Shown: positions 1 through 64,000 of the stretch, piece after piece | How the letters are laid out: each line of letters starts with the position of its first letter | Position numbering within the stretch: the stretch's first letter is position 1 | Origin: Sphingomonas sp. S2-65 | GTDB taxonomy: Bacteria; Pseudomonadota; Alphaproteobacteria; Sphingomonadales; Sphingomonadaceae | Length of the DNA: 64,000 nucleotides | Assembly: GCF_021513175.1 (NCBI RefSeq) | Contig: NZ_CP090953.1 | Location: 3,592,501 to 3,656,500 of the forward strand | Direction of reading: 5' to 3' | Made by a program: the position numbers and the translations under genes | The notes under the pieces: generated by a model | Seen by the model: only the letters and a program-made list of their open reading frames with translations | Told to the model about the DNA's origin: nothing | The model's database searches: none

Positions 1-956
1 GTGATCAGCCCGGTGGGGGTGGAGACCGCGACCGAGACGTCGGCGCGGCTATATTTGATCAGCTTGTCGCCGGTGTAGGTGACGTTGCACTTGGGCGTCT
101 GCTCGAGCGCGACGCCGAGCGCCTTGATCAGCAGATCGTTGACCGAGAGCTTCACGCCGCGCGCCTCGAGCGCCTTGTTGAGCTCGCCGCGCAGCTTGAG
201 CAGCGCGTCGAGGCGGATGTCGACGGTCAAGTAGATGTGCGGGACGGTCTGCTTCGACTCGGTGAGGCGGCGCGCGATCGTCTTGCGGATGTTGGAGAGC
301 TTTTCTTCCTCGTGCGGGATCGAGTCGTCGTACCAGACGGCCTTGGTCTCCTGCGAGGCGGCGGGGGCCGGCGCTGCGCTGGGTGCCGGAGCGGCAGCGG
401 CGGGTGCGGCCTGCTGGGCGGCGGGGGCGGCACCAGGCTTGGCGCTCTCGACGTCGGCCTTGACGATGCGGCCGTTCGGGCCGGAGCCGGTGACCGCGGA
501 AAGGTCGACGCCCTTGTCGGCGGCGATGCGCTTGGCGAGCGGGCTGGCTTTTACGCGATCGCCCGAGGCGGGGGCGGGAGCCGGGGTGGGTGCAGGTGCG
601 GGCGTGGGCGCGTTCGTCGCACTTCCCCCTCTCCCGCCCTCGGCTTCGCCTTGGGCACCCTCTCCCCCTGAAGTGGGAGAGGGAGAGGGGGTGGGGGTTG
701 CCGACGCGTCTTCGCCCTCGGCGAGGACGACTGCGATCACGGTGCCGACCTTTACGTTATCGGTGCCCTCGGCGACCAGGATCTTGCCGATCGTGCCTTC
801 GTCGACGGCTTCGAACTCCATCGTCGCCTTGTCGGTCTCGATCTCGGCGAGGAGGTCGCCCGACTTCACCGTGTCGCCCTCCTTGACCAGCCACTTGGCG
901 AGGGTGCCCTCTTCCATGGTGGGGGAAAGCGCCGGCATTTTGATTTCGATCGACAT
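1..956 (-). CDS. pdhC: Pyruvate dehydrogenase E2, dihydrolipoyl acetyltransferase (partial)
   Basis: E2 core subunit of the cytoplasmic pyruvate dehydrogenase complex; it transfers acetyl groups from lipoyl-lysine to CoA. Visible in order: an N-terminal lipoyl domain (about residues 1-78) with the lipoylated Lys43 in ETDKAT, an Ala/Pro-rich linker, a peripheral subunit-binding domain ([13 protein letters not shown], then [12 protein letters not shown]), a second linker, and the start of the acyltransferase domain ([16 protein letters not shown]). The catalytic HxxxD end lies beyond the left window edge, so the gene is cut, not broken. The ATG at 956 gives the expected [17 protein letters not shown] start. 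The linker before the subunit-binding domain is partly encoded by a palindromic repeat (625-691). The next gene upstream diverges. Confidence 0.95.
625..691. repeat. Palindromic repeat inside the pdhC linker
   Basis: Nested inverted repeats: 11-bp perfect outer arms (625-635 and 681-691, CCCCCTCTCCC type) and 9-bp perfect inner arms (658-666 and 675-683). This resembles the short palindromes usually seen between genes in sphingomonads (recalled knowledge). Here it is read in frame as a Gly/Ser/Glu-rich stretch of the E2 linker. Confidence 0.7.
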
Positions 957-1021
957 GGAGGTTCCCGTCGTTTGGACCTGTAGGTGTTGGCGCCTTCCTT
1001 TGCCGCGACGTTCCCTAGGGT

Positions 1022-1037
1022 CAAGCCCTCGGGCTTG
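1022..1037. other. Small perfect hairpin between pdhC and the usp gene
   Basis: CAAGCCC-TC-GGGCTTG is a perfect 7-bp stem in the 134-bp divergent promoter region. No T-run follows on either strand, so it is more likely a fortuitous or regulatory palindrome than a terminator. Confidence 0.4.
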
Positions 1038-1090
1038 CACAAGCTGCAATCGCACGGCACGTAAACGTCCCAAGATACGGGGAAACAAGC

Positions 1091-1546
1091 ATGCGTACCT
1101 ATCTGGTCGTGATCGACGACAGCCCGGAGTCCGAGATCGCGCTGCGCTTTGCCGCGCGCCGGGCGGTGAAGACCGGCGGCAATGTCGAGATCCTCGCGCT
1201 CGTGCCGCAGCCCGAATTCGTCCAATGGGGCGGGGTAATGGCGGCGATCGAGGAGGAAGCGCGCGAGCGGGCCGAGGCGCTGGTGATGCGCGCGGCGGGC
1301 ACGCTGCTGACCGAGTCGGGGCTGAAACCGGCGATCACCGTCCAGGAAGGCGACGGCGCCAAGGTGGTGCGCGAGATGATCGCCGCCAATCCCGAAATCG
1401 CCGCGCTGGTGCTGGGCGCCGCGCCGAGCGGTGCGCCCGGGCCGCTGGTCACGCATTTCACCGGCGCCGACGCGGGGACATTCTCCGTGCCGGTGATGAT
1501 CATCCCCGGTTCACTGGACATCGCCGCGATCGACCGGCTCAGCTGA
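1091..1546 (+). CDS. Universal stress protein (UspA family)
   Basis: 151-residue single-domain cytoplasmic Usp protein. It opens with the family beta-strand and Asp ([11 protein letters not shown]), has a long central helix and ends with the strand PVMIIP. The ATP-binding signature normally read as G-2x-G-9x-G(S/T) near the end is degenerate ([11 protein letters not shown]), so nucleotide binding is doubtful. GGGGA lies 8 bases before the ATG. The M28 peptidase gene follows after 9 bp on the same strand, probably co-transcribed. Family call good, specific role unknown. Confidence 0.85.
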
Positions 1547-1555
1547 AGGAATCCC

Positions 1556-2842
1556 ATGCGTATCCTTGCCCTGCCGCTGTTGTTCGTTGCCCTGCCTGCC
1601 GCCGCGCAGGAGCAGCCGAGTACCGCCCGGCTGAAAGCCGATGTCGAGAAGCTGGTAAGCTTCGGGACACGGCACACGCTGTCCTCGCCGACCGATCCCA
1701 AGCGCGGCATCGGTGCGGCGCGGCGCTGGTTCGCGAGCGAGATGGAGCGGATCGGCAAGGGGTGCGGCGGCTGCATCCAGGTGGCGAATGTCGCGCGGAC
1801 CTTTACCGGGCCGCGGGCGCCGAACGGCGTCGAGATCGTCGACGTGCTCGGCTTCCAGGCAGGCACCGATCCCAAGCGGGTGGTGATCGTGATGGGGCAT
1901 ATCGACAGCCGCGTCACCGACGTGATGAACGCCACCGCCGACGCGCCGGGGGCGAATGACGACGCGTCGGGCGTGGCGCTGGTGCTGGAGGCGGCGCGGA
2001 TCCTGTCGAAGGAGAAGCTGAACGCGACGGTGGTCTATGCCGCGCTGTCGGGCGAGGAGCAGGGGCTGTATGGCGGCACGCTGCTGGCCGACACCGCCAA
2101 GGAGCGCGGCTGGACCGTCAGCGCGGTGCTCAACAACGACATAGTCGGCAACACGGTGGGCCAGGACGGGCGGCGCGTGGCGGACCGGGTGCGGGTGTTC
2201 TCCGAGGGTATCCGCCAGGCCGAACCGCTCGACGCGCAGATGGCGCGGGCGGCGGATGGCGGCGAGGATGACGGGCCGTCGCGGGCGCTCGCCAAGGCGG
2301 TGGACGGCGTGGCCAAGGGCATTCCCGGCGGGCTCGACACGTTCGTGGTGCGGCGGTTCGACCGGTTCGGGCGCGGCGGGGATCATACCCCGTTCCTCAA
2401 GCTCGGCTATCCGGCGGTGCGCTTCTCAGTGGGTGTCGAGAATTACGACCAGCAGCACCAGGACCTGCGCAGCGAAGGCGGCAAGGTCTATGGCGATACC
2501 GTCGACAAGATGGACTTCCCGTATCTGGCCAAGGTGACGGCGATCAACGTGGCGACGCTGCGCCGGCTGGCCAAGGCGCCGGCGGCTCCGGCAAGCGTGA
2601 CGCTGATCGGAGCATTGGCGACCGATACCACGGTGAAGTGGGCGGCGGTACCGGGAGCGGCGGGGTACCGCGTGCACTGGCGCCGGGCGGACGCGCAGGA
2701 CTGGACCGACCATCTAGATGTGCAGGCGCCGGAGGCAGTGCTGAAGGGAGTGATCGTCGACGACAGCTTCGTCGGCGTGTCGTCGCTGAGCGCCGACGGC
2801 GCGGAGAGCCTGGTGACCTTTGGCGGGCGCGAGCGGCGCTGA
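1556..2842 (+). CDS. Secreted M28-family zinc aminopeptidase
   Basis: 428 residues with a signal peptide (hydrophobic residues 3-17, cleavage after AAAQ). The dinuclear zinc site of M28 peptidases is recognisable: His115 and Asp117 (MGHIDSR), Asp135 (GANDDASG), catalytic Glu167 with Glu168 (SGEEQG), Asp195 (NNDIVGN) and His277 (GGDHTPF). The last ~90 residues (from about 340) look like a fibronectin type III fold (TDTTVKWAAVPGAAGYRVHWR), often found C-terminal in exported peptidases. Predicted to remove N-terminal amino acids from peptides in the periplasm or outside. Exact specificity cannot be read from sequence. Confidence 0.9.
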   Translation: MRILALPLLFVALPAAAQEQPSTARLKADVEKLVSFGTRHTLSSPTDPKRGIGAARRWFASEMERIGKGCGGCIQVANVARTFTGPRAPNGVEIVDVLGFQAGTDPKRVVIVMGHIDSRVTDVMNATADAPGANDDASGVALVLEAARILSKEKLNATVVYAALSGEEQGLYGGTLLADTAKERGWTVSAVLNNDIVGNTVGQDGRRVADRVRVFSEGIRQAEPLDAQMARAADGGEDDGPSRALAKAVDGVAKGIPGGLDTFVVRRFDRFGRGGDHTPFLKLGYPAVRFSVGVENYDQQHQDLRSEGGKVYGDTVDKMDFPYLAKVTAINVATLRRLAKAPAAPASVTLIGALATDTTVKWAAVPGAAGYRVHWRRADAQDWTDHLDVQAPEAVLKGVIVDDSFVGVSSLSADGAESLVTFGGRERR

Positions 2843-2852
2843 CCAACCGAGT

Positions 2853-2879
2853 GTCGCCCCGCCTTGGTTGCGGGGCGAC
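2853..2879. terminator. Bidirectional hairpin terminator between convergent genes
   Basis: Perfect 10-bp stem GTCGCCCCGC/GCGGGGCGAC with a 7-base loop, 10 bp after the peptidase stop and 17 bp past the end of the convergent RcnB-like gene. There is no strong T-run. Confidence 0.65.
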
Positions 2880-2896
2880 GGTTCAGGCGTGGCGGC

Positions 2897-3805
2897 TCAG
2901 CAGCCGCAGCGCGGCTTCGCCTTGTAGCGGCGCAGCGTCTTGGTGCGCAGCACGCGCTTGGGCGCGACGACGATGCGGTCCTCGAGGATGCGCTCTTCCA
3001 CCACGGTGGTGGTGGTGACGATCGGCGCGGGCGTGATCACCACGGTGGTGGTGGTTCCGCCGGCATAATAGCCCGACGCATAGGTGCTGCCGCCATAATA
3101 GGCGCCGCCCTGATAGCCGCCGCCGCAGACCTGCACGCAGGGCGGGGTGCCATAGGTCTGGACTTGCACGGGTGCCGGATAGGCCTGAACGTGGACCGGC
3201 GGGGCGGGCGGATACGCGCCATAGGGGGCGGGGATCGGCGCGTCATAGCCGGCACCCGGCGGCGGCGGAGGACCATCCGGCGCTTCGGGCACGTCGTAAT
3301 AGGCGTCGGGCTCTACCGGCTGGATCGAAGGCGCGGCGTAGGCGGCGCCTGCACCGGCATAGCTGTCGGCATAGGCATAGCTTTCGGAATAGCTGCTGCC
3401 GTCGCCCCAGGCGATACCGTCGCGCGAGTCCCAGACCTGGCCGCGGCCGTCGATCAGCACCGCGTCGTCATAATAGCGGACCCAGCTATAGCCCTGGGGC
3501 GGGGCGGCGAGGCCGAAGCTGAGATAGTCGGGGACGCGGAAGCCCGAGCCCATCCAATAGGAGGGCAGCGCGGCGCCGCGGTGGAGGCGGCGATAGCCGT
3601 TCCAGCCGCCCGGCGCCTGCCAGCCGGCGCTCCAGCGGCCATTGACGGGCGCGCCCCAGCGATGCGGATTGACTCGGCCGACCTGCGTTCCCGGACCCTT
3701 GGGCATCACCACCCAGCGGCCGTTCTGCCACACGCGCTGCGCCGTGGCGGGGGTAGCGCACGCCAGACCCGCGACCGCCGCCGTCACCAACCAAAGATTC
3801 CGCAC
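2897..3805 (-). CDS. RcnB-family secreted protein with Tyr/Pro-rich tail
   Basis: 302 residues from the chosen start. It has a signal peptide (NLWLVTAAVAGLACA, cleavage near ATAQ), an RcnB-type domain (about residues 75-125; LPSYWMGSGFRVPDY then YSWVRYYDDAVLIDGRGQVWD), then a long low-complexity Tyr/Pro/Ala/Gly region and a basic Cys-ending tail (KAKPRCGC). E. coli RcnB is a periplasmic protein of nickel/cobalt homeostasis; a metal role here is inference only. Start: the GTG at 3805 has AAGGAG 8 bases upstream and gives a clean MRNLWL signal peptide; the GTG at 3814 overlaps the Shine-Dalgarno itself. A CtrA-box-like site lies upstream (3844-3859). Confidence 0.75.
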   Translation of the reverse strand: MRNLWLVTAAVAGLACATPATAQRVWQNGRWVVMPKGPGTQVGRVNPHRWGAPVNGRWSAGWQAPGGWNGYRRLHRGAALPSYWMGSGFRVPDYLSFGLAAPPQGYSWVRYYDDAVLIDGRGQVWDSRDGIAWGDGSSYSESYAYADSYAGAGAAYAAPSIQPVEPDAYYDVPEAPDGPPPPPGAGYDAPIPAPYGAYPPAPPVHVQAYPAPVQVQTYGTPPCVQVCGGGYQGGAYYGGSTYASGYYAGGTTTTVVITPAPIVTTTTVVEERILEDRIVVAPKRVLRTKTLRRYKAKPRCGC

Positions 3806-3843
3806 CTGGGTCACTCCTTCGCATGCAAGCCGTGGGGACTCGC

Positions 3844-3859
3844 TTAACGTTCAAGTAAC
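3844..3859 (-). promoter_or_regulatory. CtrA-box-like site upstream of the RcnB-like gene
   Basis: On the minus strand reads TTAC-N7-TTAA, one mismatch from the alphaproteobacterial CtrA box TTAA-N7-TTAA. It lies about 40 bp before the RcnB-like start, a plausible promoter position. A single short motif in a GC-rich genome. Confidence 0.35.
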
Positions 3860-3915
3860 CCTTACGCTTCCGTGAAGAAATCCGCGAGACTTGGTTAACA
3901 ATGTCCCAATGCGGG

Positions 3916-4464
3916 TCAGCGTCCCGCAAGACGCGGCGCGAGTATCCGCATCAGGGCTTCGCAACCCGCCGCGTCGCCGGCGTCGAAACGCGACGGGAGC
4001 GGGCTGTCCAGGTCGAGCACCCCGAGCAGTTCGCCCTGGTGGACGATGGGGACGACCAGCTCCGAGCGGCTGGCGGCGTCGCAGGCAATGTGCCCGGGAA
4101 AGGCGTGGACATCCTCGACCAGCTGGGTTTCGCGGGTGCTGGCGGCGGCCCCGCACACGCCCTTGCCGAACGGAATGCGGATGCAGGCGGCCTTGCCCTG
4201 AAACGGGCCGAGCACGAGTTCGTCGGCGACGTTGCGGTAGAACCCGGCCCAGTTGAGATCGGGAAGATACTGGCCGATCAGCGCGGAGACGTTCGCCATG
4301 TTGGCAATGGCGTCGGGCTCGTCGGCGGTGAGCGAGTCGAGCGCGGCGGCGAGGTCGCGGTAGAGTTCCGACTTGGAGTCGGCGGCGATGTCGAAGGCGT
4401 ACATGGCGCGGATGTAGGCGATCCGATGCGCCGGCGCGAGGGCCGGCGCATCGGTGGACTTCAC
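3916..4464 (-). CDS. msrC: Free methionine-(R)-sulfoxide reductase (GAF domain)
   Basis: 182-residue GAF-domain protein matching the fRMsr family (E. coli YebR), which reduces free Met-R-sulfoxide. The family cysteines are visible: Cys in AACIRIPF, the next in GKGVCGAA, and the third in HIACDAASRSE. The GTG start overlaps the TGA of the upstream aldo/keto reductase gene (GTGA), implying translational coupling. The ATG at 4404 (MYAFDIAAD) is the alternative start and better fits the usual family N-terminus. Its pairing with an oxidoreductase under a LysR regulator suggests an oxidative-stress or electrophile response. Confidence 0.88.
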   Translation of the reverse strand: MKSTDAPALAPAHRIAYIRAMYAFDIAADSKSELYRDLAAALDSLTADEPDAIANMANVSALIGQYLPDLNWAGFYRNVADELVLGPFQGKAACIRIPFGKGVCGAAASTRETQLVEDVHAFPGHIACDAASRSELVVPIVHQGELLGVLDLDSPLPSRFDAGDAAGCEALMRILAPRLAGR

Positions 4465-5324
4465 GCGACCTGTTCGAGCGCCGCCACCGCGTTGGCGGGC
4501 AGTTCCAGCGCTCCGGCGGCGAGGTTCTCGCGCAGGTGACCGACCGAGGACGTGCCGGGGATCAGCAGGATGTTGGGCGCGCGGCGCAGGAGCCAGGCAA
4601 GCGCGACCTGCATCGGCGTGGCGCCGAGCTGCCCAGCGACATCCGACAATGCCGAGGACTGGAGCGGCGTAAAACCGCCCAGTGGGAAGAAGGGGACATA
4701 GGCGATGCCGTCTTTTGCCAGATTGTCGATCAGCGCGTCGTCCTGACGGTGGACGAGGTTATAGTGGTTCTGGACGCAGACGATCTTACAGATGCCGCGT
4801 GCCTCCGCGACCTGCGCGGCAGTGACGTTGCTGAGGCCGATATGGCGTACCAGACCCTGCCGCTGGAGTTCCGCGAGGGTGGCAAGGCGATCCTCGATCG
4901 AGCCTTCGCTAGGGCCGTGAATGTTGCCCATGATGCGCAGGTTCACGACATCCAGCACATCGAGCCCCAGGTTGCGGAGATTGTCGTGCACTGCCTGGCG
5001 GAGTTCGTCGGGCGACTCCGCGGGGAGCCAGGACGCGTCGGCACCGCGCCTGGCGCCGATCTTGGTGACGAGCACCAGGTCGGCGGGATAGGGGGCGAGC
5101 GCCTCGCGGATGAGCTGGTTGGTGATGTGCGGGCCGTAAAAGTCGCTGGTGTCGATGTGGTTCACACCCTGCGCGATCGCTTCGCGTAACACCGCAAGGG
5201 CAGCGTCGCGGTCCTTGGGCGGGCCGAACACGCCGGGGCCGGCGAGCTGCATCGCGCCATAGCCGAGGCGGCGGACCGGGCGGTCGCCGAGGAGGTAGGT
5301 GTCGGACTGGGGATTGGTGCTCAT
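4461..5324 (-). CDS. Aldo/keto reductase
   Basis: 287-residue NADPH-dependent aldo/keto reductase with a TIM barrel. It opens with the family N-terminus RRLGYGAMQL; catalytic Asp and Tyr are in HIDTSDFYGP, catalytic Lys in LVLVTKIGA, and the NADP-binding end contains LLIPGTSSVGHLREN. The ATG at 5324 is preceded by GGAG at good spacing. The frame is open for another 140 codons upstream, but that part is antisense to the LysR gene and not coding. It is divergent from the LysR gene and coupled to msrC. Substrate unknown. Confidence 0.9.
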   Translation of the reverse strand: MSTNPQSDTYLLGDRPVRRLGYGAMQLAGPGVFGPPKDRDAALAVLREAIAQGVNHIDTSDFYGPHITNQLIREALAPYPADLVLVTKIGARRGADASWLPAESPDELRQAVHDNLRNLGLDVLDVVNLRIMGNIHGPSEGSIEDRLATLAELQRQGLVRHIGLSNVTAAQVAEARGICKIVCVQNHYNLVHRQDDALIDNLAKDGIAYVPFFPLGGFTPLQSSALSDVAGQLGATPMQVALAWLLRRAPNILLIPGTSSVGHLRENLAAGALELPANAVAALEQVA

Positions 5325-5388
5325 GGGCGTTCTCCGCTTGCTGTCCCACTCAGATAGGCCTTGGTGGCTCGCGCGATAATCCGGCATG

Positions 5389-5410
5389 ATCCGCACGGGC
5401 TGTGCGGGAT
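5389..5410. promoter_or_regulatory. Candidate LysR operator in the divergent promoter
   Basis: Imperfect inverted repeat ATCCGCAC-GGGCT-GTGCGGGAT, one base of asymmetry, 8 bp before the LysR start and in the 94-bp region shared with the divergent aldo/keto reductase gene. Binding is inference from position and symmetry. Confidence 0.4.
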
Positions 5411-5418
5411 AACGAACA

Positions 5419-6321
5419 ATGAAGTACGAACTCGGCGACCTGAATGCCTTTGTCGCAGTGGCACGGGCCAGGGGATTTCGCGATGCGGCACGCGGGCGCG
5501 GCGCGAGTGCGTCCGGGCTGAGCGACGCGGTGCGGCGGCTGGAAGCGCAGATGGGCGTGCGCCTGCTGAACCGCACCACTCGCAGCGTCGTGCCGACCGA
5601 GGCGGGGGAGCGGCTGCTGGAACGGCTGGAGCCGGCGCTGAGCGAAGTCGAGGCGGCGATGGACGTAGTGAACGGCTTTCGCGACCGGCCCGCGGGGACG
5701 CTGCGGCTGAACGTGCCGGTGACCGTCGCGCGGCTCGTGCTGCCGGACATCGTGCCGGGGTTCCTTACCGCCTATCCCGACATCCGGCTGGAAGTGATCG
5801 CCGAGGACAGCTTCGTCGACGTGCTGGCGGCCGGGTGCGATGCCGGCATCCGCTATGGCGAGCGGCTGGAGCAGGACATGATAGCCGTGCCGATCGGGCC
5901 GCGAGTGCAGCGGTTCGCGGCCGCCGCGTCGCCGGCCTATCTCGACGCGCGTGGGCGGCCGGAGCATCCCCGCGACCTCCTGGGGCATGCATGCCTGCGC
6001 GGGCGCTTCGCCAGCGGGACGATGCCGGTCTGGGAGTTCGAGCGCGACGGGGAGATGGTGCGGGTCGAACCCAGCGGGCCGCTGATCGTGCAGCTGGGAA
6101 GCACGGTGGACCTGGCCGTCGCCGCGGCCGTGGCGGGAAGCGGCATTGTCTATCTGTTCGAGGAATGGCTGCGGCCGCTGCTCGACAGCGGTGCGCTGGA
6201 GCCGTTGCTGGAGCCTTGGTGGGACGCGTTCTCGGGGCCCTTCCTCTACTATCCGGGGCGGCGGCTGGTGCCGGCACCGCTGCGGGCGTTCGTGGATTAT
6301 GTGCGGGCGATGAGGGTATGA
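5419..6321 (+). CDS. LysR-family transcriptional regulator
   Basis: 300 residues. N-terminal winged helix-turn-helix (residues ~1-60: DLNAFVAVARARGFRDAARG, then SASGLSDAVRRLEAQMGVRLLNRTTRSV), linker helix and a periplasmic-binding-type effector domain (from ~90). It is transcribed away from the aldo/keto reductase-msrC pair, the classic LysR arrangement, so it probably controls that pair and itself. Effector unknown. Confidence 0.92.
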   Translation: MKYELGDLNAFVAVARARGFRDAARGRGASASGLSDAVRRLEAQMGVRLLNRTTRSVVPTEAGERLLERLEPALSEVEAAMDVVNGFRDRPAGTLRLNVPVTVARLVLPDIVPGFLTAYPDIRLEVIAEDSFVDVLAAGCDAGIRYGERLEQDMIAVPIGPRVQRFAAAASPAYLDARGRPEHPRDLLGHACLRGRFASGTMPVWEFERDGEMVRVEPSGPLIVQLGSTVDLAVAAAVAGSGIVYLFEEWLRPLLDSGALEPLLEPWWDAFSGPFLYYPGRRLVPAPLRAFVDYVRAMRV

Positions 6322-6382
6322 ACGGGCATTATTCGGATTTGAGGTGGCACGTTCGATAGCGAGAGAGTTCGACAGGCAGCAG

Positions 6383-7261
6383 CTAAGAAAGCGGTAGCGA
6401 GCGCGCTGACGCCGGCGTGATATAGCCCTGCGCGACCAGGAATGCGCGCAAAGCGGCGGGGTAGCCGGCCGGGTCGCGGCGGTAGTGGGAGAGCATCACC
6501 CGCCAAGCGGACGCTGCTTGCCCGAGCCGGGCAGCATCGGCGACATAGGCGGCACAGTTGCCATTGCGCTCCACGGTTTTCGACATACAGACGCGGCGAT
6601 GCGCCCGCAGGTCCTGGGCGAACAGCGGCCGGAAGGTAGGGTCGGCTGAGATGTCTACGCTACGACCGGCGCGAATGGTCAGCACAAGCGGCGGCCGAGG
6701 TACGCACGCGTTGCACTCCTTCGAGTAGTTAAAGCCAGGCGCCTCGAGCACGAAGCCAGAGCGGCCGTCCTTAAGTAGATTGCGAGGAACCATGGCCACC
6801 TCGCCGGTCAACTCCCTGCGGCCGTGATGCTCCAGCGGCACGGCGCGGTAACCGCCGCCAATCGGCTCGATTACGGTCACGGCAGCGATACCGCCCGAAC
6901 CGCCCCACTGGTTGTCGACGACTACGCCCAGATATTCCTGCTCGGGCGCGAGGCGGACAACCGCGACACGCACGAACGAGGCCTGGCTATCGCTGGTCAT
7001 CCGGAAGGGTGGCAGTCCGCGCTGTCTGACGGTGACGATCGCCTGATTGCTGACGCCGTCAAAGCGACACGCTTCATTCTGCGTCGGCTGCTCGCAGGGA
7101 GTGGCAGCGACCTCCACCGTGGCCCCGCCTGCGACAAAGGAAAGCGGCTCCTTGGGATGGACGCCCCAGGTCTGGAACGCGCCAAGCGGCACCGTCGGCA
7201 GCGTTTGCGGCGGCGCAGCGCCGAGCAGCAATGCCGGCAAGAGGCAGGCAGGAACGCGCAT
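6383..7261 (-). CDS. Exported protein of unknown function
   Basis: 292 residues, not recognised. Residues 1-17 form a likely signal peptide (PACLLPALLLGAAPP). Six or more cysteines in the mature part (TPCEQ, NEACRF, KECNACVP, RRVCMS, GNCAA) suggest disulfides and a periplasmic location. Middle region is beta-rich; the C-terminal ~60 residues are predicted helical (RLGQAASAWRVMLSHYRRDP). It stands alone, tail-to-tail with the LysR gene (61 bp). Codon use looks slightly less GC-biased than neighbours by eye. Confidence 0.75.
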   Translation of the reverse strand: MRVPACLLPALLLGAAPPQTLPTVPLGAFQTWGVHPKEPLSFVAGGATVEVAATPCEQPTQNEACRFDGVSNQAIVTVRQRGLPPFRMTSDSQASFVRVAVVRLAPEQEYLGVVVDNQWGGSGGIAAVTVIEPIGGGYRAVPLEHHGRRELTGEVAMVPRNLLKDGRSGFVLEAPGFNYSKECNACVPRPPLVLTIRAGRSVDISADPTFRPLFAQDLRAHRRVCMSKTVERNGNCAAYVADAARLGQAASAWRVMLSHYRRDPAGYPAALRAFLVAQGYITPASARSLPLS

Positions 7262-7377
7262 CGACGATATTCCCTAGAGCCAAGCCCATGCATCAAACTA
7301 GCTATCTGACGCGTGCGCAACTCCAGCCTTCATAGTCAGGCTACAACCGGCGAATTGGAGCCGTATGCGGGTCCCGC

Positions 7378-7779
7378 CTAGTCGATCCGTACCTTGCCGC
7401 GGCCGGCTTTTACCGTGCTGCGGCCTTTTTTCTCGTCCACTCTGCGCGCCTTCGCGGATTTGCTGGGCTTGGTCTTGATGCGGCGGGCGTCGCGCTTGAA
7501 GGACTCGGTGACCAGCTCGCCCAGGCGCTCGCGGGCGTCGGTGCGGTTGGCGTCCTGGGTGCGGAATTTGCGGGCGGTGATGACGAGTTCGCCGTTCAGG
7601 GTCATCTTCGACCCGGCGAGCTGTTTGAGCTTTTGATAGGCGTAGAGCGGCAGGCCGAGCTTGAACACGTCGACGCGCAGCTGGACTGCGGTCGCGACCT
7701 TGTTGACGTTCTGGCCGCCCGGACCGGAAGCGGCGAGGAAGCGTTCCTCGACGATCGCTTCCTCGGGGATGTCAGTCAC
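7378..7779 (-). CDS. arfB: Alternative ribosome-rescue factor ArfB (peptidyl-tRNA hydrolase)
   Basis: 133-residue ArfB/YaeJ/ICT1 protein that hydrolyses peptidyl-tRNA on stalled ribosomes. The catalytic GGQ motif is in AASGPGGQNVNKV, followed by the release-factor-like fold and the basic Lys/Arg tail (about residues 105-133; KTKPSKSAKARR) that enters the empty mRNA channel. The GTG at 7779 (VTDIPEEA) overlaps the last codons and TGA of the upstream rluA-type gene by 8 bases, so translation is probably coupled. An in-frame extension to 7821 is open but lies inside that gene. Confidence 0.92.
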   Translation of the reverse strand: MTDIPEEAIVEERFLAASGPGGQNVNKVATAVQLRVDVFKLGLPLYAYQKLKQLAGSKMTLNGELVITARKFRTQDANRTDARERLGELVTESFKRDARRIKTKPSKSAKARRVDEKKGRSTVKAGRGKVRID

Positions 7780-8422
7780 GGCCGAAGCCGAGATTGTGGA
7801 AGCGCACCGGGATGGGGGCATGTGCCTCGACCGGGGGCTTGCCTTCCCGAGGAATGGTCAGTCCTTCGGCATGGAGCATCACGGCAGGACCACCGGCGCC
7901 GTAGACCGGATCCCCGACGATCGGGATGCCGAGCCCTTCGGCGGCGTGGATGCGGATCTGGTGGGTACGGCCGGTTTCGGGATAAAAGGCGAGCAGCGCG
8001 CGCGCGCCACGGGTTTCCAGCAGTTCCCAGCGGGTGCGGGCGGCCTTGCCCTTGGGATCGCCGCGCATGCGCCAGCCTTCTTCGGCGCTGGAGATCTTCG
8101 CGAGCGGCAAGTCGATCATCCCTTCCTGCCCCTCGGGCACGCCCTCGAGGATGGCGAGGTAGCGCTTGCCGACGCTGCCGGTCTCGAACGCCTGTGCGAA
8201 GCGCTTCATCGCCTTGGGATTGCGGGCGAGGAGCAGGCAGCCGCTGGTGTCGCGGTCGAGCCGGTGCATCGGCACGGGATCGCGGCGAAAGCCGAAGGTC
8301 AGATGGTGCAGCTGATCCTCAAGGCTGAGCGAGCGGTCGCGCGGGCGGTCGACGGGCAAGCCGGCGGGCTTGTCGATCACGATGGCTTCGCCGTCGATGA
8401 AGAGTACGCGGTCCTGGAACAT
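7772..8422 (-). CDS. RluA-family pseudouridine synthase
   Basis: 216 residues from the ATG at 8422. Catalytic Asp in the HRLDRDTSG motif, then the family sequences GKRYLAILEG and PETGRTHQIRIHA. No S4 domain. It converts uridine to pseudouridine in rRNA or tRNA; the RNA target cannot be assigned. ATG at 8431 and TTG at 8449 are alternative starts; none has a strong Shine-Dalgarno, and MFQDRVLFIDGEAIVIDKPAG is the natural family N-terminus. It overlaps arfB, linking RNA modification and ribosome rescue in one transcript. Confidence 0.9.
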   Translation of the reverse strand: MFQDRVLFIDGEAIVIDKPAGLPVDRPRDRSLSLEDQLHHLTFGFRRDPVPMHRLDRDTSGCLLLARNPKAMKRFAQAFETGSVGKRYLAILEGVPEGQEGMIDLPLAKISSAEEGWRMRGDPKGKAARTRWELLETRGARALLAFYPETGRTHQIRIHAAEGLGIPIVGDPVYGAGGPAVMLHAEGLTIPREGKPPVEAHAPIPVRFHNLGFGRD

Positions 8423-8451
8423 GGGGGGCATATAGCGCACTGCGCTCAAAC

Positions 8452-8486
8452 GAAAAGCGGCGGCCGGTGGGGGGACCGGCCGCCGC
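8452..8486 (-). terminator. Rho-independent terminator after wrbA
   Basis: Read on the minus strand: a 12-bp GC stem (arms 8475-8486 and 8457-8468) followed by CTTTTCGTTT. It lies 56 bp downstream of the wrbA stop. Confidence 0.75.
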
Positions 8487-8542
8487 CTCTCAAGGAGCCG
8501 CGTGGAGGAGGGGGGACGCGGCCCCGGTCGCGCGCGTCGGGG

Positions 8543-9145
8543 TTACGCGGCGAGCTTGTTGGCGACCTCGGCGATGCGGCGTCCCTGGTAGCGGGCGCCA
8601 TCCAGGTCGGTTTCGCTCGGCAGGCGGCTGCCGTCGGCACCGGCGATGGTGGTTGCGCCATAGGGTGCGCCGCCCTTCACTTCGTCGACACCGCCCTGGC
8701 CCTGGAACCCATAATCGAGGCCGACGATGGTCATGCCGAAGTGGAGCAGGTTGGTGATGATCGAGAAGAGCGTCGTCTCCTGCCCACCATGCTGGCTGGC
8801 GGTGGAGGTGAAGGCGCCGCCGACCTTGCCGTTGAGCTTGCCCTGGAACCAGAGCCCGCCGGCCTTGTCCCAGAAGCTGGCCATCTGGCTCGACATGCGG
8901 CCGAAGCGCGTGGGCGAGCCGACGATGATGCCGTCATAATTGGCGAGCTCGTTCACGTCGTCGAGCACGGGGTGCGAGGTGTCGGCGACGAAGCCCGCGG
9001 CGGCGGCGACTTCGGCTGGCGCCGTTTCGGCGACGCGGCGGACATCGACTTGCGCGCCGGCGCTGCGCGCGCCTTCGGCGACGGCGTCGGCCATCTTCGC
9101 GAGGTGGCCGTAGGACGAGTAATAGAGGACCAGGATCTTGGACAT
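8543..9145 (-). CDS. wrbA: NAD(P)H:quinone oxidoreductase WrbA
   Basis: 200-residue flavodoxin-like FMN protein that reduces quinones by two electrons, limiting redox cycling. FMN phosphate loop [15 protein letters not shown] at residues 4-18, then the WrbA signatures [18 protein letters not shown] and [15 protein letters not shown]. The ATG at 9145 has GGAG at good spacing and is 29 bp after the pirin stop, so the two genes are probably one transcript ended by the terminator at 8452-8486. Confidence 0.95.
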
Positions 9146-9174
9146 GGTGGAGGCTCCCTTGTGCGTATTGGGGT

Positions 9175-9882
9175 TCATTCGCTGTCGACGAGCACGAGCT
9201 CGGCGTCGTCCAGCGCAGTGATGGTGACGGTCTGGCCGCCGGCGAGCGCGGCTCCGTCGCGGGTCTCGATACGCTCGCCGTCGATCTCGACCGTGCCCGC
9301 TGCGGGGACCAGATAGGCGTGACGGCCCTCCCCAACGGTGTGCCGCACGGTCTCGCCGGTCTTGAGCGTCGCGCCGAGCACGCGCGCTTCGGCGCGGATC
9401 GGCAGTGCGTCGCGGTCTTCGGCGAAGCCCGAGGCGAGCGTGACGAACCCGCCCGAGCGGTCGCCCTTCGGAAAGGGCTTGGCGCCCCAGCTCGGCTGGC
9501 CGCCGCGGGTGCGGGGCTGGATCCAGATCTGGAAGATGCGCGTCGCCTCGGGCTCGAGATTATATTCGGCGTGACGCACGCCGCTGCCGGCGCTCATGAC
9601 CTGCACGTCGCCCGCCGCGGTGCGGCCCTTGTTGCCCATCGAGTCCTGGTGCGTGATCGCGCCCGAGCGGACATAGGTGATGATCTCCATGTCCTGGTGC
9701 GGGTGCGGCGGGAAGCCGGAATTGGCGGCGATCTCATCGTCGTTCCAGACGCGCAGCGCGCCCCAGCCCATGCGGGACGGGTCATAGTAGCTGGCGAAGG
9801 TGAAGTGGTGACGCGCCTTGAGCCATCCGTGGTCGGCCTGGCCGAGGGTTTCGAAGGGGCGTTTGTCGATCATGTTGAGCAT
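9175..9882 (-). CDS. Pirin-family cupin protein
   Basis: 235-residue double cupin. The metal ligands of pirins are all present: His60 and His62 (PPHPHQDME), His104 and Glu106 (GVRHAEYN). Related proteins (YhhW) show quercetin 2,3-dioxygenase activity in vitro and link to redox sensing; the native role is unknown. Start at ATG 9882 ([10 protein letters not shown]); ATG 9873 is also possible. Upstream partner of wrbA, divergent from a LysR gene. Confidence 0.9.
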
Positions 9883-9971
9883 CCAGTTGACGCCCAAGAC
9901 ATAGGTCCGCGGGTAAGTGCCCGAAATGGAAACGTTGGAAACCGATCGTTTCTGAGCTATCGATATCGCCC

Positions 9972-10892
9972 ATGAAGCTGCCGGATTTCGAGGCCTGGGC
10001 GATCTTCGCCGCGGTGGTGGAGCATCGCTCGTTCAGCAGCGCGGCGGATGCGCTGGGGGTGTCCAAGGCGACGATCTCCAAGGCGATCACGCGGCTGGAG
10101 CAGCGGCTGGGAACCGCGCTGTTCCATCGGACCTCGCGGCGGCTGACGCTGACCGACAGCGGACGCGGCCTGGCCGAGCGGGCGCAGCGGATCCTGTCGG
10201 AAGGCGAGGCCGCCGAGGAGGCGGCGTTCGAGTCGGCGAGCGCCCCGGCGGGAGTGGTGCGCGTCGCGGCGCCGCTGACGTTCGGGATCAGCCATCTCGC
10301 TCCCGCGCTGGCCGACTTCATGACGATGCACCCGGGCATCCGCATCGACCTGCGGCTGTCCGACGCGTTCGTCGACATCGTCGGCGAGGGGATCGACGTG
10401 GCGATCCGCATCGCCGAACTGCCCGACAGTTCGCTGCGCGCGCGCAGGCTGGCGCCGGTGATGGGCTATGTCGTGGGGGCGCCGGCCTATTTCGATCGGG
10501 TCGGAAGGCCGCAGCACCCCGCCGACCTCGCGACGCATGCGTGCTTCATCTACACCAACATGGCGATGCCCGAGGTGTGGCGCTTTCGCAAAGCCGGGGG
10601 CGAGGAGGCGGCGGTGCGGGTCGACGGGCCGATGCGGACCGACAATGGCGACGCGATGCTGCCGGCGCTGTGCGCGGGGCTGGGGGTCGCGCGGCTGCCG
10701 GACTTCCTGGTGTCGGAGCATATCGCGGCGGGGCGGCTGGAGACGGTGCTGGACGACTGGTCGGGCTGGGCGACCGGACTGCACCTGCTGACGCCACCCG
10801 GCACGCTGCGGCCGGCGCGAGTGGAAGCGCTGATCGAATTCCTGTCGGCACGTCTCAAGCGGATCTGCGTCGAAGCATCGCCGCCGGCGTGA
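9972..10892 (+). CDS. LysR-family transcriptional regulator
   Basis: 306 residues with an N-terminal winged helix-turn-helix (FEAWAIFAAVVEHRSFSSAAD; SKATISKAITRLEQRLG; LFHRTSRRLTLT) and a C-terminal effector domain. It lies 89 bp from the divergent pirin-wrbA pair, which it probably controls. This is the second LysR/redox divergent pair within 6 kb. Confidence 0.92.
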   Translation: MKLPDFEAWAIFAAVVEHRSFSSAADALGVSKATISKAITRLEQRLGTALFHRTSRRLTLTDSGRGLAERAQRILSEGEAAEEAAFESASAPAGVVRVAAPLTFGISHLAPALADFMTMHPGIRIDLRLSDAFVDIVGEGIDVAIRIAELPDSSLRARRLAPVMGYVVGAPAYFDRVGRPQHPADLATHACFIYTNMAMPEVWRFRKAGGEEAAVRVDGPMRTDNGDAMLPALCAGLGVARLPDFLVSEHIAAGRLETVLDDWSGWATGLHLLTPPGTLRPARVEALIEFLSARLKRICVEASPPA

Positions 10893-10929
10893 AGCCGACC
10901 GTTCGGTGGGGCCGTGCAGCAGGTAAGTA

Positions 10930-10975
10930 GATTCCCTACGACTCGTGGAACGAGGCCGGTTAGTCGGAAATTAAC
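10930..10975 (+). promoter_or_regulatory. ctrA promoter region: two GANTC sites and a CtrA box
   Basis: GATTC (10930-10934) and GACTC (10940-10944) match the CcrM methylation site GANTC. TTAG-N7-TTAAC at 10960-10975 differs by one base from the CtrA box TTAA-N7-TTAAC. In Caulobacter, ctrA transcription is controlled by GANTC methylation and by CtrA itself; the same logic is inferred here. Confidence 0.7.
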
Positions 10976-11064
10976 CTTTTGCCTTCAGAGGTGCTTAGGT
11001 TAATGAATTCGTCCAACGCGTCGGCCAGCGGGGCTCCACGCGTCTGAGGACAGGGGAAACGGCG

Positions 11065-11772
11065 ATGCGCGTGCTGCTGATCGAAGACGAGCCTAGCACT
11101 GCAAAGGCAATCGAGCTGATGCTCGGCGCGGAAGGCTTCAACGTCTACACGACCGATCTGGGCGAAGAGGGCTTGGACCTGGCCAAGCTCTATGATTACG
11201 ACATCATCCTGCTCGACCTGAACCTGCCCGACATGCACGGCTATGACGTGCTGAAGAAGGTCCGCGTCGCCCGCGTGCAGACGCCGGTGCTGATCCTGTC
11301 GGGCGTCAACGAAATGGACTCCAAGGTGCGCTCGTTCGGCTTCGGTGCCGACGATTACGTCACCAAGCCTTTCCATCGCGAAGAGCTGGTCGCGCGTATC
11401 CACGCCGTCGTCCGCCGCTCGAAGGGGCACTCGCAGTCGGTCATTCGCACCGGCAAGCTGGCGGTGAACCTGGACGCCAAGACCGTCGAAGTCGATGGCG
11501 CGCGCGTGCACCTGACCGGCAAGGAATATGCGATGCTGGAGCTTCTGTCGCTCCGCAAGGGCACGACGCTGACCAAGGAGATGTTCCTCAATCATCTCTA
11601 TGGCGGGATGGACGAGCCCGAACTCAAGATCATCGACGTGTTCATCTGCAAGCTGCGCAAGAAGCTGAGCATGGCGACCGACGGCGAGAACTACATCGAG
11701 ACGGTCTGGGGCCGCGGCTATGTGCTGCGCGAGCTGGACGGTGCCGAAGTGGACGTCTCGGCGGTCGCCTGA
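11065..11772 (+). CDS. ctrA: Cell-cycle response regulator CtrA
   Basis: 235-residue OmpR-class regulator. The receiver domain (1-~120) has acidic pocket Glu7-Asp8, phospho-acceptor Asp51 (ILLDLNLPD) and the switch Lys in DDYVTKPF; it begins MRVLLIEDE exactly as CtrA. The C-terminal winged helix (130-225) contains [20 protein letters not shown] and WGRGYVLRE, the CtrA DNA-recognition region. In sphingomonads CtrA controls motility, cell division and related functions. The C-terminus ends EVDVSAVA; an Ala-Ala-type tail is used for ClpXP degradation in Caulobacter. It has its own promoter and a strong terminator. Confidence 0.96.
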
Positions 11773-11797
11773 GGCAGGGACACAGCGGGGGCTGTTG

Positions 11798-11830
11798 GGG
11801 CCGCGGTTCGCAAGGACCGCGGCCCTTGTC
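11798..11830 (+). terminator. Rho-independent terminator of ctrA
   Basis: Perfect 10-bp stem GGGCCGCGGT/ACCGCGGCCC (11798-11807 and 11816-11825), 8-base loop, followed by TTGTCGTTT, 25 bp after the ctrA stop. Confidence 0.8.
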
Positions 11831-11909
11831 GTTTCGGGCTTGAGCCGGGGTCCCGCTGCCTAAGGCCGGCAGAAGAAGCGGGACCCCGGCTCAAGGCCGG
11901 GGTGACAAG
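11825..11909. repeat. Intergenic inverted repeat with CTTGTC ends
   Basis: Arms of about 33 bp: the left end CTTGTC...CTTGAGCCGGGGTCCCGCT pairs with the right end AGCGGGACCCCGGCTCAAG...GACAAG, loop about 20 bases. It resembles the abundant non-coding palindromes of sphingomonad and caulobacter genomes. It follows the ctrA terminator and may also end the convergent HPP gene transcript. Confidence 0.8.
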
Positions 11910-11922
11910 GAAAGGTTGTGGG

Positions 11923-12579
11923 TTAGCGGGCTCGCGCCTGGGCGTGGGCTTCGGCTCGGTCGAGCAGGGCTGCCAGGTCTTCGCTGTCGATGTCGAAGCT
12001 TTCATGGGCTTCCGCCAGCGCCGCGTCGATGTCCTGGCGCTGCAGGCTGGTGACCGGGGCGGGCTTCGCCGGGCGATGCGGGTAGCTGTGGCGCGAGAGA
12101 CGGTGGAAGGCCAGGCCGACGCAGACCAGCACGACCGCGTTGAGGGCCACCGGCACGAAGGCGAAGGCGAGGCCCTTGGCGACGATTGCGGGGCCACCGA
12201 GCACCGGCAGCAGCGCGCAGGCGCCGCCGGGCGGGTGCAGGCAGCGGAGCAGCGACATCAGCAGGATGGCGAGGGCGACGGCAAGCCCGGCGACCAGCGC
12301 GCCGTGGCCGAACAGCACCGCGCAGGCGAGCCCGACCAACACCGACAGCACGCTGCCGCCGATCACCGGCCAGGGCTGGGCAAGCGGGCTGGCGGGCACG
12401 GCATAGACCAGCACCGCCGACGCACCCATCGGCGCTATCAGGAACGGTGCGGCCGATGCCGGCACAAGCCCTCCGATCGCCGCGGTGACGGCGATGCCGC
12501 ACAACGCGCCGGCACAGGCGAGCAGCCGGTCTGGCCAGTTGGCGCCGGCCAGCAGCAATCGGCCTATTTGGCCGGCCAT
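11923..12579 (-). CDS. HPP-family integral membrane protein
   Basis: 218 residues with four to five hydrophobic segments (about 20-40, 44-62, 68-110, 130-155) and the family motif HPPGGA in CLHPPGGACALLP. Cytoplasmic C-terminal tail from ~165 is charged. Some HPP proteins transport nitrite in plastids and cyanobacteria; substrate here unknown. The start overlaps the 3' end of the upstream amidohydrolase by 16 bp. Confidence 0.85.
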   Translation of the reverse strand: MAGQIGRLLLAGANWPDRLLACAGALCGIAVTAAIGGLVPASAAPFLIAPMGASAVLVYAVPASPLAQPWPVIGGSVLSVLVGLACAVLFGHGALVAGLAVALAILLMSLLRCLHPPGGACALLPVLGGPAIVAKGLAFAFVPVALNAVVLVCVGLAFHRLSRHSYPHRPAKPAPVTSLQRQDIDAALAEAHESFDIDSEDLAALLDRAEAHAQARAR

Positions 12580-14234
12580 GCCTTATATCCTCCGACCCAG
12601 GTCTCCAGCACCTTGGTGGTGCGCAGTTCGCTGGGCTGCGCGGTCAAGGGGTCGCGGTCGATAATCAGGAAGTCGGCGAGCATGCCCGGCGCCAGGCGGC
12701 CGATCTTGCCCTCGGCGAAGCCGGCATAAGCGGCGCCGGTGGTGAAGCCGGCCCAGCCCTGTTCGCGCGTCACCGCTTCCTGCATGCGCCAGCCGCCGGC
12801 AGGCTGCCCCTGTGCGTCCTGGCGCGTGAACGACGCCGCCCAGCCCGCCCACGGATCGGGGCTCTCGACAGGGAAGTCGGAGCCGAACGCCAGCTTTGCG
12901 CCATTCTGCAACATCGAGCGCCAGGCATAGGCACCCGCGAGCCGGGCCTCGCCGAGCCGGGCCTCGGCCATAGTGCGGTCAGAAGTCTGGTGGACCGGCT
13001 GCATCGAGGCGATGATGCCGAACTTGCCGAAGCGGGGCAGGTCCTTGGGATCGACGATCTGGGCGTGTTCGATGCGCCAGCGGCGGTCGTCCTTATAGGT
13101 GTCCGACAGGACCTCGATGGCGTCGAGTGCCTGCTGGTTGGCGCGATCGCCGATCGCGTGAATCGCGATCTGAAAGCCGTCCATCGATCCGCGAGTCATC
13201 ATGTTGAGCAACTGATCGTCGCTCAGGAAGCCCAGGCCCTTTTCGCCCGGCGCGTCCGAATAGGGCGCCTTTAGCCAGGCGCCACGGCTGCCCAGCGCGC
13301 CGTCGGAATAGATCTTGATGCCGCCCATGCGCAGGCGGTCGCCATACAGCCACGGCGTGGGGCCCTGGCCGGCCACGGTCAGCGCGGTGTCGACACCGTG
13401 CGCGTAGCTCATGATGCGCACCTTGAGCAGGTTGAGGTCGCCGATGCGGCGATACGTCAGCCAGTCCTCGATGGTGGTGCCCATGTCCGCGGTGGCGGTG
13501 ACGCCGAGCGACAGCAGCTTGTCCTGCGCCGCGAGGAAGGCGGCGTTGCGCTCGCGCGGGGTGCCCTGCGGGATCACCTTTTCCACCAGCGTACGCGCGG
13601 AATCGACGAGCACCCCGGCGGGCGCGCCACCGGCGGCACGCTCGATCCGGCCGCCGCTCGGGTCCTTGGTGGCGGCGGTGATGCCGGCAGCGGCGAGCGC
13701 GCGGCTGTTCGCCCAGCCGGCATGGCCGTCGACCCGTTCCAGGTAGACGGGGCGGTCGCCGACCGCGCGATCGAGTTCGGCGGCGGTGGGGAAGCGGCCC
13801 AGGCCCCAGCGCTCCTGGTTCCAGCCGCTGCCGACGATCCACTTGTTGGGATTGGCGGCGGCGTAGCTGCGGATCTTGTCGAGCGCTTCGTCGAGCGAGC
13901 GGGTCTGGGAAAGGTCGAGCAGCAGGAGCTGCGACCCGAGCCCCATGACATGGCCGTGCGCATCGATCATGCCGGGCACCAGCGTGCGGCCCTGCATGTC
14001 GGTGCGCCAATCGACTCTCTTCGGCGGCTTTTCCTTGGCCGAGAACAGCCGAACGACCTTGCCGTTGCGGTCGATCTGGATCGCGCGGAAGCGGACCACC
14101 TCGCCGCGTGCGCCGAGCGTCATGCCATTGACATTGTCGACGACACCGTCGGCCCAGGCTGCGGGAGCGGCGAGCAGTGCGCCGGCGGCAAGGAGGGGCG
14201 TGAGGATGCGGGCGAAGCGAGGCGTCTTGAGCAT
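12564..14234 (-). CDS. Exported amidohydrolase (YtcJ-like)
   Basis: 556 residues. Signal peptide (ARILTPLLAAGALLAAPAAWA) and a metal-dependent amidohydrolase barrel: first metal site GMIDAHGHVMGLG, central SGWNQERWG, later HAIGDRANQQALDA with the conserved His and HAQIVDPKD, and catalytic Asp in FGSDFPVESPDPWAG. This is the composition of the YtcJ/AepA amidohydrolase-3 group; substrate unknown. The ATG at 14234 is chosen because it begins the signal peptide; the frame is open upstream only by running antisense to the threonine ammonia-lyase gene. Confidence 0.9.
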   Translation of the reverse strand: MLKTPRFARILTPLLAAGALLAAPAAWADGVVDNVNGMTLGARGEVVRFRAIQIDRNGKVVRLFSAKEKPPKRVDWRTDMQGRTLVPGMIDAHGHVMGLGSQLLLLDLSQTRSLDEALDKIRSYAAANPNKWIVGSGWNQERWGLGRFPTAAELDRAVGDRPVYLERVDGHAGWANSRALAAAGITAATKDPSGGRIERAAGGAPAGVLVDSARTLVEKVIPQGTPRERNAAFLAAQDKLLSLGVTATADMGTTIEDWLTYRRIGDLNLLKVRIMSYAHGVDTALTVAGQGPTPWLYGDRLRMGGIKIYSDGALGSRGAWLKAPYSDAPGEKGLGFLSDDQLLNMMTRGSMDGFQIAIHAIGDRANQQALDAIEVLSDTYKDDRRWRIEHAQIVDPKDLPRFGKFGIIASMQPVHQTSDRTMAEARLGEARLAGAYAWRSMLQNGAKLAFGSDFPVESPDPWAGWAASFTRQDAQGQPAGGWRMQEAVTREQGWAGFTTGAAYAGFAEGKIGRLAPGMLADFLIIDRDPLTAQPSELRTTKVLETWVGGYKAWPAK

Positions 14235-14289
14235 AGCCCGCGCATAGGGCCTGTTCCCCCGCTGCGCCAGATGGTCTACGCCTCCTTGC

Positions 14290-15534
14290 ATGGCCACGAA
14301 ATCAGTTCCGGCGGTCGCGCCGCTCCCCGTATCGATCGACGATGTCCATGCGGCGCAGGCGCGTATTTCCGGGTCGATCGTGCGGACGCCGACGCTGATC
14401 AGCCGGACGCTTTCGGAGCTGACCGGGGCGACGGTGTATCTGAAGTTCGAGAACCTGCAGTTCACCGCGGCGTACAAGGAGCGCGGCGCGCTCAATACGC
14501 TCCTGCAGCTGGATGCCGACGCCCGCGCCAAGGGCGTGATCGCCGCCTCCGCGGGCAACCATGCCCAGGGGCTGGCCTATCACGCGACGCGGCTGGGCAT
14601 TCCGAGCACGATCGTCATGCCCAAGAACACCCCGACGGTGAAGGTCACCCAGACCGAAGGGCATGGCGCCACCGTGATCCTGCACGGCGAAACCTTCGAC
14701 GCGGCCTACGCCCATTCGCGCGAGCTGGAAGCCGAGTGCGGCTACACCTTCGTCCATCCCTTCGACGACCCGCGCGTCATCGCCGGGCAGGGGACGGCGG
14801 CGCTCGAGATGCTCGAGGATGTGCCGCAGATCGACACGCTGGTGATCCCGATCGGCGGCGGCGGGCTGATCTCTGGCACCGGCGTCGTGGCCAAGGCCGC
14901 CGACCGCCAGATCGACGTGATCGGCGTCGAGGCGGAACTCTACCCGTCGATGTACAACCGCATCCACCACACCGACATGCCGTGCGCCGGCGACACGCTG
15001 GCCGAGGGCATTGCGGTCAAGGAGCCGGGCAAGATCACCTCGAAGATGGTCGAGGCGCTGGTCGACGACATCGTGCTGGTGGGCGAGCGGCGGCTGGAAG
15101 AATCGGTGAGCCTGCTGCTCCAGATCGAGAAAACCGTGGTCGAGGGAGCCGGTGCGGCCGGGCTCGCCGCGCTGTTGTCCGAGCCCGAGCGCTTCAAGGG
15201 GCGGACGGTGGGCACGATCCTGTGCGGCGGCAATATCGATACGCGGCTGCTCGCCAACGTGCTGCTGCGCGACCTGGCGCGATCGGGCCGGCTGGCCCGG
15301 CTGCGCGTGCGGCTGCAGGATCGGCCGGGCGCGCTGTTCAACGTCGCGCGCATCTTCCACGACCAGGGCGTGAACATCATCGAAGTGTATCACCAGCGGG
15401 TGTTCACGACGTTGCCCGCCAAGGGCCTGATCACCGACATCGAATGCGAGACGCGGGACCGCAACCATCTCGACCGGCTGATCACCGCGCTGCGCCGGGC
15501 GCAGTATGAAGTGAGCCAGGTCGAGCTCGCCTGA
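14290..15534 (+). CDS. ilvA: Threonine ammonia-lyase (PLP, ACT domain)
   Basis: 414-residue fold-type II PLP enzyme converting L-threonine to 2-oxobutanoate and ammonia, the first step toward isoleucine. PLP Lys in FTAAYKERGAL, substrate loop SAGNHAQG, phosphate-binding IGGGGLISG. A single C-terminal ACT domain (~335-414, LRVRLQDRPGALFNVARIF) makes it the short ACT form rather than the E. coli IlvA form with two regulatory modules, so biosynthetic or catabolic (TdcB-like) use is undecided. Divergent from the amidohydrolase (55 bp). Confidence 0.92.
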   Translation: MATKSVPAVAPLPVSIDDVHAAQARISGSIVRTPTLISRTLSELTGATVYLKFENLQFTAAYKERGALNTLLQLDADARAKGVIAASAGNHAQGLAYHATRLGIPSTIVMPKNTPTVKVTQTEGHGATVILHGETFDAAYAHSRELEAECGYTFVHPFDDPRVIAGQGTAALEMLEDVPQIDTLVIPIGGGGLISGTGVVAKAADRQIDVIGVEAELYPSMYNRIHHTDMPCAGDTLAEGIAVKEPGKITSKMVEALVDDIVLVGERRLEESVSLLLQIEKTVVEGAGAAGLAALLSEPERFKGRTVGTILCGGNIDTRLLANVLLRDLARSGRLARLRVRLQDRPGALFNVARIFHDQGVNIIEVYHQRVFTTLPAKGLITDIECETRDRNHLDRLITALRRAQYEVSQVELA

Positions 15535-15846
15535 TTGTTCCCGGACAATCGATGAAACGAATCGTGGGTGCGGCCAACCGAGCCGGCGCTGCGATTCACA
15601 TGGGTAAAGTTTTCGTATAGACTTCGGCTCAGCTTTGGGTTGGATGTGCCGTTTCGGCGCCTATCCTGGTTAACCGGGGTGCGGTACCTGCGTTTTGCAG
15701 GGCGCTAAGCTGTTGGTTTATAGCCATTCCTCAACCCGGTAGCGTTAACTTTCTTTCATGGTAAAGGCGCTTTTCATCACGCTTCGCGCGCTTCATAGTC
15801 GTGCTTGCAAGGCCGATGTCGAGGCCGGAACGAGGACCAACAGGCG
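15535..15846. other. 312-bp intergenic region without a recognised gene
   Basis: Lies between ilvA and the leucyltransferase gene. A weak hairpin ATTGT-TCCCGG-ACAAT lies just after the ilvA stop. AT-richer patches and GTTAAC half-sites near 15675 and 15744 suggest promoters, but no full CtrA box or consensus -35/-10 pair stands out. No credible small CDS or RNA gene seen. Confidence 0.5.
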
Positions 15847-16629
15847 GTGACTGCACTTTCCCGTTTCCCCCGATTTTTCGTGACCAGCCCGTCGCCATGC
15901 CCCTATCTTCCGGGTCGGCAGGAGCGGAAGATCTTCACCGAACTGACCGGCCAGCATGCCGGCGAGCTCAACGATGCGCTCGGACGGATCGGCTTTCGCC
16001 GCAGCCAGTCGGTCGCCTATCGCCCGAGCTGCGCCAACTGCACCGCCTGCGTCTCGGTCCGCGTGGTGGCGAACGAGTTCCAGCCGAATGCGACCCAGCG
16101 CAAGCTGTTGAAGCGCTATGGCGACCTGGAAGTCACTCCGTGCAAGCCCTGGGCGACCGAGGAACAATATGCGTTGCTGCACGACTATCTGCATGCGCGG
16201 CACCCGGGCGGCGGCATGGCGGCGATGGACGAGAACGACTATGCCGACATGGTCGAGCAGTCGCCGGTCAGCTCGTTCGTGATCGAGTATCGCGAGCCTT
16301 CGGTCGGTGGCGTTCCCGGGCGGCTGGTGGGTGCGTGCATCACCGATCGCCAGGCGGATGGCCTGTCGATGATCTACAGCTTCTTCGTCGCGGACGACGT
16401 GCGCTCGAGCATGGGCAATTACATCATCCTGGACCACATCCTGCGCGCCCGCAGCGCCGGGCTGCCTTATGTGTATCTCGGCTATTGGGTGAAGGGGTCG
16501 GAGCGGATGGCGTACAAGACGCGCTATCGGCCGATCGAAGTGCTCGGCCCCAATGGCTGGTCGCTGCTGACCGACGAGGACGAGACGTTCGCGATGCCGC
16601 TGCCGTCCAAGGTGCGCGCGCTGGCCTGA
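15847..16629 (+). CDS. bpt: Aspartate/glutamate leucyltransferase
   Basis: 260-residue leucyl/arginyl-tRNA-protein transferase (Bpt/Ate family) that adds Leu to N-terminal Asp or Glu, tagging proteins for ClpS/ClpAP. N-terminal Cys cluster typical of the family ([29 protein letters not shown]) and C-terminal GNAT-like core ([37 protein letters not shown]). The GTG at 15847 is used; the longer frame from 15805 adds an atypical basic leader. Confidence 0.93.
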
Positions 16630-16637
16630 ACCCTGCG

Positions 16638-17447
16638 CTAGCCGTCGGTGCCGAGCTGCTCCACGTGCAGGTCGACGTCCATCTGTTCCTGGCCATGGCC
16701 GATGCGCGTGCCGGCAACCGCCGCCGCGCCGGCGGCGTCCAGGCCGATGGCGACGCGGACATAGCGCTCGTCGGGTGAGACCCCGGCGACCGGGTCGAAC
16801 CCGACCCAGCCGATCCCCTCGACATAGCCTTCGGCCCAGGCATGGGGTGCGCAATGCGCGACACTGTCGCTGCGGTAGCCCGAGACATAGCGCGCGGGAA
16901 TATCCAGGCTGCGCGCGGCGGCGATGAACATCTGGGCCACGTCGCGCGACGTCGCGGATCCGGCGGCGAACGCCTCGGCAGCGGGGGCGCCGGTGTCGGG
17001 CGCGTCGGGGGCGCAGGGGAAGCGTTGATGCAGCGCGCGGTTGAGGCGGTGGAGCATGTCCAGCCGGTCGTTCGCGCCCGACGCGCTCTCGGCGGCGAAA
17101 TCGGGAAGTCCGTCTCCCGCCGCCGTGCGCGGCGTCTCGCGCAGATAGACCAGCGGGGGCAGGGGCTCCGCCGAACCCCGGATGACCCCGTGGGTGTCGG
17201 TGGTCAGGATCTCGCCGGTGACATGGATGTCGAGCGCCTGGATCGGGCCATCGGCGTAGAGCATGGTGACGGCGTTGCCGAAGCCATCGACCGCGTCGCG
17301 CAGCCGGGCGTCGCAATCGACGCTGACCATCCAGCTCACCACCGTCTGGTCCTGGGTATCTCCAGGCGTCAGGCGCAGCAGCTGGACGATGCGGTCCTGC
17401 GGCCTGGAGAAGCGGTAGCGGGTGTGGTGATCGACCGCGATACGCAT
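16638..17447 (-). CDS. Transglutaminase-like protein with Ser at the catalytic Cys position
   Basis: 269 residues. N-terminal bacterial transglutaminase-like domain (RIAVDHHTRYRFSRPQDRIVQ) followed by the protease/transglutaminase core: residues ~160-225 with DIPARYVSGY, the His motif HAWAEGYV and the Asp in VGFDPVAG. Homologues usually read GxCQDxAH where this protein has TSRDVAQ; Ser167 (codon 16947-16949, TCG) stands in the place of the nucleophilic Cys. The ATG overlaps the TGA of the alpha-E gene (TGATG), so translation is coupled. Third gene of the ATP-grasp/alpha-E/transglutaminase cluster; either inactive, a Ser-type enzyme, or a binding subunit. Confidence 0.85.
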   Translation of the reverse strand: MRIAVDHHTRYRFSRPQDRIVQLLRLTPGDTQDQTVVSWMVSVDCDARLRDAVDGFGNAVTMLYADGPIQALDIHVTGEILTTDTHGVIRGSAEPLPPLVYLRETPRTAAGDGLPDFAAESASGANDRLDMLHRLNRALHQRFPCAPDAPDTGAPAAEAFAAGSATSRDVAQMFIAAARSLDIPARYVSGYRSDSVAHCAPHAWAEGYVEGIGWVGFDPVAGVSPDERYVRVAIGLDAAGAAAVAGTRIGHGQEQMDVDLHVEQLGTDG

Positions 17448-18388
17448 CAGATGAACCGGAACTGGCGGCTGATCGCGGCGTCGAGCATCGCATTCTCCCG
17501 GATGAACGCATTCAGATGTTCGTGCAGGCCGCTGACGATCACATCGGAGGTGCGGGTTTTCTGGACGCGGGCCAGGCGCGCCCGCGCCATGCGGTCGGCC
17601 TCGCCCTGAAGGCCGGTGCGCTTGGCGAGCTGGCTGAGGATCCCGACGGCCTCGTCGGCGCAGGCGGCCAGGCTGCGCGGCAGCTCGATCCGGCTGATCA
17701 GCAGGTCGATCACCTTGGCGGGCTGCAGGCCTTCCTTGTAGAGCCAGCGATAGGCGTTCACCGCCGACACGGTCTGGAGGATGGTGGTCCACTGGTCGCG
17801 GTCGACCACGCCGCCGACCGCCTCGCCGGCGGGCAGCAGCAGATGGTATTTGACGTCGACCAGCCGCGCGGTGTTGTCGGCGCGCTCCACCGCGGCGCCG
17901 AGCTGGATGAGCCAAGTCGCCTCGTTGCGCATCATGCGATGGATCGAGCCTTCGAAGCCGCGCGTCTCGCCCTTGACCTGTTCGACCAGGTTCAGCGTTT
18001 CGGTGGCGCTTCGGGTGTTCGCGCGGGTCTGGAACATCAGCCAGGCGCGGTTGATCGCGGTCCAGGCGTCGCGGGTCAGCGCGGTGCGCACGGCGCGGGC
18101 ATTGTTGCGCGCCCGCTCCAGGCAGCGGATGATCGAGCCTGGGTTGGCGGCGTCGAGCGTCAGGAAGTGCGCGACATCCGCCTGGGTGAGGCTGCGGCCG
18201 GTCGCGGCGAAGGCGTCGTCGGTGTAGCTGACGGCGAGGGCGCTTTGCCAAGCGGCTTCGCCTGCCGGGCGGGCGGAAAGCGCGTCGAGGCGGATCGTCG
18301 CTTCGACCAGCCGGGCGATGAAATCGGCACGCTCGACATAGCGGCCCAGCCAGTAGAGCGCGGCGGCGGTGCGGGAGAGCATCAGCAT
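17447..18388 (-). CDS. Alpha-E domain protein
   Basis: 313-residue all-helical protein of the alpha-E (DUF403) family, starting MLMLSRTAAALYWLGRYVERAD, with a second copy-like motif (GAAVERADNTARLVDVKYH). Function unknown; the family is known for its constant association with circularly permuted ATP-grasp and transglutaminase-like proteins, suggested in comparative studies to make or remodel peptides. The ATG at 18388 lies inside the end of the upstream gene's spacing (7 bp), and its stop overlaps the next start. Confidence 0.9.
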   Translation of the reverse strand: MLMLSRTAAALYWLGRYVERADFIARLVEATIRLDALSARPAGEAAWQSALAVSYTDDAFAATGRSLTQADVAHFLTLDAANPGSIIRCLERARNNARAVRTALTRDAWTAINRAWLMFQTRANTRSATETLNLVEQVKGETRGFEGSIHRMMRNEATWLIQLGAAVERADNTARLVDVKYHLLLPAGEAVGGVVDRDQWTTILQTVSAVNAYRWLYKEGLQPAKVIDLLISRIELPRSLAACADEAVGILSQLAKRTGLQGEADRMARARLARVQKTRTSDVIVSGLHEHLNAFIRENAMLDAAISRQFRFI

Positions 18389-18395
18389 GACGGGC

Positions 18396-19865
18396 TCACC
18401 GGCTCTGCCGCTGCGACTGGCTTTGGCCGGGAGGCGCATCCTCCAGCAGCACGAAGCTGTCCTTGGTGCCGCCGCCCTGGCTGGAGTTCACCACCAGCGA
18501 GCCTTCTCGCAGCGCCACGCGCGTGAGGCCGCCGGGGACGACGCGCACGCCGTCGCTGCCGGTGAGCACGAAGGGGCGGAAGTCGACATGACGGGGGGCG
18601 AGGCCCTGTTCGACCAGCGTCGGCACGGTGGACAGCGCCAAGGTGGGCTGAGCGATGTAGCGGTGTGGCTCGGCGATCAGGGCTGCGCGGAAGTCGGCGA
18701 TTTCCTGGCGGCTGGCGGTGGGGCCGACCAGCATGCCGTATCCGCCCGAGCCGTCGACGAGCTTCACCACCAGTTCGGGCAGATGGTCGAGGACGTATTT
18801 GAGCGCCTGGGGCTCGCGGCACCGCCAGGTTTCGACATTGGGCAGCTTGGCGTCCTGCCCGGTGTAGAAGCGGACGATCTCGGGCATGTAGCTATAGATT
18901 GCCTTGTCGTCGGCGATGCCGTTGCCCGGCGCGTTGATCAGCGCGACGTTGCCGGCGCGATAGGCGGCGATCAGCCCGGGAACGCCGAGCATCGAATCGG
19001 CGCGGAAGGTGAGCGGATCGAGATAGTCGTCGTCGATCCGGCGGTAGATGACGTCCACCCGCACGCGGCCGGCGATGGTCTGCACCCAGACGATGTCGTC
19101 GTCGACCACCAGATCGGCCGCCTCGACCAGTTCGACGCCCATCGAATCGGCGAGGAAGCTGTGTTCGTAATAGGCCGAGTTGAAGTGGCCCGGGGTCAGC
19201 ACGACGCAGACCGGGTCGGCGTTGTTGCCGGGCGCGACCGATCGCATCGTTTCCAGCAGCCGGTCGGGATAGCTGTCGACCGGGGCGACGCGGAACTCGC
19301 GGAACAGCTCGGGGCACAGGCGCAGCATCGCCTCGCGATTTTCGAGCATGTAGGACACGCCGGATGGGGTGCGGGCATTGTCCTCCAGCACGAAGAATTC
19401 ATCCGCCCCGGTGCGCACCAGATCGATGCCGCAGATATGCGCCCAGATGCCGTGCGGCGGGCGGATGCCGGCGACTTCGGGACGGAACTGGTCGTTGCGG
19501 TAGATGAGTTCGGGCGGGATCAGCCCTTCGGCGAGGATGCGGCGCTCACCGTAGATATCCTCGAGAAAGGCGTTGATCGCCTGCACCCGCTGCATCAGCC
19601 CTTCGCAGAGCCTGGACCATTCGTGGTGCAGGAAGATGCGCGGGACGATGTCGAACGGGATGATCCGTTCGGCGGCGTCGTTGTCGCCATAGACCGCGAA
19701 GGTGATGCCGAGCTGGCGAAAGGCGGCTTCGGCCGATTGCTGGCGGCGGTGCAGCTCCTCGGCCGCCGTGCCGGCTACCCAGCGCGACAGCGCCTGGAAT
19801 TCGGGGCGCGGCGACTCCGGTCCGCCATGCCCCCAGATTTCGTCGAACGCCCCGCCTGTTCCCAT
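18396..19865 (-). CDS. Circularly permuted type-2 ATP-grasp protein
   Basis: 489 residues of the DUF404/DUF407 family. Visible family blocks: PFDIVPRIFLHHEWSRLCEGL, AFLEDIYGERRI, ICGIDLVRTGADEFFVLEDN, GVSYMLENREAM, VVLTPGHFNSAYYEHSFLA, LVEAADLVVDDD and LVKLVDGSGGYGMLVGP. An ATP-dependent ligase (carboxylate-amine) is expected; substrate unknown. First gene of the three-gene cluster, transcribed divergently from nothing nearby (the dsbD gene ends 69 bp upstream on the same strand). Confidence 0.92.
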   Translation of the reverse strand: MGTGGAFDEIWGHGGPESPRPEFQALSRWVAGTAAEELHRRQQSAEAAFRQLGITFAVYGDNDAAERIIPFDIVPRIFLHHEWSRLCEGLMQRVQAINAFLEDIYGERRILAEGLIPPELIYRNDQFRPEVAGIRPPHGIWAHICGIDLVRTGADEFFVLEDNARTPSGVSYMLENREAMLRLCPELFREFRVAPVDSYPDRLLETMRSVAPGNNADPVCVVLTPGHFNSAYYEHSFLADSMGVELVEAADLVVDDDIVWVQTIAGRVRVDVIYRRIDDDYLDPLTFRADSMLGVPGLIAAYRAGNVALINAPGNGIADDKAIYSYMPEIVRFYTGQDAKLPNVETWRCREPQALKYVLDHLPELVVKLVDGSGGYGMLVGPTASRQEIADFRAALIAEPHRYIAQPTLALSTVPTLVEQGLAPRHVDFRPFVLTGSDGVRVVPGGLTRVALREGSLVVNSSQGGGTKDSFVLLEDAPPGQSQSQRQSR

Positions 19866-19934
19866 TCACGCTCCAAGTGCCGAAATGACTTCGGGTTCCA
19901 TGCTGCAACGCATGTTTACGCCGCACAAGCGGCT

Positions 19935-21947
19935 TCAGCGGGAGCGGGCGAGATCGGTCAGGGTGGACGGGCGCAAAATCTGGGGCAGGACGCGCGGTTC
20001 GGCCTCGCCCGGGGCGTACCAAAGATAGAGCGGGACGCCGGCGCGGTTGTGGCGTTCGATGAAGCGGCCGAGCACCGGATCGCCGTTGGTCCAATCGCCG
20101 ACCAGCACCGCGACCTTGCCCTGCGCCAGAGCGGTACGGACCGCCGCGGTCTCGATCACCGCCTTCTCATTCACCTTGCAGGTGAGGCACCAGTCTGCGG
20201 TGAAATAGGCGAAGACCGGCCGTCCTTCGGCGCGAAGCTGGGCGAGCCGGGCCTCGCTGAAGGTCTCCGCACCCGAAGGCGCGCTGTGCTCGGCTTGCGC
20301 CGGGTGGACCAGAGCCGCCGATGCGCAGGCAAGAAGCAGCAGCGGGAGCGCGGGGAGCCAGGCGCGTGTGGCGCCACGATGCTGGCGAGTGCCGGCCCAC
20401 CACAGCGCCACGGCAGCAAGCAGCGCGGCGGCAAGACCGATCGTCATGCCGTCCACGCCAGCCTGACGGCCCAGAACCCAGGCCAAGGCAAGCGCAGTCA
20501 GGAACATGGGCAGGGACAGCAAGTGGCGAAGCGTCGCCATCCACGCGCCGGGCCGGGGCAGGCGCCGGCGCAGCGCAGGGATGAAGCCGAGCAGCAGGAA
20601 GGGAAGCGCGATACCCAGCCCGAGCCCGGCAAACACCGCAAGCGCGGCTGGCCAGGGGAGGATCAGCGCGGCGCCCAGTGCCGAGGCCATGAAGGGGCCC
20701 GCGCACGGCGTCGCGACAAAGGCGGCAAGCGCGCCGGTAGCAAAGGCGCCGCCGCGTCCGCTCGCTGCCGCGCGGTTGGCGATCCCGGGCGCGTTCACTT
20801 CGAACAGGCCGGCGAGGTTCAGGGCGATGGCTGTGGTCAGCAGCAGCAGCAGCACGATCACGCGAGGATCCTGAAGCTGAAAGGCCCAGCCCGCCGCGGC
20901 GCCGCCGGCGCGCAGCGCCAACAGCACGCCGCCCAATGCGAGGCAGACCAGCACCACGCCGGCGGTATAGGCCAGCGCCTCGCCACGCGCGTCGGCGCCC
21001 TGGCCTTTGGCCAGGCTGAGCGCCTTGAGGCTCAGGATCGGGAAGACGCACGGCATGATGTTGAGGATGAGCCCGCCGACTATGGCGGCGAAGAATGCCA
21101 GGAGCGCCGGGAGGATGGTGCTGGCGACGGTGTGTCGGGCAGGTGGCGGTACTGCTCCAGGCGCGGCGGACACGGCCAAGCCGCGCCCGTCCGCCTGGAG
21201 AACCCCTTGGAGCCTGGCCGGCGCGCCTTTCGCCGCCGTCTCGATCACCAGCCGGTCGCCGTCGCGCGAGACGATCTGGGGCGCCGCATAATCGATGGCG
21301 TTCTGCGTCAGCGCATAGAAGTACGCCTCACCGGCTTGCGCCGAAGCCGGGTAGGGGACGGCGAGGCGGAGCTTGCCGCCTTCCACCTGGAAGCGCGCGG
21401 GGCTGCCGAGCGGCTTGGGCAAGCTGGCGCGCCACGCGTCGAACTGCGCGCGCCGGTCGGCTGCGATGCTGCCGTCGCCGATGGTGAGCGCGGTCTCCAG
21501 TTGGGCGCGCTCGGGCACGCAGATCGCGTCGGTGCAGACGAGATAGTCCAGCTTCACGCGGATCGGCAGCGTGCCGCTGGCGCCCGCGGGCAGCTTCAAC
21601 GTCACCAGCGGCGCGAACGGCTTCTCATAGACATAGTTCATCAGTCCGGAGATCATCAGCCGCTGCGGCACGGGGTAACGCACGTCGCCTGCGGTCACGC
21701 CTTCGGGAAGCGACCAATCGTACCGCGCCGGCAGGCCGGCATCGCCGGGGTTCTGCCAATAAGCATGCCAGCCCTTCTCCGGGATCGAGACAAAGGCGAG
21801 AGTGACCTCGCTGCCCGGCGCCGGGCGCTCTGCCTCGGCGACCAGGGTGATCCTGACATGGGGGCCCTTGCCAATCGGCTGGGCGGCCGCGGGCAGCGCG
21901 ACGAGCGCGAGCAGCAGTGACATCAATCCGAAACGAAGCCAGGCCAT
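19935..21947 (-). CDS. dsbD: Thiol:disulfide interchange protein DsbD (ScsB-like)
   Basis: 670 residues. Signal peptide (1-23), N-terminal periplasmic domain with the redox pair in VCTDAICVP, eight or so membrane segments (~285-560) with membrane cysteines in NIMPCVFPILSLK and ATPCAGPFMASALG, and a C-terminal thioredoxin domain with WCLTCK. It passes electrons from cytoplasmic thioredoxin to periplasmic thiol proteins. The ATG at 21947 (MAWLRFG) begins the signal peptide; the frame continues upstream only into the divergent phosphatase leader. Confidence 0.93.
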   Translation of the reverse strand: MAWLRFGLMSLLLALVALPAAAQPIGKGPHVRITLVAEAERPAPGSEVTLAFVSIPEKGWHAYWQNPGDAGLPARYDWSLPEGVTAGDVRYPVPQRLMISGLMNYVYEKPFAPLVTLKLPAGASGTLPIRVKLDYLVCTDAICVPERAQLETALTIGDGSIAADRRAQFDAWRASLPKPLGSPARFQVEGGKLRLAVPYPASAQAGEAYFYALTQNAIDYAAPQIVSRDGDRLVIETAAKGAPARLQGVLQADGRGLAVSAAPGAVPPPARHTVASTILPALLAFFAAIVGGLILNIMPCVFPILSLKALSLAKGQGADARGEALAYTAGVVLVCLALGGVLLALRAGGAAAGWAFQLQDPRVIVLLLLLTTAIALNLAGLFEVNAPGIANRAAASGRGGAFATGALAAFVATPCAGPFMASALGAALILPWPAALAVFAGLGLGIALPFLLLGFIPALRRRLPRPGAWMATLRHLLSLPMFLTALALAWVLGRQAGVDGMTIGLAAALLAAVALWWAGTRQHRGATRAWLPALPLLLLACASAALVHPAQAEHSAPSGAETFSEARLAQLRAEGRPVFAYFTADWCLTCKVNEKAVIETAAVRTALAQGKVAVLVGDWTNGDPVLGRFIERHNRAGVPLYLWYAPGEAEPRVLPQILRPSTLTDLARSR

Positions 21948-22021
21948 TGCCCGTCCTTGCCCAGTACGCGTCCTTGGACAATAGCTGCGCGACACTGTTT
22001 TCCTTTGCCGGAGCCGGCCCC

Positions 22022-23674
22022 ATGAAGTTCGCACCTCCCGTTGCCGCCGTTCTGGCGCTGTTCGCCGCGTCGCCGATCGCCGCGCAACAGGCTGCGCCAG
22101 CCCCTGCCGCCGCGCCTGCGTCGCGGCCAGCGCCCAAGCTGCTGGTGGTGATCTCGGTGGACCAGTTCTCGGCCGACCTGTTCGCCGAATACCGTGCGCA
22201 GTTCACCGGCGGGCTGGCGCGGCTGATGACGGGCGCGGTGTTCCCATCGGGCTATCAGAGCCATGCCGCGACCGAGACCTGCCCGGGCCACTCGACGATC
22301 CTGAGCGGCGCGCGTCCGGCGCGGACCGGGATCGTCGCGAATGACTGGACCGACTTCAACGCGCCGCGCGAGGACAAGACGGTCTACTGCGCCGAGGATG
22401 AAAGCGTGCCGGGCAGCACGTCGGACAGCTACACCGTGTCCGACAAGCATCTGAAGGTGCCCACGCTCGGCGAGTGGATGAAGCGCGTCGACCCGGCGAG
22501 CCGCGTCGTATCGGTGGCAGGCAAGGACCGCGCCGCGGTGATGATGGGCGGGCACAAGGTCGACGAACTCTGGTGGTGGAACGGCAAGGCGTTCGTCTCC
22601 TATGCCGATCGCGCGGCCCCCGCGATGGTGACCAAGATGAACGCGAACGTGGCAGCGCGTATCGCGCAGGCGCAGGCCCCGATGACGCTGCCGGCCTTTT
22701 GCCAGGCACGCAGCCGCGCGATCGCGCTGGGCGCGAGCAAGACCGTGGGCGACGGCCGCTTCGCGCGGGCTGCGGGCAACGCCTCGGCCTTTCGGGCGTC
22801 GCCCGAGTTCGACGAGGCGATCCTGGCGCTGGCCGCCGGCGTCGCCACCGACATGAAGCTTGGGCAGGGCGGGCACACCGACCTGCTGATCCTGGGCGCG
22901 TCGGCGACCGATTATGTCGGGCACACATTCGGCACCGAGGGCAGCGAGATGTGCCTGCAGATGTTCGCACTCGACCGGACGCTGGGTAAGCTGTTCGCGG
23001 TGCTCGACCAGTCGGGCGTCGATTATGCGGTGGCGCTGACCGCGGATCATGGCGGGCATGACCTTCCCGAGCGCAATGACGAGCATGCCGCACCGATGGC
23101 GGCGCGGATCGACGCGCAGTTGAACCCCAAGGCGGTCGGCGCGGAGATCGCGGCGAAGATGGGGCTGGCGGCCAATCCGCTGGCCGGGAGCGCGGCGGGC
23201 GACATCTATGTCGATCCCAAGCTTGCCAAGGCGAAGCGCGACGCCGTGCTTGCCGAGGCGATCAGGCGCTATGCCGCGCACCCGCAGGTCTATGGCGTCT
23301 ACACCCGTGCCCAGATCCTGGCGACGCCGCACCCGAAGACGCCGCCTGAGACCTGGACGATGCTGGAGCGTGCGCGGGAGTCGTACGAGCCGTCGCGGTC
23401 AGGCGACTTCGTGGTCGCGCTGAAGCCGCGGGTGACGCCGATCGCGGATCCGACGCGTGGATCGGTGGCGACGCATGGCAGCTTCTGGGACTATGACCGG
23501 CGGGTGCCGATCCTGTTCTGGCGCAAGGGCATGACCGGGTTCGAGCAACCGCTGTCGATCGAGACGGTGGACATCGCGCCGACGCTGGCCGCGCTGATCA
23601 AGGTGCCGGTGCCGGTGGAGATCGACGGGCGCTGCCTGGATCTGGATGCAGGACCGGGCGACAGCTGCCGGTAA
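22022..23674 (+). CDS. Secreted alkaline phosphatase, SPAP/PafA-like
   Basis: 550 residues with a signal peptide (VAAVLALFAASPIAAQ). Alkaline-phosphatase-superfamily fold: first metal Asp in VVISVDQFSADL, Thr nucleophile in ATETCPGHST, Asp/His metal ligands in GASATDYVGHTFG and TADHGGHDLPE, and the last His in VATHGSFWDYD. Thr nucleophile and order match the Sphingomonas SPAP enzyme, a broad phosphate monoesterase. Acts in the periplasm or outside. The ATG at 22022 begins the signal peptide; divergent from dsbD. Confidence 0.9.
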   Translation: MKFAPPVAAVLALFAASPIAAQQAAPAPAAAPASRPAPKLLVVISVDQFSADLFAEYRAQFTGGLARLMTGAVFPSGYQSHAATETCPGHSTILSGARPARTGIVANDWTDFNAPREDKTVYCAEDESVPGSTSDSYTVSDKHLKVPTLGEWMKRVDPASRVVSVAGKDRAAVMMGGHKVDELWWWNGKAFVSYADRAAPAMVTKMNANVAARIAQAQAPMTLPAFCQARSRAIALGASKTVGDGRFARAAGNASAFRASPEFDEAILALAAGVATDMKLGQGGHTDLLILGASATDYVGHTFGTEGSEMCLQMFALDRTLGKLFAVLDQSGVDYAVALTADHGGHDLPERNDEHAAPMAARIDAQLNPKAVGAEIAAKMGLAANPLAGSAAGDIYVDPKLAKAKRDAVLAEAIRRYAAHPQVYGVYTRAQILATPHPKTPPETWTMLERARESYEPSRSGDFVVALKPRVTPIADPTRGSVATHGSFWDYDRRVPILFWRKGMTGFEQPLSIETVDIAPTLAALIKVPVPVEIDGRCLDLDAGPGDSCR

Positions 23675-23740
23675 GCGTACGCCGCCGCGCGTGAAGGGGA
23701 TGGCCGCGGGGCGGTGGAGTCGCTCCGCGGGGAGGTGGAA

Positions 23741-24670
23741 CTATCGGCGTTCGAAGGCGCGGATGCCCGGTCCCAGCTTGTTGCCGCTGAGATGGATCTG
23801 CTGGCCGCTCAAATCGGCTACGAACGCCGGGTCAGTCGGTGCGCCCGGGGCAAGCGTGGCGGTGTTGTTTTCGACCCGCAGCCCTGCCGACGAGTAGGTC
23901 TTTTCCTCCGCGGCAACGACGATCAGGCCGGAATGGTTTTCCTTGTTGCGGCCCTGGACGAAGGTGTTGTTGGCGATCAGTCCGCCGCCGCCTTCGGACA
24001 AGTCGATCATGTAGTTGGTCTTGGACCCGCGGCTGTCGTCGAAGCTGTTGCCGGTGATCTGGACCTGACGGGCGCGCAGCTTGAGATAATGGCCGCCGGT
24101 GCCCCGCTCGAAGCGCGTGCGCGTCACGGTGACCGGCCCGTCGACCTGAAGATAGACCGAGTGGCTGCAATTTTCGGTCTCGCACTGGCCCAGGCCGGCG
24201 AAGGTCGAGCGGTCGATGGTGATGCGCGGCACGCCGTCGCCGCCGCCCAATATCCCTTCCTGACTGTCGAGGAACATCGAATTGGTGACGGTCAGGTCGC
24301 CGGTCTCGATGCGGATGCCGGCGCCGTTGCCGTCGTTCACTTCATAGCCGCGGAAGACGATGCCATCGACGACCGAACCGCGGCCATCAAGGACCAGCGC
24401 GGCCTTGTCCTCGCAGATTTCATGCTCGAAGATCGCCTTACCGGGCACGGTCGCCTTGAAGGTGATGCGCCCAGCATTCTGAACCGCGCACTGGCGGTAC
24501 GTGCCTGGCGCGATCAGGATGGTGGCAGTGCCGTCGCCGACTGCCTCCACCGCTTCTCCGATCGTGCCGAAGCCTCGGCCGGTCTCGGCAATGACGAAGG
24601 GGCCACGCTGCTGCGCGGTGGCAGGAGCGGCGAGAGCGGCGACCGAGGCGAGCAGAAGAAGCGTGCGCAT
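23741..24670 (-). CDS. Secreted right-handed beta-helix protein
   Basis: 309 residues: signal peptide (LLLLASVAALAAPATAQ), then a repetitive pattern of short strands rich in Asn, Asp and Gly (TGDLTVTNSMFLDSQ; ARQVQITGNSFDD; GGGLIANNTFVQG) typical of pectate-lyase-like parallel beta-helices. No clear polysaccharide-lyase catalytic residues recognised, so substrate and activity are open. Convergent with the phosphatase gene (66 bp apart). Confidence 0.82.
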   Translation of the reverse strand: MRTLLLLASVAALAAPATAQQRGPFVIAETGRGFGTIGEAVEAVGDGTATILIAPGTYRQCAVQNAGRITFKATVPGKAIFEHEICEDKAALVLDGRGSVVDGIVFRGYEVNDGNGAGIRIETGDLTVTNSMFLDSQEGILGGGDGVPRITIDRSTFAGLGQCETENCSHSVYLQVDGPVTVTRTRFERGTGGHYLKLRARQVQITGNSFDDSRGSKTNYMIDLSEGGGGLIANNTFVQGRNKENHSGLIVVAAEEKTYSSAGLRVENNTATLAPGAPTDPAFVADLSGQQIHLSGNKLGPGIRAFERR

Positions 24671-24734
24671 GCCAGGGCTATGCACGCAGACCGGCAAACA
24701 GCGGGTTAAGACGCCGGACGCGGCGAACGGGCGG

Positions 24735-25610
24735 TCAGCGCAGCGTCTTGATGATCCCGGAGAAGTCGAGCGCAGCACCCTCGCCGGCGACGAAGGCCTC
24801 GTAGAGCTCGGCGGCGCGGCGCCCCATCGGGGTGTCGGCATCCACGCTCGCCGCGGCCTCCATGGCGAGCCGGAGGTCCTTGAGCATCAGCGGCGCGGCG
24901 AAGCCGCCCTGATAGCCGCGGTCCGCGGGAGTTTCGGGGCCGACGCCGGGAACCGGGCAATAGCTGGTGACCGACCAGCTCTGGCCGGAGCTGACCGAGG
25001 CGACGTCGTAGAATTTCTGCGGGTCGAGGCCCAGCTTCTCGGCGAGCACGAATGCTTCGCAGGTGGCGATCATCGTCGCGCCCAGGATCATGTTGTTGCA
25101 GATCTTGGCGGCCTGGCCCGCGCCGTTTGCGCCGGCGTGGATCACCGACTTGCCCATGTCCGACAGGAAGGGCTCGGCCTTGTCGAACGCCGTGGTGCTG
25201 CCGCCGACCATGAAGGTGAGGGTACCCGCGCTGGCCGCGGCGATGCCGCCAGAGACAGGCGCGTCCACGGCGCTGAGGCCGTGATCGGCTGCTGCAGCGG
25301 CAACGCGGCGGGCGGTGTCGACGTCGATGGTCGAGCAGTCGATCAGGATCGTGCCAGGCTCGGCATGCTCGAAGATGCTGTCGGTGTAGACGCTCTCCAC
25401 ATGCTTGCCGGCCGGGAGCATGGTGACGATCGCCTCGGCGCCTTCGATCGCCGCGATGGCGTCCGGCGCGGGAAGACAGCCGGCCTTTTTCGCCTTGTCG
25501 AGCGCGTCCTGGCTCAAGTCGAAGGCGCGGACGTCATGCCCGGCCTTGGCGAGGTTTGCCGCCATGCCGCCGCCCATGTTGCCGAGACCGATGAATGCGA
25601 TGCGTGCCAT
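24735..25610 (-). CDS. mmsB: 3-hydroxyisobutyrate dehydrogenase
   Basis: 291 residues. NAD-binding GLGNMGGGMAANLAKAGHDV motif at the N-terminus, substrate motif DAPVSGGIAAASAGTL and catalytic Lys in GQAAKICNNMILG. It oxidises 3-hydroxyisobutyrate to methylmalonate semialdehyde, the step before MmsA. Last gene of the valine operon, 27 bp after the enoyl-CoA hydratase, with GAGAGGA before the ATG. Confidence 0.95.
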   Translation of the reverse strand: MARIAFIGLGNMGGGMAANLAKAGHDVRAFDLSQDALDKAKKAGCLPAPDAIAAIEGAEAIVTMLPAGKHVESVYTDSIFEHAEPGTILIDCSTIDVDTARRVAAAAADHGLSAVDAPVSGGIAAASAGTLTFMVGGSTTAFDKAEPFLSDMGKSVIHAGANGAGQAAKICNNMILGATMIATCEAFVLAEKLGLDPQKFYDVASVSSGQSWSVTSYCPVPGVGPETPADRGYQGGFAAPLMLKDLRLAMEAAASVDADTPMGRRAAELYEAFVAGEGAALDFSGIIKTLR

Positions 25611-25637
25611 GTTGTCCTCTCCAGGAGCTTGTTCTGC

Positions 25638-26414
25638 TTATTTGCCGGTCCAGGCGCCGGGCCGCTTTTCGACAAAGGCTGCCATGCCTTCCTTCTGGTC
25701 CTGCGTTCCGAAGAGCGCGTGGAACAGGCGGCGCTCGAACTGGACGCCCTGAGCCAGTGTGGTCTCATAGGCCATATCGACCATCTCCTTGTTGGCCTTT
25801 ACCGCAAGCGGCGCCATCGCGGCGATTGTCGCGGCGGTCTTGAGCGCGTCATCGAGCAGATCGGCGGCGGGGAGGATGCGGCTGACGAGGCCGGCGCGCT
25901 CGGCTTCCTCGGCGTCCATCATCCGGCCGGTGAGGCACATTTCCATAGCCTTGGCCTTGCCGACGGCGCGGGTGAGGCGTTGCGAGCCGCCCATGCCGGG
26001 GGAGACGGCGAGCTTGATCTCGGGCTGGCCGAACTTGGCGGTATCGGCGGCGAGGATGAAGTCGCACATCATCGCCAGCTCGCAGCCGCCACCCAGCGCA
26101 TAGCCGGCAACCGCGGCGATGATCGGCTTGCGGGTGCGGGTGAAGGCATCCCAGCCGGCGAAGAAGTCGTGGCCGTACATGTCGGCGAAGCCCTGCGCCT
26201 GCATCTCCTTGATGTCGGCGCCCGCGGCGAAAGCCTTTTCGCTGCCGGTCAGGACGGCGCAGCCTTGGCTCGGGTCGGCGTCGAAGGCTTGGCAAGCGTC
26301 GAGCAGTTCGGACAGGATCTGGCTGTTGAGCGCATTGAGCGCCTTGGGCCGGTTGAGCGTGACGAGCGTGACGGCGCCGCGCTGCTCGACCAGGATGGCT
26401 TCGTACTGGGGCAT
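25638..26414 (-). CDS. Enoyl-CoA hydratase (valine pathway)
   Basis: 258-residue crotonase. Oxyanion-hole segments [10 protein letters not shown] and [15 protein letters not shown], catalytic Glu pair in GCELAMMCD and [16 protein letters not shown]. In this operon it should hydrate methacrylyl-CoA to 3-hydroxyisobutyryl-CoA. AAGGA precedes the ATG at 26414. It could also serve other short-chain enoyl-CoAs. Confidence 0.92.
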
Positions 26415-26428
26415 GGGGTGTTCCTTGT

Positions 26429-27469
26429 TCAGGCGGGCGTCCAGGCTTCGTGCGCGGGCAGCGGCGCGAAGATGGCGTCGATCTGGTCCTGCGTTACTGC
26501 CTCGGGCGTGGCCGGGTTCCATTTGGGCGCGTTGTCCTTGTCGAGGATCACCGCACGCACGCCCTCGGCAAAGTCGGGGAGGCGGCCGACGCGAGTGGCG
26601 ACGGCATATTCCTGGCGCATCTCATCGGCGAAGCTGGGCATGGTGCGGCCTTCCGCGAGCAGGCGGAGCGAGACCTTCATCGCCTGGGGAGACTTGGTGC
26701 GGAGAGTGGCGCGTTGTTGCTGAGCCCATTCGCCGCCGTCTGCTTCGAGCGCGGCGAGGATGCCCTCGAGGGTGTCGGCAGCGAACAGCCGATCGATTGC
26801 GCTGCAGTGTTCGAGGATGCGGGCTTCGGGAGTCGGAGCGGCGAGTCCGTCGAGGATGGCCTGGATGTCACCTGGGTCCGCGGCAATGCGCGCCTTGGCC
26901 TCGTCCAGATGCTCGGCGTGGAGATAGTGCGTCGCGAGACCAAGGGCGACGCACTCCGCGCCGTCGAGGCGGTGGCCAGTCAGGGCGATGTATTCGCCGA
27001 TGCGGCCGGGGAGCCGCGACAAATACCAGCCGCCGCCGACGTCGGGGAACAGGCCGATGCCGGTTTCGGGCATGGCGAACTTGGTATTCTGCGTCGCGAC
27101 GCGGAACCTGGCGGGAAGCGAGATGCCGACGCCGCCGCCCATGGTGATGCCGTCCATGAAGGTGGCGACTGGCTTGGGGTAGGTGAACAGCCGGTGGTTC
27201 ATGCGGTATTCGACACGGAAGAAGTCGGCGGCTTGCTTGCCATCGCCAGCACCGCTCTCGGCGATCATGCGGATGTCGCCGCCCGCGCAGAAGCCGCGGC
27301 CTTCGGCGTGGTCGATGAGGATCGCTTCGACGGCGGGGTCCTGCTCCCAGGCGCCGAGCGCGTCCAGCATCGCCTGGCCCATGGCGGTGTTGAGGGCGTG
27401 CAGTGCCTTGGGGCGGTTCAGGCGGATGCGGCCTACCGCGGCGTCGGTGGAGGTGAGAAGGTCGGTCAT
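26429..27469 (-). CDS. 3-hydroxyisobutyryl-CoA hydrolase
   Basis: 346-residue crotonase-fold hydrolase, longer than hydratases. Family blocks: [37 protein letters not shown], and [21 protein letters not shown] with the catalytic Glu and Asp; C-terminal motif EEMRQEY-like ([14 protein letters not shown]). It releases free 3-hydroxyisobutyrate in valine breakdown. Odd: no Shine-Dalgarno is visible because an inverted-repeat element ends 4 bp before the ATG. Confidence 0.93.
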
Positions 27470-27473
27470 CTTG

Positions 27474-27697
27474 GTTCACGCGAAGGCGCGAAGGCGCAAA
27501 GAGAAGAAGGGAAGAGGTTCGCGGAGAGGCGCGGAGGCGCAGAGGCAGGCGGCTTGGCGGCGTCAGCCGCCCCTCGATCGGCGAGCACCGTAGCGATGGG
27601 TGTGTTTTGAAGGCCGCTGGCGCGGCGAGCAACACTCTCTGCGCCTCTGCGCCTCTGCGCGAACCTCTTCTTCGCGTCTTCGCGCCTTCGCGTGAAC
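27474..27697. repeat. 224-bp inverted-repeat element inside the valine operon
   Basis: Terminal inverted repeats of about 60-70 bp (27474-27546 and 27634-27697), beginning GTTCACGCGAAGGCGCGAAG and its complement, each arm containing internal 9-10 bp tandem units (GCGAAGGC; GCGCCTCT). Central ~90 bp is non-coding. No transposase. MITE- or REP-like; lies between the acyl-CoA dehydrogenase and the hydrolase genes. Confidence 0.88.
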
Positions 27698-27701
27698 AAC
27701 C

Positions 27702-28847
27702 TCACTGCCGCACCAGGTCGCGGCCGACGATCATGCGCATGACCTGATTGGTGCCCTCCAGGATCGAGTGGACGCGCAGGTCGCGCCAGAAGCGCTCGAT
27801 CGGATAGTCCTGGAGATAGCCATAGCCGCCGTGCAGCTGGAGCGCGCGGTCGACGACAGAGCTGCCGGTGTCGGTGGCGAAGCGCTTGGCCATCGCGGCG
27901 AAGCGGGTCTTGTCGGGCGCGTTGTCGGTCACCTTGGCGGCGGCGAGGTAGAGCAAGGCGCGGGCTGCCTCGAGTTCGGTCGCCATGTCGGCCAGGGTGA
28001 ACTGGGTATTCTGGAAGTCGGCGATGGCGGTGCCGAACTGCTTGCGGTCCTTGGTGTAGTTGACCGCCTCATCGAGGCAGCGCTGGGCGCCGCCGAGGCT
28101 GCAGGCGCCGATGTTGAGCCGGCCGCCGTCGAGGCCCATCATCGCGATGCGGAAGCCTTCGCCTTCGCCGCCGACCAGGTTCTCCACCGGAACGCGGACC
28201 TCCTCGAGGATCACCGCCGCCGTCGGCTGCGAGTGCCAGCCGAGCTTACGTTCCTGCGCGCCGAAGCTGACTCCGGGCATGTCCTTTTCGATCACCAGCG
28301 CGGAAATGCCCTTGGGGCCTTCCTCGCCGGTGCGGACCATGGTGACGTAGATCTCGTTCTCGCCGCCGCCGGAGATGAACTGCTTGGTGCCGGTGACGAC
28401 ATAATGGTCGCCATCCTTGACCGCCCGGGTCTTGAGCGCGGCGGCGTCGGAACCCGAGGACGGCTCTGTCAGGCAGTAGCTCGCGAGCCGGTCCATGGTG
28501 ACCAGGCTGGGGAGGTACTTGTCCTTCACGGTCTGGCTGCCGAAGCGGTCGATCATCCAGCTCGCCATGTTGTGGATCGAAATGAACGCGCTGGTGGAGG
28601 GGCAGCCATAGGCCATCGCCTCGAAGATCAATGCGGATTCCAGCCGGCCCAGGCCGATGCCGCCGGACTCTTCGGACACGTAGATCGAGGCGAAGCCGAG
28701 TTCGGCCGCCGCCTTGATCGTGTCGCGCGGGAAGATGTGCTTCTCGTCCCACTCGCCGGCATGCGGGGTGATGCGGTCGGCGGTGAATTGCTGCGCCATC
28801 TCCTGGATCTGGCGCTGCTCGTCGGTGAGGTCGAACTGGTGAGTCAT
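27702..28847 (-). CDS. Acyl-CoA dehydrogenase (probably isobutyryl-CoA)
   Basis: 381-residue FAD acyl-CoA dehydrogenase. Signature blocks CLTEPSSGSDAAAL, GTKQFISGGGENEIY, ERKLGWHSQPTA, QLHGGYGYLQDYPIERFWRD and the catalytic Glu in HSILEGTNQVMRMI. Position between mmsA and the methacrylyl-CoA hydratase gene points to isobutyryl-CoA as substrate. Starts 4 bp after the mmsA stop. Confidence 0.92.
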   Translation of the reverse strand: MTHQFDLTDEQRQIQEMAQQFTADRITPHAGEWDEKHIFPRDTIKAAAELGFASIYVSEESGGIGLGRLESALIFEAMAYGCPSTSAFISIHNMASWMIDRFGSQTVKDKYLPSLVTMDRLASYCLTEPSSGSDAAALKTRAVKDGDHYVVTGTKQFISGGGENEIYVTMVRTGEEGPKGISALVIEKDMPGVSFGAQERKLGWHSQPTAAVILEEVRVPVENLVGGEGEGFRIAMMGLDGGRLNIGACSLGGAQRCLDEAVNYTKDRKQFGTAIADFQNTQFTLADMATELEAARALLYLAAAKVTDNAPDKTRFAAMAKRFATDTGSSVVDRALQLHGGYGYLQDYPIERFWRDLRVHSILEGTNQVMRMIVGRDLVRQ

Positions 28848-28851
28848 CGCT

Positions 28852-30384
28852 TCAGCCCATTGTCGGGATTACGAAGGCATCCTGGATGCGACTGGGCCCG
28901 CCATCTTCGGAGCCGCCGGGCAAGTCGACCGAGCCGTCGGGCCAGCGTTGGGTGACGGTCTTGGTCTTGGTCCAGAAGCGGATGCCCTCCATGCCGTGCT
29001 GGTTGATGTCGCCGAACGCCGAGCGCTTCCAGCCGCCGAAGCTGTGATAGGCGACCGGCACCGGGATCGGCACGTTGATGCCGACCATGCCGACATTGAC
29101 GCGCGCGGCGAATTCGCGCGCGGCATGGCCGTTGCGGGTGAAGATGGCGACGCCGTTGCCGTACTGATGCTCTGAAGGCAGGCGTACGGCGGTCTCGAAA
29201 TCGGGCGCGCGGACGATCTGGAGGACCGGGCCGAAGATCTCTTCCTTGTAGGACTGCATGCTCGGGGTCACGCGATCGAACAGCGAGGGGCCGATGAAGA
29301 AGCCCTGCTCATGCCCCTGAAGCTGGAAACCGCGGCCGTCGACGACGAGTTCGGCGCCTTCGTCGACACCGGTCTGGATCCAGTTCTCGACCCGCTGCTT
29401 GTGCGCGGCGTTCACGACCGGGCCGTAATGCGCCTCGGCGTCGGTGGAGACCCCGACGCGGAGCGCGTCGATCGCCGGAAGGAGCTTTTCGCGCAGTGCG
29501 TCGGCAGTCTTTTCCCCGACCGGCACCACGACGGGCAGCGCCATGCAGCGCTCGCCGGCCGAGCCGAAGGCTGCGCCGGAGAGATCGGCGACGACCTGGT
29601 CGAGATCGGCGTCGGGCATGACGATGCCGTGGTTCTTGGCGCCGCCCATGGCCTGGACGCGCTTCCCGGCGTCGACGCCGCGACGATAGACATAATGCGC
29701 GATGTCGGAAGAGCCGACGAAGCTGACCGCGCTGATCGCGGGATGATCGAGGATCGCGTCGACCATCTCCTTGTCGCCGTTTACGACCTGGAGGATCCCC
29801 TCGGGTGCGCCGGCCTCCAGCATCAGCTCGGCGAGGCGGACGGGAACGCTGGGGTCGCGCTCGGACGGCTTGAGGATGAAGGCGTTGCCGCAGGCGATGG
29901 CGACGCCGAACATCCACATCGGGATCATCGCGGGAAAGTTGAACGGCGTGATCCCCGCGCCGATGCCCAGCGGCTGGCGCATCGAATAGACGTCGATGCC
30001 CGGGCCCGCGCCTTGCGTGTACTCGCCCTTCAGGACGTGGGGGATGCCGCACGCGAATTCGATGACTTCGAGGCCGCGCTGGATGTCGCCCTTGGAGTCG
30101 GCGATCACCTTGCCATGCTCGGAGGAAAGGGTGTGAGCGAGCGCGTCCATGTTCGCCTCCACCAGTTCCTTGAAGCGGAACATGACGCGGGCGCGGCGCT
30201 GCGGGTTGGTGGCGGCCCAGCCAGGCTGCGCGGCCTGGGCGGCGGCAATGGCGCGGTCGAGATCGGCCTGGGTGCCAAGGCGGACGCGGGCCTGGACCTG
30301 GCCGGTATTGGGGTCGAAGACGTCGCCGGTACGGGCAGCGGCGCCGCCTGGGTTGCCGACGATGAAGTGCTCGATCGTGCGCAT
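28852..30384 (-). CDS. mmsA: Methylmalonate-semialdehyde dehydrogenase (CoA-acylating)
   Basis: 510-residue aldehyde dehydrogenase. NAD site in AVSFVGSSDIAHYVY, catalytic Cys in GSAGERCMALPV, family motifs ITPFNFPAMIPMWMF and IFGPVLQIVR. It makes propionyl-CoA from methylmalonate semialdehyde, NAD and CoA, ending valine breakdown. First gene of the operon; the ATG at 30384 is used (a TTG just before it is less likely). Confidence 0.95.
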   Translation of the reverse strand: MRTIEHFIVGNPGGAAARTGDVFDPNTGQVQARVRLGTQADLDRAIAAAQAAQPGWAATNPQRRARVMFRFKELVEANMDALAHTLSSEHGKVIADSKGDIQRGLEVIEFACGIPHVLKGEYTQGAGPGIDVYSMRQPLGIGAGITPFNFPAMIPMWMFGVAIACGNAFILKPSERDPSVPVRLAELMLEAGAPEGILQVVNGDKEMVDAILDHPAISAVSFVGSSDIAHYVYRRGVDAGKRVQAMGGAKNHGIVMPDADLDQVVADLSGAAFGSAGERCMALPVVVPVGEKTADALREKLLPAIDALRVGVSTDAEAHYGPVVNAAHKQRVENWIQTGVDEGAELVVDGRGFQLQGHEQGFFIGPSLFDRVTPSMQSYKEEIFGPVLQIVRAPDFETAVRLPSEHQYGNGVAIFTRNGHAAREFAARVNVGMVGINVPIPVPVAYHSFGGWKRSAFGDINQHGMEGIRFWTKTKTVTQRWPDGSVDLPGGSEDGGPSRIQDAFVIPTMG

Positions 30385-30433
30385 CAAAACTCTCCTGCGG
30401 CGGGCTCGATGACCCGACTCGTCATGTAATTTT

Positions 30434-30443
30434 ATTGCGCAAT
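30434..30443. promoter_or_regulatory. Perfect palindrome ATTGCGCAAT in the mmsA promoter
   Basis: A 10-bp perfect palindrome in an AT-rich patch 50 bp upstream of mmsA; the position suits an operator for the valine operon. Regulator unknown; none lies in the window next to it. Confidence 0.45.
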
Positions 30444-30500
30444 GGCACAGGGCGTTTCTGTTCTCAAGTTGGGGGACAGAGCCTCGGGCGATGTCGCTGT

Positions 30501-30515
30501 GGAAGCGCCGCTTCC
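30501..30515. terminator. Hairpin downstream of btuD
   Basis: GGAAGC-GCC-GCTTCC perfect 6-bp stem, with a second hairpin (CACGC-AAA-GCGTG) nearer btuD. They lie in the 175 bp between btuD and mmsA and probably end the B12 operon; no T-run, so weak. Confidence 0.4.
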
Positions 30516-30559
30516 GTCACGCTTTGCGTGGCACTCCCCCGGGTCGAGCGAGGACAGAT

Positions 30560-31336
30560 TCACGGAGTTCGCCCGATGGGAACGGGGAGAAGGCGGCCTT
30601 GCTCGTCTGGGACGACCATGACCTCCACTCCAAAGGCTTCGCGCAGCGGCTGGTGGGCCAGCGAGTCGCGGGCGGTGCCGAAGGCGACGACCTTTCCGTC
30701 CTTGAGGAGCAGCACGTCGTCGGCGGCGCGGGCTGCCTGGATGAGGTCGTGCAGGACGATAACCACGCCCATGCCGCCGGCCGCCAGCGCACGAAGCTGG
30801 TCGAGCAGGCCGAGCTGGTGCACCGGGTCGAGACTGGCGAGGGGTTCGTCGGCGAGCAGCCAGCGCGGTTCGCCGGCGAGCACGCGCGCGAGGAGGACGC
30901 GGGCGCGTTCGCCGCCGGACAGCGCGTGCGTGTCGCGTTCGGCCAGGTGCAGGGTGTCGGTGGCGCCCAAGGCGGCGCCGACGGCGATGGCGTCGGCTTG
31001 CGAAGGTCCCGCAAAGGGCGAGCGGTGGGGCAGGCGACCTAGCGTGACGAGTTCGCGGACGGCGACGTTCCAGTGGACGCTCGCATCCTGGGGTAGATAG
31101 CCGAGCAGTTGGGCACGTTCGCGCGCCGAGACCCGGTTCAGGTAGCGCTGGCCGAGGCGGACATGGCCGCGGTCGGCCTCGAGCAGACCGGCCATGGAAC
31201 GGATGAGCGTGCTCTTGCCCGAACCGTTGGGACCCAGGATCGCGGTCACCCGGCCGGGTTGGAAGCGGGCGGTGACACCGGCAAGGACGCGGCGGTTGCC
31301 CAGGCTGACGCTCAGGTCGGTTACGCTCAGATCCAT
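30560..31336 (-). CDS. btuD: Cobalamin ABC transporter ATP-binding protein
   Basis: 258 residues. Walker A GPNGSGKST, Q-loop YLPQDASVHWN, signature LSGGERAR, Walker B RWLLADEPLASLD and switch His in VVIVLHD, in the FecE/BtuD order. Powers B12 import through BtuC. Overlaps the btuC 3' end by 10 bp. Specificity rests on the riboswitch and btuB in the same operon; an iron-siderophore ABC protein would look the same. Confidence 0.9.
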   Translation of the reverse strand: MDLSVTDLSVSLGNRRVLAGVTARFQPGRVTAILGPNGSGKSTLIRSMAGLLEADRGHVRLGQRYLNRVSARERAQLLGYLPQDASVHWNVAVRELVTLGRLPHRSPFAGPSQADAIAVGAALGATDTLHLAERDTHALSGGERARVLLARVLAGEPRWLLADEPLASLDPVHQLGLLDQLRALAAGGMGVVIVLHDLIQAARAADDVLLLKDGKVVAFGTARDSLAHQPLREAFGVEVMVVPDEQGRLLPVPIGRTP

Positions 31337-32298
31337 GATGCGCGGCGTCCCTTCAGCAGGAGCACGAAGAAGAAGGGCGTACCGATCAGCGCCATCGCGA
31401 TACCGAGGCGGACTTCCGTCGCACCCGGAGAGAGGCGGACCAGGCTGTCGGCGGCGAGTACCAAAGCTGCGCCGCCCAGCGCACTGGGAAGGAGGAGGAC
31501 GGAGGGCTTGGCGCCGGTCAAGGGGCGCAGGAGGTGCGGGACGATCAGCCCGACAAAGCCCACCACGCCGGTGACCGCGACCGAAGCGCCGACGGCAAGG
31601 CCGGTGCCGAGCACGACGAGCATCTGGAGGCGGCCAAGCCGAACACCGAGCGAGCGGGCGGCGTCTTCGCCCAGGGTGAGCGCGTCGAGCGAGCGGCCGG
31701 TGAAGAGAAGGAAGGCGCAGCCTAATAGGATGAGCGGCAGGGCGAGTTGCACTTCGCCGAAGCTGCGGTCGGTGAGCGCCCCCATCAGCCAGTCGATGAT
31801 CTCCGCGGTCATCCAGGGATTGGGTGCGATCGAGATCAGGAAGGCAGTGAGCGCGCCGGACAGGCTGGCGAGGACGGTGCCGGCGAGGATGAAGGCGACG
31901 GCGCCTTGGGCGCGCCAGGCGAGTGTAGCGAGCAGGAGCATCGACGCGCAGGCGAAGAGCATCGCCACGCCGAAGATGGCGAGCGGGGCCGTGGCCGCGA
32001 AGAGGACGATCGCTGCGACGGCGCCGAGCGCGGCGGTGGAGGATATTCCCAGCACGGCGGGATCGGCCAGCGGATTGCGGAGATAGCCCTGGAGCACCGC
32101 GCCGCTGAGGCCGAGGGCGGCGCCGATGCCCAGGCCGAGGATGGCGCGGGGAAGGCGGAGTTCGGCGATGATCCACCAGCGCGGATCATGGGAGAACCAG
32201 GCGTCGAAGGGCACCCATGCCTTGCCGGCCATCAGCGAGCCGGAAAACAGCAACGCCACCAGCAGGAGCAGGCACAGGTTCAGGATGACGCGGTTCAT
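31327..32298 (-). CDS. btuC: Cobalamin ABC transporter permease
   Basis: 323-residue FecCD/BtuC permease with about ten membrane helices; family blocks LRLPRAILGLGIGAALGLSG, GYLRNPLADPAVLGIS and FVGLIVPHLLRPLTG (coupling region). It overlaps the 3' end of btuF by 4 bp (ATGA type), consistent with coupled translation. Confidence 0.92.
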   Translation of the reverse strand: MNRVILNLCLLLLVALLFSGSLMAGKAWVPFDAWFSHDPRWWIIAELRLPRAILGLGIGAALGLSGAVLQGYLRNPLADPAVLGISSTAALGAVAAIVLFAATAPLAIFGVAMLFACASMLLLATLAWRAQGAVAFILAGTVLASLSGALTAFLISIAPNPWMTAEIIDWLMGALTDRSFGEVQLALPLILLGCAFLLFTGRSLDALTLGEDAARSLGVRLGRLQMLVVLGTGLAVGASVAVTGVVGFVGLIVPHLLRPLTGAKPSVLLLPSALGGAALVLAADSLVRLSPGATEVRLGIAMALIGTPFFFVLLLKGRRASWI

Positions 32299-33116
32299 TG
32301 GCCGACCTCGCGGCGGATCTGGGACAGGCGTGCCAGGGAGGGCACGATCACCGGCCCGCCGCAATTGACCAGCTCGCGTGGGAAAACGGCCTGGGCGACC
32401 TTCGCGCCGCTGCGGCGGACCGCCCATTTTCGGAGCTGGGCGGCGCGCGATCCGGCGTCGCGGCCTTCCTCCTCCGGCGCGATCATCACGCGAGGCGGAT
32501 CGGCAAGGACATGCTCGATCGGCAGGTAGCCGGTATGGGTGAGGCCGTAATGGACGGCGTGATTGCTGAAGCCGGCCTTTGTCATCATCTCGTCGAGCAA
32601 AGTGCTGCCTCCCGTGGCCAGGTTGCCGCCGATCCATAACAAAGCGGTTACAGGCGGAGCGTTCGTCGCGGCCGAGCGGACGGCGGTATCGATCCTGGCG
32701 ACCATCGCTTCCCCTTTGCCCGGCACGCCAGCGGCAATGGCCAGTTCGCGTATCTGCGCCCTGTTGGCCTCGATCGTCGCTGGTATGTCGAAGTAGAGCG
32801 TCTTGAGCCCGGCACGGGCGAAGGCTTCCCGCGTCGCGGGCGCGGTGTAGCTGCTGGCGACGACAAGGGAGGGGCGGAGCGTAATCACTTCCTCGGCAGT
32901 GCCGGTGGTTCCCGGGAAGCGTGCCGCAACCTCCGGCCTGAGCGAGCTTGCGCGCGGATCCTTCGAATAGCGGCTGATCGCGGTGATCCGTTCGGGCGCG
33001 ACCAGTTCGATCAGCATCGCGTCGGCACAGGGGTTGAGCGACACGATCTCGCCGGTGCGGGGCGGGGGCGCCGCGCATCCTGCCAGAGCCAAGCAGAGAA
33101 GCGCGGCGCGCCGCAT
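32295..33116 (-). CDS. btuF: Cobalamin-binding periplasmic lipoprotein
   Basis: 273 residues, a helical-backbone metal-receptor (BtuF/FecB) binding protein. Lipobox LAGC places Cys14 as the lipidated residue. Family blocks IVSLNPCADAMLIELV, EEVITLRPSLVVAS and LWIGGNLATGGSTLLDEMM. Start overlaps the btuB stop (TGATG/TAATG type). It captures corrinoids and hands them to BtuCD. Confidence 0.9.
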   Translation of the reverse strand: MRRAALLCLALAGCAAPPPRTGEIVSLNPCADAMLIELVAPERITAISRYSKDPRASSLRPEVAARFPGTTGTAEEVITLRPSLVVASSYTAPATREAFARAGLKTLYFDIPATIEANRAQIRELAIAAGVPGKGEAMVARIDTAVRSAATNAPPVTALLWIGGNLATGGSTLLDEMMTKAGFSNHAVHYGLTHTGYLPIEHVLADPPRVMIAPEEEGRDAGSRAAQLRKWAVRRSGAKVAQAVFPRELVNCGGPVIVPSLARLSQIRREVGQ

Positions 33117-34969
33117 CAGTAGCGGAGCCGGACGCCGGCGAAGGCCGAGCGGCCGTACGTGCCGTAGCCGGAGACGACCTGGTACCGCGCGTCGGTGACG
33201 TTCTCGACCCGCCCATATACCGACAGCAACTGGCTGATCGGCAGTTCGGCGCGGACGCTGCCGATCGCGAAGCCGTCGATGCGCGTTCGGTTGCCCGCGT
33301 CGTTGAAGCTGTCACCGATCAGGGTGACGGTGCCGCCGAACGACAGGCCGAACCGGAAGCGGTAATCGGCCGAGACGCTGGCGACGTCACGCGGGCGGCG
33401 GGCGAGGTCGTTGCCTTCGAACCCGGCCGAGCGGTTCTCGGTGTCGGTGTAGGTGTAGTTGGCGGTGAAGGTCAGTGCGTCGACGGGCTTGAGCGCGAGC
33501 TCCACCTCGACACCATCGGCATGCGCGCGGGCGATGTTGGCGTAGACGAAGTCCACCAGGTCGAAATCGATCTGATTGCGGGTGTTGCGGTGGAAATAGG
33601 TCACGCCGAGCTTGGCCGCGCCGCCGAGCGCCGACTGCTCGATGCCCACATCCCAGCTCTTCGCGGTTTCGGGCGCCAGGGTATCGGTGCCGTAGAAGGG
33701 GGCGAAGAGCTGATACAGCGTCGGCGCCTTGAAGCCTTCGCTGTAGCTCGCGCGCAGCAGCGTGCCTGCAATCGGACGGATCGCAGTGGAGGCGCCCCAG
33801 CTGGTGAAGCCGCCGAAGCGGCTGTGATCGTCGTTGCGGACGCCGCCTGTGATCGTGACTTGCTCGACCGGCGTGACGATCGCCTGGCCGAATACACTGG
33901 TGATGTCGGCGCGGAAGGTGTCGCTGCCGTCGTAGAAGCGCAGATTCTCCTGCTCGGCACCGAAGGTCAGGCGGACCTGATCGGAGAGTGCCGCGTCGCC
34001 GCGATATTCATACCGCTCGCTGCGGCCGCGATAGAGATAGGCCGGCGTGTCGGCGAAGCCGTTCTCAGGGTCGAAATTGTCCCGGTTGATATCGGCGATG
34101 GTGAAGGCGATGCGGTTGGAAACCGGGCCGATATCGCCGAACAGGCCGGCATAGCCGTACAGTTCCTGCGTGGTGGCGAACTCGTCGGTGTCTGCGAAGC
34201 TGTAGCTCGGTGCCGGGAAGCCATCGAGGTCGACGCGCGAGTCGGCATAATAGCCGCGCAGGTCCGCGCCGAAGCCGGGGGCGAACTCGACGCGCAGGCG
34301 GCCGCTCGCATTGTATTGGCGGAAGCCGTCATCCTCGGTGCCGGCCGCTGCCTGCGATATGCCGTCGGTGCGGAGATAGCCGGCGGTGAAGCCGCCCTGG
34401 ACGCTGTGGGTGCCGCCGGCGATCCCGGCATTGGCCGAGATCTGGTCGGCATAGCCATATTCGGCATTGGCGCGCGCCTTGACCCCGCCGATCGGGCTTT
34501 CGGTGACGACGTTCACCACGCCGCCGATCGCCTGGCTGCCCCAGACGACCGAGTTGGCGCCGCGCAGGACTTCGACTCGCTCGATCGAGCTGGTGAGCAG
34601 GTTGCCGAAGTCGAACGCGCCGCTTGGCGAGGACGGGTCGTTGACGCGCACGCCGTCGATCAGCACCAGCGTCTGCGCATCGTCGGCGCCGCGGATGCGA
34701 ACTGCGGTCAGCGCACCGGGCCCGCCGCTGCGGGTCACGTCGACGCTCGCCGTAGTGGCCAGCAAGTCGGAAAGGGCGACGGTCTGCCGCGTCTCGATCG
34801 TCTCACGGTCGATTACGGTGACCGCGCGGCCCGTCTCGTCTGCATTTTGCGGCACGCCGCTGGCGACCACGACGACCTGTTCGTCCTCGGGAACCTCGGT
34901 CTGGGCGAAAGCGGGAGCCGCTGGCGCGAGCGCCGCGCCGGCGAAAAGGAAAAGCTTGAACGTCTTCAC
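33116..34969 (-). CDS. btuB: TonB-dependent vitamin B12 receptor
   Basis: 617 residues. Signal peptide (LFLFAGAALAPAAPAFAQ), TonB box region EQVVVVAS, plug domain (~45-150; VRIRGADDAQTLVLIDGVRVND; ERVEVLRGANSVVWGSQAIGGVVNV) and a 22-strand barrel ending in the aromatic VRLRY. Imports cobalamin over the outer membrane. The GTG at 34969 is chosen with AAGGTG 7 bases upstream. Its mRNA leader is a cobalamin riboswitch. Confidence 0.94.
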   Translation of the reverse strand: MKTFKLFLFAGAALAPAAPAFAQTEVPEDEQVVVVASGVPQNADETGRAVTVIDRETIETRQTVALSDLLATTASVDVTRSGGPGALTAVRIRGADDAQTLVLIDGVRVNDPSSPSGAFDFGNLLTSSIERVEVLRGANSVVWGSQAIGGVVNVVTESPIGGVKARANAEYGYADQISANAGIAGGTHSVQGGFTAGYLRTDGISQAAAGTEDDGFRQYNASGRLRVEFAPGFGADLRGYYADSRVDLDGFPAPSYSFADTDEFATTQELYGYAGLFGDIGPVSNRIAFTIADINRDNFDPENGFADTPAYLYRGRSERYEYRGDAALSDQVRLTFGAEQENLRFYDGSDTFRADITSVFGQAIVTPVEQVTITGGVRNDDHSRFGGFTSWGASTAIRPIAGTLLRASYSEGFKAPTLYQLFAPFYGTDTLAPETAKSWDVGIEQSALGGAAKLGVTYFHRNTRNQIDFDLVDFVYANIARAHADGVEVELALKPVDALTFTANYTYTDTENRSAGFEGNDLARRPRDVASVSADYRFRFGLSFGGTVTLIGDSFNDAGNRTRIDGFAIGSVRAELPISQLLSVYGRVENVTDARYQVVSGYGTYGRSAFAGVRLRY

Positions 34970-35095
34970 TGCAAGACACCTTCTTATAAGGCCGTCTGCC
35001 ATGAACATGGCGCGGCGACCCGTTGGGTGTCGCTCACGCGGGGATTTCTCTCCCCGTTCGCCCGGTGCACCCCGCCCGCGCGAAGGAATCGACAA

Positions 35096-35260
35096 GTGAC
35101 GGGCAGGTCTCCTGGCTCCCGGGTCTTTGCTTGTTCACGCAGCCTTCCCGGGTTTTCCCAGTGGCATGGTGCGCGTCGCTCGCCGGTTACAGTTGCGGGG
35201 GCAGCCTCGGCTTTGCACCGACTTCCCATTTTCATCCCTCTTGCAAGGGACACCCATCAC
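35096..35260 (-). promoter_or_regulatory. Cobalamin (AdoCbl) riboswitch upstream of btuB
   Basis: The minus strand has the B12 box AGCCAGGAGACCTGCC (35117-35102), the conserved GCCACTG (35165-35159), the 5' elements GGGAAGTCGGTGCAAAGCCG and GCCCCCGCAACTGTAA, and paired flanks, in the order of class I cobalamin riboswitches. B12 binding should lower btuB operon expression. The downstream hairpins (35039-35056 and 35013-35032) lack a T-run, suggesting control of translation. Confidence 0.95.
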
Positions 35261-35367
35261 TAAGCGGGGCTCTACGGCCTGCTTGCGGCTGCTGCAACCG
35301 CGAAAAACTTGGCTTTGTCTCGGATGTGTAACCAACCGTAAAACCTGTCTTTACCAACCCATGTTCT

Positions 35368-36696
35368 ATGCAGGGCATGTTTTCCGCCGCTCCGTCCTTA
35401 GCATTCCCTGCCGCTGCTGCCGACGATTGGCTGTTGCCGTCGGAAATCGATCCTCCCTGGCTGACGATGGAGGATTCTGTGTTCAAGGCCGTGGAAGCTT
35501 TCACCGCGGACCCGGATTTGAGAGTGATGCCGGTGCTGGACGGGGCGCGAAGGCCGGTGGGTGCGATCTTCGAGAAGGAAGTGCGCCGGCTGCTGCTGAA
35601 CCCGTTCGGCCATGCGCTGCTGCGCAACCCAAGCTATGGCCACAGCGTGGCCCGGCACGTGCGGACGTGCCCCGTGGCCGACACGTCGCTCGACATCGGC
35701 GCGATGATCGACGCGTATCGGGCGGCCAATGGTTCGGAAGGCATGATCGTGGTGCGTGGCGGGCGGCTGCACGCGGTGATCAACAATCGCCGTCTGGTGC
35801 ACCTGGCGGCGGAGCATGAGCGCGTCACCGCCAAGCTGCGGATCGCGCGTGCCGAGCGGATCGAGCAGGCGAGCGAGCAGTTCGAGGGGCAGGTGGCGGT
35901 CCTTGCGCAGGCGATGCGCGGGCTGGCGATCGAATTGCAGCAGGGCGCGGGGGGCACGGCCGACCGCGCCGTGGAAGTCGGCGATCGTGCGACGGCGGTT
36001 GCCGCGGCCGCGTCGCAAACCAGCGACAACATGGCCGAGATCGCCGCGCGCGGCGCTGGCCTTGCCGCGACCCTGACTGCGATAGAACGCGAGTCCAGGG
36101 AAGCGAGCGCCGCGGCCGAGGAAGCAGCGGTGCTGGTGCAGTTGGGCAGCGAGCGCACGCGCGAGCTGCTCAATGCCGCCCAGACCATCGACTCGGTGGT
36201 GGGGATGATCAGCGACATCGCCCGTCAGGTGAACCTGCTGGCGCTCAACGCGACGATCGAGGCGGCGCGGGCGGGCGAGGCGGGCAGGGGCTTCACCGTC
36301 GTCGCCAACGAAGTGAAGCAATTGTCGACGCAGACGGGCCTGGCCGCCGCCAAGGTGGCGAGCCATGTCGGCGATATCCGCAACGGCATCGAGGACGTGG
36401 CGGAAGGCCATGACCGCGTCGAGCAGGCGATCGGCACCATGGCGACGATGGCGGCGAGCGTTCGATCGGCAGTGGAGGCACAGGAAGTCGCCACGCGCGG
36501 CATCGCCCGCAACGTCGCCGAGGCCGTCGAGGCGGGCGACGGCATTCGTCTGGAGGTCGAGGCCATCGGCGAGTCGTCGCGCCACGCCTCTGCCAGCGCG
36601 CGCAGCATGGCGGCGGTCGCGCAGCGGCTGCAGGGTGAAGCGGAAGCGCTTTCCAGCCAGGTCGGCGGATTTCTGGCGGAACTCCGGACCTTGTAG
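35368..36696 (+). CDS. Soluble methyl-accepting chemotaxis-type receptor with CBS-like domain
   Basis: 442 residues with no membrane segment. Residues ~30-145 resemble a CBS-pair-like sensor ([64 protein letters not shown]). The rest is a signalling coiled coil with the highly conserved tip [20 protein letters not shown] and [14 protein letters not shown]. It should act on a cytoplasmic CheA-type array; ligand unknown. The start at 35368 or 35377 (MFSAAPS) is uncertain. Divergent from the B12 operon. Confidence 0.87.
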
Positions 36697-36775
36697 CGGT
36701 ACCCGGATCTCGCTTCGGCCCTGGAACATTCCCCTTGCCGAGCCGTTTTGGCAGCTTCGGAGGAGGATTACCTGC

Positions 36776-37378
36776 ATGAAGAAGATTCTGGCCCTCGGGC
36801 TCTTGCCCGCGCTGGCGCTTGCCGCCTGCAACGGCAATACGGCCGGCAACACGACCGCAAACACCGCCGATGCGGATGTGAGCAATTCGGGCCTGGCGAC
36901 CGACACGCTGACGCCGGGCAATGAAGCCGACAACGCCCTGATGACCGGCGAGGCGGCGACTCCGTCGCAGAAGTTCGCCAATGATGTTGGCGCGAGCGAC
37001 TTCTTCGAGATCCAGTCGGGCAAGCTGGCGCAGGACAAGGCGCAGAACCAGGCGCTGAAGGACTTCGGCGCGATGATCGTGCAGCATCACACCGAGTCGA
37101 CTCAGAAGCTGACCGCGGCCGGCGCCAAGGCCCAGCCGGCGATCGTGCCGAGCCCGGCGCTGAACGCGGAGCAGGAGGCCAACCTCGCCGCGCTGGACAA
37201 GGCGAGCGGCGCCGAGTTCGACACGCTGTTCAAGAAGCAGCAGACGCTGGCCCATGAGAAGGCGCTGACGATCATCAAGGGCTATGAAGCCACGGGTGAC
37301 GTTGCCGAGCTGAAGGTGTTCGCCGCCGAAGCGCAGAAGGTCGTGCAGTCGCACCTGACCAAGATCAAGAGCCTGTAA
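36776..37378 (+). CDS. DUF4142 lipoprotein
   Basis: 200 residues. Lipobox LAAC (Cys18) after a signal peptide, a Asn/Thr/Asp-rich linker to ~60, then a DUF4142 four-helix region (FANDVGASDFFEIQSGKLAQ; LKDFGAMIVQHHTESTQKL). Ferritin-like fold; function unknown, family often stress-linked. GGAGGA precedes the ATG. Followed by a terminator. Confidence 0.88.
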   Translation: MKKILALGLLPALALAACNGNTAGNTTANTADADVSNSGLATDTLTPGNEADNALMTGEAATPSQKFANDVGASDFFEIQSGKLAQDKAQNQALKDFGAMIVQHHTESTQKLTAAGAKAQPAIVPSPALNAEQEANLAALDKASGAEFDTLFKKQQTLAHEKALTIIKGYEATGDVAELKVFAAEAQKVVQSHLTKIKSL

Positions 37379-37401
37379 GCTCGACGCGAGCACGGGTTCG
37401 G

Positions 37402-37434
37402 AAGGGCGCGCTCCGACAAGGGGCGCGCCTTTTC
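37402..37434 (+). terminator. Rho-independent terminator
   Basis: AAGG-GCGCGC stem pairing with GCGCGCCTT (9-bp, one bulge), followed by TTTCGTTT, 23 bp after the DUF4142 stop. Confidence 0.75.
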
Positions 37435-37489
37435 GTTTGTGGCGGGTCCACCGGGCCCCCGCGCCGCATGGCCGTGTGCGGGGGAGGCA

Positions 37490-37518
37490 TTGACCGCTAC
37501 CCGTGGCGCAGCTATAGG
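37490..37518 (+). promoter_or_regulatory. Promoter of the str operon
   Basis: TTGACC-N17-TATAGG, a near-consensus sigma-70 promoter about 190 bp upstream of rpsL. The leader after it contains a hairpin CGGGG...CCCCG (about 37593-37613) followed by CGCTTTTT, a possible attenuator. No other gene seen in the 325-bp region 37379-37704. Confidence 0.65.
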
Positions 37519-37704
37519 CGCGACCGTTCCACGAGAAGGCTTTTGGCCGTTAAGCCTCGGGGGACAAAGAGCTGAACGTTGCTGGGGACGCAATGGCCCG
37601 GGGAATCCACGGATACCCCGCGCTTTTTCGTATTCTCTTGATCTAGGGCTCCAGCAAAGTAACCGCCGGGTTCGCCCGGTACCGTAGAAAAGGTGAAGGG
37701 CTTC

Positions 37705-38076
37705 ATGCCGACAATCAACCAGCTGGTCCGCAAGGGCCGCGAACCGCAGAAGACCAAGTCCAAGGTCCCTGCGATGGAACAGAACCCGCAGAAGCGCGGC
37801 GTTTGCACCCGCGTCTACACGACGACCCCGAAGAAGCCGAACTCGGCTCTGCGCAAGGTGGCCAAGGTTCGCCTGACCAACCAGCGCGAAGTCATCAGCT
37901 ACATCCCGGGTGAAGGTCACAACCTTCAGGAGCACTCGGTCGTGCTGATCCGCGGTGGCCGTGTGCGCGATCTTCCCGGTGTGCGCTACCACGTGCTGCG
38001 CGGCGTGCTCGACACGCAGGGCGTCAAGGATCGCAAGCAGAGCCGTTCGAAGTACGGCGCGAAGCGTCCTAAGTAA
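37705..38076 (+). CDS. rpsL: 30S ribosomal protein S12
   Basis: 123 residues, the S12 of the decoding centre. Conserved loops [18 protein letters not shown] and [17 protein letters not shown]; Lys at the streptomycin-sensitive position of KPNSALRK is wild type. ATG at 37705 ([11 protein letters not shown]) is chosen over an in-frame start 12 bases earlier. First gene of the str operon. Confidence 0.98.
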
Positions 38077-38138
38077 TCCAGCCATAGTAAGCCCCGGACG
38101 CGTTCCGGAACCGGCTGAAGTTTAGAAGGAAGTTCAAG

Positions 38139-38609
38139 ATGGCTCGTCGTCGTCGTCCCGAAAAGCGGGAAATCCTGCCTGATCCCGTGTACGGGGATGA
38201 GGTTCTGTCCAAGTTCATGAATTCGGTCATGCTGGACGGCAAGAAGTCCGTCGCGGAAAACATCGTCTATTCGGCGATGACCACCGTCGAGCAGCGCGCC
38301 AAGCGCGAGCCGATCGGCGTGTTCCATGACGCGCTGAACAACATCAAGCCGGGCATCGAAGTCCGCAGCCGCCGCGTCGGCGGTGCGACCTACCAGGTCC
38401 CCGTCGAAGTGCGTCCCGAGCGCGCGCAGGCGCTGGCGATCCGCTGGCTGATCGCCTCGGCTCGCAATCGCAGCGAGCACACCATGTCGGGTCGCCTTTC
38501 GGGCGAACTCATGGATGCCGCAAACAACCGCGGCAACGCGGTGAAGAAGCGCGAAGATACCCACCGTATGGCCGAAGCGAACCGCGCCTTCAGCCACTAC
38601 CGCTGGTAA
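38139..38609 (+). CDS. rpsG: 30S ribosomal protein S7
   Basis: 156 residues; organises the 3' major domain of 16S rRNA. Family N-terminus [16 protein letters not shown] and [22 protein letters not shown] are visible. In E. coli S7 represses the str operon at the rpsL-rpsG gap; here that gap is 62 bp. Confidence 0.98.
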
Positions 38610-38675
38610 ATTTAAAACCTATATATTGGGGAGCCGGATCGTCCGGCTCCCCAAATCGCTAAGGAAGCAACGATC

Positions 38676-40772
<2,097 letters not shown>

Positions 40773-40862
40773 GGCTGGCGTTATTTTAAATCAGGCGCTA
40801 AGGGGCCGCGTTCGCGTGGTGCCCTGAAGGCCGCGAATCAGATTCCAGAAGGTAGGAAACCA

Positions 40863-42059
40863 ATGGCGAAGGCAAAGTTTGAGCGGAACAAGCCGCACCT
40901 GAACATCGGCACCATCGGTCACGTCGACCATGGCAAGACGTCGCTGACGGCCGCGATCACGAAGATTCTGGCGGAAAACGTCGCTGGCAACGCCGCTGTC
41001 GACTTCGCCAACATCGACAAGGCTCCGGAAGAGCGCGAGCGCGGCATCACCATCTCGACCGCACACGTCGAGTATGAAACCGACGCGCGTCACTATGCGC
41101 ACGTCGACTGCCCGGGCCACGCCGATTATGTGAAGAACATGATCACCGGTGCGGCGCAGATGGACGGCGCGATCCTGGTTGTGGCAGCGACCGACGGTCC
41201 GATGCCGCAGACCAAGGAGCACATCCTGCTCGCCCGCCAGGTTGGCGTGCCGACCATGGTGGTCTTCCTCAACAAGGTCGATCTGGTCGACGACGAGGAA
41301 ATCCTCGAGCTGGTCGAGATGGAAATCCGCGAAGAGCTCTCCAAGCGTGAGTTCGACGGCGACAACATCCCGATCATCCGTGGCTCGGCGACCGCAGCCC
41401 TGTCGGGTTCGGACGACAAGCTCGGCAAGGAAGCGATCCTGGCCCTCATGGCAGCAGTCGACGAGTCGATCCCGCAACCGGAGCGTCCGCTGGACAAGCC
41501 GTTCATGATGCCGATCGAGGACGTGTTCTCGATCTCGGGTCGTGGTACGGTCGTCACCGGCCGCGTCGAGACCGGCATCGTCAAGGTTGGCGAGGAAGTC
41601 GAGATCGTCGGCATCCAGGAGTCGGTCCGCAAGACGACCGTCACCGGCGTTGAAATGTTCCGCAAGCTGCTCGACCAGGGCCAGGCAGGCGACAACATCG
41701 GCGCGCTGATCCGCGGCGTCGCTCGCGACGAAGTGGAGCGTGGTCAGGTTCTGGCGAAGCCGGGTTCGATCAAGCCGCACACCGAGTTCCAGTCGTCGGT
41801 GTACGTCCTGTCGAAGGACGAGGGTGGCCGTCACACGCCGTTCTTCGCCAACTATCGTCCGCAGTTCTACTTCCGCACGACCGACGTGACGGGCACGATC
41901 GAACTGCCGGCCGGCACCGAGATGGTGATGCCGGGTGACGAAGTCGCCCTGGGCGTCAAGCTCATCGCGCCGATCGCAATGGACGTTGGTCAGCGCTTCA
42001 CGATCCGTGAAGGCGGCCGCACCGTCGGTGCAGGCGTCGTCGCAGAAATCGTCAAGTAA
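40863..42059 (+). CDS. tuf: Elongation factor Tu
   Basis: 398 residues. [27 protein letters not shown] and [14 protein letters not shown] motifs; brings aminoacyl-tRNA to the ribosome. 90 bp after fusA. A second tuf copy is common but is not in the window. Followed by a strong terminator. Confidence 0.99.
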
Positions 42060-42099
42060 GCCAGACTTCGGAGCGGGCTGACCGCTCCAAAGGATGAAC

Positions 42100-42145
42100 A
42101 GCCGCCCGGCACCCTATAAAAGGGGTGTCGGGCGGTTGCTTTTTA
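42100..42145 (+). terminator. Strong terminator between tuf and rpsJ
   Basis: Stem of about 14 bp (CCGCCCGGCACCC with GGGGTGTCGGGCGG), loop TATAAAA, then TTGCTTTTT. A smaller hairpin GAGCGG-GCTGA-CCGCTC (42071-42087) precedes it. It separates the str and S10 transcripts. Confidence 0.85.
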
Positions 42146-42235
42146 ATGAGGGCACCTGTAAGGGCCGCCCTTCGGTTTTTCGTAAACAGCAAGAGCCCCG
42201 GACACGGGGCCCGCTCTTTCGCATCGGTAGGGACT

Positions 42236-42544
42236 ATGGACAGCAATATCCGCATTCGCCTGAAGGCGTTCGACCATCGCGTGCTCGACCAGGCGACCGG
42301 CGACATCGCCGACACTGCGCGCCGCACCGGCGCGCTCATCCGTGGCCCCATCCCGTTGCCGACCAAGACGGAGAAGTTCACCGTTCTCCGTGGTCCGCAC
42401 ATCGACAAGAAGTCGCGCGAGCAGTTCGAAGTCCGTACCTACAAGCGGATGCTCGACATCGTGCAGCCGACCCCGCAGACCGTGGACGCGCTGATGAAGC
42501 TCGACCTCGCGGCCGGTGTCGACGTCGAAATCAAGCTGGCATAA
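42236..42544 (+). CDS. rpsJ: 30S ribosomal protein S10
   Basis: 102 residues; the ATG at 42236 gives [31 protein letters not shown] is conserved. It also acts as NusE in antitermination. It is separated from rplC by 337 bp, whereas most S10 operons run straight on. Confidence 0.98.
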
Positions 42545-42881
42545 TTGATTGTCCGCCCGCGCTTCGGCGGGGGTGGACAGGGAAGGCGTGCTGACGTAAA
42601 GGCGCGCCTTCGCAAGAGTTTCGCGAGTCTTCTAGTGAGATTCGCAGGTTCCTCGACAGGATCTTCCCGGTCCGACGCAAGGAATGGAGGGCGCCATCAC
42701 GGCGCGCTCATGACGATATAGGGATACCGCCGGCCTCTTCGGAGTGTCCGGGCCTGCGTCCCCCGTCTCCCTCACCTTGGTGAGGGTTCAGCCCGGACGG
42801 GGGCTCGCATCGATAAAACGGGCTGAGGCACGCACCCGGGGGAATGGTCCCGCGGGTGCCTATGCATAGGAGCATAAGATC
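42545..42881 (+). other. 337-bp structured region between rpsJ and rplC
   Basis: No gene seen. Successive hairpins: GTCCGCCC..CTTCGG..GGGGTGGAC just after rpsJ, AAGGCGTGC/GCGCGCCTT (about 42580-42610), the palindrome at 42760-42803, and GCACCCG...CGGGTGC (about 42833-42861) directly before the rplC ribosome-binding site (AGGAG). Probable intergenic leader for the rest of the S10 operon; an L4-type or attenuation control is inference. Confidence 0.55.
42760..42803. repeat. Intergenic palindrome upstream of rplC
   Basis: Outer arms CCCCCGTC/GACGGGGG and inner arms CCCTCACC-TT-GGTGAGGG. Same general class of short palindrome as at 625-691. Confidence 0.6.
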
Positions 42882-43631
42882 ATGCGCACTGGCGTGATCG
42901 CGAAGAAGTTGGGGATGACCCGCCTGTTCCAGGACGACGGCCGCCACGTGCCGGTCACCGTTCTGGCTCTCGAAGGCGTTCAGGTCGTCTCCGTCCGCGA
43001 GCAAGATCGTGACGGTTACACTGCCGTCCAGCTCGGCGCCGGTTCGGCGAAGAGCAAGAACGTTTCCAAGCCGCAGCGCGGCCACTTCGGCAAGGCCGAA
43101 GTCGAGCCCAAGGCTGTGGTTCATGAATTCCGCGTCGATGCGGATGGCCTGCTGGACGTGGGTGCCGAAATCTCGGCCGATCACTATGTCGCTGGCCAGT
43201 ATGTCGACATCCAGGGCAAGACCCAGGGTAAGGGCTTCCAGGGCGGCATGAAGCGTTGGGGCTTCGGCGGTCTGCGCGCTACCCACGGCGTCTCGGTCTC
43301 GCACCGTTCGCTCGGTTCGACCGGTCAGCGCCAGGATCCGGGCAAGGTCTTCAAGAACAAGAAGATGGCCGGTCACATGGGCGACAAGTTCCGCACCCAG
43401 CAGAACCTCGAGATCGTCGGCACCGACGTCGAGCGTGGCCTGATCTTCGTGAAGGGCTCCGTGCCCGGCTCGAAGGGTGGCTGGCTGTTCGTCAAGGACA
43501 GCGTCAAGGTTTCGCGTCCTGAGACTGCGCCGTTCCCCGCCGGCCTGAAGGCCGTCGCCAACAGCAATGAAGCTCCCGCTGAAGCGCCTGTCCAGGCCGC
43601 TCCGGAAGCTACCGAAGGCCAGGAGGGCTAA
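42882..43631 (+). CDS. rplC: 50S ribosomal protein L3
   Basis: 249 residues, L3 of the peptidyl-transferase region, with [14 protein letters not shown] and the methylated-Gln region [14 protein letters not shown]. Longer than E. coli L3 (209): an Ala/Glu/Pro-rich acidic tail of about 35 residues follows the conserved domain. AGGAG before the ATG. Confidence 0.98.
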
Positions 43632-44243
43632 GTGCAGGTCAAGGTTCAAACCCTCGACGCCGCAGAAGCGGGTGCCATCGAGCTCAACGACGAGATCTTC
43701 GCCGTCGAGCCGCGCGCCGACATTCTGCACCGCGTCGTGACGTGGCAGCTCGAGAAGCGTCGCGGCACCGCCCGCGGCACTCGCGAGCGTTCGGATGTGG
43801 CGCGTACCGGCAAGAAGTGGGGCCGCCAGAAGGGCGGCGGCACGGCTCGTCACGGCGATCGCCGCGCGCCGATCTTCATCGGTGGTGGTAAGGCGCACGG
43901 CGCCCGCGTCCGCGACTTCAATCCGTCGCTGAACAAGAAGATCCGCACGCTGGGTCTTCGGATGGCACTGTCGAGCCACGCCAAGGCTGGCTCGCTGATC
44001 ATCCTGGACGGCAACGCCGGTGAGAAGACCAAGGAGCTGGAAGCACAGTTCATCAAGCTGGGCTTTGGCAAGAAGGCGCTGATCATCGACGCGGAGACCG
44101 GCGGTTTCCTCGCGGCCCGCAACCTGCAGGGCGTCAACGTCCTGCCGGCGATCGGTGCCAACGTCTACGACATCCTGAAGAGCGACACGCTGGTCCTGAC
44201 CCGCGCTGCCGTCGAGAAGCTGGAGGCGCGCTTCAATGGCTAA
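43632..44243 (+). CDS. rplD: 50S ribosomal protein L4
   Basis: 203 residues; exit-tunnel loop around [25 protein letters not shown] start directly after the rplC stop, giving MQVKVQTLD. In E. coli L4 autoregulates the S10 operon. Overlaps rplW by 8 bp. Confidence 0.98.
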
Positions 44244-44556
44244 GAAGCAGACTGCCGCGATCGACAACCGTCATTATGACGTGATTGTCGCGCCGCACAT
44301 CACCGAAAAGTCGACGCTCGTCTCCGAGCACAACGCGGTTGTGTTCAAGGTCGCCGGCGACGCCACCAAGCCTGAGATCAAGGCCGCCGTCGAGGCGCTC
44401 TGGAATGTCAAGGTGACCGGCGTCAACACGATCGTCCAGAAGGGCAAGACCAAGCGCTGGAAGGGTGCTCCCTACAAGCGTTCCGACATGAAGAAGGCAA
44501 TCGTGACGCTCGCCGACGGTGAGCAGATCGACGTGACCTCGGGGGTCAACTCGTAA
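44236..44556 (+). CDS. rplW: 50S ribosomal protein L23
   Basis: 106 residues; docking site for trigger factor and SRP at the tunnel exit. [16 protein letters not shown] and [14 protein letters not shown] are conserved. Ends in the TAATG overlap with rplB. Confidence 0.98.
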
Positions 44557-45407
44557 TGGCACTCAAGAATTACAACCCGACGTCGCCTGGCGTTCGTGGC
44601 CTGATCCTCATCGACCGTTCGGGCCTGTACAAGGGTCGTCCGGTCAAGTCGCTGACCGAGGGCAAGACCAAGACCGGCGGCCGTAACAACAAGGGTCATG
44701 TGACCTCGCGCGGCATCGCCGGCGGTCACAAGCAGCGTTATCGCATCGTCGATTTCAAGCGCCGCCTGTGGGACGTCGAAGGCACGGTCGAGCGGATCGA
44801 ATATGACCCGAACCGCACTGCGTTCATCGCGCTGATCAACTATGGCGAGATCGACGGTAAGCCGAGCCAGGCCTACATCATCGCGCCGCAGCGTCTGGCT
44901 GTCGGTGACAAGGTGATCGCCGGTCAGAAGACCGACGTGAAGCCGGGCAACGCCATGGAGCTGGGCTCGATGCCGGTCGGCACCATCGTCCACAATGTGG
45001 AGATGAAGCCGGGCAAGGGCGGTCAGATCGCACGTTCGGCAGGCACCTATGTGCAGGTCGTCGGCCGTGATCGCGGCATGGTCATCGTTCGCCTGAACTC
45101 GGGTGAGCAGCGCTATATCCACGGCAATTGCATGGGTACGGTTGGCGCGGTGTCGAACCCCGACAACCAGAACACCAACCTGGGCAAGGCCGGCCGCAAT
45201 CGCTGGCTGGGCAAGCGTCCGCTGACCCGCGGCGTCGCCAAGAACCCGGTCGACCACCCGCACGGCGGTGGTGAAGGCCGGACCTCGGGCGGCCGTCATC
45301 CGGTCACGCCATGGGGCAAGCCGACCAAGGGTGCGCGCACCCGTCACAACAAGTCGACCGACAAGATGATCATCCGGTCGCGTCATTCGACGAAGAGGAA
45401 GGGCTAA
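44556..45407 (+). CDS. rplB: 50S ribosomal protein L2
   Basis: 283 residues, L2 of the peptidyl-transferase centre. [17 protein letters not shown] and [15 protein letters not shown] with the conserved His are present. Translationally coupled to rplW (TAATG). Confidence 0.98.
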
Positions 45408-45408
45408 C

Positions 45409-45684
45409 ATGGCTCGCTCAGTCTGGAAGGGTCCGTTCGTGGACCTCCATCTGCTGAAGAAGGCGCAGACCGCGCAGGAAACCAACGCGCGCGCGCCGAT
45501 CAAGACCTGGTCGCGCCGCTCGACGATCCTGCCGGACTTCGTTGGCCTGACCTTCAGCGTGTACAACGGCCGCAAGTTCGTGCCGGTATCGGTCAACGAA
45601 GACATGGTCGGCATGAAGCTGGGCGAGTTCGCTCCCACCCGCTTCTTCCCGGGCCACGCTGCCGACAAGAAGGGTAAGCGCTGA
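45409..45684 (+). CDS. rpsS: 30S ribosomal protein S19
   Basis: 91 residues; small-subunit head. [16 protein letters not shown] and [10 protein letters not shown] ends are typical. Ends in TGATG overlap with rplV. Confidence 0.98.
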
Positions 45685-46061
45685 TGTCGAAGCCAAAGGC
45701 ACCCCGTCGCGTAGGCGATAACGAAGCGCTGTCGGTCGGCACGCAGATCCGTGGTTCGGCGCAGAAGCTGAACCTGGTCGCTGGCCTGATCCGCGGCAAG
45801 AAGGTCGGCGATGCGCTGAACATCCTTCAGTTCTCGACCAAGGCGATGGCGGTTGACGCACGCAAGGTGCTCGCTTCGGCGATCGCCAATGCCGAGAACA
45901 ACCACAACCTCGACGTCGACGCGCTCGTCGTCGCCGAGGCGTCGGTCGGCAAGTCGATCACGATGAAGCGCTTCGCGACCCGCGGCCGTGGCAAGTCCAC
46001 CCGCATCCTGAAGCCGTTCAGCCGTCTGCGCATCGTCGTGCGCGAGCAGGAAGAAGCATAA
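45684..46061 (+). CDS. rplV: 50S ribosomal protein L22
   Basis: 125 residues; beta-hairpin lining the exit tunnel near [15 protein letters not shown]. Coupled to rpsS and rpsC by one-base overlaps. Confidence 0.98.
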
Positions 46062-46771
46062 TGGGTCACAAGAGCAACCCAATCGGTCTGCGCCTGCAGA
46101 TCAACCGGACGTGGGACAGCCGCTGGTTCGCCGAAGGCGCGGACTATGGCCGCCTGCTCCTGGAGGATCTCAAGATCCGCCAGTACATCATCAAGACGCT
46201 GCCCCAGGCCGCGATCTCGAAGGTGGTCATCGAGCGTCCGGCAAAGCTGTGCCGCATCTCCATCTTCGCTGCGCGCCCCGGCGTGATCATCGGCAAGAAG
46301 GGTGGCGACATCGAGAAGCTGCGCAAGACGCTCGGCGCGATGACCAGCTCCGACGTGAGCCTGAACATCGTCGAGATCCGCAAGCCCGAAGTCGACGCCA
46401 AGCTCGTCGCGCAGGGCATTGCCGACCAGCTGGAGCGCCGTATCGCGTTCCGCCGCGCCATGAAGCGTGCGGTGCAGTCGGCGATGCGTCTGGGTGCCGA
46501 TGGCATCCGCGTGATGTGCGGCGGCCGTCTTGGCGGCGCCGAGATCGCGCGCAACGAGAGCTATCGCGAGGGCCGGGTGCCGCTGCACACGCTGCGCGCC
46601 AACCTCGACTATGCCGATGCGACTGCGCACACCGCTTATGGCGTGTGCGGCGTGAAGGTGTGGATCTTCAAGGGTGAGATCCTGGGCCATGATCCCATGG
46701 CGCAGGACCGGTTGATGATGGAGGCTCAGACCTCCGGCGTGCGCCCCGCGCGCGACGATCATCGCCGCTAA
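46061..46771 (+). CDS. rpsC: 30S ribosomal protein S3
   Basis: 236 residues with KH domain ([20 protein letters not shown]) and C-terminal [20 protein letters not shown]. Helps the mRNA-entry helicase activity. TAATG overlap with rplV. Confidence 0.98.
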
Positions 46772-46785
46772 GGGAGTAGAGAAAC

Positions 46786-47217
46786 ATGCTGCAACCTAAG
46801 CGCACCAAGTTCCGCAAGGCTTTCAAGGGCCGCATCCATGGCGACGCCAAGGGTGGCACGGACCTCAACTTCGGGTCGTATGGCCTGAAGGCGATGGAGC
46901 CGGAGCGGATCACCGCCCGCCAGATCGAAGCGGCTCGCCGCGCGATCACGCGCCACATCAAGCGCCAGGGCCGTTTGTGGATCCGTATTTTCCCGGATCT
47001 TCCGGTTTCGTCGAAGCCTGCCGAAGTCCGCATGGGCTCGGGCAAGGGTTCGCCGGAGTTCTGGGTAGCTCGCGTCAAGCCGGGCCGCATCCTGTTCGAG
47101 CTGGACGGCGTTCCCGGTCCGCTCGCGGCGGAAGCGTTCGAGCGTGCGGCGATGAAGCTGCCGATCAAGGTCAAGGTCGTGGCGCGTCTCGGCGACACGT
47201 CGCACCTGGAGGGTTGA
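46786..47217 (+). CDS. rplP: 50S ribosomal protein L16
   Basis: 143 residues; binds near the A site. [16 protein letters not shown] and [18 protein letters not shown] are diagnostic. GGGAGT precedes the ATG. Confidence 0.98.
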
Positions 47218-47221
47218 TAGA

Positions 47222-47425
47222 ATGACGAAGGCTACCGATCTTCGGGCCCAGACCGACGACCAGCTGAGCGACGAGCTTGGCAACCTGAAGCGCGAGGCAT
47301 TCAACCTGCGCTTCCAGGCCGCGACCAGCCAGCTTGAGAAGCCGAGCCGGGTCAAGGAAGTCCGTCGGGATATCGCCCGTATCAAGACGCTGCAGTCCGA
47401 GCGTTCGCGCTCGGAAGCGAAGTAA
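47222..47425 (+). CDS. rpmC: 50S ribosomal protein L29
   Basis: 67-residue two-helix protein at the tunnel exit; contains [22 protein letters not shown] and [11 protein letters not shown]. 4 bp after rplP. Confidence 0.97.
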
Positions 47426-47436
47426 GGAAACGAACC

Positions 47437-47706
47437 ATGCCTAAGCGCGTGTTGACGGGGCAGATCGTCTCCGACAAGGGCGAGAAGACGGTGGTCGTGC
47501 TGGTGGAGCGTAAGGTCAAGCACCCGCTCTACGGCAAGATCATCCGTCGTTCGAAGAAGTACCATGCCCATGACGAGGGCAACGAGTATAAGGCGGGTGA
47601 GACCGTGCGCATCGAAGAGACTGCGCCGATTTCCAAGCTGAAGACCTGGAAGGTGATCGAGCGGGTTAACACCCACGCGACCCCCGAGCGGGCCGACATC
47701 GCCTAA
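47437..47706 (+). CDS. rpsQ: 30S ribosomal protein S17
   Basis: 89 residues, OB fold; [24 protein letters not shown] and [13 protein letters not shown] are conserved. Last gene of the S10 block; 83 bp precede rplN. Confidence 0.97.
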
Positions 47707-47789
47707 CCAAGGGCCTAACGGCTTTAACTGGAACCGCCGGGCCAGGTATTCACTGGTCCCGGTAGGCCGAACGAGAAGGAACCGGATCC

Positions 47790-48158
47790 ATGATCCAGAT
47801 GCAATCCAATCTCGAGGTCGCTGACAACAGCGGCGCGAAGCGGGTGCAGTGCATCAAGGTGCTGGGCGGCTCTAAGCGCCGCTTTGCCGGCGTTGGCGAC
47901 GTTATCGTCGTCAGCGTGAAGGAGGCCGCACCCCGCGGCCGCGTGAAGAAGGGCGACGTTCACCGCGCTGTGATCGTCCGCACCGCCAAGGACGTCCGTC
48001 GTACCGACGGTTCGGTGATCCGCTTCGACGGCAATGCCGCGGTGCTGGTCAACAAGAACGAGGAGCCGATCGGCACTCGTATCTTTGGCCCGGTGGTCCG
48101 CGAGCTCCGCTCGAAGGGCTTCATGAAGATCATTTCGCTCGCCCCTGAGGTGCTGTGA
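47790..48158 (+). CDS. rplN: 50S ribosomal protein L14
   Basis: 122 residues; inter-subunit bridge protein. [19 protein letters not shown] and [15 protein letters not shown] are diagnostic. Opens the spc block; ends in TGATG overlap with rplX. Confidence 0.98.
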
Positions 48159-48475
48159 TGGCTGCTGCCAAGATCAAGAAGGGCGACCAGGTCATCGTCC
48201 TGTCCGGTAAGGACAAGGGACGGACCGGTGAGGTCGTCAAGTCGCTGCCCAAGGACGGCAAGGTCGTCGTGTCGGGCATCAACGTGGCGGTTCGCCACAA
48301 GAAGCCGAGCCAGACCAACCCGCAGGGTGGCCTGGAGCGTTCGGAAGCGCCGATGAATGTCTCGAAGGTCGCGCACGTGACCGCCGACGGCAAGCCCACG
48401 CGCGTCCGCTTCGAAGAGCGCGACGGCAAGAAGGTCCGCGTGGCCGTCAAGACCGGGGATGTCATCAATGGCTGA
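48158..48475 (+). CDS. rplX: 50S ribosomal protein L24
   Basis: 105 residues with KOW motif ([20 protein letters not shown]); assembly initiator. The ATG at 48158 overlaps the rplN stop. Overlaps rplE by 8 bp. Confidence 0.98.
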
Positions 48476-49052
48476 TAGCTACACGCCGCGGATGCGGAAG
48501 CTGTACGACGAGACCATCGCCAAGGCGATGACCGAGAAGTTCGGCTACAAGAACGTCATGGAAGTCCCCCGGCTCGACAAGATCGTGCTGAACATGGGCG
48601 TTGGCGAAGCGACCCAGGACAAGAAGAAGGTCGAGCAGGCCGCTGGTGAGATGGAGCTGATCGCTGGTCAGAAGCCCGTCATCACCAAGGCGAAGAAGTC
48701 GATCGCGCAGTTCAAGCTGCGTGAGGGCATGCCGATCGGCGTGAAGGTCACCCTTCGCCGTGAGCGCATGTACGAGTTCCTCGACCGCTTCGTCACGATC
48801 GCGCTGCCGCGCGTCCGCGACTTCCGTGGGCTGAATCCGAAGAGCTTCGATGGACGCGGCAACTATGCCTGCGGCCTGAAGGAGCAGCTCGTATTCCCCG
48901 AGATCAACTATGACCGCATCGACAAGGTGCGCGGCATGGACGTGATCGTCACCACCACCGCTAAGACCGACGACGAGGCTCGCGAGCTTCTCCGTCTCTT
49001 CGGCTTCCCGTTCCCGCAGGATGCGGACGGCGAAGCGAAGCAAGCAGCGTAA
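48468..49052 (+). CDS. rplE: 50S ribosomal protein L5
   Basis: 194 residues; binds 5S r[21 protein letters not shown] and [26 protein letters not shown] core present. ATG at 48468 (MADSYTPRM) is preferred over an upstream GTG-like start. Confidence 0.97.
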
Positions 49053-49071
49053 GGGAAAGAGAACTTAAGTC

Positions 49072-49377
49072 ATGGCGAAACTGAGTTCCGTAAACAAGAA
49101 CGAGCGTCGCAAGCAGCTGGTGAAGAAGTACGCCGGCAAGTATGCGAAGCTGAAGGCGATCGCGAACGACGAGAGCCTGGATGAGACCGAGCGTCTCATC
49201 GCGCGTCTCAAGATGGCGGAAATTCCGCGCAACGGCAATCCGACCCGGATTCGCAACCGCTGCGAGCTTTCCGGCCGCCCGCGCGCTTATTACCGCAAGT
49301 TCCGTCTCGCTCGTGTGATGTTCCGTGATCTGGCCAACAAGGGCCTGATCCCCGGTGTCACCAAGTCGAGCTGGTAA
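49072..49377 (+). CDS. rpsN: 30S ribosomal protein S14
   Basis: 101 residues, the long zinc-free S14 (no CxxC pairs). Conserved [17 protein letters not shown] near the C-terminus. Confidence 0.98.
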
Positions 49378-49388
49378 GGATCACGAAG

Positions 49389-49784
49389 ATGGCAGTGACC
49401 GATCCCCTGGGTGACATGCTCACCCGCATCCGCAACGGCCAGCGGGCGAAGAAGGACTCCGTCCTGACGCCTGCTTCCAAGCTGCGTGTCCGCGTCCTCG
49501 ACGTGCTTCAGCGCGAAGGCTATATCCGCGGTTATTCCGAAGAGCAGATGGGCCCGGCAGCGGGCATCCGCATCGAGCTCAAATATTTCGAGGGTCAGCC
49601 GGCGATCAAGCACGTCGCCCGCGTCTCGAAGCCTGGCCGCCGCGTCTATTCGGGTTCGCAGGAACTTCCGCGCGTTCGCAACGGCCTGGGCATCACGATC
49701 GTCTCGACGCCGCGTGGCGTTCTGTCCGACGCCGAAGCGCGCGAACAGAATGTCGGTGGCGAAGTGCTCGCGGAGGTGTTCTGA
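49389..49784 (+). CDS. rpsH: 30S ribosomal protein S8
   Basis: 131 residues; [19 protein letters not shown] and the C-terminal [21 protein letters not shown]8 represses the spc operon in E. coli. Overlaps rplF (TGATG). Confidence 0.98.
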
Positions 49785-50317
49785 TGAGCCGCATCGGTAA
49801 GAAGCCGGTCTCCGTACCGGCAGGCGTTACCGCCTCGATCGACAATCGCGTGCTGAACGTGAAGGGCCCCAAGGGTGCGCTTTCGCTTAACCTGCGCGAC
49901 GAGATCAGCTACACGCTCGAGAATGACGGCATCCTGGTGAAGCCGGCGAACGAGACCAAGGCGGCGCGTGCCTTTTGGGGCATGCAGCGCACGCTGGTCC
50001 AGAACCTGATCACCGGCGTGACCGAGGGCTTCACCAAGAAGCTCGTGATCACCGGCGTCGGCTATCGCGCCGCATCGCAGGGCAAGGTGCTCAAGCTCCA
50101 GCTCGGCTATTCGCACGACGTGAACATCGACGTGCCGGAAGGCATCGAGATCAAGACCCCCGATCAGACCACGGTCGAGATCTCGGGGATCGACAAGCAG
50201 AAGGTCGGCCAGATTGCGGCCGAGATTCGCCGCTGGCGGAAGCCCGAGCCGTATAAGGGCAAGGGCATCAAGTACGACGGCGAGTTCATCTTCCGTAAGG
50301 AAGGGAAGAAGAAGTGA
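49784..50317 (+). CDS. rplF: 50S ribosomal protein L6
   Basis: 177 residues, two repeated domains; [15 protein letters not shown] and [21 protein letters not shown]. Overlaps rplR by GTGA. Confidence 0.98.
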
Positions 50318-50676
50318 TCAGCACCAAGGGTCTCTCGCTTTTCGCAAAGCGTCGTCGCCGCAACCGCACTGCGCTTCGTGCGCGCGCTGGTGGCCGTCCG
50401 CGTCTGTCGATCCATCGCTCGGGCAAGCACATCTATGCCCAGGTGATCGACGACGCCGCGGGCCGCACCGTGGCCTCTGCCTCCACCCTCGAGAAGGACG
50501 TGCGCGGCTCGACCGGCGCGACCATCGCGGCGGCGCAGGAAGTCGGCAAGCGCGTTGCAGAGGCGGCCAAGGCCGCCGGCGTGACGCAGGTCGTCTTCGA
50601 TCGCGGTGGCTTCCTCTATCATGGCCGCGTCAAGGCGCTGGCGGATGCCGCTCGTGAGAGCGGACTGGAGTTCTAA
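50314..50676 (+). CDS. rplR: 50S ribosomal protein L18
   Basis: 120 residues; 5S rRNA binder with [16 protein letters not shown] and [21 protein letters not shown]. The GTG at 50314 overlaps the rplF stop. Confidence 0.97.
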
Positions 50677-50678
50677 AG

Positions 50679-51446
50679 ATGGCTGACGAGAACAACACGC
50701 CAGAAGCTGACGGCTCGGCCGTTCCCGCGGAAGCCAGTGCTCCGGCGCAGGACGGCGGCTACCAGGGCGGTGGCCGCGGTCGTGGCGGTCCCGGCGGCGG
50801 TGGCGGCGGTGGCCGTGGCCGTGGTGGCCCCGGCGGCGGTGGCGGTCGTGGCGGTCGCGATGGCGGTCGTGGCGGTCGTGACAACCGCGGCGGCCCGCGC
50901 GGCGCCGACGATGGCGGCGAAGAGCTGATCGAGAAGCTGGTTCACATCAACCGCGTCTCGAAGACGGTGAAGGGCGGCAAGCGCTTCGGCTTCGCGGCGC
51001 TGGTCGTCGTGGGCGACGGCAAGGGCCGGGTCGGCTTCGGTCATGGCAAGGCACGCGAAGTGCCGGAAGCCATCTCCAAGGCGACGGCAGCTGCCAAGAA
51101 GACGATGGTCCGCATTCCGCTCAAGGAAGGCCGCACGCTGCATCATGACGGCAATGGCCACTTCGGTGCCGGCCGCGTGACGCTTCGTACCGCGCCTGCC
51201 GGTACCGGCATCATCGCGGGTGGCCCGATGCGCGCCATCTTCGAATCGCTGGGCGTTGCTGACGTGGTGACCAAGTCGGTCGGCACTTCGAACCCCTACA
51301 ACATGATCCGCGCCACCTTCGAGGCGCTGAACGAGCAGACTTCGCCGAAGTCGGTCGCTCAGCGGCGCGGCAAGAAGATTGCCGACCTGCTCGGCCGCGG
51401 CGGTTCGCAGACCGCCGAGGCGGATGCAGCCGCGATCGTGGAGTAA
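50679..51446 (+). CDS. rpsE: 30S ribosomal protein S5 with RGG-rich N-terminal extension
   Basis: 255 residues against about 166 in E. coli. The S5 double-stranded-RNA-binding core starts at ~85 ([21 protein letters not shown]), followed by [17 protein letters not shown] and a normal C-terminus. Residues ~1-80 are an acidic start then Gly/Arg repeats ([14 protein letters not shown]). S5 sits at the mRNA entrance, so the extension may contact mRNA or rRNA. The repeats also give a low-complexity, mutation-prone DNA tract (about 50755-50915). Confidence 0.96.
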
Positions 51447-51451
51447 CGAAC

Positions 51452-51631
51452 ATGGCAACCATCAAGATCAAGCAGATCGGCTCGCCGATCCGCCGCACGA
51501 AGGATCAGCGCGCAACGCTGATCGGCCTTGGGCTCAACAAGATGCACAAGGTCAGCGAGCTCGAGGATACGCCCGAAGTTCGTGGCATGATCCGCAAGCT
51601 GCCGCACATGGTGCAGGTCGTCGAGGGCTGA
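51452..51631 (+). CDS. rpmD: 50S ribosomal protein L30
   Basis: 59 residues starting [15 protein letters not shown], then [15 protein letters not shown] and ending MVQVVEG, a typical complete L30. 5 bp after rpsE. Absent from some alphaproteobacterial annotations because of its small size. Confidence 0.96.
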
Positions 51632-51682
51632 GCCCTCGTCGCCTCTACCAGGTGACATATTACCAGTGACAAGCTGGGGAGA

Positions 51683-51705
51683 GGGGGCTATGCGGCCCCC
51701 TTTCC
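51683..51705 (+). terminator. Hairpin with T-run between rpmD and rplO
   Basis: AGGGGGC-TATGCG-GCCCCCT stem followed by TT, 50 bp before the rplO start. Could be an internal terminator or attenuator within the spc operon; the T-run is short. Confidence 0.55.
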
Positions 51706-51753
51706 AATTTCAATCAACCGTCAGCGCGACAAAAGCGAAAGCGAGTGCACGAT

Positions 51754-52284
51754 ATGAAGCTGAACGATCTCCGCGATAACCAGGGTGCCCGTCAGGGCCG
51801 CGTCCGTGTCGGCCGTGGCATCGGCTCGGGCCTGGGCAAGACCGCCGGCCGTGGCCAGAAGGGTCAGAAGAGCCGCAGCGGCGTCTCGATCAAGGGCTTC
51901 GAAGGCGGCCAGATGCCGCTTCACATGCGGATCCCGAAGCGCGGCTTCAACAACATCTTCGCCAAGGATTATGCCGAGGTGAACCTGGGCGAGATCCAGA
52001 AGATGATCGACGCAGGCCGCCTGACCGCGACCGACATCGACCACGAGGCTCTCAAAGCCGTCGGCCTGGCTCGTGGCGGCAAGGATGGCGTGCGCCTGCT
52101 CGGCAAGGGCGAGCTCACCGCGAAGCTGAGCTTCACCGTAGCCGGCGTGTCCAAGGGCGCCCGCGAAGCGGTTGAAAAGGCTGGTGGCTCGGTGACCGTG
52201 CCGGAAATCGTGCCGGCCGCAGACAAGCACAAGGCCAAGCATCGCACGACCCAGGCCGCCAAGAAGGCCGCGCAGCAGGGCTGA
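51754..52284 (+). CDS. rplO: 50S ribosomal protein L15
   Basis: 176 residues; [47 protein letters not shown] N-terminal RNA-binding tail and a normal core. ATG at 51754. Confidence 0.97.
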
Positions 52285-52292
52285 CGCTTGCG

Positions 52293-52361
52293 GTTCCCCG
52301 GCACGAGCCGGGGCTCAGTATCGAGCCGCTCGATGCCTGAGCCTCGGCCCGGCCGAGGAAC
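52293..52361. repeat. Long inverted repeat between rplO and secY
   Basis: Arms of about 30 bp starting GTTCC and ending GGAAC, with GAGCCGGGGCTCAG and CTGAGCCTCGGC cores; loop near 52325. Sphingomonad-type intergenic palindrome. It separates secY from the ribosomal genes and could attenuate transcription. Confidence 0.8.
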
Positions 52362-52463
52362 AAAATGCGCTAGAGGTTAGACAAGCCTCGGCGCGTGACT
52401 ATATGAGCGGCGGGGGCGGTCGAACGCTTTCCCGCCGCTTTGGTTTCCAGGACAGATTCGCAC

Positions 52464-53825
52464 ATGGCATCCGCAGCCGATCAACTCGCCTCCAGCATCA
52501 GCCTGGCCAAGTTCGGCAAGGCGACCGAACTCAAGAAGCGCCTGTGGTTCACGATCGGCGCGCTGATCGTCTTCCGGCTGCTCAGCTATGTGCCGCTGCC
52601 GGGCGTTGACCCGACCCAGCTCAACCTGCTGGCGCAGCAGACCCAGGGCGGCGTGCTCGACTTCTTCAACAATTTCACGGGTGGCGCGCTCAACCGCATG
52701 TCGGTCGTGGCGCTCGGCGTCATGCCCTACATCACCGCTTCGATCGTGGTGCAGCTCGCGACGTCGCTGTCGCCGCAGCTCAACGCGATCAAGAAAGAAG
52801 GCGAGAGCGGCCGCAAGCGGCTGAACCAATATACCCGCTACGGCACGGTCGCGCTGACCGCGGTGCAGGGTTGGTTCATTGCCGTCGGCCTCGAAAGCTT
52901 CGGCGCGGCGCAGGGCCTGCAGCCGGTGATCGAGCCGGGCATGCTGTTCCGTGTCGGCGCAGTGGTGTCGCTGGTCGGCGGTACGCTGTTCCTGATGTGG
53001 ATCGGCGAGCAGATCACCAGCCGCGGCATCGGCAACGGCATTTCGCTGATCATCATGGCGGGCATCGTCGCGCGCCTGCCAACCACTTTGGTCCAGCTGT
53101 TCGAGAGCGGTCGTACCGGCACGATCGACCCGCTGCGCCTCATCCTGATCCTGGTCGCGGTGATCGCGCTGGTGCTGTTCATCTGCTTCATGGAGCGCGC
53201 GCAGCGCCGCATCCTGATCCAGTATCCCAAGCGCCAGACCGCGCGGGGCGTGCAGGCCGAGCGCAGCCACTTGCCGCTGAAGCTCAACACCGCCGGCGTC
53301 ATCCCGCCGATCTTCGCGTCGTCGCTGCTGCTGCTGCCGCTGACTATCACCCAGTTCGCCGGTCAGGCGACTGCGGGCGAGAGCTGGATGGGCGACCTGG
53401 TGATCAACCTGAACACCTGGCTGCGCCACGGCTCGCCGCTCTACATGGCGCTCTATGGCTTCGGCATCATTTTCTTCTCGTTCTTCTACACCGCCGTCGT
53501 GTTCAATCCGGAAGAGACCGCGGACAATCTGAAGCGGCATGGCGGGTTCATCCCGGGCATCCGTCCCGGCAAGAACACCGAGAAGTATTTCGACTATGTG
53601 CTGACCCGCATCACCGTGGTCGGCGCGGCGTACCTGACCTTCATCTGTCTGGTGCCCGAGTTCGCGATCTCGTCGCTCGGCGGTACCTTCCTGATGGGAG
53701 GCACTAGCCTTCTGATCGTGGTCAACGTAACCATGGACACAGTCGCGCAGATCCAGTCGCACTTGCTGGCGCACCAATATGGTGACCTGATCAAGAAGGC
53801 GAAGCTGAAGGGTCGGACGCGCTAA
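52464..53825 (+). CDS. secY: Preprotein translocase subunit SecY
   Basis: 453 residues with ten membrane helices. Plug and first periplasmic loop after YVPLPGVDPTQLN; MSVVALGVMPYITASI, TKYTRYGT-like and FVPGIRPGKNTEKYFDYVLTR are family blocks. It forms the SecYEG channel. ATG at 52464 chosen over an in-frame start 24 bases upstream. Confidence 0.98.
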   Translation: MASAADQLASSISLAKFGKATELKKRLWFTIGALIVFRLLSYVPLPGVDPTQLNLLAQQTQGGVLDFFNNFTGGALNRMSVVALGVMPYITASIVVQLATSLSPQLNAIKKEGESGRKRLNQYTRYGTVALTAVQGWFIAVGLESFGAAQGLQPVIEPGMLFRVGAVVSLVGGTLFLMWIGEQITSRGIGNGISLIIMAGIVARLPTTLVQLFESGRTGTIDPLRLILILVAVIALVLFICFMERAQRRILIQYPKRQTARGVQAERSHLPLKLNTAGVIPPIFASSLLLLPLTITQFAGQATAGESWMGDLVINLNTWLRHGSPLYMALYGFGIIFFSFFYTAVVFNPEETADNLKRHGGFIPGIRPGKNTEKYFDYVLTRITVVGAAYLTFICLVPEFAISSLGGTFLMGGTSLLIVVNVTMDTVAQIQSHLLAHQYGDLIKKAKLKGRTR

Positions 53826-53857
53826 CAGGCGCGAGCGCATCGAAGGGGACAGTTGCG

Positions 53858-54517
53858 TTGAACATCATCCTGTTGGGCCCTCCGGGCGCGGGCAAGGGCA
53901 CCCAGGCGAGCCGCCTGGAAGCGGCCCGGGGCATGGTCCAGCTATCGACGGGCGACATGCTGCGCGCCGCGGTGAAGGCCGGAACGCCTACGGGCATCAA
54001 GGCCAAGGCAGTCATGGACGCGGGTGAGCTCGTTTCCGACGAGATCGTGTCCGGGATCATCGGTGAGCGGCTCGACATGGCCGACACCGAGCGGGGCGCG
54101 ATCTTCGACGGCTATCCGCGGACGTCGGCACAGGCCGAATCGCTCGAGGCGCTGCTGTCCGAGCGGGGGCGCAAGCTGGACTATGTGATCGAGCTCCACG
54201 TCGACGAGGATGCGCTGGTCGATCGGATCACCGGGCGCTTCACTTGTGCGCAGTGCGGCGCCGGCTATCACGACACCTTCAAGCTGCCGGTGGTGGCGGA
54301 CACGTGCGACGTGTGCGGGAGCCACGAGTTCAAGCGGCGGCCCGACGACAATGCCGAGACGGTGCGGACCCGCATGGCGGAGTACCGGGCGAAGACGGCG
54401 CCGATCCTGCCTTTCTACGAGGCCAAGGGACTGGTCCGGCACGTCGACGGCATGGCCGACATGGACGAAGTGACGCGCCAGATCGATGCGGTTCTGGATG
54501 GTGCGTCGGGGGCCTGA
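53858..54517 (+). CDS. adk: Adenylate kinase with zinc-binding lid
   Basis: 219 residues; interconverts ATP+AMP and 2 ADP. P-loop GPPGAGKGTQ, AMP site STGDMLRAAV, lid RITGRFTCAQCGAGYHD. The lid has Cys130, Cys133, Cys150 and Cys153, a four-Cys zinc site known from Gram-positive kinases and some alphaproteobacteria, unlike E. coli. Starts with TTG; GGGGA lies 8-12 bases upstream. Confidence 0.96.
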   Translation: MNIILLGPPGAGKGTQASRLEAARGMVQLSTGDMLRAAVKAGTPTGIKAKAVMDAGELVSDEIVSGIIGERLDMADTERGAIFDGYPRTSAQAESLEALLSERGRKLDYVIELHVDEDALVDRITGRFTCAQCGAGYHDTFKLPVVADTCDVCGSHEFKRRPDDNAETVRTRMAEYRAKTAPILPFYEAKGLVRHVDGMADMDEVTRQIDAVLDGASGA

Positions 54518-54658
54518 GGCTCTCGCGACTATCTTGTTGACGCCGAGACAATCCGGCTGCGCGGGCGTTTTTTGGCCTAATATCCCCTGAGATCAATGCG
54601 TTGAGGCTCAACTCCCGCTGCGGCGGGAGATCGGGGCCGGATCGTGCGTTGAGGGGGG

Positions 54659-54904
54659 ATGGTAGACCCGCTTCCCATCGTGCCTTCCGACCCTTTGCCG
54701 CTCGCCGACCGTGCTGACCTGCGGGAAGTCGCGGTGCCGCAGCGCGCCTCGGCGCGGATGCGATGGGGCGAGCGATTCGCGGCGACCGCGGAGGTGGAAG
54801 TGACGCCCGCCGGCCTGCTGTCGATCGGCGGGATGGTGGGCATGATCCTGCTGGGATCGGCGGCGATCGTCCACGCCGCGGGGAAAGCCCGCGCGCGGCG
54901 GTAA
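54659..54904 (+). CDS. Possible small membrane protein between adk and rpsM
   Basis: 81 residues, unrecognised. Residues 52-72 form one hydrophobic segment (LLSIGGMVGMILLGSAAIV) followed by the basic tail AGKARARR; the N-terminal half is charged. Preceded by GGGGGGAT, giving a plausible ribosome site. Also possible that it is a chance frame. Confidence 0.45.
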   Translation: MVDPLPIVPSDPLPLADRADLREVAVPQRASARMRWGERFAATAEVEVTPAGLLSIGGMVGMILLGSAAIVHAAGKARARR

Positions 54905-54991
54905 ACGGGGGCAGGGCGGCGCCGGGCGTCGCTTGGCGCGCCCGGAACGTTCGTGTATGTATCGGGTTCCGGTTTTCCCGGCTTGCTGCGC

Positions 54992-55020
54992 TTGACAGCG
55001 GGCGTGCGGCTGCATATGTC
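54992..55020 (+). promoter_or_regulatory. Promoter of the rpsM-rpsK-rpoA operon
   Basis: TTGACA-N17-TATGTC, the best sigma-70 match in the window, ~130 bp before rpsM. The leader has a hairpin GGGACGC...GCGTCCC (about 55105-55129), a candidate for S4-type alpha-operon control (inference). Confidence 0.75.
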
Positions 55021-55153
55021 GCCTTTCTTCCGAACAGCGGTTGTACCGGCGGCGCTTCCAGCGCCAGTCGTGTCGTCGCATTTGGATGGCAACGCTACGA
55101 GATGGGACGCAGGCTGCCATGCGGCGTCCCGTGGAGCTGGGAGAACAAAGTTC

Positions 55154-55522
55154 ATGGCACGTATTGCGGGTGTAAATATCCCGACCAACAAGCGCGTTCT
55201 GATCGCGCTTCAGTATATCCACGGCATTGGTCCGACCAAGGCCAAGGAAATCACCGAAAAGCTGGGCATCGCTACCGAGCGTCGCGTGCAGGACCTGAGC
55301 GATCAGGAAGTGCTGCAGATCCGCGAAGCGATCGACGCAGGGTACACCGTGGAAGGCGATCTTCGTCGCGAAACCGCGATGAACATCAAGCGCCTGATGG
55401 ACCTGGCCTGCTATCGCGGCCTGCGTCACCGCAAGGGCCTGCCGGTCCGTGGCCAGCGCACGCATACCAATGCGCGCACCCGCAAGGGCAAGGCCAAGCC
55501 GATCGCTGGTAAGAAGAAGTAA
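55154..55522 (+). CDS. rpsM: 30S ribosomal protein S13
   Basis: 122 residues; [17 protein letters not shown] and [25 protein letters not shown] at 55154; the open frame upstream belongs to the leader. Confidence 0.98.
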
Positions 55523-55582
55523 GCCGCTGGGCCGCTTTCCGAGCGGCCCGCCTGCTCTTCGCTTTTCGAAGGATTTCCAATA

Positions 55583-55972
55583 ATGGCACGTGAACCGCAG
55601 CGCATTAAGCGTCGTGAGCGCAAGAACATCACCTCTGGCGTCGCGCATGTGAACGCCAGCTTCAACAACACCATGATCACCATCACCGATGCGCAGGGCA
55701 ATGCGATCAGCTGGTCGTCGGCCGGCATGATGGGCTTCAAGGGTTCGCGCAAGTCGACCCCGTACGCCGCCCAGGTCGCTGCCGAGGACGCTGGCCGCAA
55801 GGCAGCCGAGCACGGCGTGCGCACCCTGGAAGTGGAAGTGAAGGGCCCGGGTTCGGGTCGTGAGAGCGCGCTTCGCGCCCTCCAGGCGGTCGGTTTCCAG
55901 ATCACGTCCATCCGCGACGTGACTTCGATCCCGCACAACGGCGTTCGTCCTTCGAAGCGCCGTCGCGTCTGA
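55583..55972 (+). CDS. rpsK: 30S ribosomal protein S11
   Basis: 129 residues; [19 protein letters not shown] and [15 protein letters not shown]. It forms the mRNA platform cleft with S7. A hairpin (GGGCCGCT...AGCGGCCC) lies between rpsM and rpsK. Confidence 0.98.
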
Positions 55973-56067
55973 TCTGCCCTGCTTGAACCGCGGGCCCGGG
56001 GGCGGGCCTGCGGTCGGCAGTTATTTTCTGGCAGGCCGCCCCAGCCTGCCCAACATGAGGAAAGCCT

Positions 56068-57135
56068 GTGTCGGTCAATTCCAAGAACTGGCAGGAACTC
56101 AAGAAGCCAACCGGCCTTGAAAAGAAGCCGGGTGGCGATACCAAGCGCAAGTCGACCTTTGTGGCCGAACCGCTCGAGCGCGGCTTCGGCCTTACGCTTG
56201 GAAACGCTTTGCGCCGCGTGTTGCTGTCATCGCTTCAGGGCGCTGCGGTCACCTCGATCAAGATCGAGAACGTGCTGCACGAATTCTCCTCGCTTGCTGG
56301 TGTGCGTGAAGACGTGACGGACATCGTCCTGAACGTGAAGCAGATCGCCATTCGCATGCAGGGCGAGGGCGCCAAGCGCCTGCAGCTCTCCGCGACGGGC
56401 CCGGCCGAAGTGAAGGCCGGCGACATCGCCGTTTCCGGCGACATCGAAGTGATGAACCCCGAACTGGTGATCTGCCACCTGGACGAGGGCGCGACGCTCA
56501 ACATGGAGCTGACCGCCGATGTCGGTAAGGGCTATGTCCCCGCCGCGTCGAACCGTCCGGCGGATGCGCCGATCGGCCTGATCCCGGTCGACGCCCTGTA
56601 CAGCCCGGTTCGCCAGGTGTCGTACAAGGTCGAGAACACCCGCGTCGGCCAGGAGCTCGATTACGACAAGCTCACGCTTTCGATCGAGACCGATGGCACC
56701 ATCACTCCGGAAGACGCCGTGGCCTATGCCGCGCGCATCCTTCAGGACCAGCTGGCGCTGTTCGTCCACTTCGACGATTCGGCCGTCACGCGCTCGGCAC
56801 CTATCCAGGCCGGTGGCGTTCCCGCCGCCGCTCCGGAATCGGGTGGCGATACCGCGCAGATCAACCGCTACCTCCTCAAGAAGGTGGACGAGTTGGAGCT
56901 GTCGGTGCGTTCGGCGAACTGCCTGAAGAACGACAACATCATCTATATCGGCGACCTGGTCCAGAAGACCGAAGCCGAGATGCTGCGCACTCCGAACTTC
57001 GGCCGCAAGTCCTTGAACGAGATCAAGGAAGTGCTGTCGTCGATGGGCCTGCGGCTGGGGATGGAAATCCCGGGCTGGCCGCCGGAGAACATCGAAGAGA
57101 TGGCAAAGAAGCTCGAGCAGGAGATCATGGGCTAA
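56068..57135 (+). CDS. rpoA: RNA polymerase subunit alpha
   Basis: 355 residues. N-terminal dimerisation domain ([21 protein letters not shown]) and C-terminal DNA-binding domain ([18 protein letters not shown]). GTG start at 56068 with GAGGA upstream. Followed at once by a terminator, so rplQ is not in this operon. Confidence 0.98.
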
Positions 57136-57158
57136 ATCCCAGGATCTGTTGTGGAGAC

Positions 57159-57192
57159 AAAAAAGGCCGTCCCGCAAGGGACGGCCTTTTTT
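57159..57192 (+). terminator. Strong terminator after rpoA
   Basis: AAAAAAGGCCGTCCC-GCAA-GGGACGGCCTTTTTT: a 15-bp perfect stem with GCAA loop and T-run on both strands. Confidence 0.95.
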
Positions 57193-57238
57193 CATGCCTT
57201 GGCGGCGGCGCCGAGCCGAAGCCGTCGGAAGCGGAGCG

Positions 57239-57709
57239 TCAGCGCACCCAGCGCTGCATCGCTGGAAACGCACCCTCGCCGCGCTCGCGCGTCATGCCGA
57301 ACCATTGCAGGAGCGGCACGCCGACATAGCGCCCTTCCGCGAAATTCTCGGCCAGGTAGCCGCCGCCGCTGCCATAGCCGGCATCGTGAAACACGATCGC
57401 GGGATCGATGCCGATCTCCAGAGCCGCCGCCCAGGACCATGCAATCGCCGCCATTTCCTCACCCTGATCGGGGGAGACCGCCTCCGCCGTCGCGCGCGAA
57501 GCGGGATCGCTGACTGCGATATGCCCGGCGTCGTGCAGCAGGTCCCCAGGCCAACCAAGGCGCTCGGGGTCGACGATCAGCCGTCCGCGGACCACGTCCA
57601 TGCCCGGAAGCACCGTGGCGTGGGGCAGATCGGCAATCTCCACGGGGATGCCGACCCTCTCGACAAAGGCGAGGATCTTCGCGGTTACGGGCTGGTCGAA
57701 CGGGCGCAT
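57239..57709 (-). CDS. Conserved-looking protein with HDAGH motif, function unknown
   Basis: 156 residues, not recognised. Two related motifs LLHDAGHIAVS (about residue 58) and VFHDAGYGSGG (about 108) suggest a metal site of HxxxH type. No signal peptide or membrane segment. First of four non-ribosomal genes that separate rpoA from rplQ. Confidence 0.7.
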   Translation of the reverse strand: MRPFDQPVTAKILAFVERVGIPVEIADLPHATVLPGMDVVRGRLIVDPERLGWPGDLLHDAGHIAVSDPASRATAEAVSPDQGEEMAAIAWSWAAALEIGIDPAIVFHDAGYGSGGGYLAENFAEGRYVGVPLLQWFGMTRERGEGAFPAMQRWVR

Positions 57710-57776
57710 GCGGCCAGCCTATCACAGCAAGGACGCGCGGGAATGACGTTGTTCGCGGTGGCGGGCCGGCCCGCGT

Positions 57777-58205
57777 CTATCCTGCATCCGCCGACGGATC
57801 GTAGCTGCCGAAGGTCCAGACGTTCCCCTCGCTATCACGCGCACTGTAGCTGCGGCCGCCATAGGATTGATCCTCCGGCGGCAGGACGATCTCGGCACCC
57901 GCGCTCCGTGCGGTCGCCGCGTGCCCGTCGACATCATCGAGCACGACGTAGATCGATTGCGTGACGGCACCGGCCTGGGTCGGCGTGCGCATGCGGACGG
58001 CCTCGGAAAACGGCGTCGGCACTGCGGATGACAGGATGATCATGTGCCCGTCTTTGATCAGCTGAGCGTGGGCGATCCGGTTCGGGTCGTCCGGATCGGC
58101 ATAGACCGCGTGGCGGGTGAAGCCGAATGCGGCGCATAGAAAGGCGATGGCGGCGGGTGCATCGGCATAACGGAGCACCGGAATGATCGCGGGGGTAACG
58201 GGCAT
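57777..58205 (-). CDS. VOC-family (glyoxalase/bleomycin-resistance-like) protein
   Basis: 142 residues of two beta-alpha-beta-beta-beta units; metal or ligand positions around AHAQLIKDGHMIIL and DSEGNVWTFGSY. Related to glyoxalase-like YdeO/PhnB-type enzymes; substrate unknown. 69 bp after the AraC gene on the same strand, so perhaps its target. Confidence 0.85.
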   Translation of the reverse strand: MPVTPAIIPVLRYADAPAAIAFLCAAFGFTRHAVYADPDDPNRIAHAQLIKDGHMIILSSAVPTPFSEAVRMRTPTQAGAVTQSIYVVLDDVDGHAATARSAGAEIVLPPEDQSYGGRSYSARDSEGNVWTFGSYDPSADAG

Positions 58206-58274
58206 GGTGGTTTCTCCCAATTTGCTGCGGCTCCGAGATAGCGGCACCGGGGAAGCCGATCTTGAAGCTTTGCG

Positions 58275-59126
58275 TCACTCGCGGACGCCGCCGCCGTCTG
58301 GCAGAAGATGCCGGCGAAGCGCGGCCGGGGTCATGCTGGCATAGCGTGCGACCTCGCGGGTGAGGTGCGGCTGATCGGCATAGCCGGCGGCAACCGCGGC
58401 CTGGGCGAGCGGCAGCGCCGGGCCCGCCTGCAATCGCGCGGCAAAGCGTTCGAACCGGGCGAGGCCGGCATAGGTGCGCGGCTCAAGCCCTGTCGCCTGC
58501 TTGAAGGTTTCGGCCAGGCGCTTGCGGCTCCAGCCGAGTTCGGTCGCGATCGCCTCGACCCGCGCCCCGGCACGCAGGCGCCGGGCGATGTGCGCGATCG
58601 CCGGAGACGGGTCGGCGGCGGCGGCCAGCCGGTCGCCGATCAATGTGTCGAGCAGTGTCCAGCGCGCTTCGGCATCCACGACGTCCAGCAGCTTGTCTCC
58701 CAGGCGCAGCATGTCGAAGGCGGGCAAGTCGGAGAGCGGGACGATCCGGTCGGTGAGATCGGCTATGCTGGTGCCTGCCAGGCGCGCCAGTGTCGCCAGG
58801 GGGGCTTGGACGTGGACCCCGGCCATCGCGCCGGTGGAGCGCGACAGCGAGGTCGCCTGGGCCAGTCCCGCGATGAAGCCCTCACCAGCGCGCAGCCGGA
58901 CCGCGTTTCCCTGCGCGTCGACCAGGTCGAGGTCGCTGGCCAGGTTGACGATCAGCGTGCCCCGCGTGCCGGCCAGCTCTCGGCGCGTATCGAACGAAGT
59001 GGTGCTTTCCGACCACCAGCCATAGCCACTGATCGCGTCGCGCAGATGCTCGGCGGGGGCGACATCAACCATGTGCCACCGGTCGTTGCCGTCGTCGAAC
59101 TCACGGAGTCGGGTTGGCGTGCGCAT
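58275..59126 (-). CDS. AraC-family transcriptional regulator
   Basis: 283 residues: N-terminal ligand-binding cupin-like part and C-terminal double helix-turn-helix (VEAIATELGWSRKRLAETFKQ; LAQAAVAAGYADQPHLTREV). ATG at 59126; the frame upstream is antisense to the CGNR gene. Probably controls the VOC gene downstream or the CGNR gene opposite. Confidence 0.9.
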   Translation of the reverse strand: MRTPTRLREFDDGNDRWHMVDVAPAEHLRDAISGYGWWSESTTSFDTRRELAGTRGTLIVNLASDLDLVDAQGNAVRLRAGEGFIAGLAQATSLSRSTGAMAGVHVQAPLATLARLAGTSIADLTDRIVPLSDLPAFDMLRLGDKLLDVVDAEARWTLLDTLIGDRLAAAADPSPAIAHIARRLRAGARVEAIATELGWSRKRLAETFKQATGLEPRTYAGLARFERFAARLQAGPALPLAQAAVAAGYADQPHLTREVARYASMTPAALRRHLLPDGGGVRE

Positions 59127-59188
59127 GGCCCAGGATGCGGCGCGGGTCGCCGCCCGTCCAGAGTGTCCCGGAACCGGAGGTCCATGGT

Positions 59189-59260
59189 GGTTACGACGTC
59201 GGCCCCGACTGGTTACCGTAACCCGTCGGGGCGGTTGCCGCGTCTGGCTGGAGCGGTTAC
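59189..59260. promoter_or_regulatory. Repeated GGTTAC motifs in the AraC/CGNR divergent region
   Basis: GGTTAC at 59189-59194, the palindrome GGTTAC-C-GTAACC at 59211-59223 and GGTTAC at 59255-59260. Their regular spacing in a 144-bp shared promoter suits a dimeric regulator, perhaps one of the two flanking gene products. Confidence 0.45.
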
Positions 59261-59270
59261 GTTCCTGCTC

Positions 59271-59843
59271 GTGAGGGCTGCTTCGCAATCAACCGCTCAG
59301 CGGCGTGACGGTTTCCGGTTCTTGGCCGGACACCCAGTACTGGATCTTACCGCAACGTTAACGGCGCGGGCAAGTGGCAGGGCGCTCGATCTGTTGGCGA
59401 CGCCCGAGGATCTGCGGCGCTGGCTGATCAGCGCCGGGGTGGCGACTGCGGTGGACAAGGTGAGCCAGGCGGAGCTGGACAGCGCGCGGCGGTTGCGCGA
59501 GGCGTTCTTTGCCCTGGCGAGCGGTGCTGGTGGGAAGTGGGCGTTGGCGGCGGTGAACGCGGCTGCGGCGGGCGACGCCGCCGTGCCGGTACTGGATGCT
59601 GTAGGGCATGTGGTGCGCGAAGGAAGCGCGGGCGCACACCTGGCGGCGCTCGCGCGCGAAGCGGTCTTGCTGTTCGGGGGCGATGCTGCCGGGCGCGTGA
59701 AAGGGTGCGAAGGCGAGGGGTGCGGGACGGTGTTCCTGGACGCCTCACGCAAGGGCGATCGGCGCTGGTGCTCGATGCGCGGCTGTGGCAACCGCGCCAA
59801 GGTGGCGGCGTTTCGGAAGCGGGGGAAAGCGGGAAGCGCTTGA
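59271..59843 (+). CDS. CGNR zinc-finger / ABATE-domain regulator
   Basis: 190 residues from the GTG at 59271. N-terminal ABATE domain (FRFLAGHPVLDL; RRLREAFFAL) and a C-terminal CGNR zinc finger: GCEGEGCGTVFLD then RWCSMRGCGNRAKVAAF. Presumed stress-response DNA-binding regulator. Divergent from the AraC gene. Confidence 0.87.
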   Translation: MRAASQSTAQRRDGFRFLAGHPVLDLTATLTARASGRALDLLATPEDLRRWLISAGVATAVDKVSQAELDSARRLREAFFALASGAGGKWALAAVNAAAAGDAAVPVLDAVGHVVREGSAGAHLAALAREAVLLFGGDAAGRVKGCEGEGCGTVFLDASRKGDRRWCSMRGCGNRAKVAAFRKRGKAGSA

Positions 59844-59970
59844 CTTTGCGAGCCAGGTCGGCTTTGGGCGCCGCTTCGCGTTTGTGCGCGTGGGTTGTTG
59901 GCGGTGGCCCTGATCACCGCCTGGTCTGGGGTTCCGTCAAACGGCCCCTTAACGAACGAAGGAAGAGATT

Positions 59971-60393
59971 ATGCGTCATCGTGTTGGCGGCCGTAAGCTG
60001 CAGCGTACCTCGGCTCACCGCCTGGCCCTGTTCCGCAACATGTCGGCCGCGCTGATCAAGCATGAGCAGATCACCACCACCGTCGCCAAGGCGAAGGAGC
60101 TTCGTCCCTATGTGGAGAAGCTGATCACGCTGGCGAAGAAGGGTGGCCTGTCCAATCGCCGTCTGGCGCATTCGCGCCTGCTCGACGACGCGCAGCTGGT
60201 GAAGCTGTTCGACGTGCTGGCGACCCGCTATGCCGATCGCGCCGGCGGCTATACCCGCATCATCAAGGCCGGCATCCGCAAGTCGGACGCCTCGCCGATG
60301 GCGATCATCGAGTTCGTCGACCGCGACGTGTCGGCCAAGGGCCAGGATTCGGGCCCGGTCTATAACGACGACGATTTCGCCGACGCCGCCTGA
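59971..60393 (+). CDS. rplQ: 50S ribosomal protein L17
   Basis: 140 residues; [17 protein letters not shown] and [13 protein letters not shown] are diagnostic. Strong AAGGAAG before the ATG. Unlike most bacteria it does not follow rpoA; a TTGACT at 59840 is a weak -35 candidate and no good -10 was found. Confidence 0.97.
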
Positions 60394-60419
60394 TCGCTTC
60401 AGGACGTTGAGAAATTCGG

Positions 60420-60452
60420 GGGCGGCGGCACTGCGGTGCGGCCGCCCTTTTT
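60420..60452 (+). terminator. Terminator after rplQ
   Basis: GGGCGGC...GCCGCCC stem (60420-60426 and 60441-60447) and TTTTT. Confidence 0.85.
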
Positions 60453-60469
60453 CGTTCCGGGAGGCGGCG

Positions 60470-60892
60470 ATGCGGCGTTGGGTGCTGGTGGCGGCGGTGG
60501 CGCTGGGCGGGTGCGGCGACAGCGGCCTGGCTGAGCGGCGCGCGGCGGCGGGGGCCGATCCCACGCTGGCCGACTATTTGCGGGTAAGCGATGCGGCGCG
60601 CGGAGGGCGGCTGTTCGGGCAATGTGCGGCGTGTCACACGGTCCGCGAGGGCGGGCCGGACCTGAACGGGCCCAACCTGCACGGCGTGGTGGGACGGAGA
60701 ATCGCCGAGGGGCGGGCGCGGGTCGGCTACAGCGCGGCGTTGCAGGCGAAGCCGGGCGTGTGGACGCCCGAGGCGCTGGACGCGTGGCTGACCGCGCCGC
60801 AGCGCTTCGCCCCGGGGACCAGCATGCGGTTCGGCGGGATTGCCGATCCGCTCGACCGGGCGGACGTGATCGCGTTTCTGCGGGCGAACTAA
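60470..60892 (+). CDS. Class I c-type cytochrome lipoprotein
   Basis: 140 residues. Signal peptide with possible lipobox LGGC, haem-binding CAACH (QCAACHTVREG), axial Met in GTSMRFGG. Membrane-anchored electron carrier in the periplasm, like cytochrome c552. GGGAGG precedes the ATG. Confidence 0.88.
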   Translation: MRRWVLVAAVALGGCGDSGLAERRAAAGADPTLADYLRVSDAARGGRLFGQCAACHTVREGGPDLNGPNLHGVVGRRIAEGRARVGYSAALQAKPGVWTPEALDAWLTAPQRFAPGTSMRFGGIADPLDRADVIAFLRAN

Positions 60893-61005
60893 CCTCCAAG
60901 GCACTGGGAGGATTGCGAGCCAGACACACGAAAAGCGGTGACAAGCCCGGCGCTCGGCGGATAGCTTTCGGCGTACCTCATGCACCTGCCGACGAAAGGC
61001 CTTTG

Positions 61006-63153
61006 ATGCGCCGCACCCTGTTTGCCCTTCCGCTTCTTTTCGTTTCTCCCGCACTTGCCCAGACCGCTTCGGAGCCTTCCGCACCCATGACCAAGCCCGC
61101 TTATCCGCAGACCCGCCGCGTCGACGTGGTGGAGCAGCAGTTCGGGGTGAAGGTCGCCGACCCGTATCGCTGGCTGGAGAACGACGTCCGCGGCGACAAG
61201 GAAGTCGCGGCCTGGGTGGCGGCGCAGAACCAGGTGACCAACGCCTATCTGGCGACGCTGCCCGGGCGCCAGCTGTTCGCGCAGCGGATCAAGACGCTGT
61301 TCAACTATGAGCGCTTCGGCGTGCCGGTGAAGAAGGGCGGGCGCTACTTCTATTCGCATAATAGCGGCCTGCAGAACCAGGCGGTGTTGTGGGTGCGCGA
61401 CCAGCTGAACGGCCAGGGGCGCGTGCTGATCGACCCGAATGGCTGGTCGAAGGACGGGGCGACGGCGCTGGCCGAGTGGCTGCCCTCCGAGGACGGCAAG
61501 CTGCTGGCCTATTCGATCCAGGACGGAGGGACCGACTGGCGCACGATCAAGGTGCTGGATACCGCGACCGGCAAGGACACCGGCGACGAGATCGGCTGGG
61601 CCAAGTACACGATGGGGGTGTCCTGGGCGAAGGACGGCACCGGCTTCTTCTACTCGCGCTATCCCGAGCCGCCCGCCGCGGAGAAGTTTCAGGCCACCAG
61701 CGAGAACCAGAAGGTGTTCTTCCACAAGCTGGGCACGCCGCAGTCCGCCGACCGGCTGGTCTATGCGACTCCGGAGAACCCCAAGCTCGGCCATTATGCC
61801 GGGATCACCGACGATGGCCGGTATCTGGTGATCGGCACCACCGAAGGCACCGACAACCGCAACATGGTGCATGTCGTCGACCTGAGCGACCCCAGCTGGA
61901 CGCCGCGGACGATCATCGGCCGGCTCGAGAACGACTGGAGCGCGATCGGCAACCAGGGCTCGCGGCTGTTCTTCTCGACCAATGCCGGCGCGCCGCGCGA
62001 CCGGATCGTCAGCATCGACCTCAACGATCCGAGTCTGACGCCCAAGGAGATCGTGCCCGAGCAGAAGGAAACGCTGGCGGGCGCGTCGATCGTCGGCGGG
62101 CGGCTGGTGCTCAACTATATGGTCGACGCGAAGACCGAGGTGCGCCGCTACACGCTGGACGGCAAGGCCGAGGGTAAGGTGACCCTGCCGGGCATCGGCA
62201 CCGCGAGCGGCTTTGGCGGGGAGGTGGACGATCCCGAGACCTTCTTCGCGTTCACCAGCTTCAACTATCCCACCACGATCTTCCGCTACGATGTGAAGAC
62301 CGGCCAGGCGACGCCCTGGGCGCAGCCCAAGGTCGCGTTCGACCCCAGCCAGTACAAGGTCGAGCAGCGCTTCTTCGCGTCGAAGGACGGGACCAAGGTG
62401 CCGATGTTCGTGGTGCGCAAGGCGACCACCACCGGGCCGGCACCGACATTGCTGTGGGGCTATGGCGGGTTCAACGTGCCCTATACCCCCAGCTTCTCGG
62501 CGGCCCGGGTGGCGTGGATGGAGCAGGGCGGCGTGTTCGTGCTGGCCAACATCCGCGGCGGCGGCGAATATGGCAAGGCGTGGCACGATGGCGGACGACT
62601 GGCCAACAAGCAGAACGTGTTCGACGACTTCATCGGCGCGGGCGAGTATCTGATCCGCGAAGGCATCTCCGGCAAGAACCAGCTGGCGATCCAGGGCGGC
62701 TCCAATGGCGGGCTGCTGATCGGCGCGGTGGTCAACCAGCGGCCCGACCTGTTCGCGGCGGCGCTGCCGGCGGTGGGCGTGATGGACATGCTGCGCTTCG
62801 ACCGGTTCACCGCGGGGCGCTATTGGGTCGACGATTATGGCTATCCGTCGAAGGAGGCCGACTTCAAGCGGCTCTACGCCTATTCGCCCTATCACAATAT
62901 CAAGGGCGGGCGGGACTATCCGGCGATCCTGGTGACCACCGCGGACACCGACGATCGCGTCGTGCCCGGCCACAGCTTCAAATACACCGCCGCGCTGCAG
63001 GCGGCGGACATCGGCGACAAGCCGCACCTCGCCCGCATCGAGACACGCGCGGGACATGGCTCGGGCAAGCCGACCGACAAGATCATCGAGGAAACGTCGG
63101 ACCTGTACGCCTTTGCCGCCAAGTGGACGGGCATGGACGTAAAGCCGCGCTGA
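61006..63153 (+). CDS. Secreted prolyl oligopeptidase (S9A)
   Basis: 715 residues. Signal peptide (LFALPLLFVSPALAQ), seven-bladed propeller (~80-430), C-terminal hydrolase with Ser566 in QGGSNGGLLIG, Asp in TDDRVVPGHS (residues 649-650) and His684 in RAGHGSG. It cleaves short peptides after proline. ATG at 61006 begins the signal peptide. Confidence 0.94.
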   Translation: MRRTLFALPLLFVSPALAQTASEPSAPMTKPAYPQTRRVDVVEQQFGVKVADPYRWLENDVRGDKEVAAWVAAQNQVTNAYLATLPGRQLFAQRIKTLFNYERFGVPVKKGGRYFYSHNSGLQNQAVLWVRDQLNGQGRVLIDPNGWSKDGATALAEWLPSEDGKLLAYSIQDGGTDWRTIKVLDTATGKDTGDEIGWAKYTMGVSWAKDGTGFFYSRYPEPPAAEKFQATSENQKVFFHKLGTPQSADRLVYATPENPKLGHYAGITDDGRYLVIGTTEGTDNRNMVHVVDLSDPSWTPRTIIGRLENDWSAIGNQGSRLFFSTNAGAPRDRIVSIDLNDPSLTPKEIVPEQKETLAGASIVGGRLVLNYMVDAKTEVRRYTLDGKAEGKVTLPGIGTASGFGGEVDDPETFFAFTSFNYPTTIFRYDVKTGQATPWAQPKVAFDPSQYKVEQRFFASKDGTKVPMFVVRKATTTGPAPTLLWGYGGFNVPYTPSFSAARVAWMEQGGVFVLANIRGGGEYGKAWHDGGRLANKQNVFDDFIGAGEYLIREGISGKNQLAIQGGSNGGLLIGAVVNQRPDLFAAALPAVGVMDMLRFDRFTAGRYWVDDYGYPSKEADFKRLYAYSPYHNIKGGRDYPAILVTTADTDDRVVPGHSFKYTAALQAADIGDKPHLARIETRAGHGSGKPTDKIIEETSDLYAFAAKWTGMDVKPR

Positions 63154-63163
63154 CCAGGCGCTG

Positions 63164-63193
63164 CTGCCGTTCGCTCCCGCGGGCGAACGGCAG
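63164..63193. terminator. Hairpin after the oligopeptidase gene
   Basis: Perfect 11-bp stem CTGCCGTTCGC/GCGAACGGCAG 11 bp past the stop; short T-run. May serve both convergent genes. Confidence 0.65.
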
Positions 63194-63258
63194 CTTCCGC
63201 CACGCCTCGTCGTCCAGCACGGTCGAGGCGCTACCCGCGAGCCGGCCTTGTTTCGGCC

Positions 63259-63720
63259 TCAGCAAGCCCGCCCTCGGCCTGCGCGATAGCGGCGATCAAG
63301 GAGCATGAAGCTCGCCGTGACGCAGGTGAAGGCGAGCAGGAGCGCGAGCAGGGTTCGCCGGACTGCTTGCTCGATCACCGGCCATAGCGACTGCGCATGT
63401 GCCGCCTCGATCGTCAACGCGATCGCCTGCCCCACCACTGTCCCGATCAGCGCGATCGCCAGCACGCGCCAGAAGAAGAAGGCCAGACCACCCGAGATCA
63501 CCGGGGGGCGCTCCAGATACCGCGAAACCACCAGGGCGGGATGGCCAAAGTCATCCAACGCGTCTTGCTCTTCGTCGCTGGTCAGCGGCCGCCCACGCAC
63601 CAGCTCGGCGGCCTCGATCCGCTCGAGCAGCACGCCGCGCAGTTCGGCCAGGATGTCGGATCGCTGCGCGCGCGGCATCCAGAAGGACATCCGCTTCAGG
63701 TATCGGTCAAGGGCGGTCAT
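63259..63720 (-). CDS. Membrane protein with HAAS-type N-terminal domain, PadR partner
   Basis: 153 residues: helical signal region (DRYLKRMSFWMPRAQRSDIL; DALDDFGHPALVVSRYL) then two membrane segments (~82-103, 120-138). Such proteins accompany PadR regulators and probably sense or alter the membrane. The start overlaps the PadR stop by 4 bp. Confidence 0.82.
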   Translation of the reverse strand: MTALDRYLKRMSFWMPRAQRSDILAELRGVLLERIEAAELVRGRPLTSDEEQDALDDFGHPALVVSRYLERPPVISGGLAFFFWRVLAIALIGTVVGQAIALTIEAAHAQSLWPVIEQAVRRTLLALLLAFTCVTASFMLLDRRYRAGRGRAC

Positions 63721-64000
63721 CGGCTTTGCTCCCCGGTCAGTGCTTCGAGCCCAGCAGTCTGGCGACGCCATTCGCCGATCAGGGCCGCATAGGTCTCGGC
63801 GCCGACGGACGAGAGGCGGTAGAAGCGCTTGTTGCGCGACCCCTCCATTCGCCACTCGCTCGTCAACAGCGCCTGTTCTTCGAGCCGACGCAGCATGGGA
63901 TAGAGCGCGCCTTCCTCTATCTCGACGCCGCCGCCGGCCAGGGCATCGCGCACCGCCGTGCCGTTCGCTTCCTCCCGCAGAACGGCGAGGACGGCGAGGA
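63717..64000 (-). CDS. PadR-family transcriptional regulator (partial)
   Basis: The 5' end lies beyond the window. Winged helix with VLREEANGTAVRDAL, GALYPMLRRLEEQALLTSEW and NKRFYRLSSVG, the PadR pattern. Translationally coupled to its membrane partner. Confidence 0.88.
   Translation of the reverse strand, partial: LAVLAVLREEANGTAVRDALAGGGVEIEEGALYPMLRRLEEQALLTSEWRMEGSRNKRFYRLSSVGAETYAALIGEWRRQTAGLEALTGEQSR

Follow-up and report, generated by a model that had tools for sequence, protein, structure and literature searches.

A putative pseudo-transglutaminase without the catalytic cysteine in an Alpha-E/ATP-grasp cassette of Sphingomonas

Introduction

Erythrocyte protein 4.2 is a structural relative of the transglutaminases that is inactive and has a role in the membrane skeleton, while the transglutaminase-like domain of the repair protein Rad4/XPC has a non-catalytic role. 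In bacteria, a transglutaminase is found in a cassette with an Alpha-E protein and a circularly permuted (CP) ATP-grasp amidoligase, for which the papers below cite Iyer et al. 2009. Passages of two papers describe this cassette, accompanied by Anbu in some bacteria, and propose that its ATP-grasp ligates peptides and is partnered by a peptidase or a transferase, a role that is unproven (PMC5666114; PMC6376114); one of these passages adds that hypotheses on the role of the Anbu operon have no experimental confirmation (PMC6376114). Elsewhere, in excerpts on related clusters, the DUF404/407, DUF403 and transglutaminase cluster of Burkholderia cenocepacia H111 appears among NtrC targets (PMC5491218), and in marine metagenomes the domains of the cassette group with urea metabolism (PMC3597751).

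The locus analysed here lies in a 64,000-nucleotide stretch of the Sphingomonas sp. S2-65 genome (the window) and shares its gene order with the described cassette, as far as those passages give it (PMC5666114; PMC6376114). Its third protein, P0001, carries Ser in place of the catalytic Cys.

Results

Cassette A and its missing cysteine

P0001 begins at the end of the Alpha-E frame, and the genes for ATP-grasp, Alpha-E and transglutaminase follow in that order, adjacent and all on one strand (16638-19865; Table 1), which is the arrangement that defines the cassette (here, cassette A). There is no Anbu operon at this site: the single Proteasome-family match of the genome (HslV or Anbu) lies at about 1.63 Mb, well away from the two cassettes of this genome (3.61 and 1.98 Mb). 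The convergent tRNA-protein transferase gene often stands by Cys-less cassettes and by only one Cys-type cassette (L015); because flank lengths differ, this association is only a lead.

Both Pfam domains of the bacterial transglutaminase-like cysteine peptidase family are present in P0001, Transglut_core (1.4e-20) and Bact_transglu_N (5.4e-18), above their curated cut-offs (74.1 and 65.9 bits against 23 and 27), while no NCBIfam model was found for the protein. The catalytic His and Asp of that family are present as well, and the catalytic Cys that opens the core helix is replaced by Ser167. This residue pairs without a gap with the Cys at position 181 of the chain sequence of 3isr, the solved structure of a transglutaminase-like putative cysteine protease from Cytophaga hutchinsonii. 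The AlphaFold2 model of P0001 is confident (pLDDT 91.7, pTM 0.90) and its predicted fold is intact, with Ser167 as the first residue of its helix, the nucleophile's place in the transglutaminase fold, and with His202 and Asp218 on core strands, where the retained pair may be structural. None of the cysteines of P0001, at positions 45, 145 and 199, aligns with the nucleophile's place. An earlier, sequence-only reading had proposed a transglutaminase-like protein with Ser at the Cys spot, His and Asp kept, and the fold and most of the triad present; the frame, the Pfam matches, the TCG codon, the alignment to 3isr and the model bear this out.

Table 1. Features of cassette A and of P0001, with positions in the window.
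Feature	Position	Strand	Remarks
P0001, putative cassette-A pseudo-transglutaminase (Bact_transglu_N + Transglut_core), catalytic Cys absent	16638..17447	-	269 aa ORF
N-terminal beta domain, residues 1-80	17208..17447	-	Matched-divergence identity same with and without Cys
Ser167 codon TCG, where the ancestor had the catalytic Cys	16947..16949	-	Opens helix 167-180 (alignment and model)
Arg168 codon	16944..16946	-	R in 125/151 Cys-less orthologues; Q in 74/74 Cys ones
His202 codon (PHAWAE)	16842..16844	-	Kept in 150/151 Cys-less orthologues
Asp218 codon (GFDP)	16794..16796	-	Kept in 151/151 Cys-less orthologues
Alpha-E protein (PF04168), cassette partner	17447..18439	-	
Circularly permuted ATP-grasp amidoligase (PF14403/PF04174; CP_ATPgrasp), cassette partner	18396..19865	-	
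tRNA-protein transferase (ATE_N/ATE_C), convergent with P0001	15805..16629	+	Frequent neighbour of the Cys-less clade's cassette

Residue 167 across orthologues

Many of the named close homologues of P0001 are from Sphingomonas. Ser stands at the site in 118 of the 120 best-listed sequences (the best 120 of 1771 matches, query included), with one Ala and one Pro, which rules out a sequencing error or chance as its source and shows that Ser is not peculiar to this sequence. At 60% identity or more, Ser is found in 37 of 39 sequences and Ala in two. The wider clade does not keep it, so the suggestion that Ser might be conserved in a subclade holds at close range and fails beyond it.

The wider comparison took in 227 cassette-A proteins (74 with Cys and 153 without), a set from which unmatched loci, short rows, L003, L054 and the duplicate L002 were left out. 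Sphingomonas here means the genomes of the window's group g1, taken as that genus, and the sequence was read for 170 of its 281 matching genomes, hand-picked from down the ranking. All 153 Cys-less proteins are from Sphingomonas, and 57/57 from other genera of the order have Cys. After removal of the frame-shifted copies of two genomes (L192 and L193), the residues at the site in the 151 Cys-less orthologues are Pro (59), Ser (54), Ala (27), Gly (5), Val (2), Arg (2), Thr (1) and Ile (1); eight orthologues are missing at least 10 residues right before the site, so that their aligned residue is less sure. The GVCQ motif, fixed in Cys relatives, is lost in the Cys-less orthologues. Among the 54 Ser codons, 53 are TCN, which a single change of the first base turns into a Pro (CCN) or Ala (GCN) codon. 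The closest relative in the whole-genome set (L055, 82% identity) has Ala.

Two other cysteines recur. Cys45, in the N-terminal domain, is present in 143/151 Cys-less orthologues and in about 7% of Cys relatives. Cys168, one residue past the old site, is present in 14/151 (L014, L100, L104-L107, L109, L173, L177, L178, L180, L181, L185 and L188; for example TPCDLAHIFC), and many of these 14 also have a second Cys beside the His (HCWAE).

History of the site and selection

On a FastTree partner tree built from Alpha-E and ATP-grasp only (135 genomes), the Cys/non-Cys state switches once, and residue 167 changes at least 27 times among the Cys-less rows. An IQ-TREE analysis of 54 rows gives the Cys-less group (26 rows) 99% SH-aLRT, with the Cys-bearing Sphingomonas L174 as its sister, subject to a long-branch warning. 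The Cys was lost once, in the ancestor of most Sphingomonas sampled, and the site then drifted among residues tolerated at a helix start (Ser, Pro, Ala, Gly, Thr). A nucleophile would not be expected to wander in this way. The partner tree places eight Cys-bearing Sphingomonas cassettes (L204-L211) with another genus (g20), which suggests horizontal replacement of the cassette.

We compared pairs of matched divergence, with an ATP-grasp identity of 0.80-0.85 (2345 Cys-less pairs and 161 Cys pairs). Identity of the transglutaminase core is 0.48 without Cys against 0.66 with it, and that of loop 146-172 is 0.37 against 0.64, whereas the N-terminal domain is level at 0.62 and 0.64. Better conservation of the N-terminal domain after Cys loss, first hinted at by whole-clade column identity (0.63 versus 0.42), was dropped because of this equality. 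The median dN/dS of the transglutaminase is 0.34 (maximum 0.59) without Cys and 0.15 in Cys relatives (60 random pairs per group). The partners are also higher in the Cys-less clade (Alpha-E 0.175 versus 0.104, ATP-grasp 0.153 versus 0.074; 10 and 22 pairs), and part of the transglutaminase rise is therefore not gene-specific. Selection on the Cys-less transglutaminase of cassette A is relaxed but purifying. Of the columns that reach 97% fixation or more among Cys relatives, the Cys-less clade keeps at least 90% fixation in 165/171 for ATP-grasp, 39/43 for Alpha-E and 21/35 for the transglutaminase.

A second cassette in the same genomes

The genome of the window holds a second Alpha-E, in an 855-residue frame adjoining a Cys-bearing transglutaminase (L003), here called cassette B. 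The cassette-B-type transglutaminase serves as a proxy for cassette B; the fused ATP-grasp/Alpha-E protein that partners it was observed only in this genome and in the four class-level loss genomes described below. The Cys of this transglutaminase is present in 41/41 loci read (40 genomes, this one twice), and a match (E up to 1e-40) is found in 264/295 Sphingomonas genomes; of the 31 without one, 20 were listed directly and 11 inferred by difference. Among the 170 sampled Sphingomonas, cassette B is present in 153/153 Cys-less genomes and absent from 17/17 Cys-bearing ones. G268, which keeps the Cys and lacks cassette B, fits this rule; G442 and G455, Cys-less without a cassette-B match in assemblies 78% and 84% complete, break it. 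Because the link within Sphingomonas represents one evolutionary event, independent losses matter.

Four such losses came from a class-level sample of 48 cassette-A-like loci (sequence read for 48 of 54 matching genomes besides G000 and G005, plus G641). They carry Tyr (L279), Pro (L298), Ser (L300) and Ala (L301), each in a different family group, and all four genomes have the cassette-A partners and a cassette-B transglutaminase bearing GVCQD. Cassette B is thus matched in 4/4 loss genomes and 7/44 Cys genomes (Fisher p 0.0017, uncorrected for relatedness); L303 (G517), 33% identical with GACRD, was scored as Cys with B and may not be cassette A. A weak match in G639, which is that genome's own cassette-A gene, was scored as absence of B. 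G641, a congener of L279, keeps the Cys, so the loss in L279 looks recent. Losses by a single change may be a base error in one assembly.

In a named sample (the best 80 of 586 confirmed relatives), 78 loci have Cys, and Methylobacterium aquaticum (L348) and M. ajmalii (L385), scored as one loss lineage, have Gly; both genomes have a cassette-B match. Cassette B was sought in 50 of the 80 and matched in 36, or 33/50 once three matches to the genomes' own cassette-A genes (G776, G786, G790) are removed. This sample adds little to the link, since cassette B is common in its Cys genomes as well (31/48, self-matches removed). In total there are six loss lineages, Sphingomonas and five other Alphaproteobacteria; 6/6 have a cassette-B-type transglutaminase, its Cys read in 5/6. 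Large transglutaminase-like frames of 1142 and 980 aa adjoin cassette B in two loss genomes (L418, 4573-7998; L422, 2-2941), as in the Burkholderia cluster.

Fourteen Sphingomonas genomes have no match to the cassette-A transglutaminase at all. Four of them, complete genomes that all have a cassette-B match (G125, G280, G294 and G399; loci L434, L435, L436 and L433), keep Alpha-E and ATP-grasp with no transglutaminase within 1.5 kb downstream, and the cassette-A transglutaminase is therefore dispensable in some species. In G440 the locus stops near a contig end and is not scorable, and in the other nine, of which three are less than 90% complete, no match to the cassette-A Alpha-E was found at 1e-20.

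Discussion

We consider it probable (roughly 0.7) that P0001, third in its cassette, is a pseudo-transglutaminase whose Cys was lost once and whose site then drifted, and that it keeps a non-catalytic job while the chemistry comes from cassette B or is no longer needed. The reading follows from a drifting site, conserved partners and selection that is relaxed but purifying, and P0001 has the marks of a pseudoenzyme: a catalytic residue lost, the frame and predicted fold kept, and purifying selection. The non-catalytic pseudoenzyme was among the options of the sequence-only reading, and residue drift at the site in an intact frame with a predicted fold argues for it. P0001 would do no covalent catalysis and would persist for its non-catalytic job; most likely, its N-terminal domain and the emptied cleft would bind ATP-grasp/Alpha-E or their product. 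The chemical step would be supplied by the cassette-B transglutaminase, or would no longer be needed on the product of cassette A. Complete gene loss in some genomes suggests that this job would be useful and not essential; in G125, G280, G294 and G399, where ATP-grasp and Alpha-E stand without an adjacent transglutaminase, a binding role is not essential. The frame-shifted copies, the eight shortened loops, the two Cys-less genomes that have no cassette-B match and the higher dN/dS of the partner genes also count against the pseudoenzyme reading.

A broader proposal, to which we would give rather worse than even odds, is that the two cassettes of a cell form one pathway. The Cys-bearing transglutaminase of cassette B would act in trans on what the two ligases make, repeatedly freeing the cassette-A transglutaminase to become a binding subunit or to vanish, with the ligase and Alpha-E staying. 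If this is true, a genetic rule follows: wherever a cassette occurs, the genome must encode one or more cassette transglutaminases that have the Cys.

The main rival to the pseudoenzyme reading is slow decay, in which the cassette-A transglutaminase became redundant through cassette B and its gene is being lost, surviving only because little time has passed and selection is weak. A graded series can be laid out in its favour, from Cys replaced to loop deleted (eight genomes), frame-shifted (two) and gene gone with partners kept (four), and dN/dS about doubles. We nevertheless think decay unlikely, as 151 of the 153 sampled species have no frameshift although their ATP-grasp identity reaches down to 75-80%, dN/dS at 0.34 is far below 1, the N-terminal domain holds its matched identity, and the His and Asp are kept almost throughout (Table 1). 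That near-invariance in a relaxed core also invites the idea that the His202/Asp218 pair and the cleft remain chemically active with no nucleophile at residue 167, for instance in a hydrolysis that relies on a metal or on water, or with Cys45 or Cys168 in its stead, and the enrichment of Cys45 and the presence of Cys168 could be read the same way. Another nucleophile had been an option of the sequence-only reading, but none was found: Cys45 lies in the N-terminal domain and is absent from 8/151, Cys168 is limited to its 14 carriers, which led us to reject a shifted Cys, and residues on core strands may be structural; residual chemistry is accordingly quite improbable. Least credible is a working Ser167 nucleophile in the window's subclade, in other words a transglutaminase fold that works with serine, for although Ser prevails among the closest sequences and His and Asp are kept, the same operon in sister species carries Pro, Ala, Gly, Val, Thr or Ile or lacks the preceding loop, Ser occurs in about a third of Cys-less orthologues (54/151), L055 has Ala, the TCN codons are those expected from drift, and the transglutaminase core has sped up.

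In many species the ligase/Alpha-E pair has been naturally separated from the transglutaminase chemistry, which suggests that it has a function for which no such chemistry of its own is needed. The separation points to the second cassette as the pair's partner, a testable route to the pathway, and shows in bacteria how an enzyme can die repeatedly within a single type of operon, apparently because redundancy permits it.

Comparison with known systems

We found no report of a Cys-less bacterial cassette transglutaminase by title or abstract in the open-licence literature. Non-catalytic transglutaminase folds are already known from protein 4.2 and Rad4; no recurrent case in a bacterial cassette of this kind, linked to the presence of a second one, was found in the literature searched. 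Protein 4.2 matches P0001 in fold but is eukaryotic and distant from it. Rad4/XPC uses a transglutaminase fold without catalysis, as P0001 would, and 2qsg is in the Foldseek list with a weak match (E 7.7e-3), but Rad4/XPC is a DNA-repair protein. The B. cenocepacia H111 cluster, as excerpts of its report describe it, brings together the same protein families as cassette A and is tied to nitrogen limitation, but belongs to another bacterium and also includes a large transglutaminase-like protein (PMC5491218). Compared with the described Alpha-E/CP ATP-grasp/transglutaminase cassette, the cassette of the window has no adjacent Anbu, has lost its nucleophile, and is joined by a second cassette in the genome.
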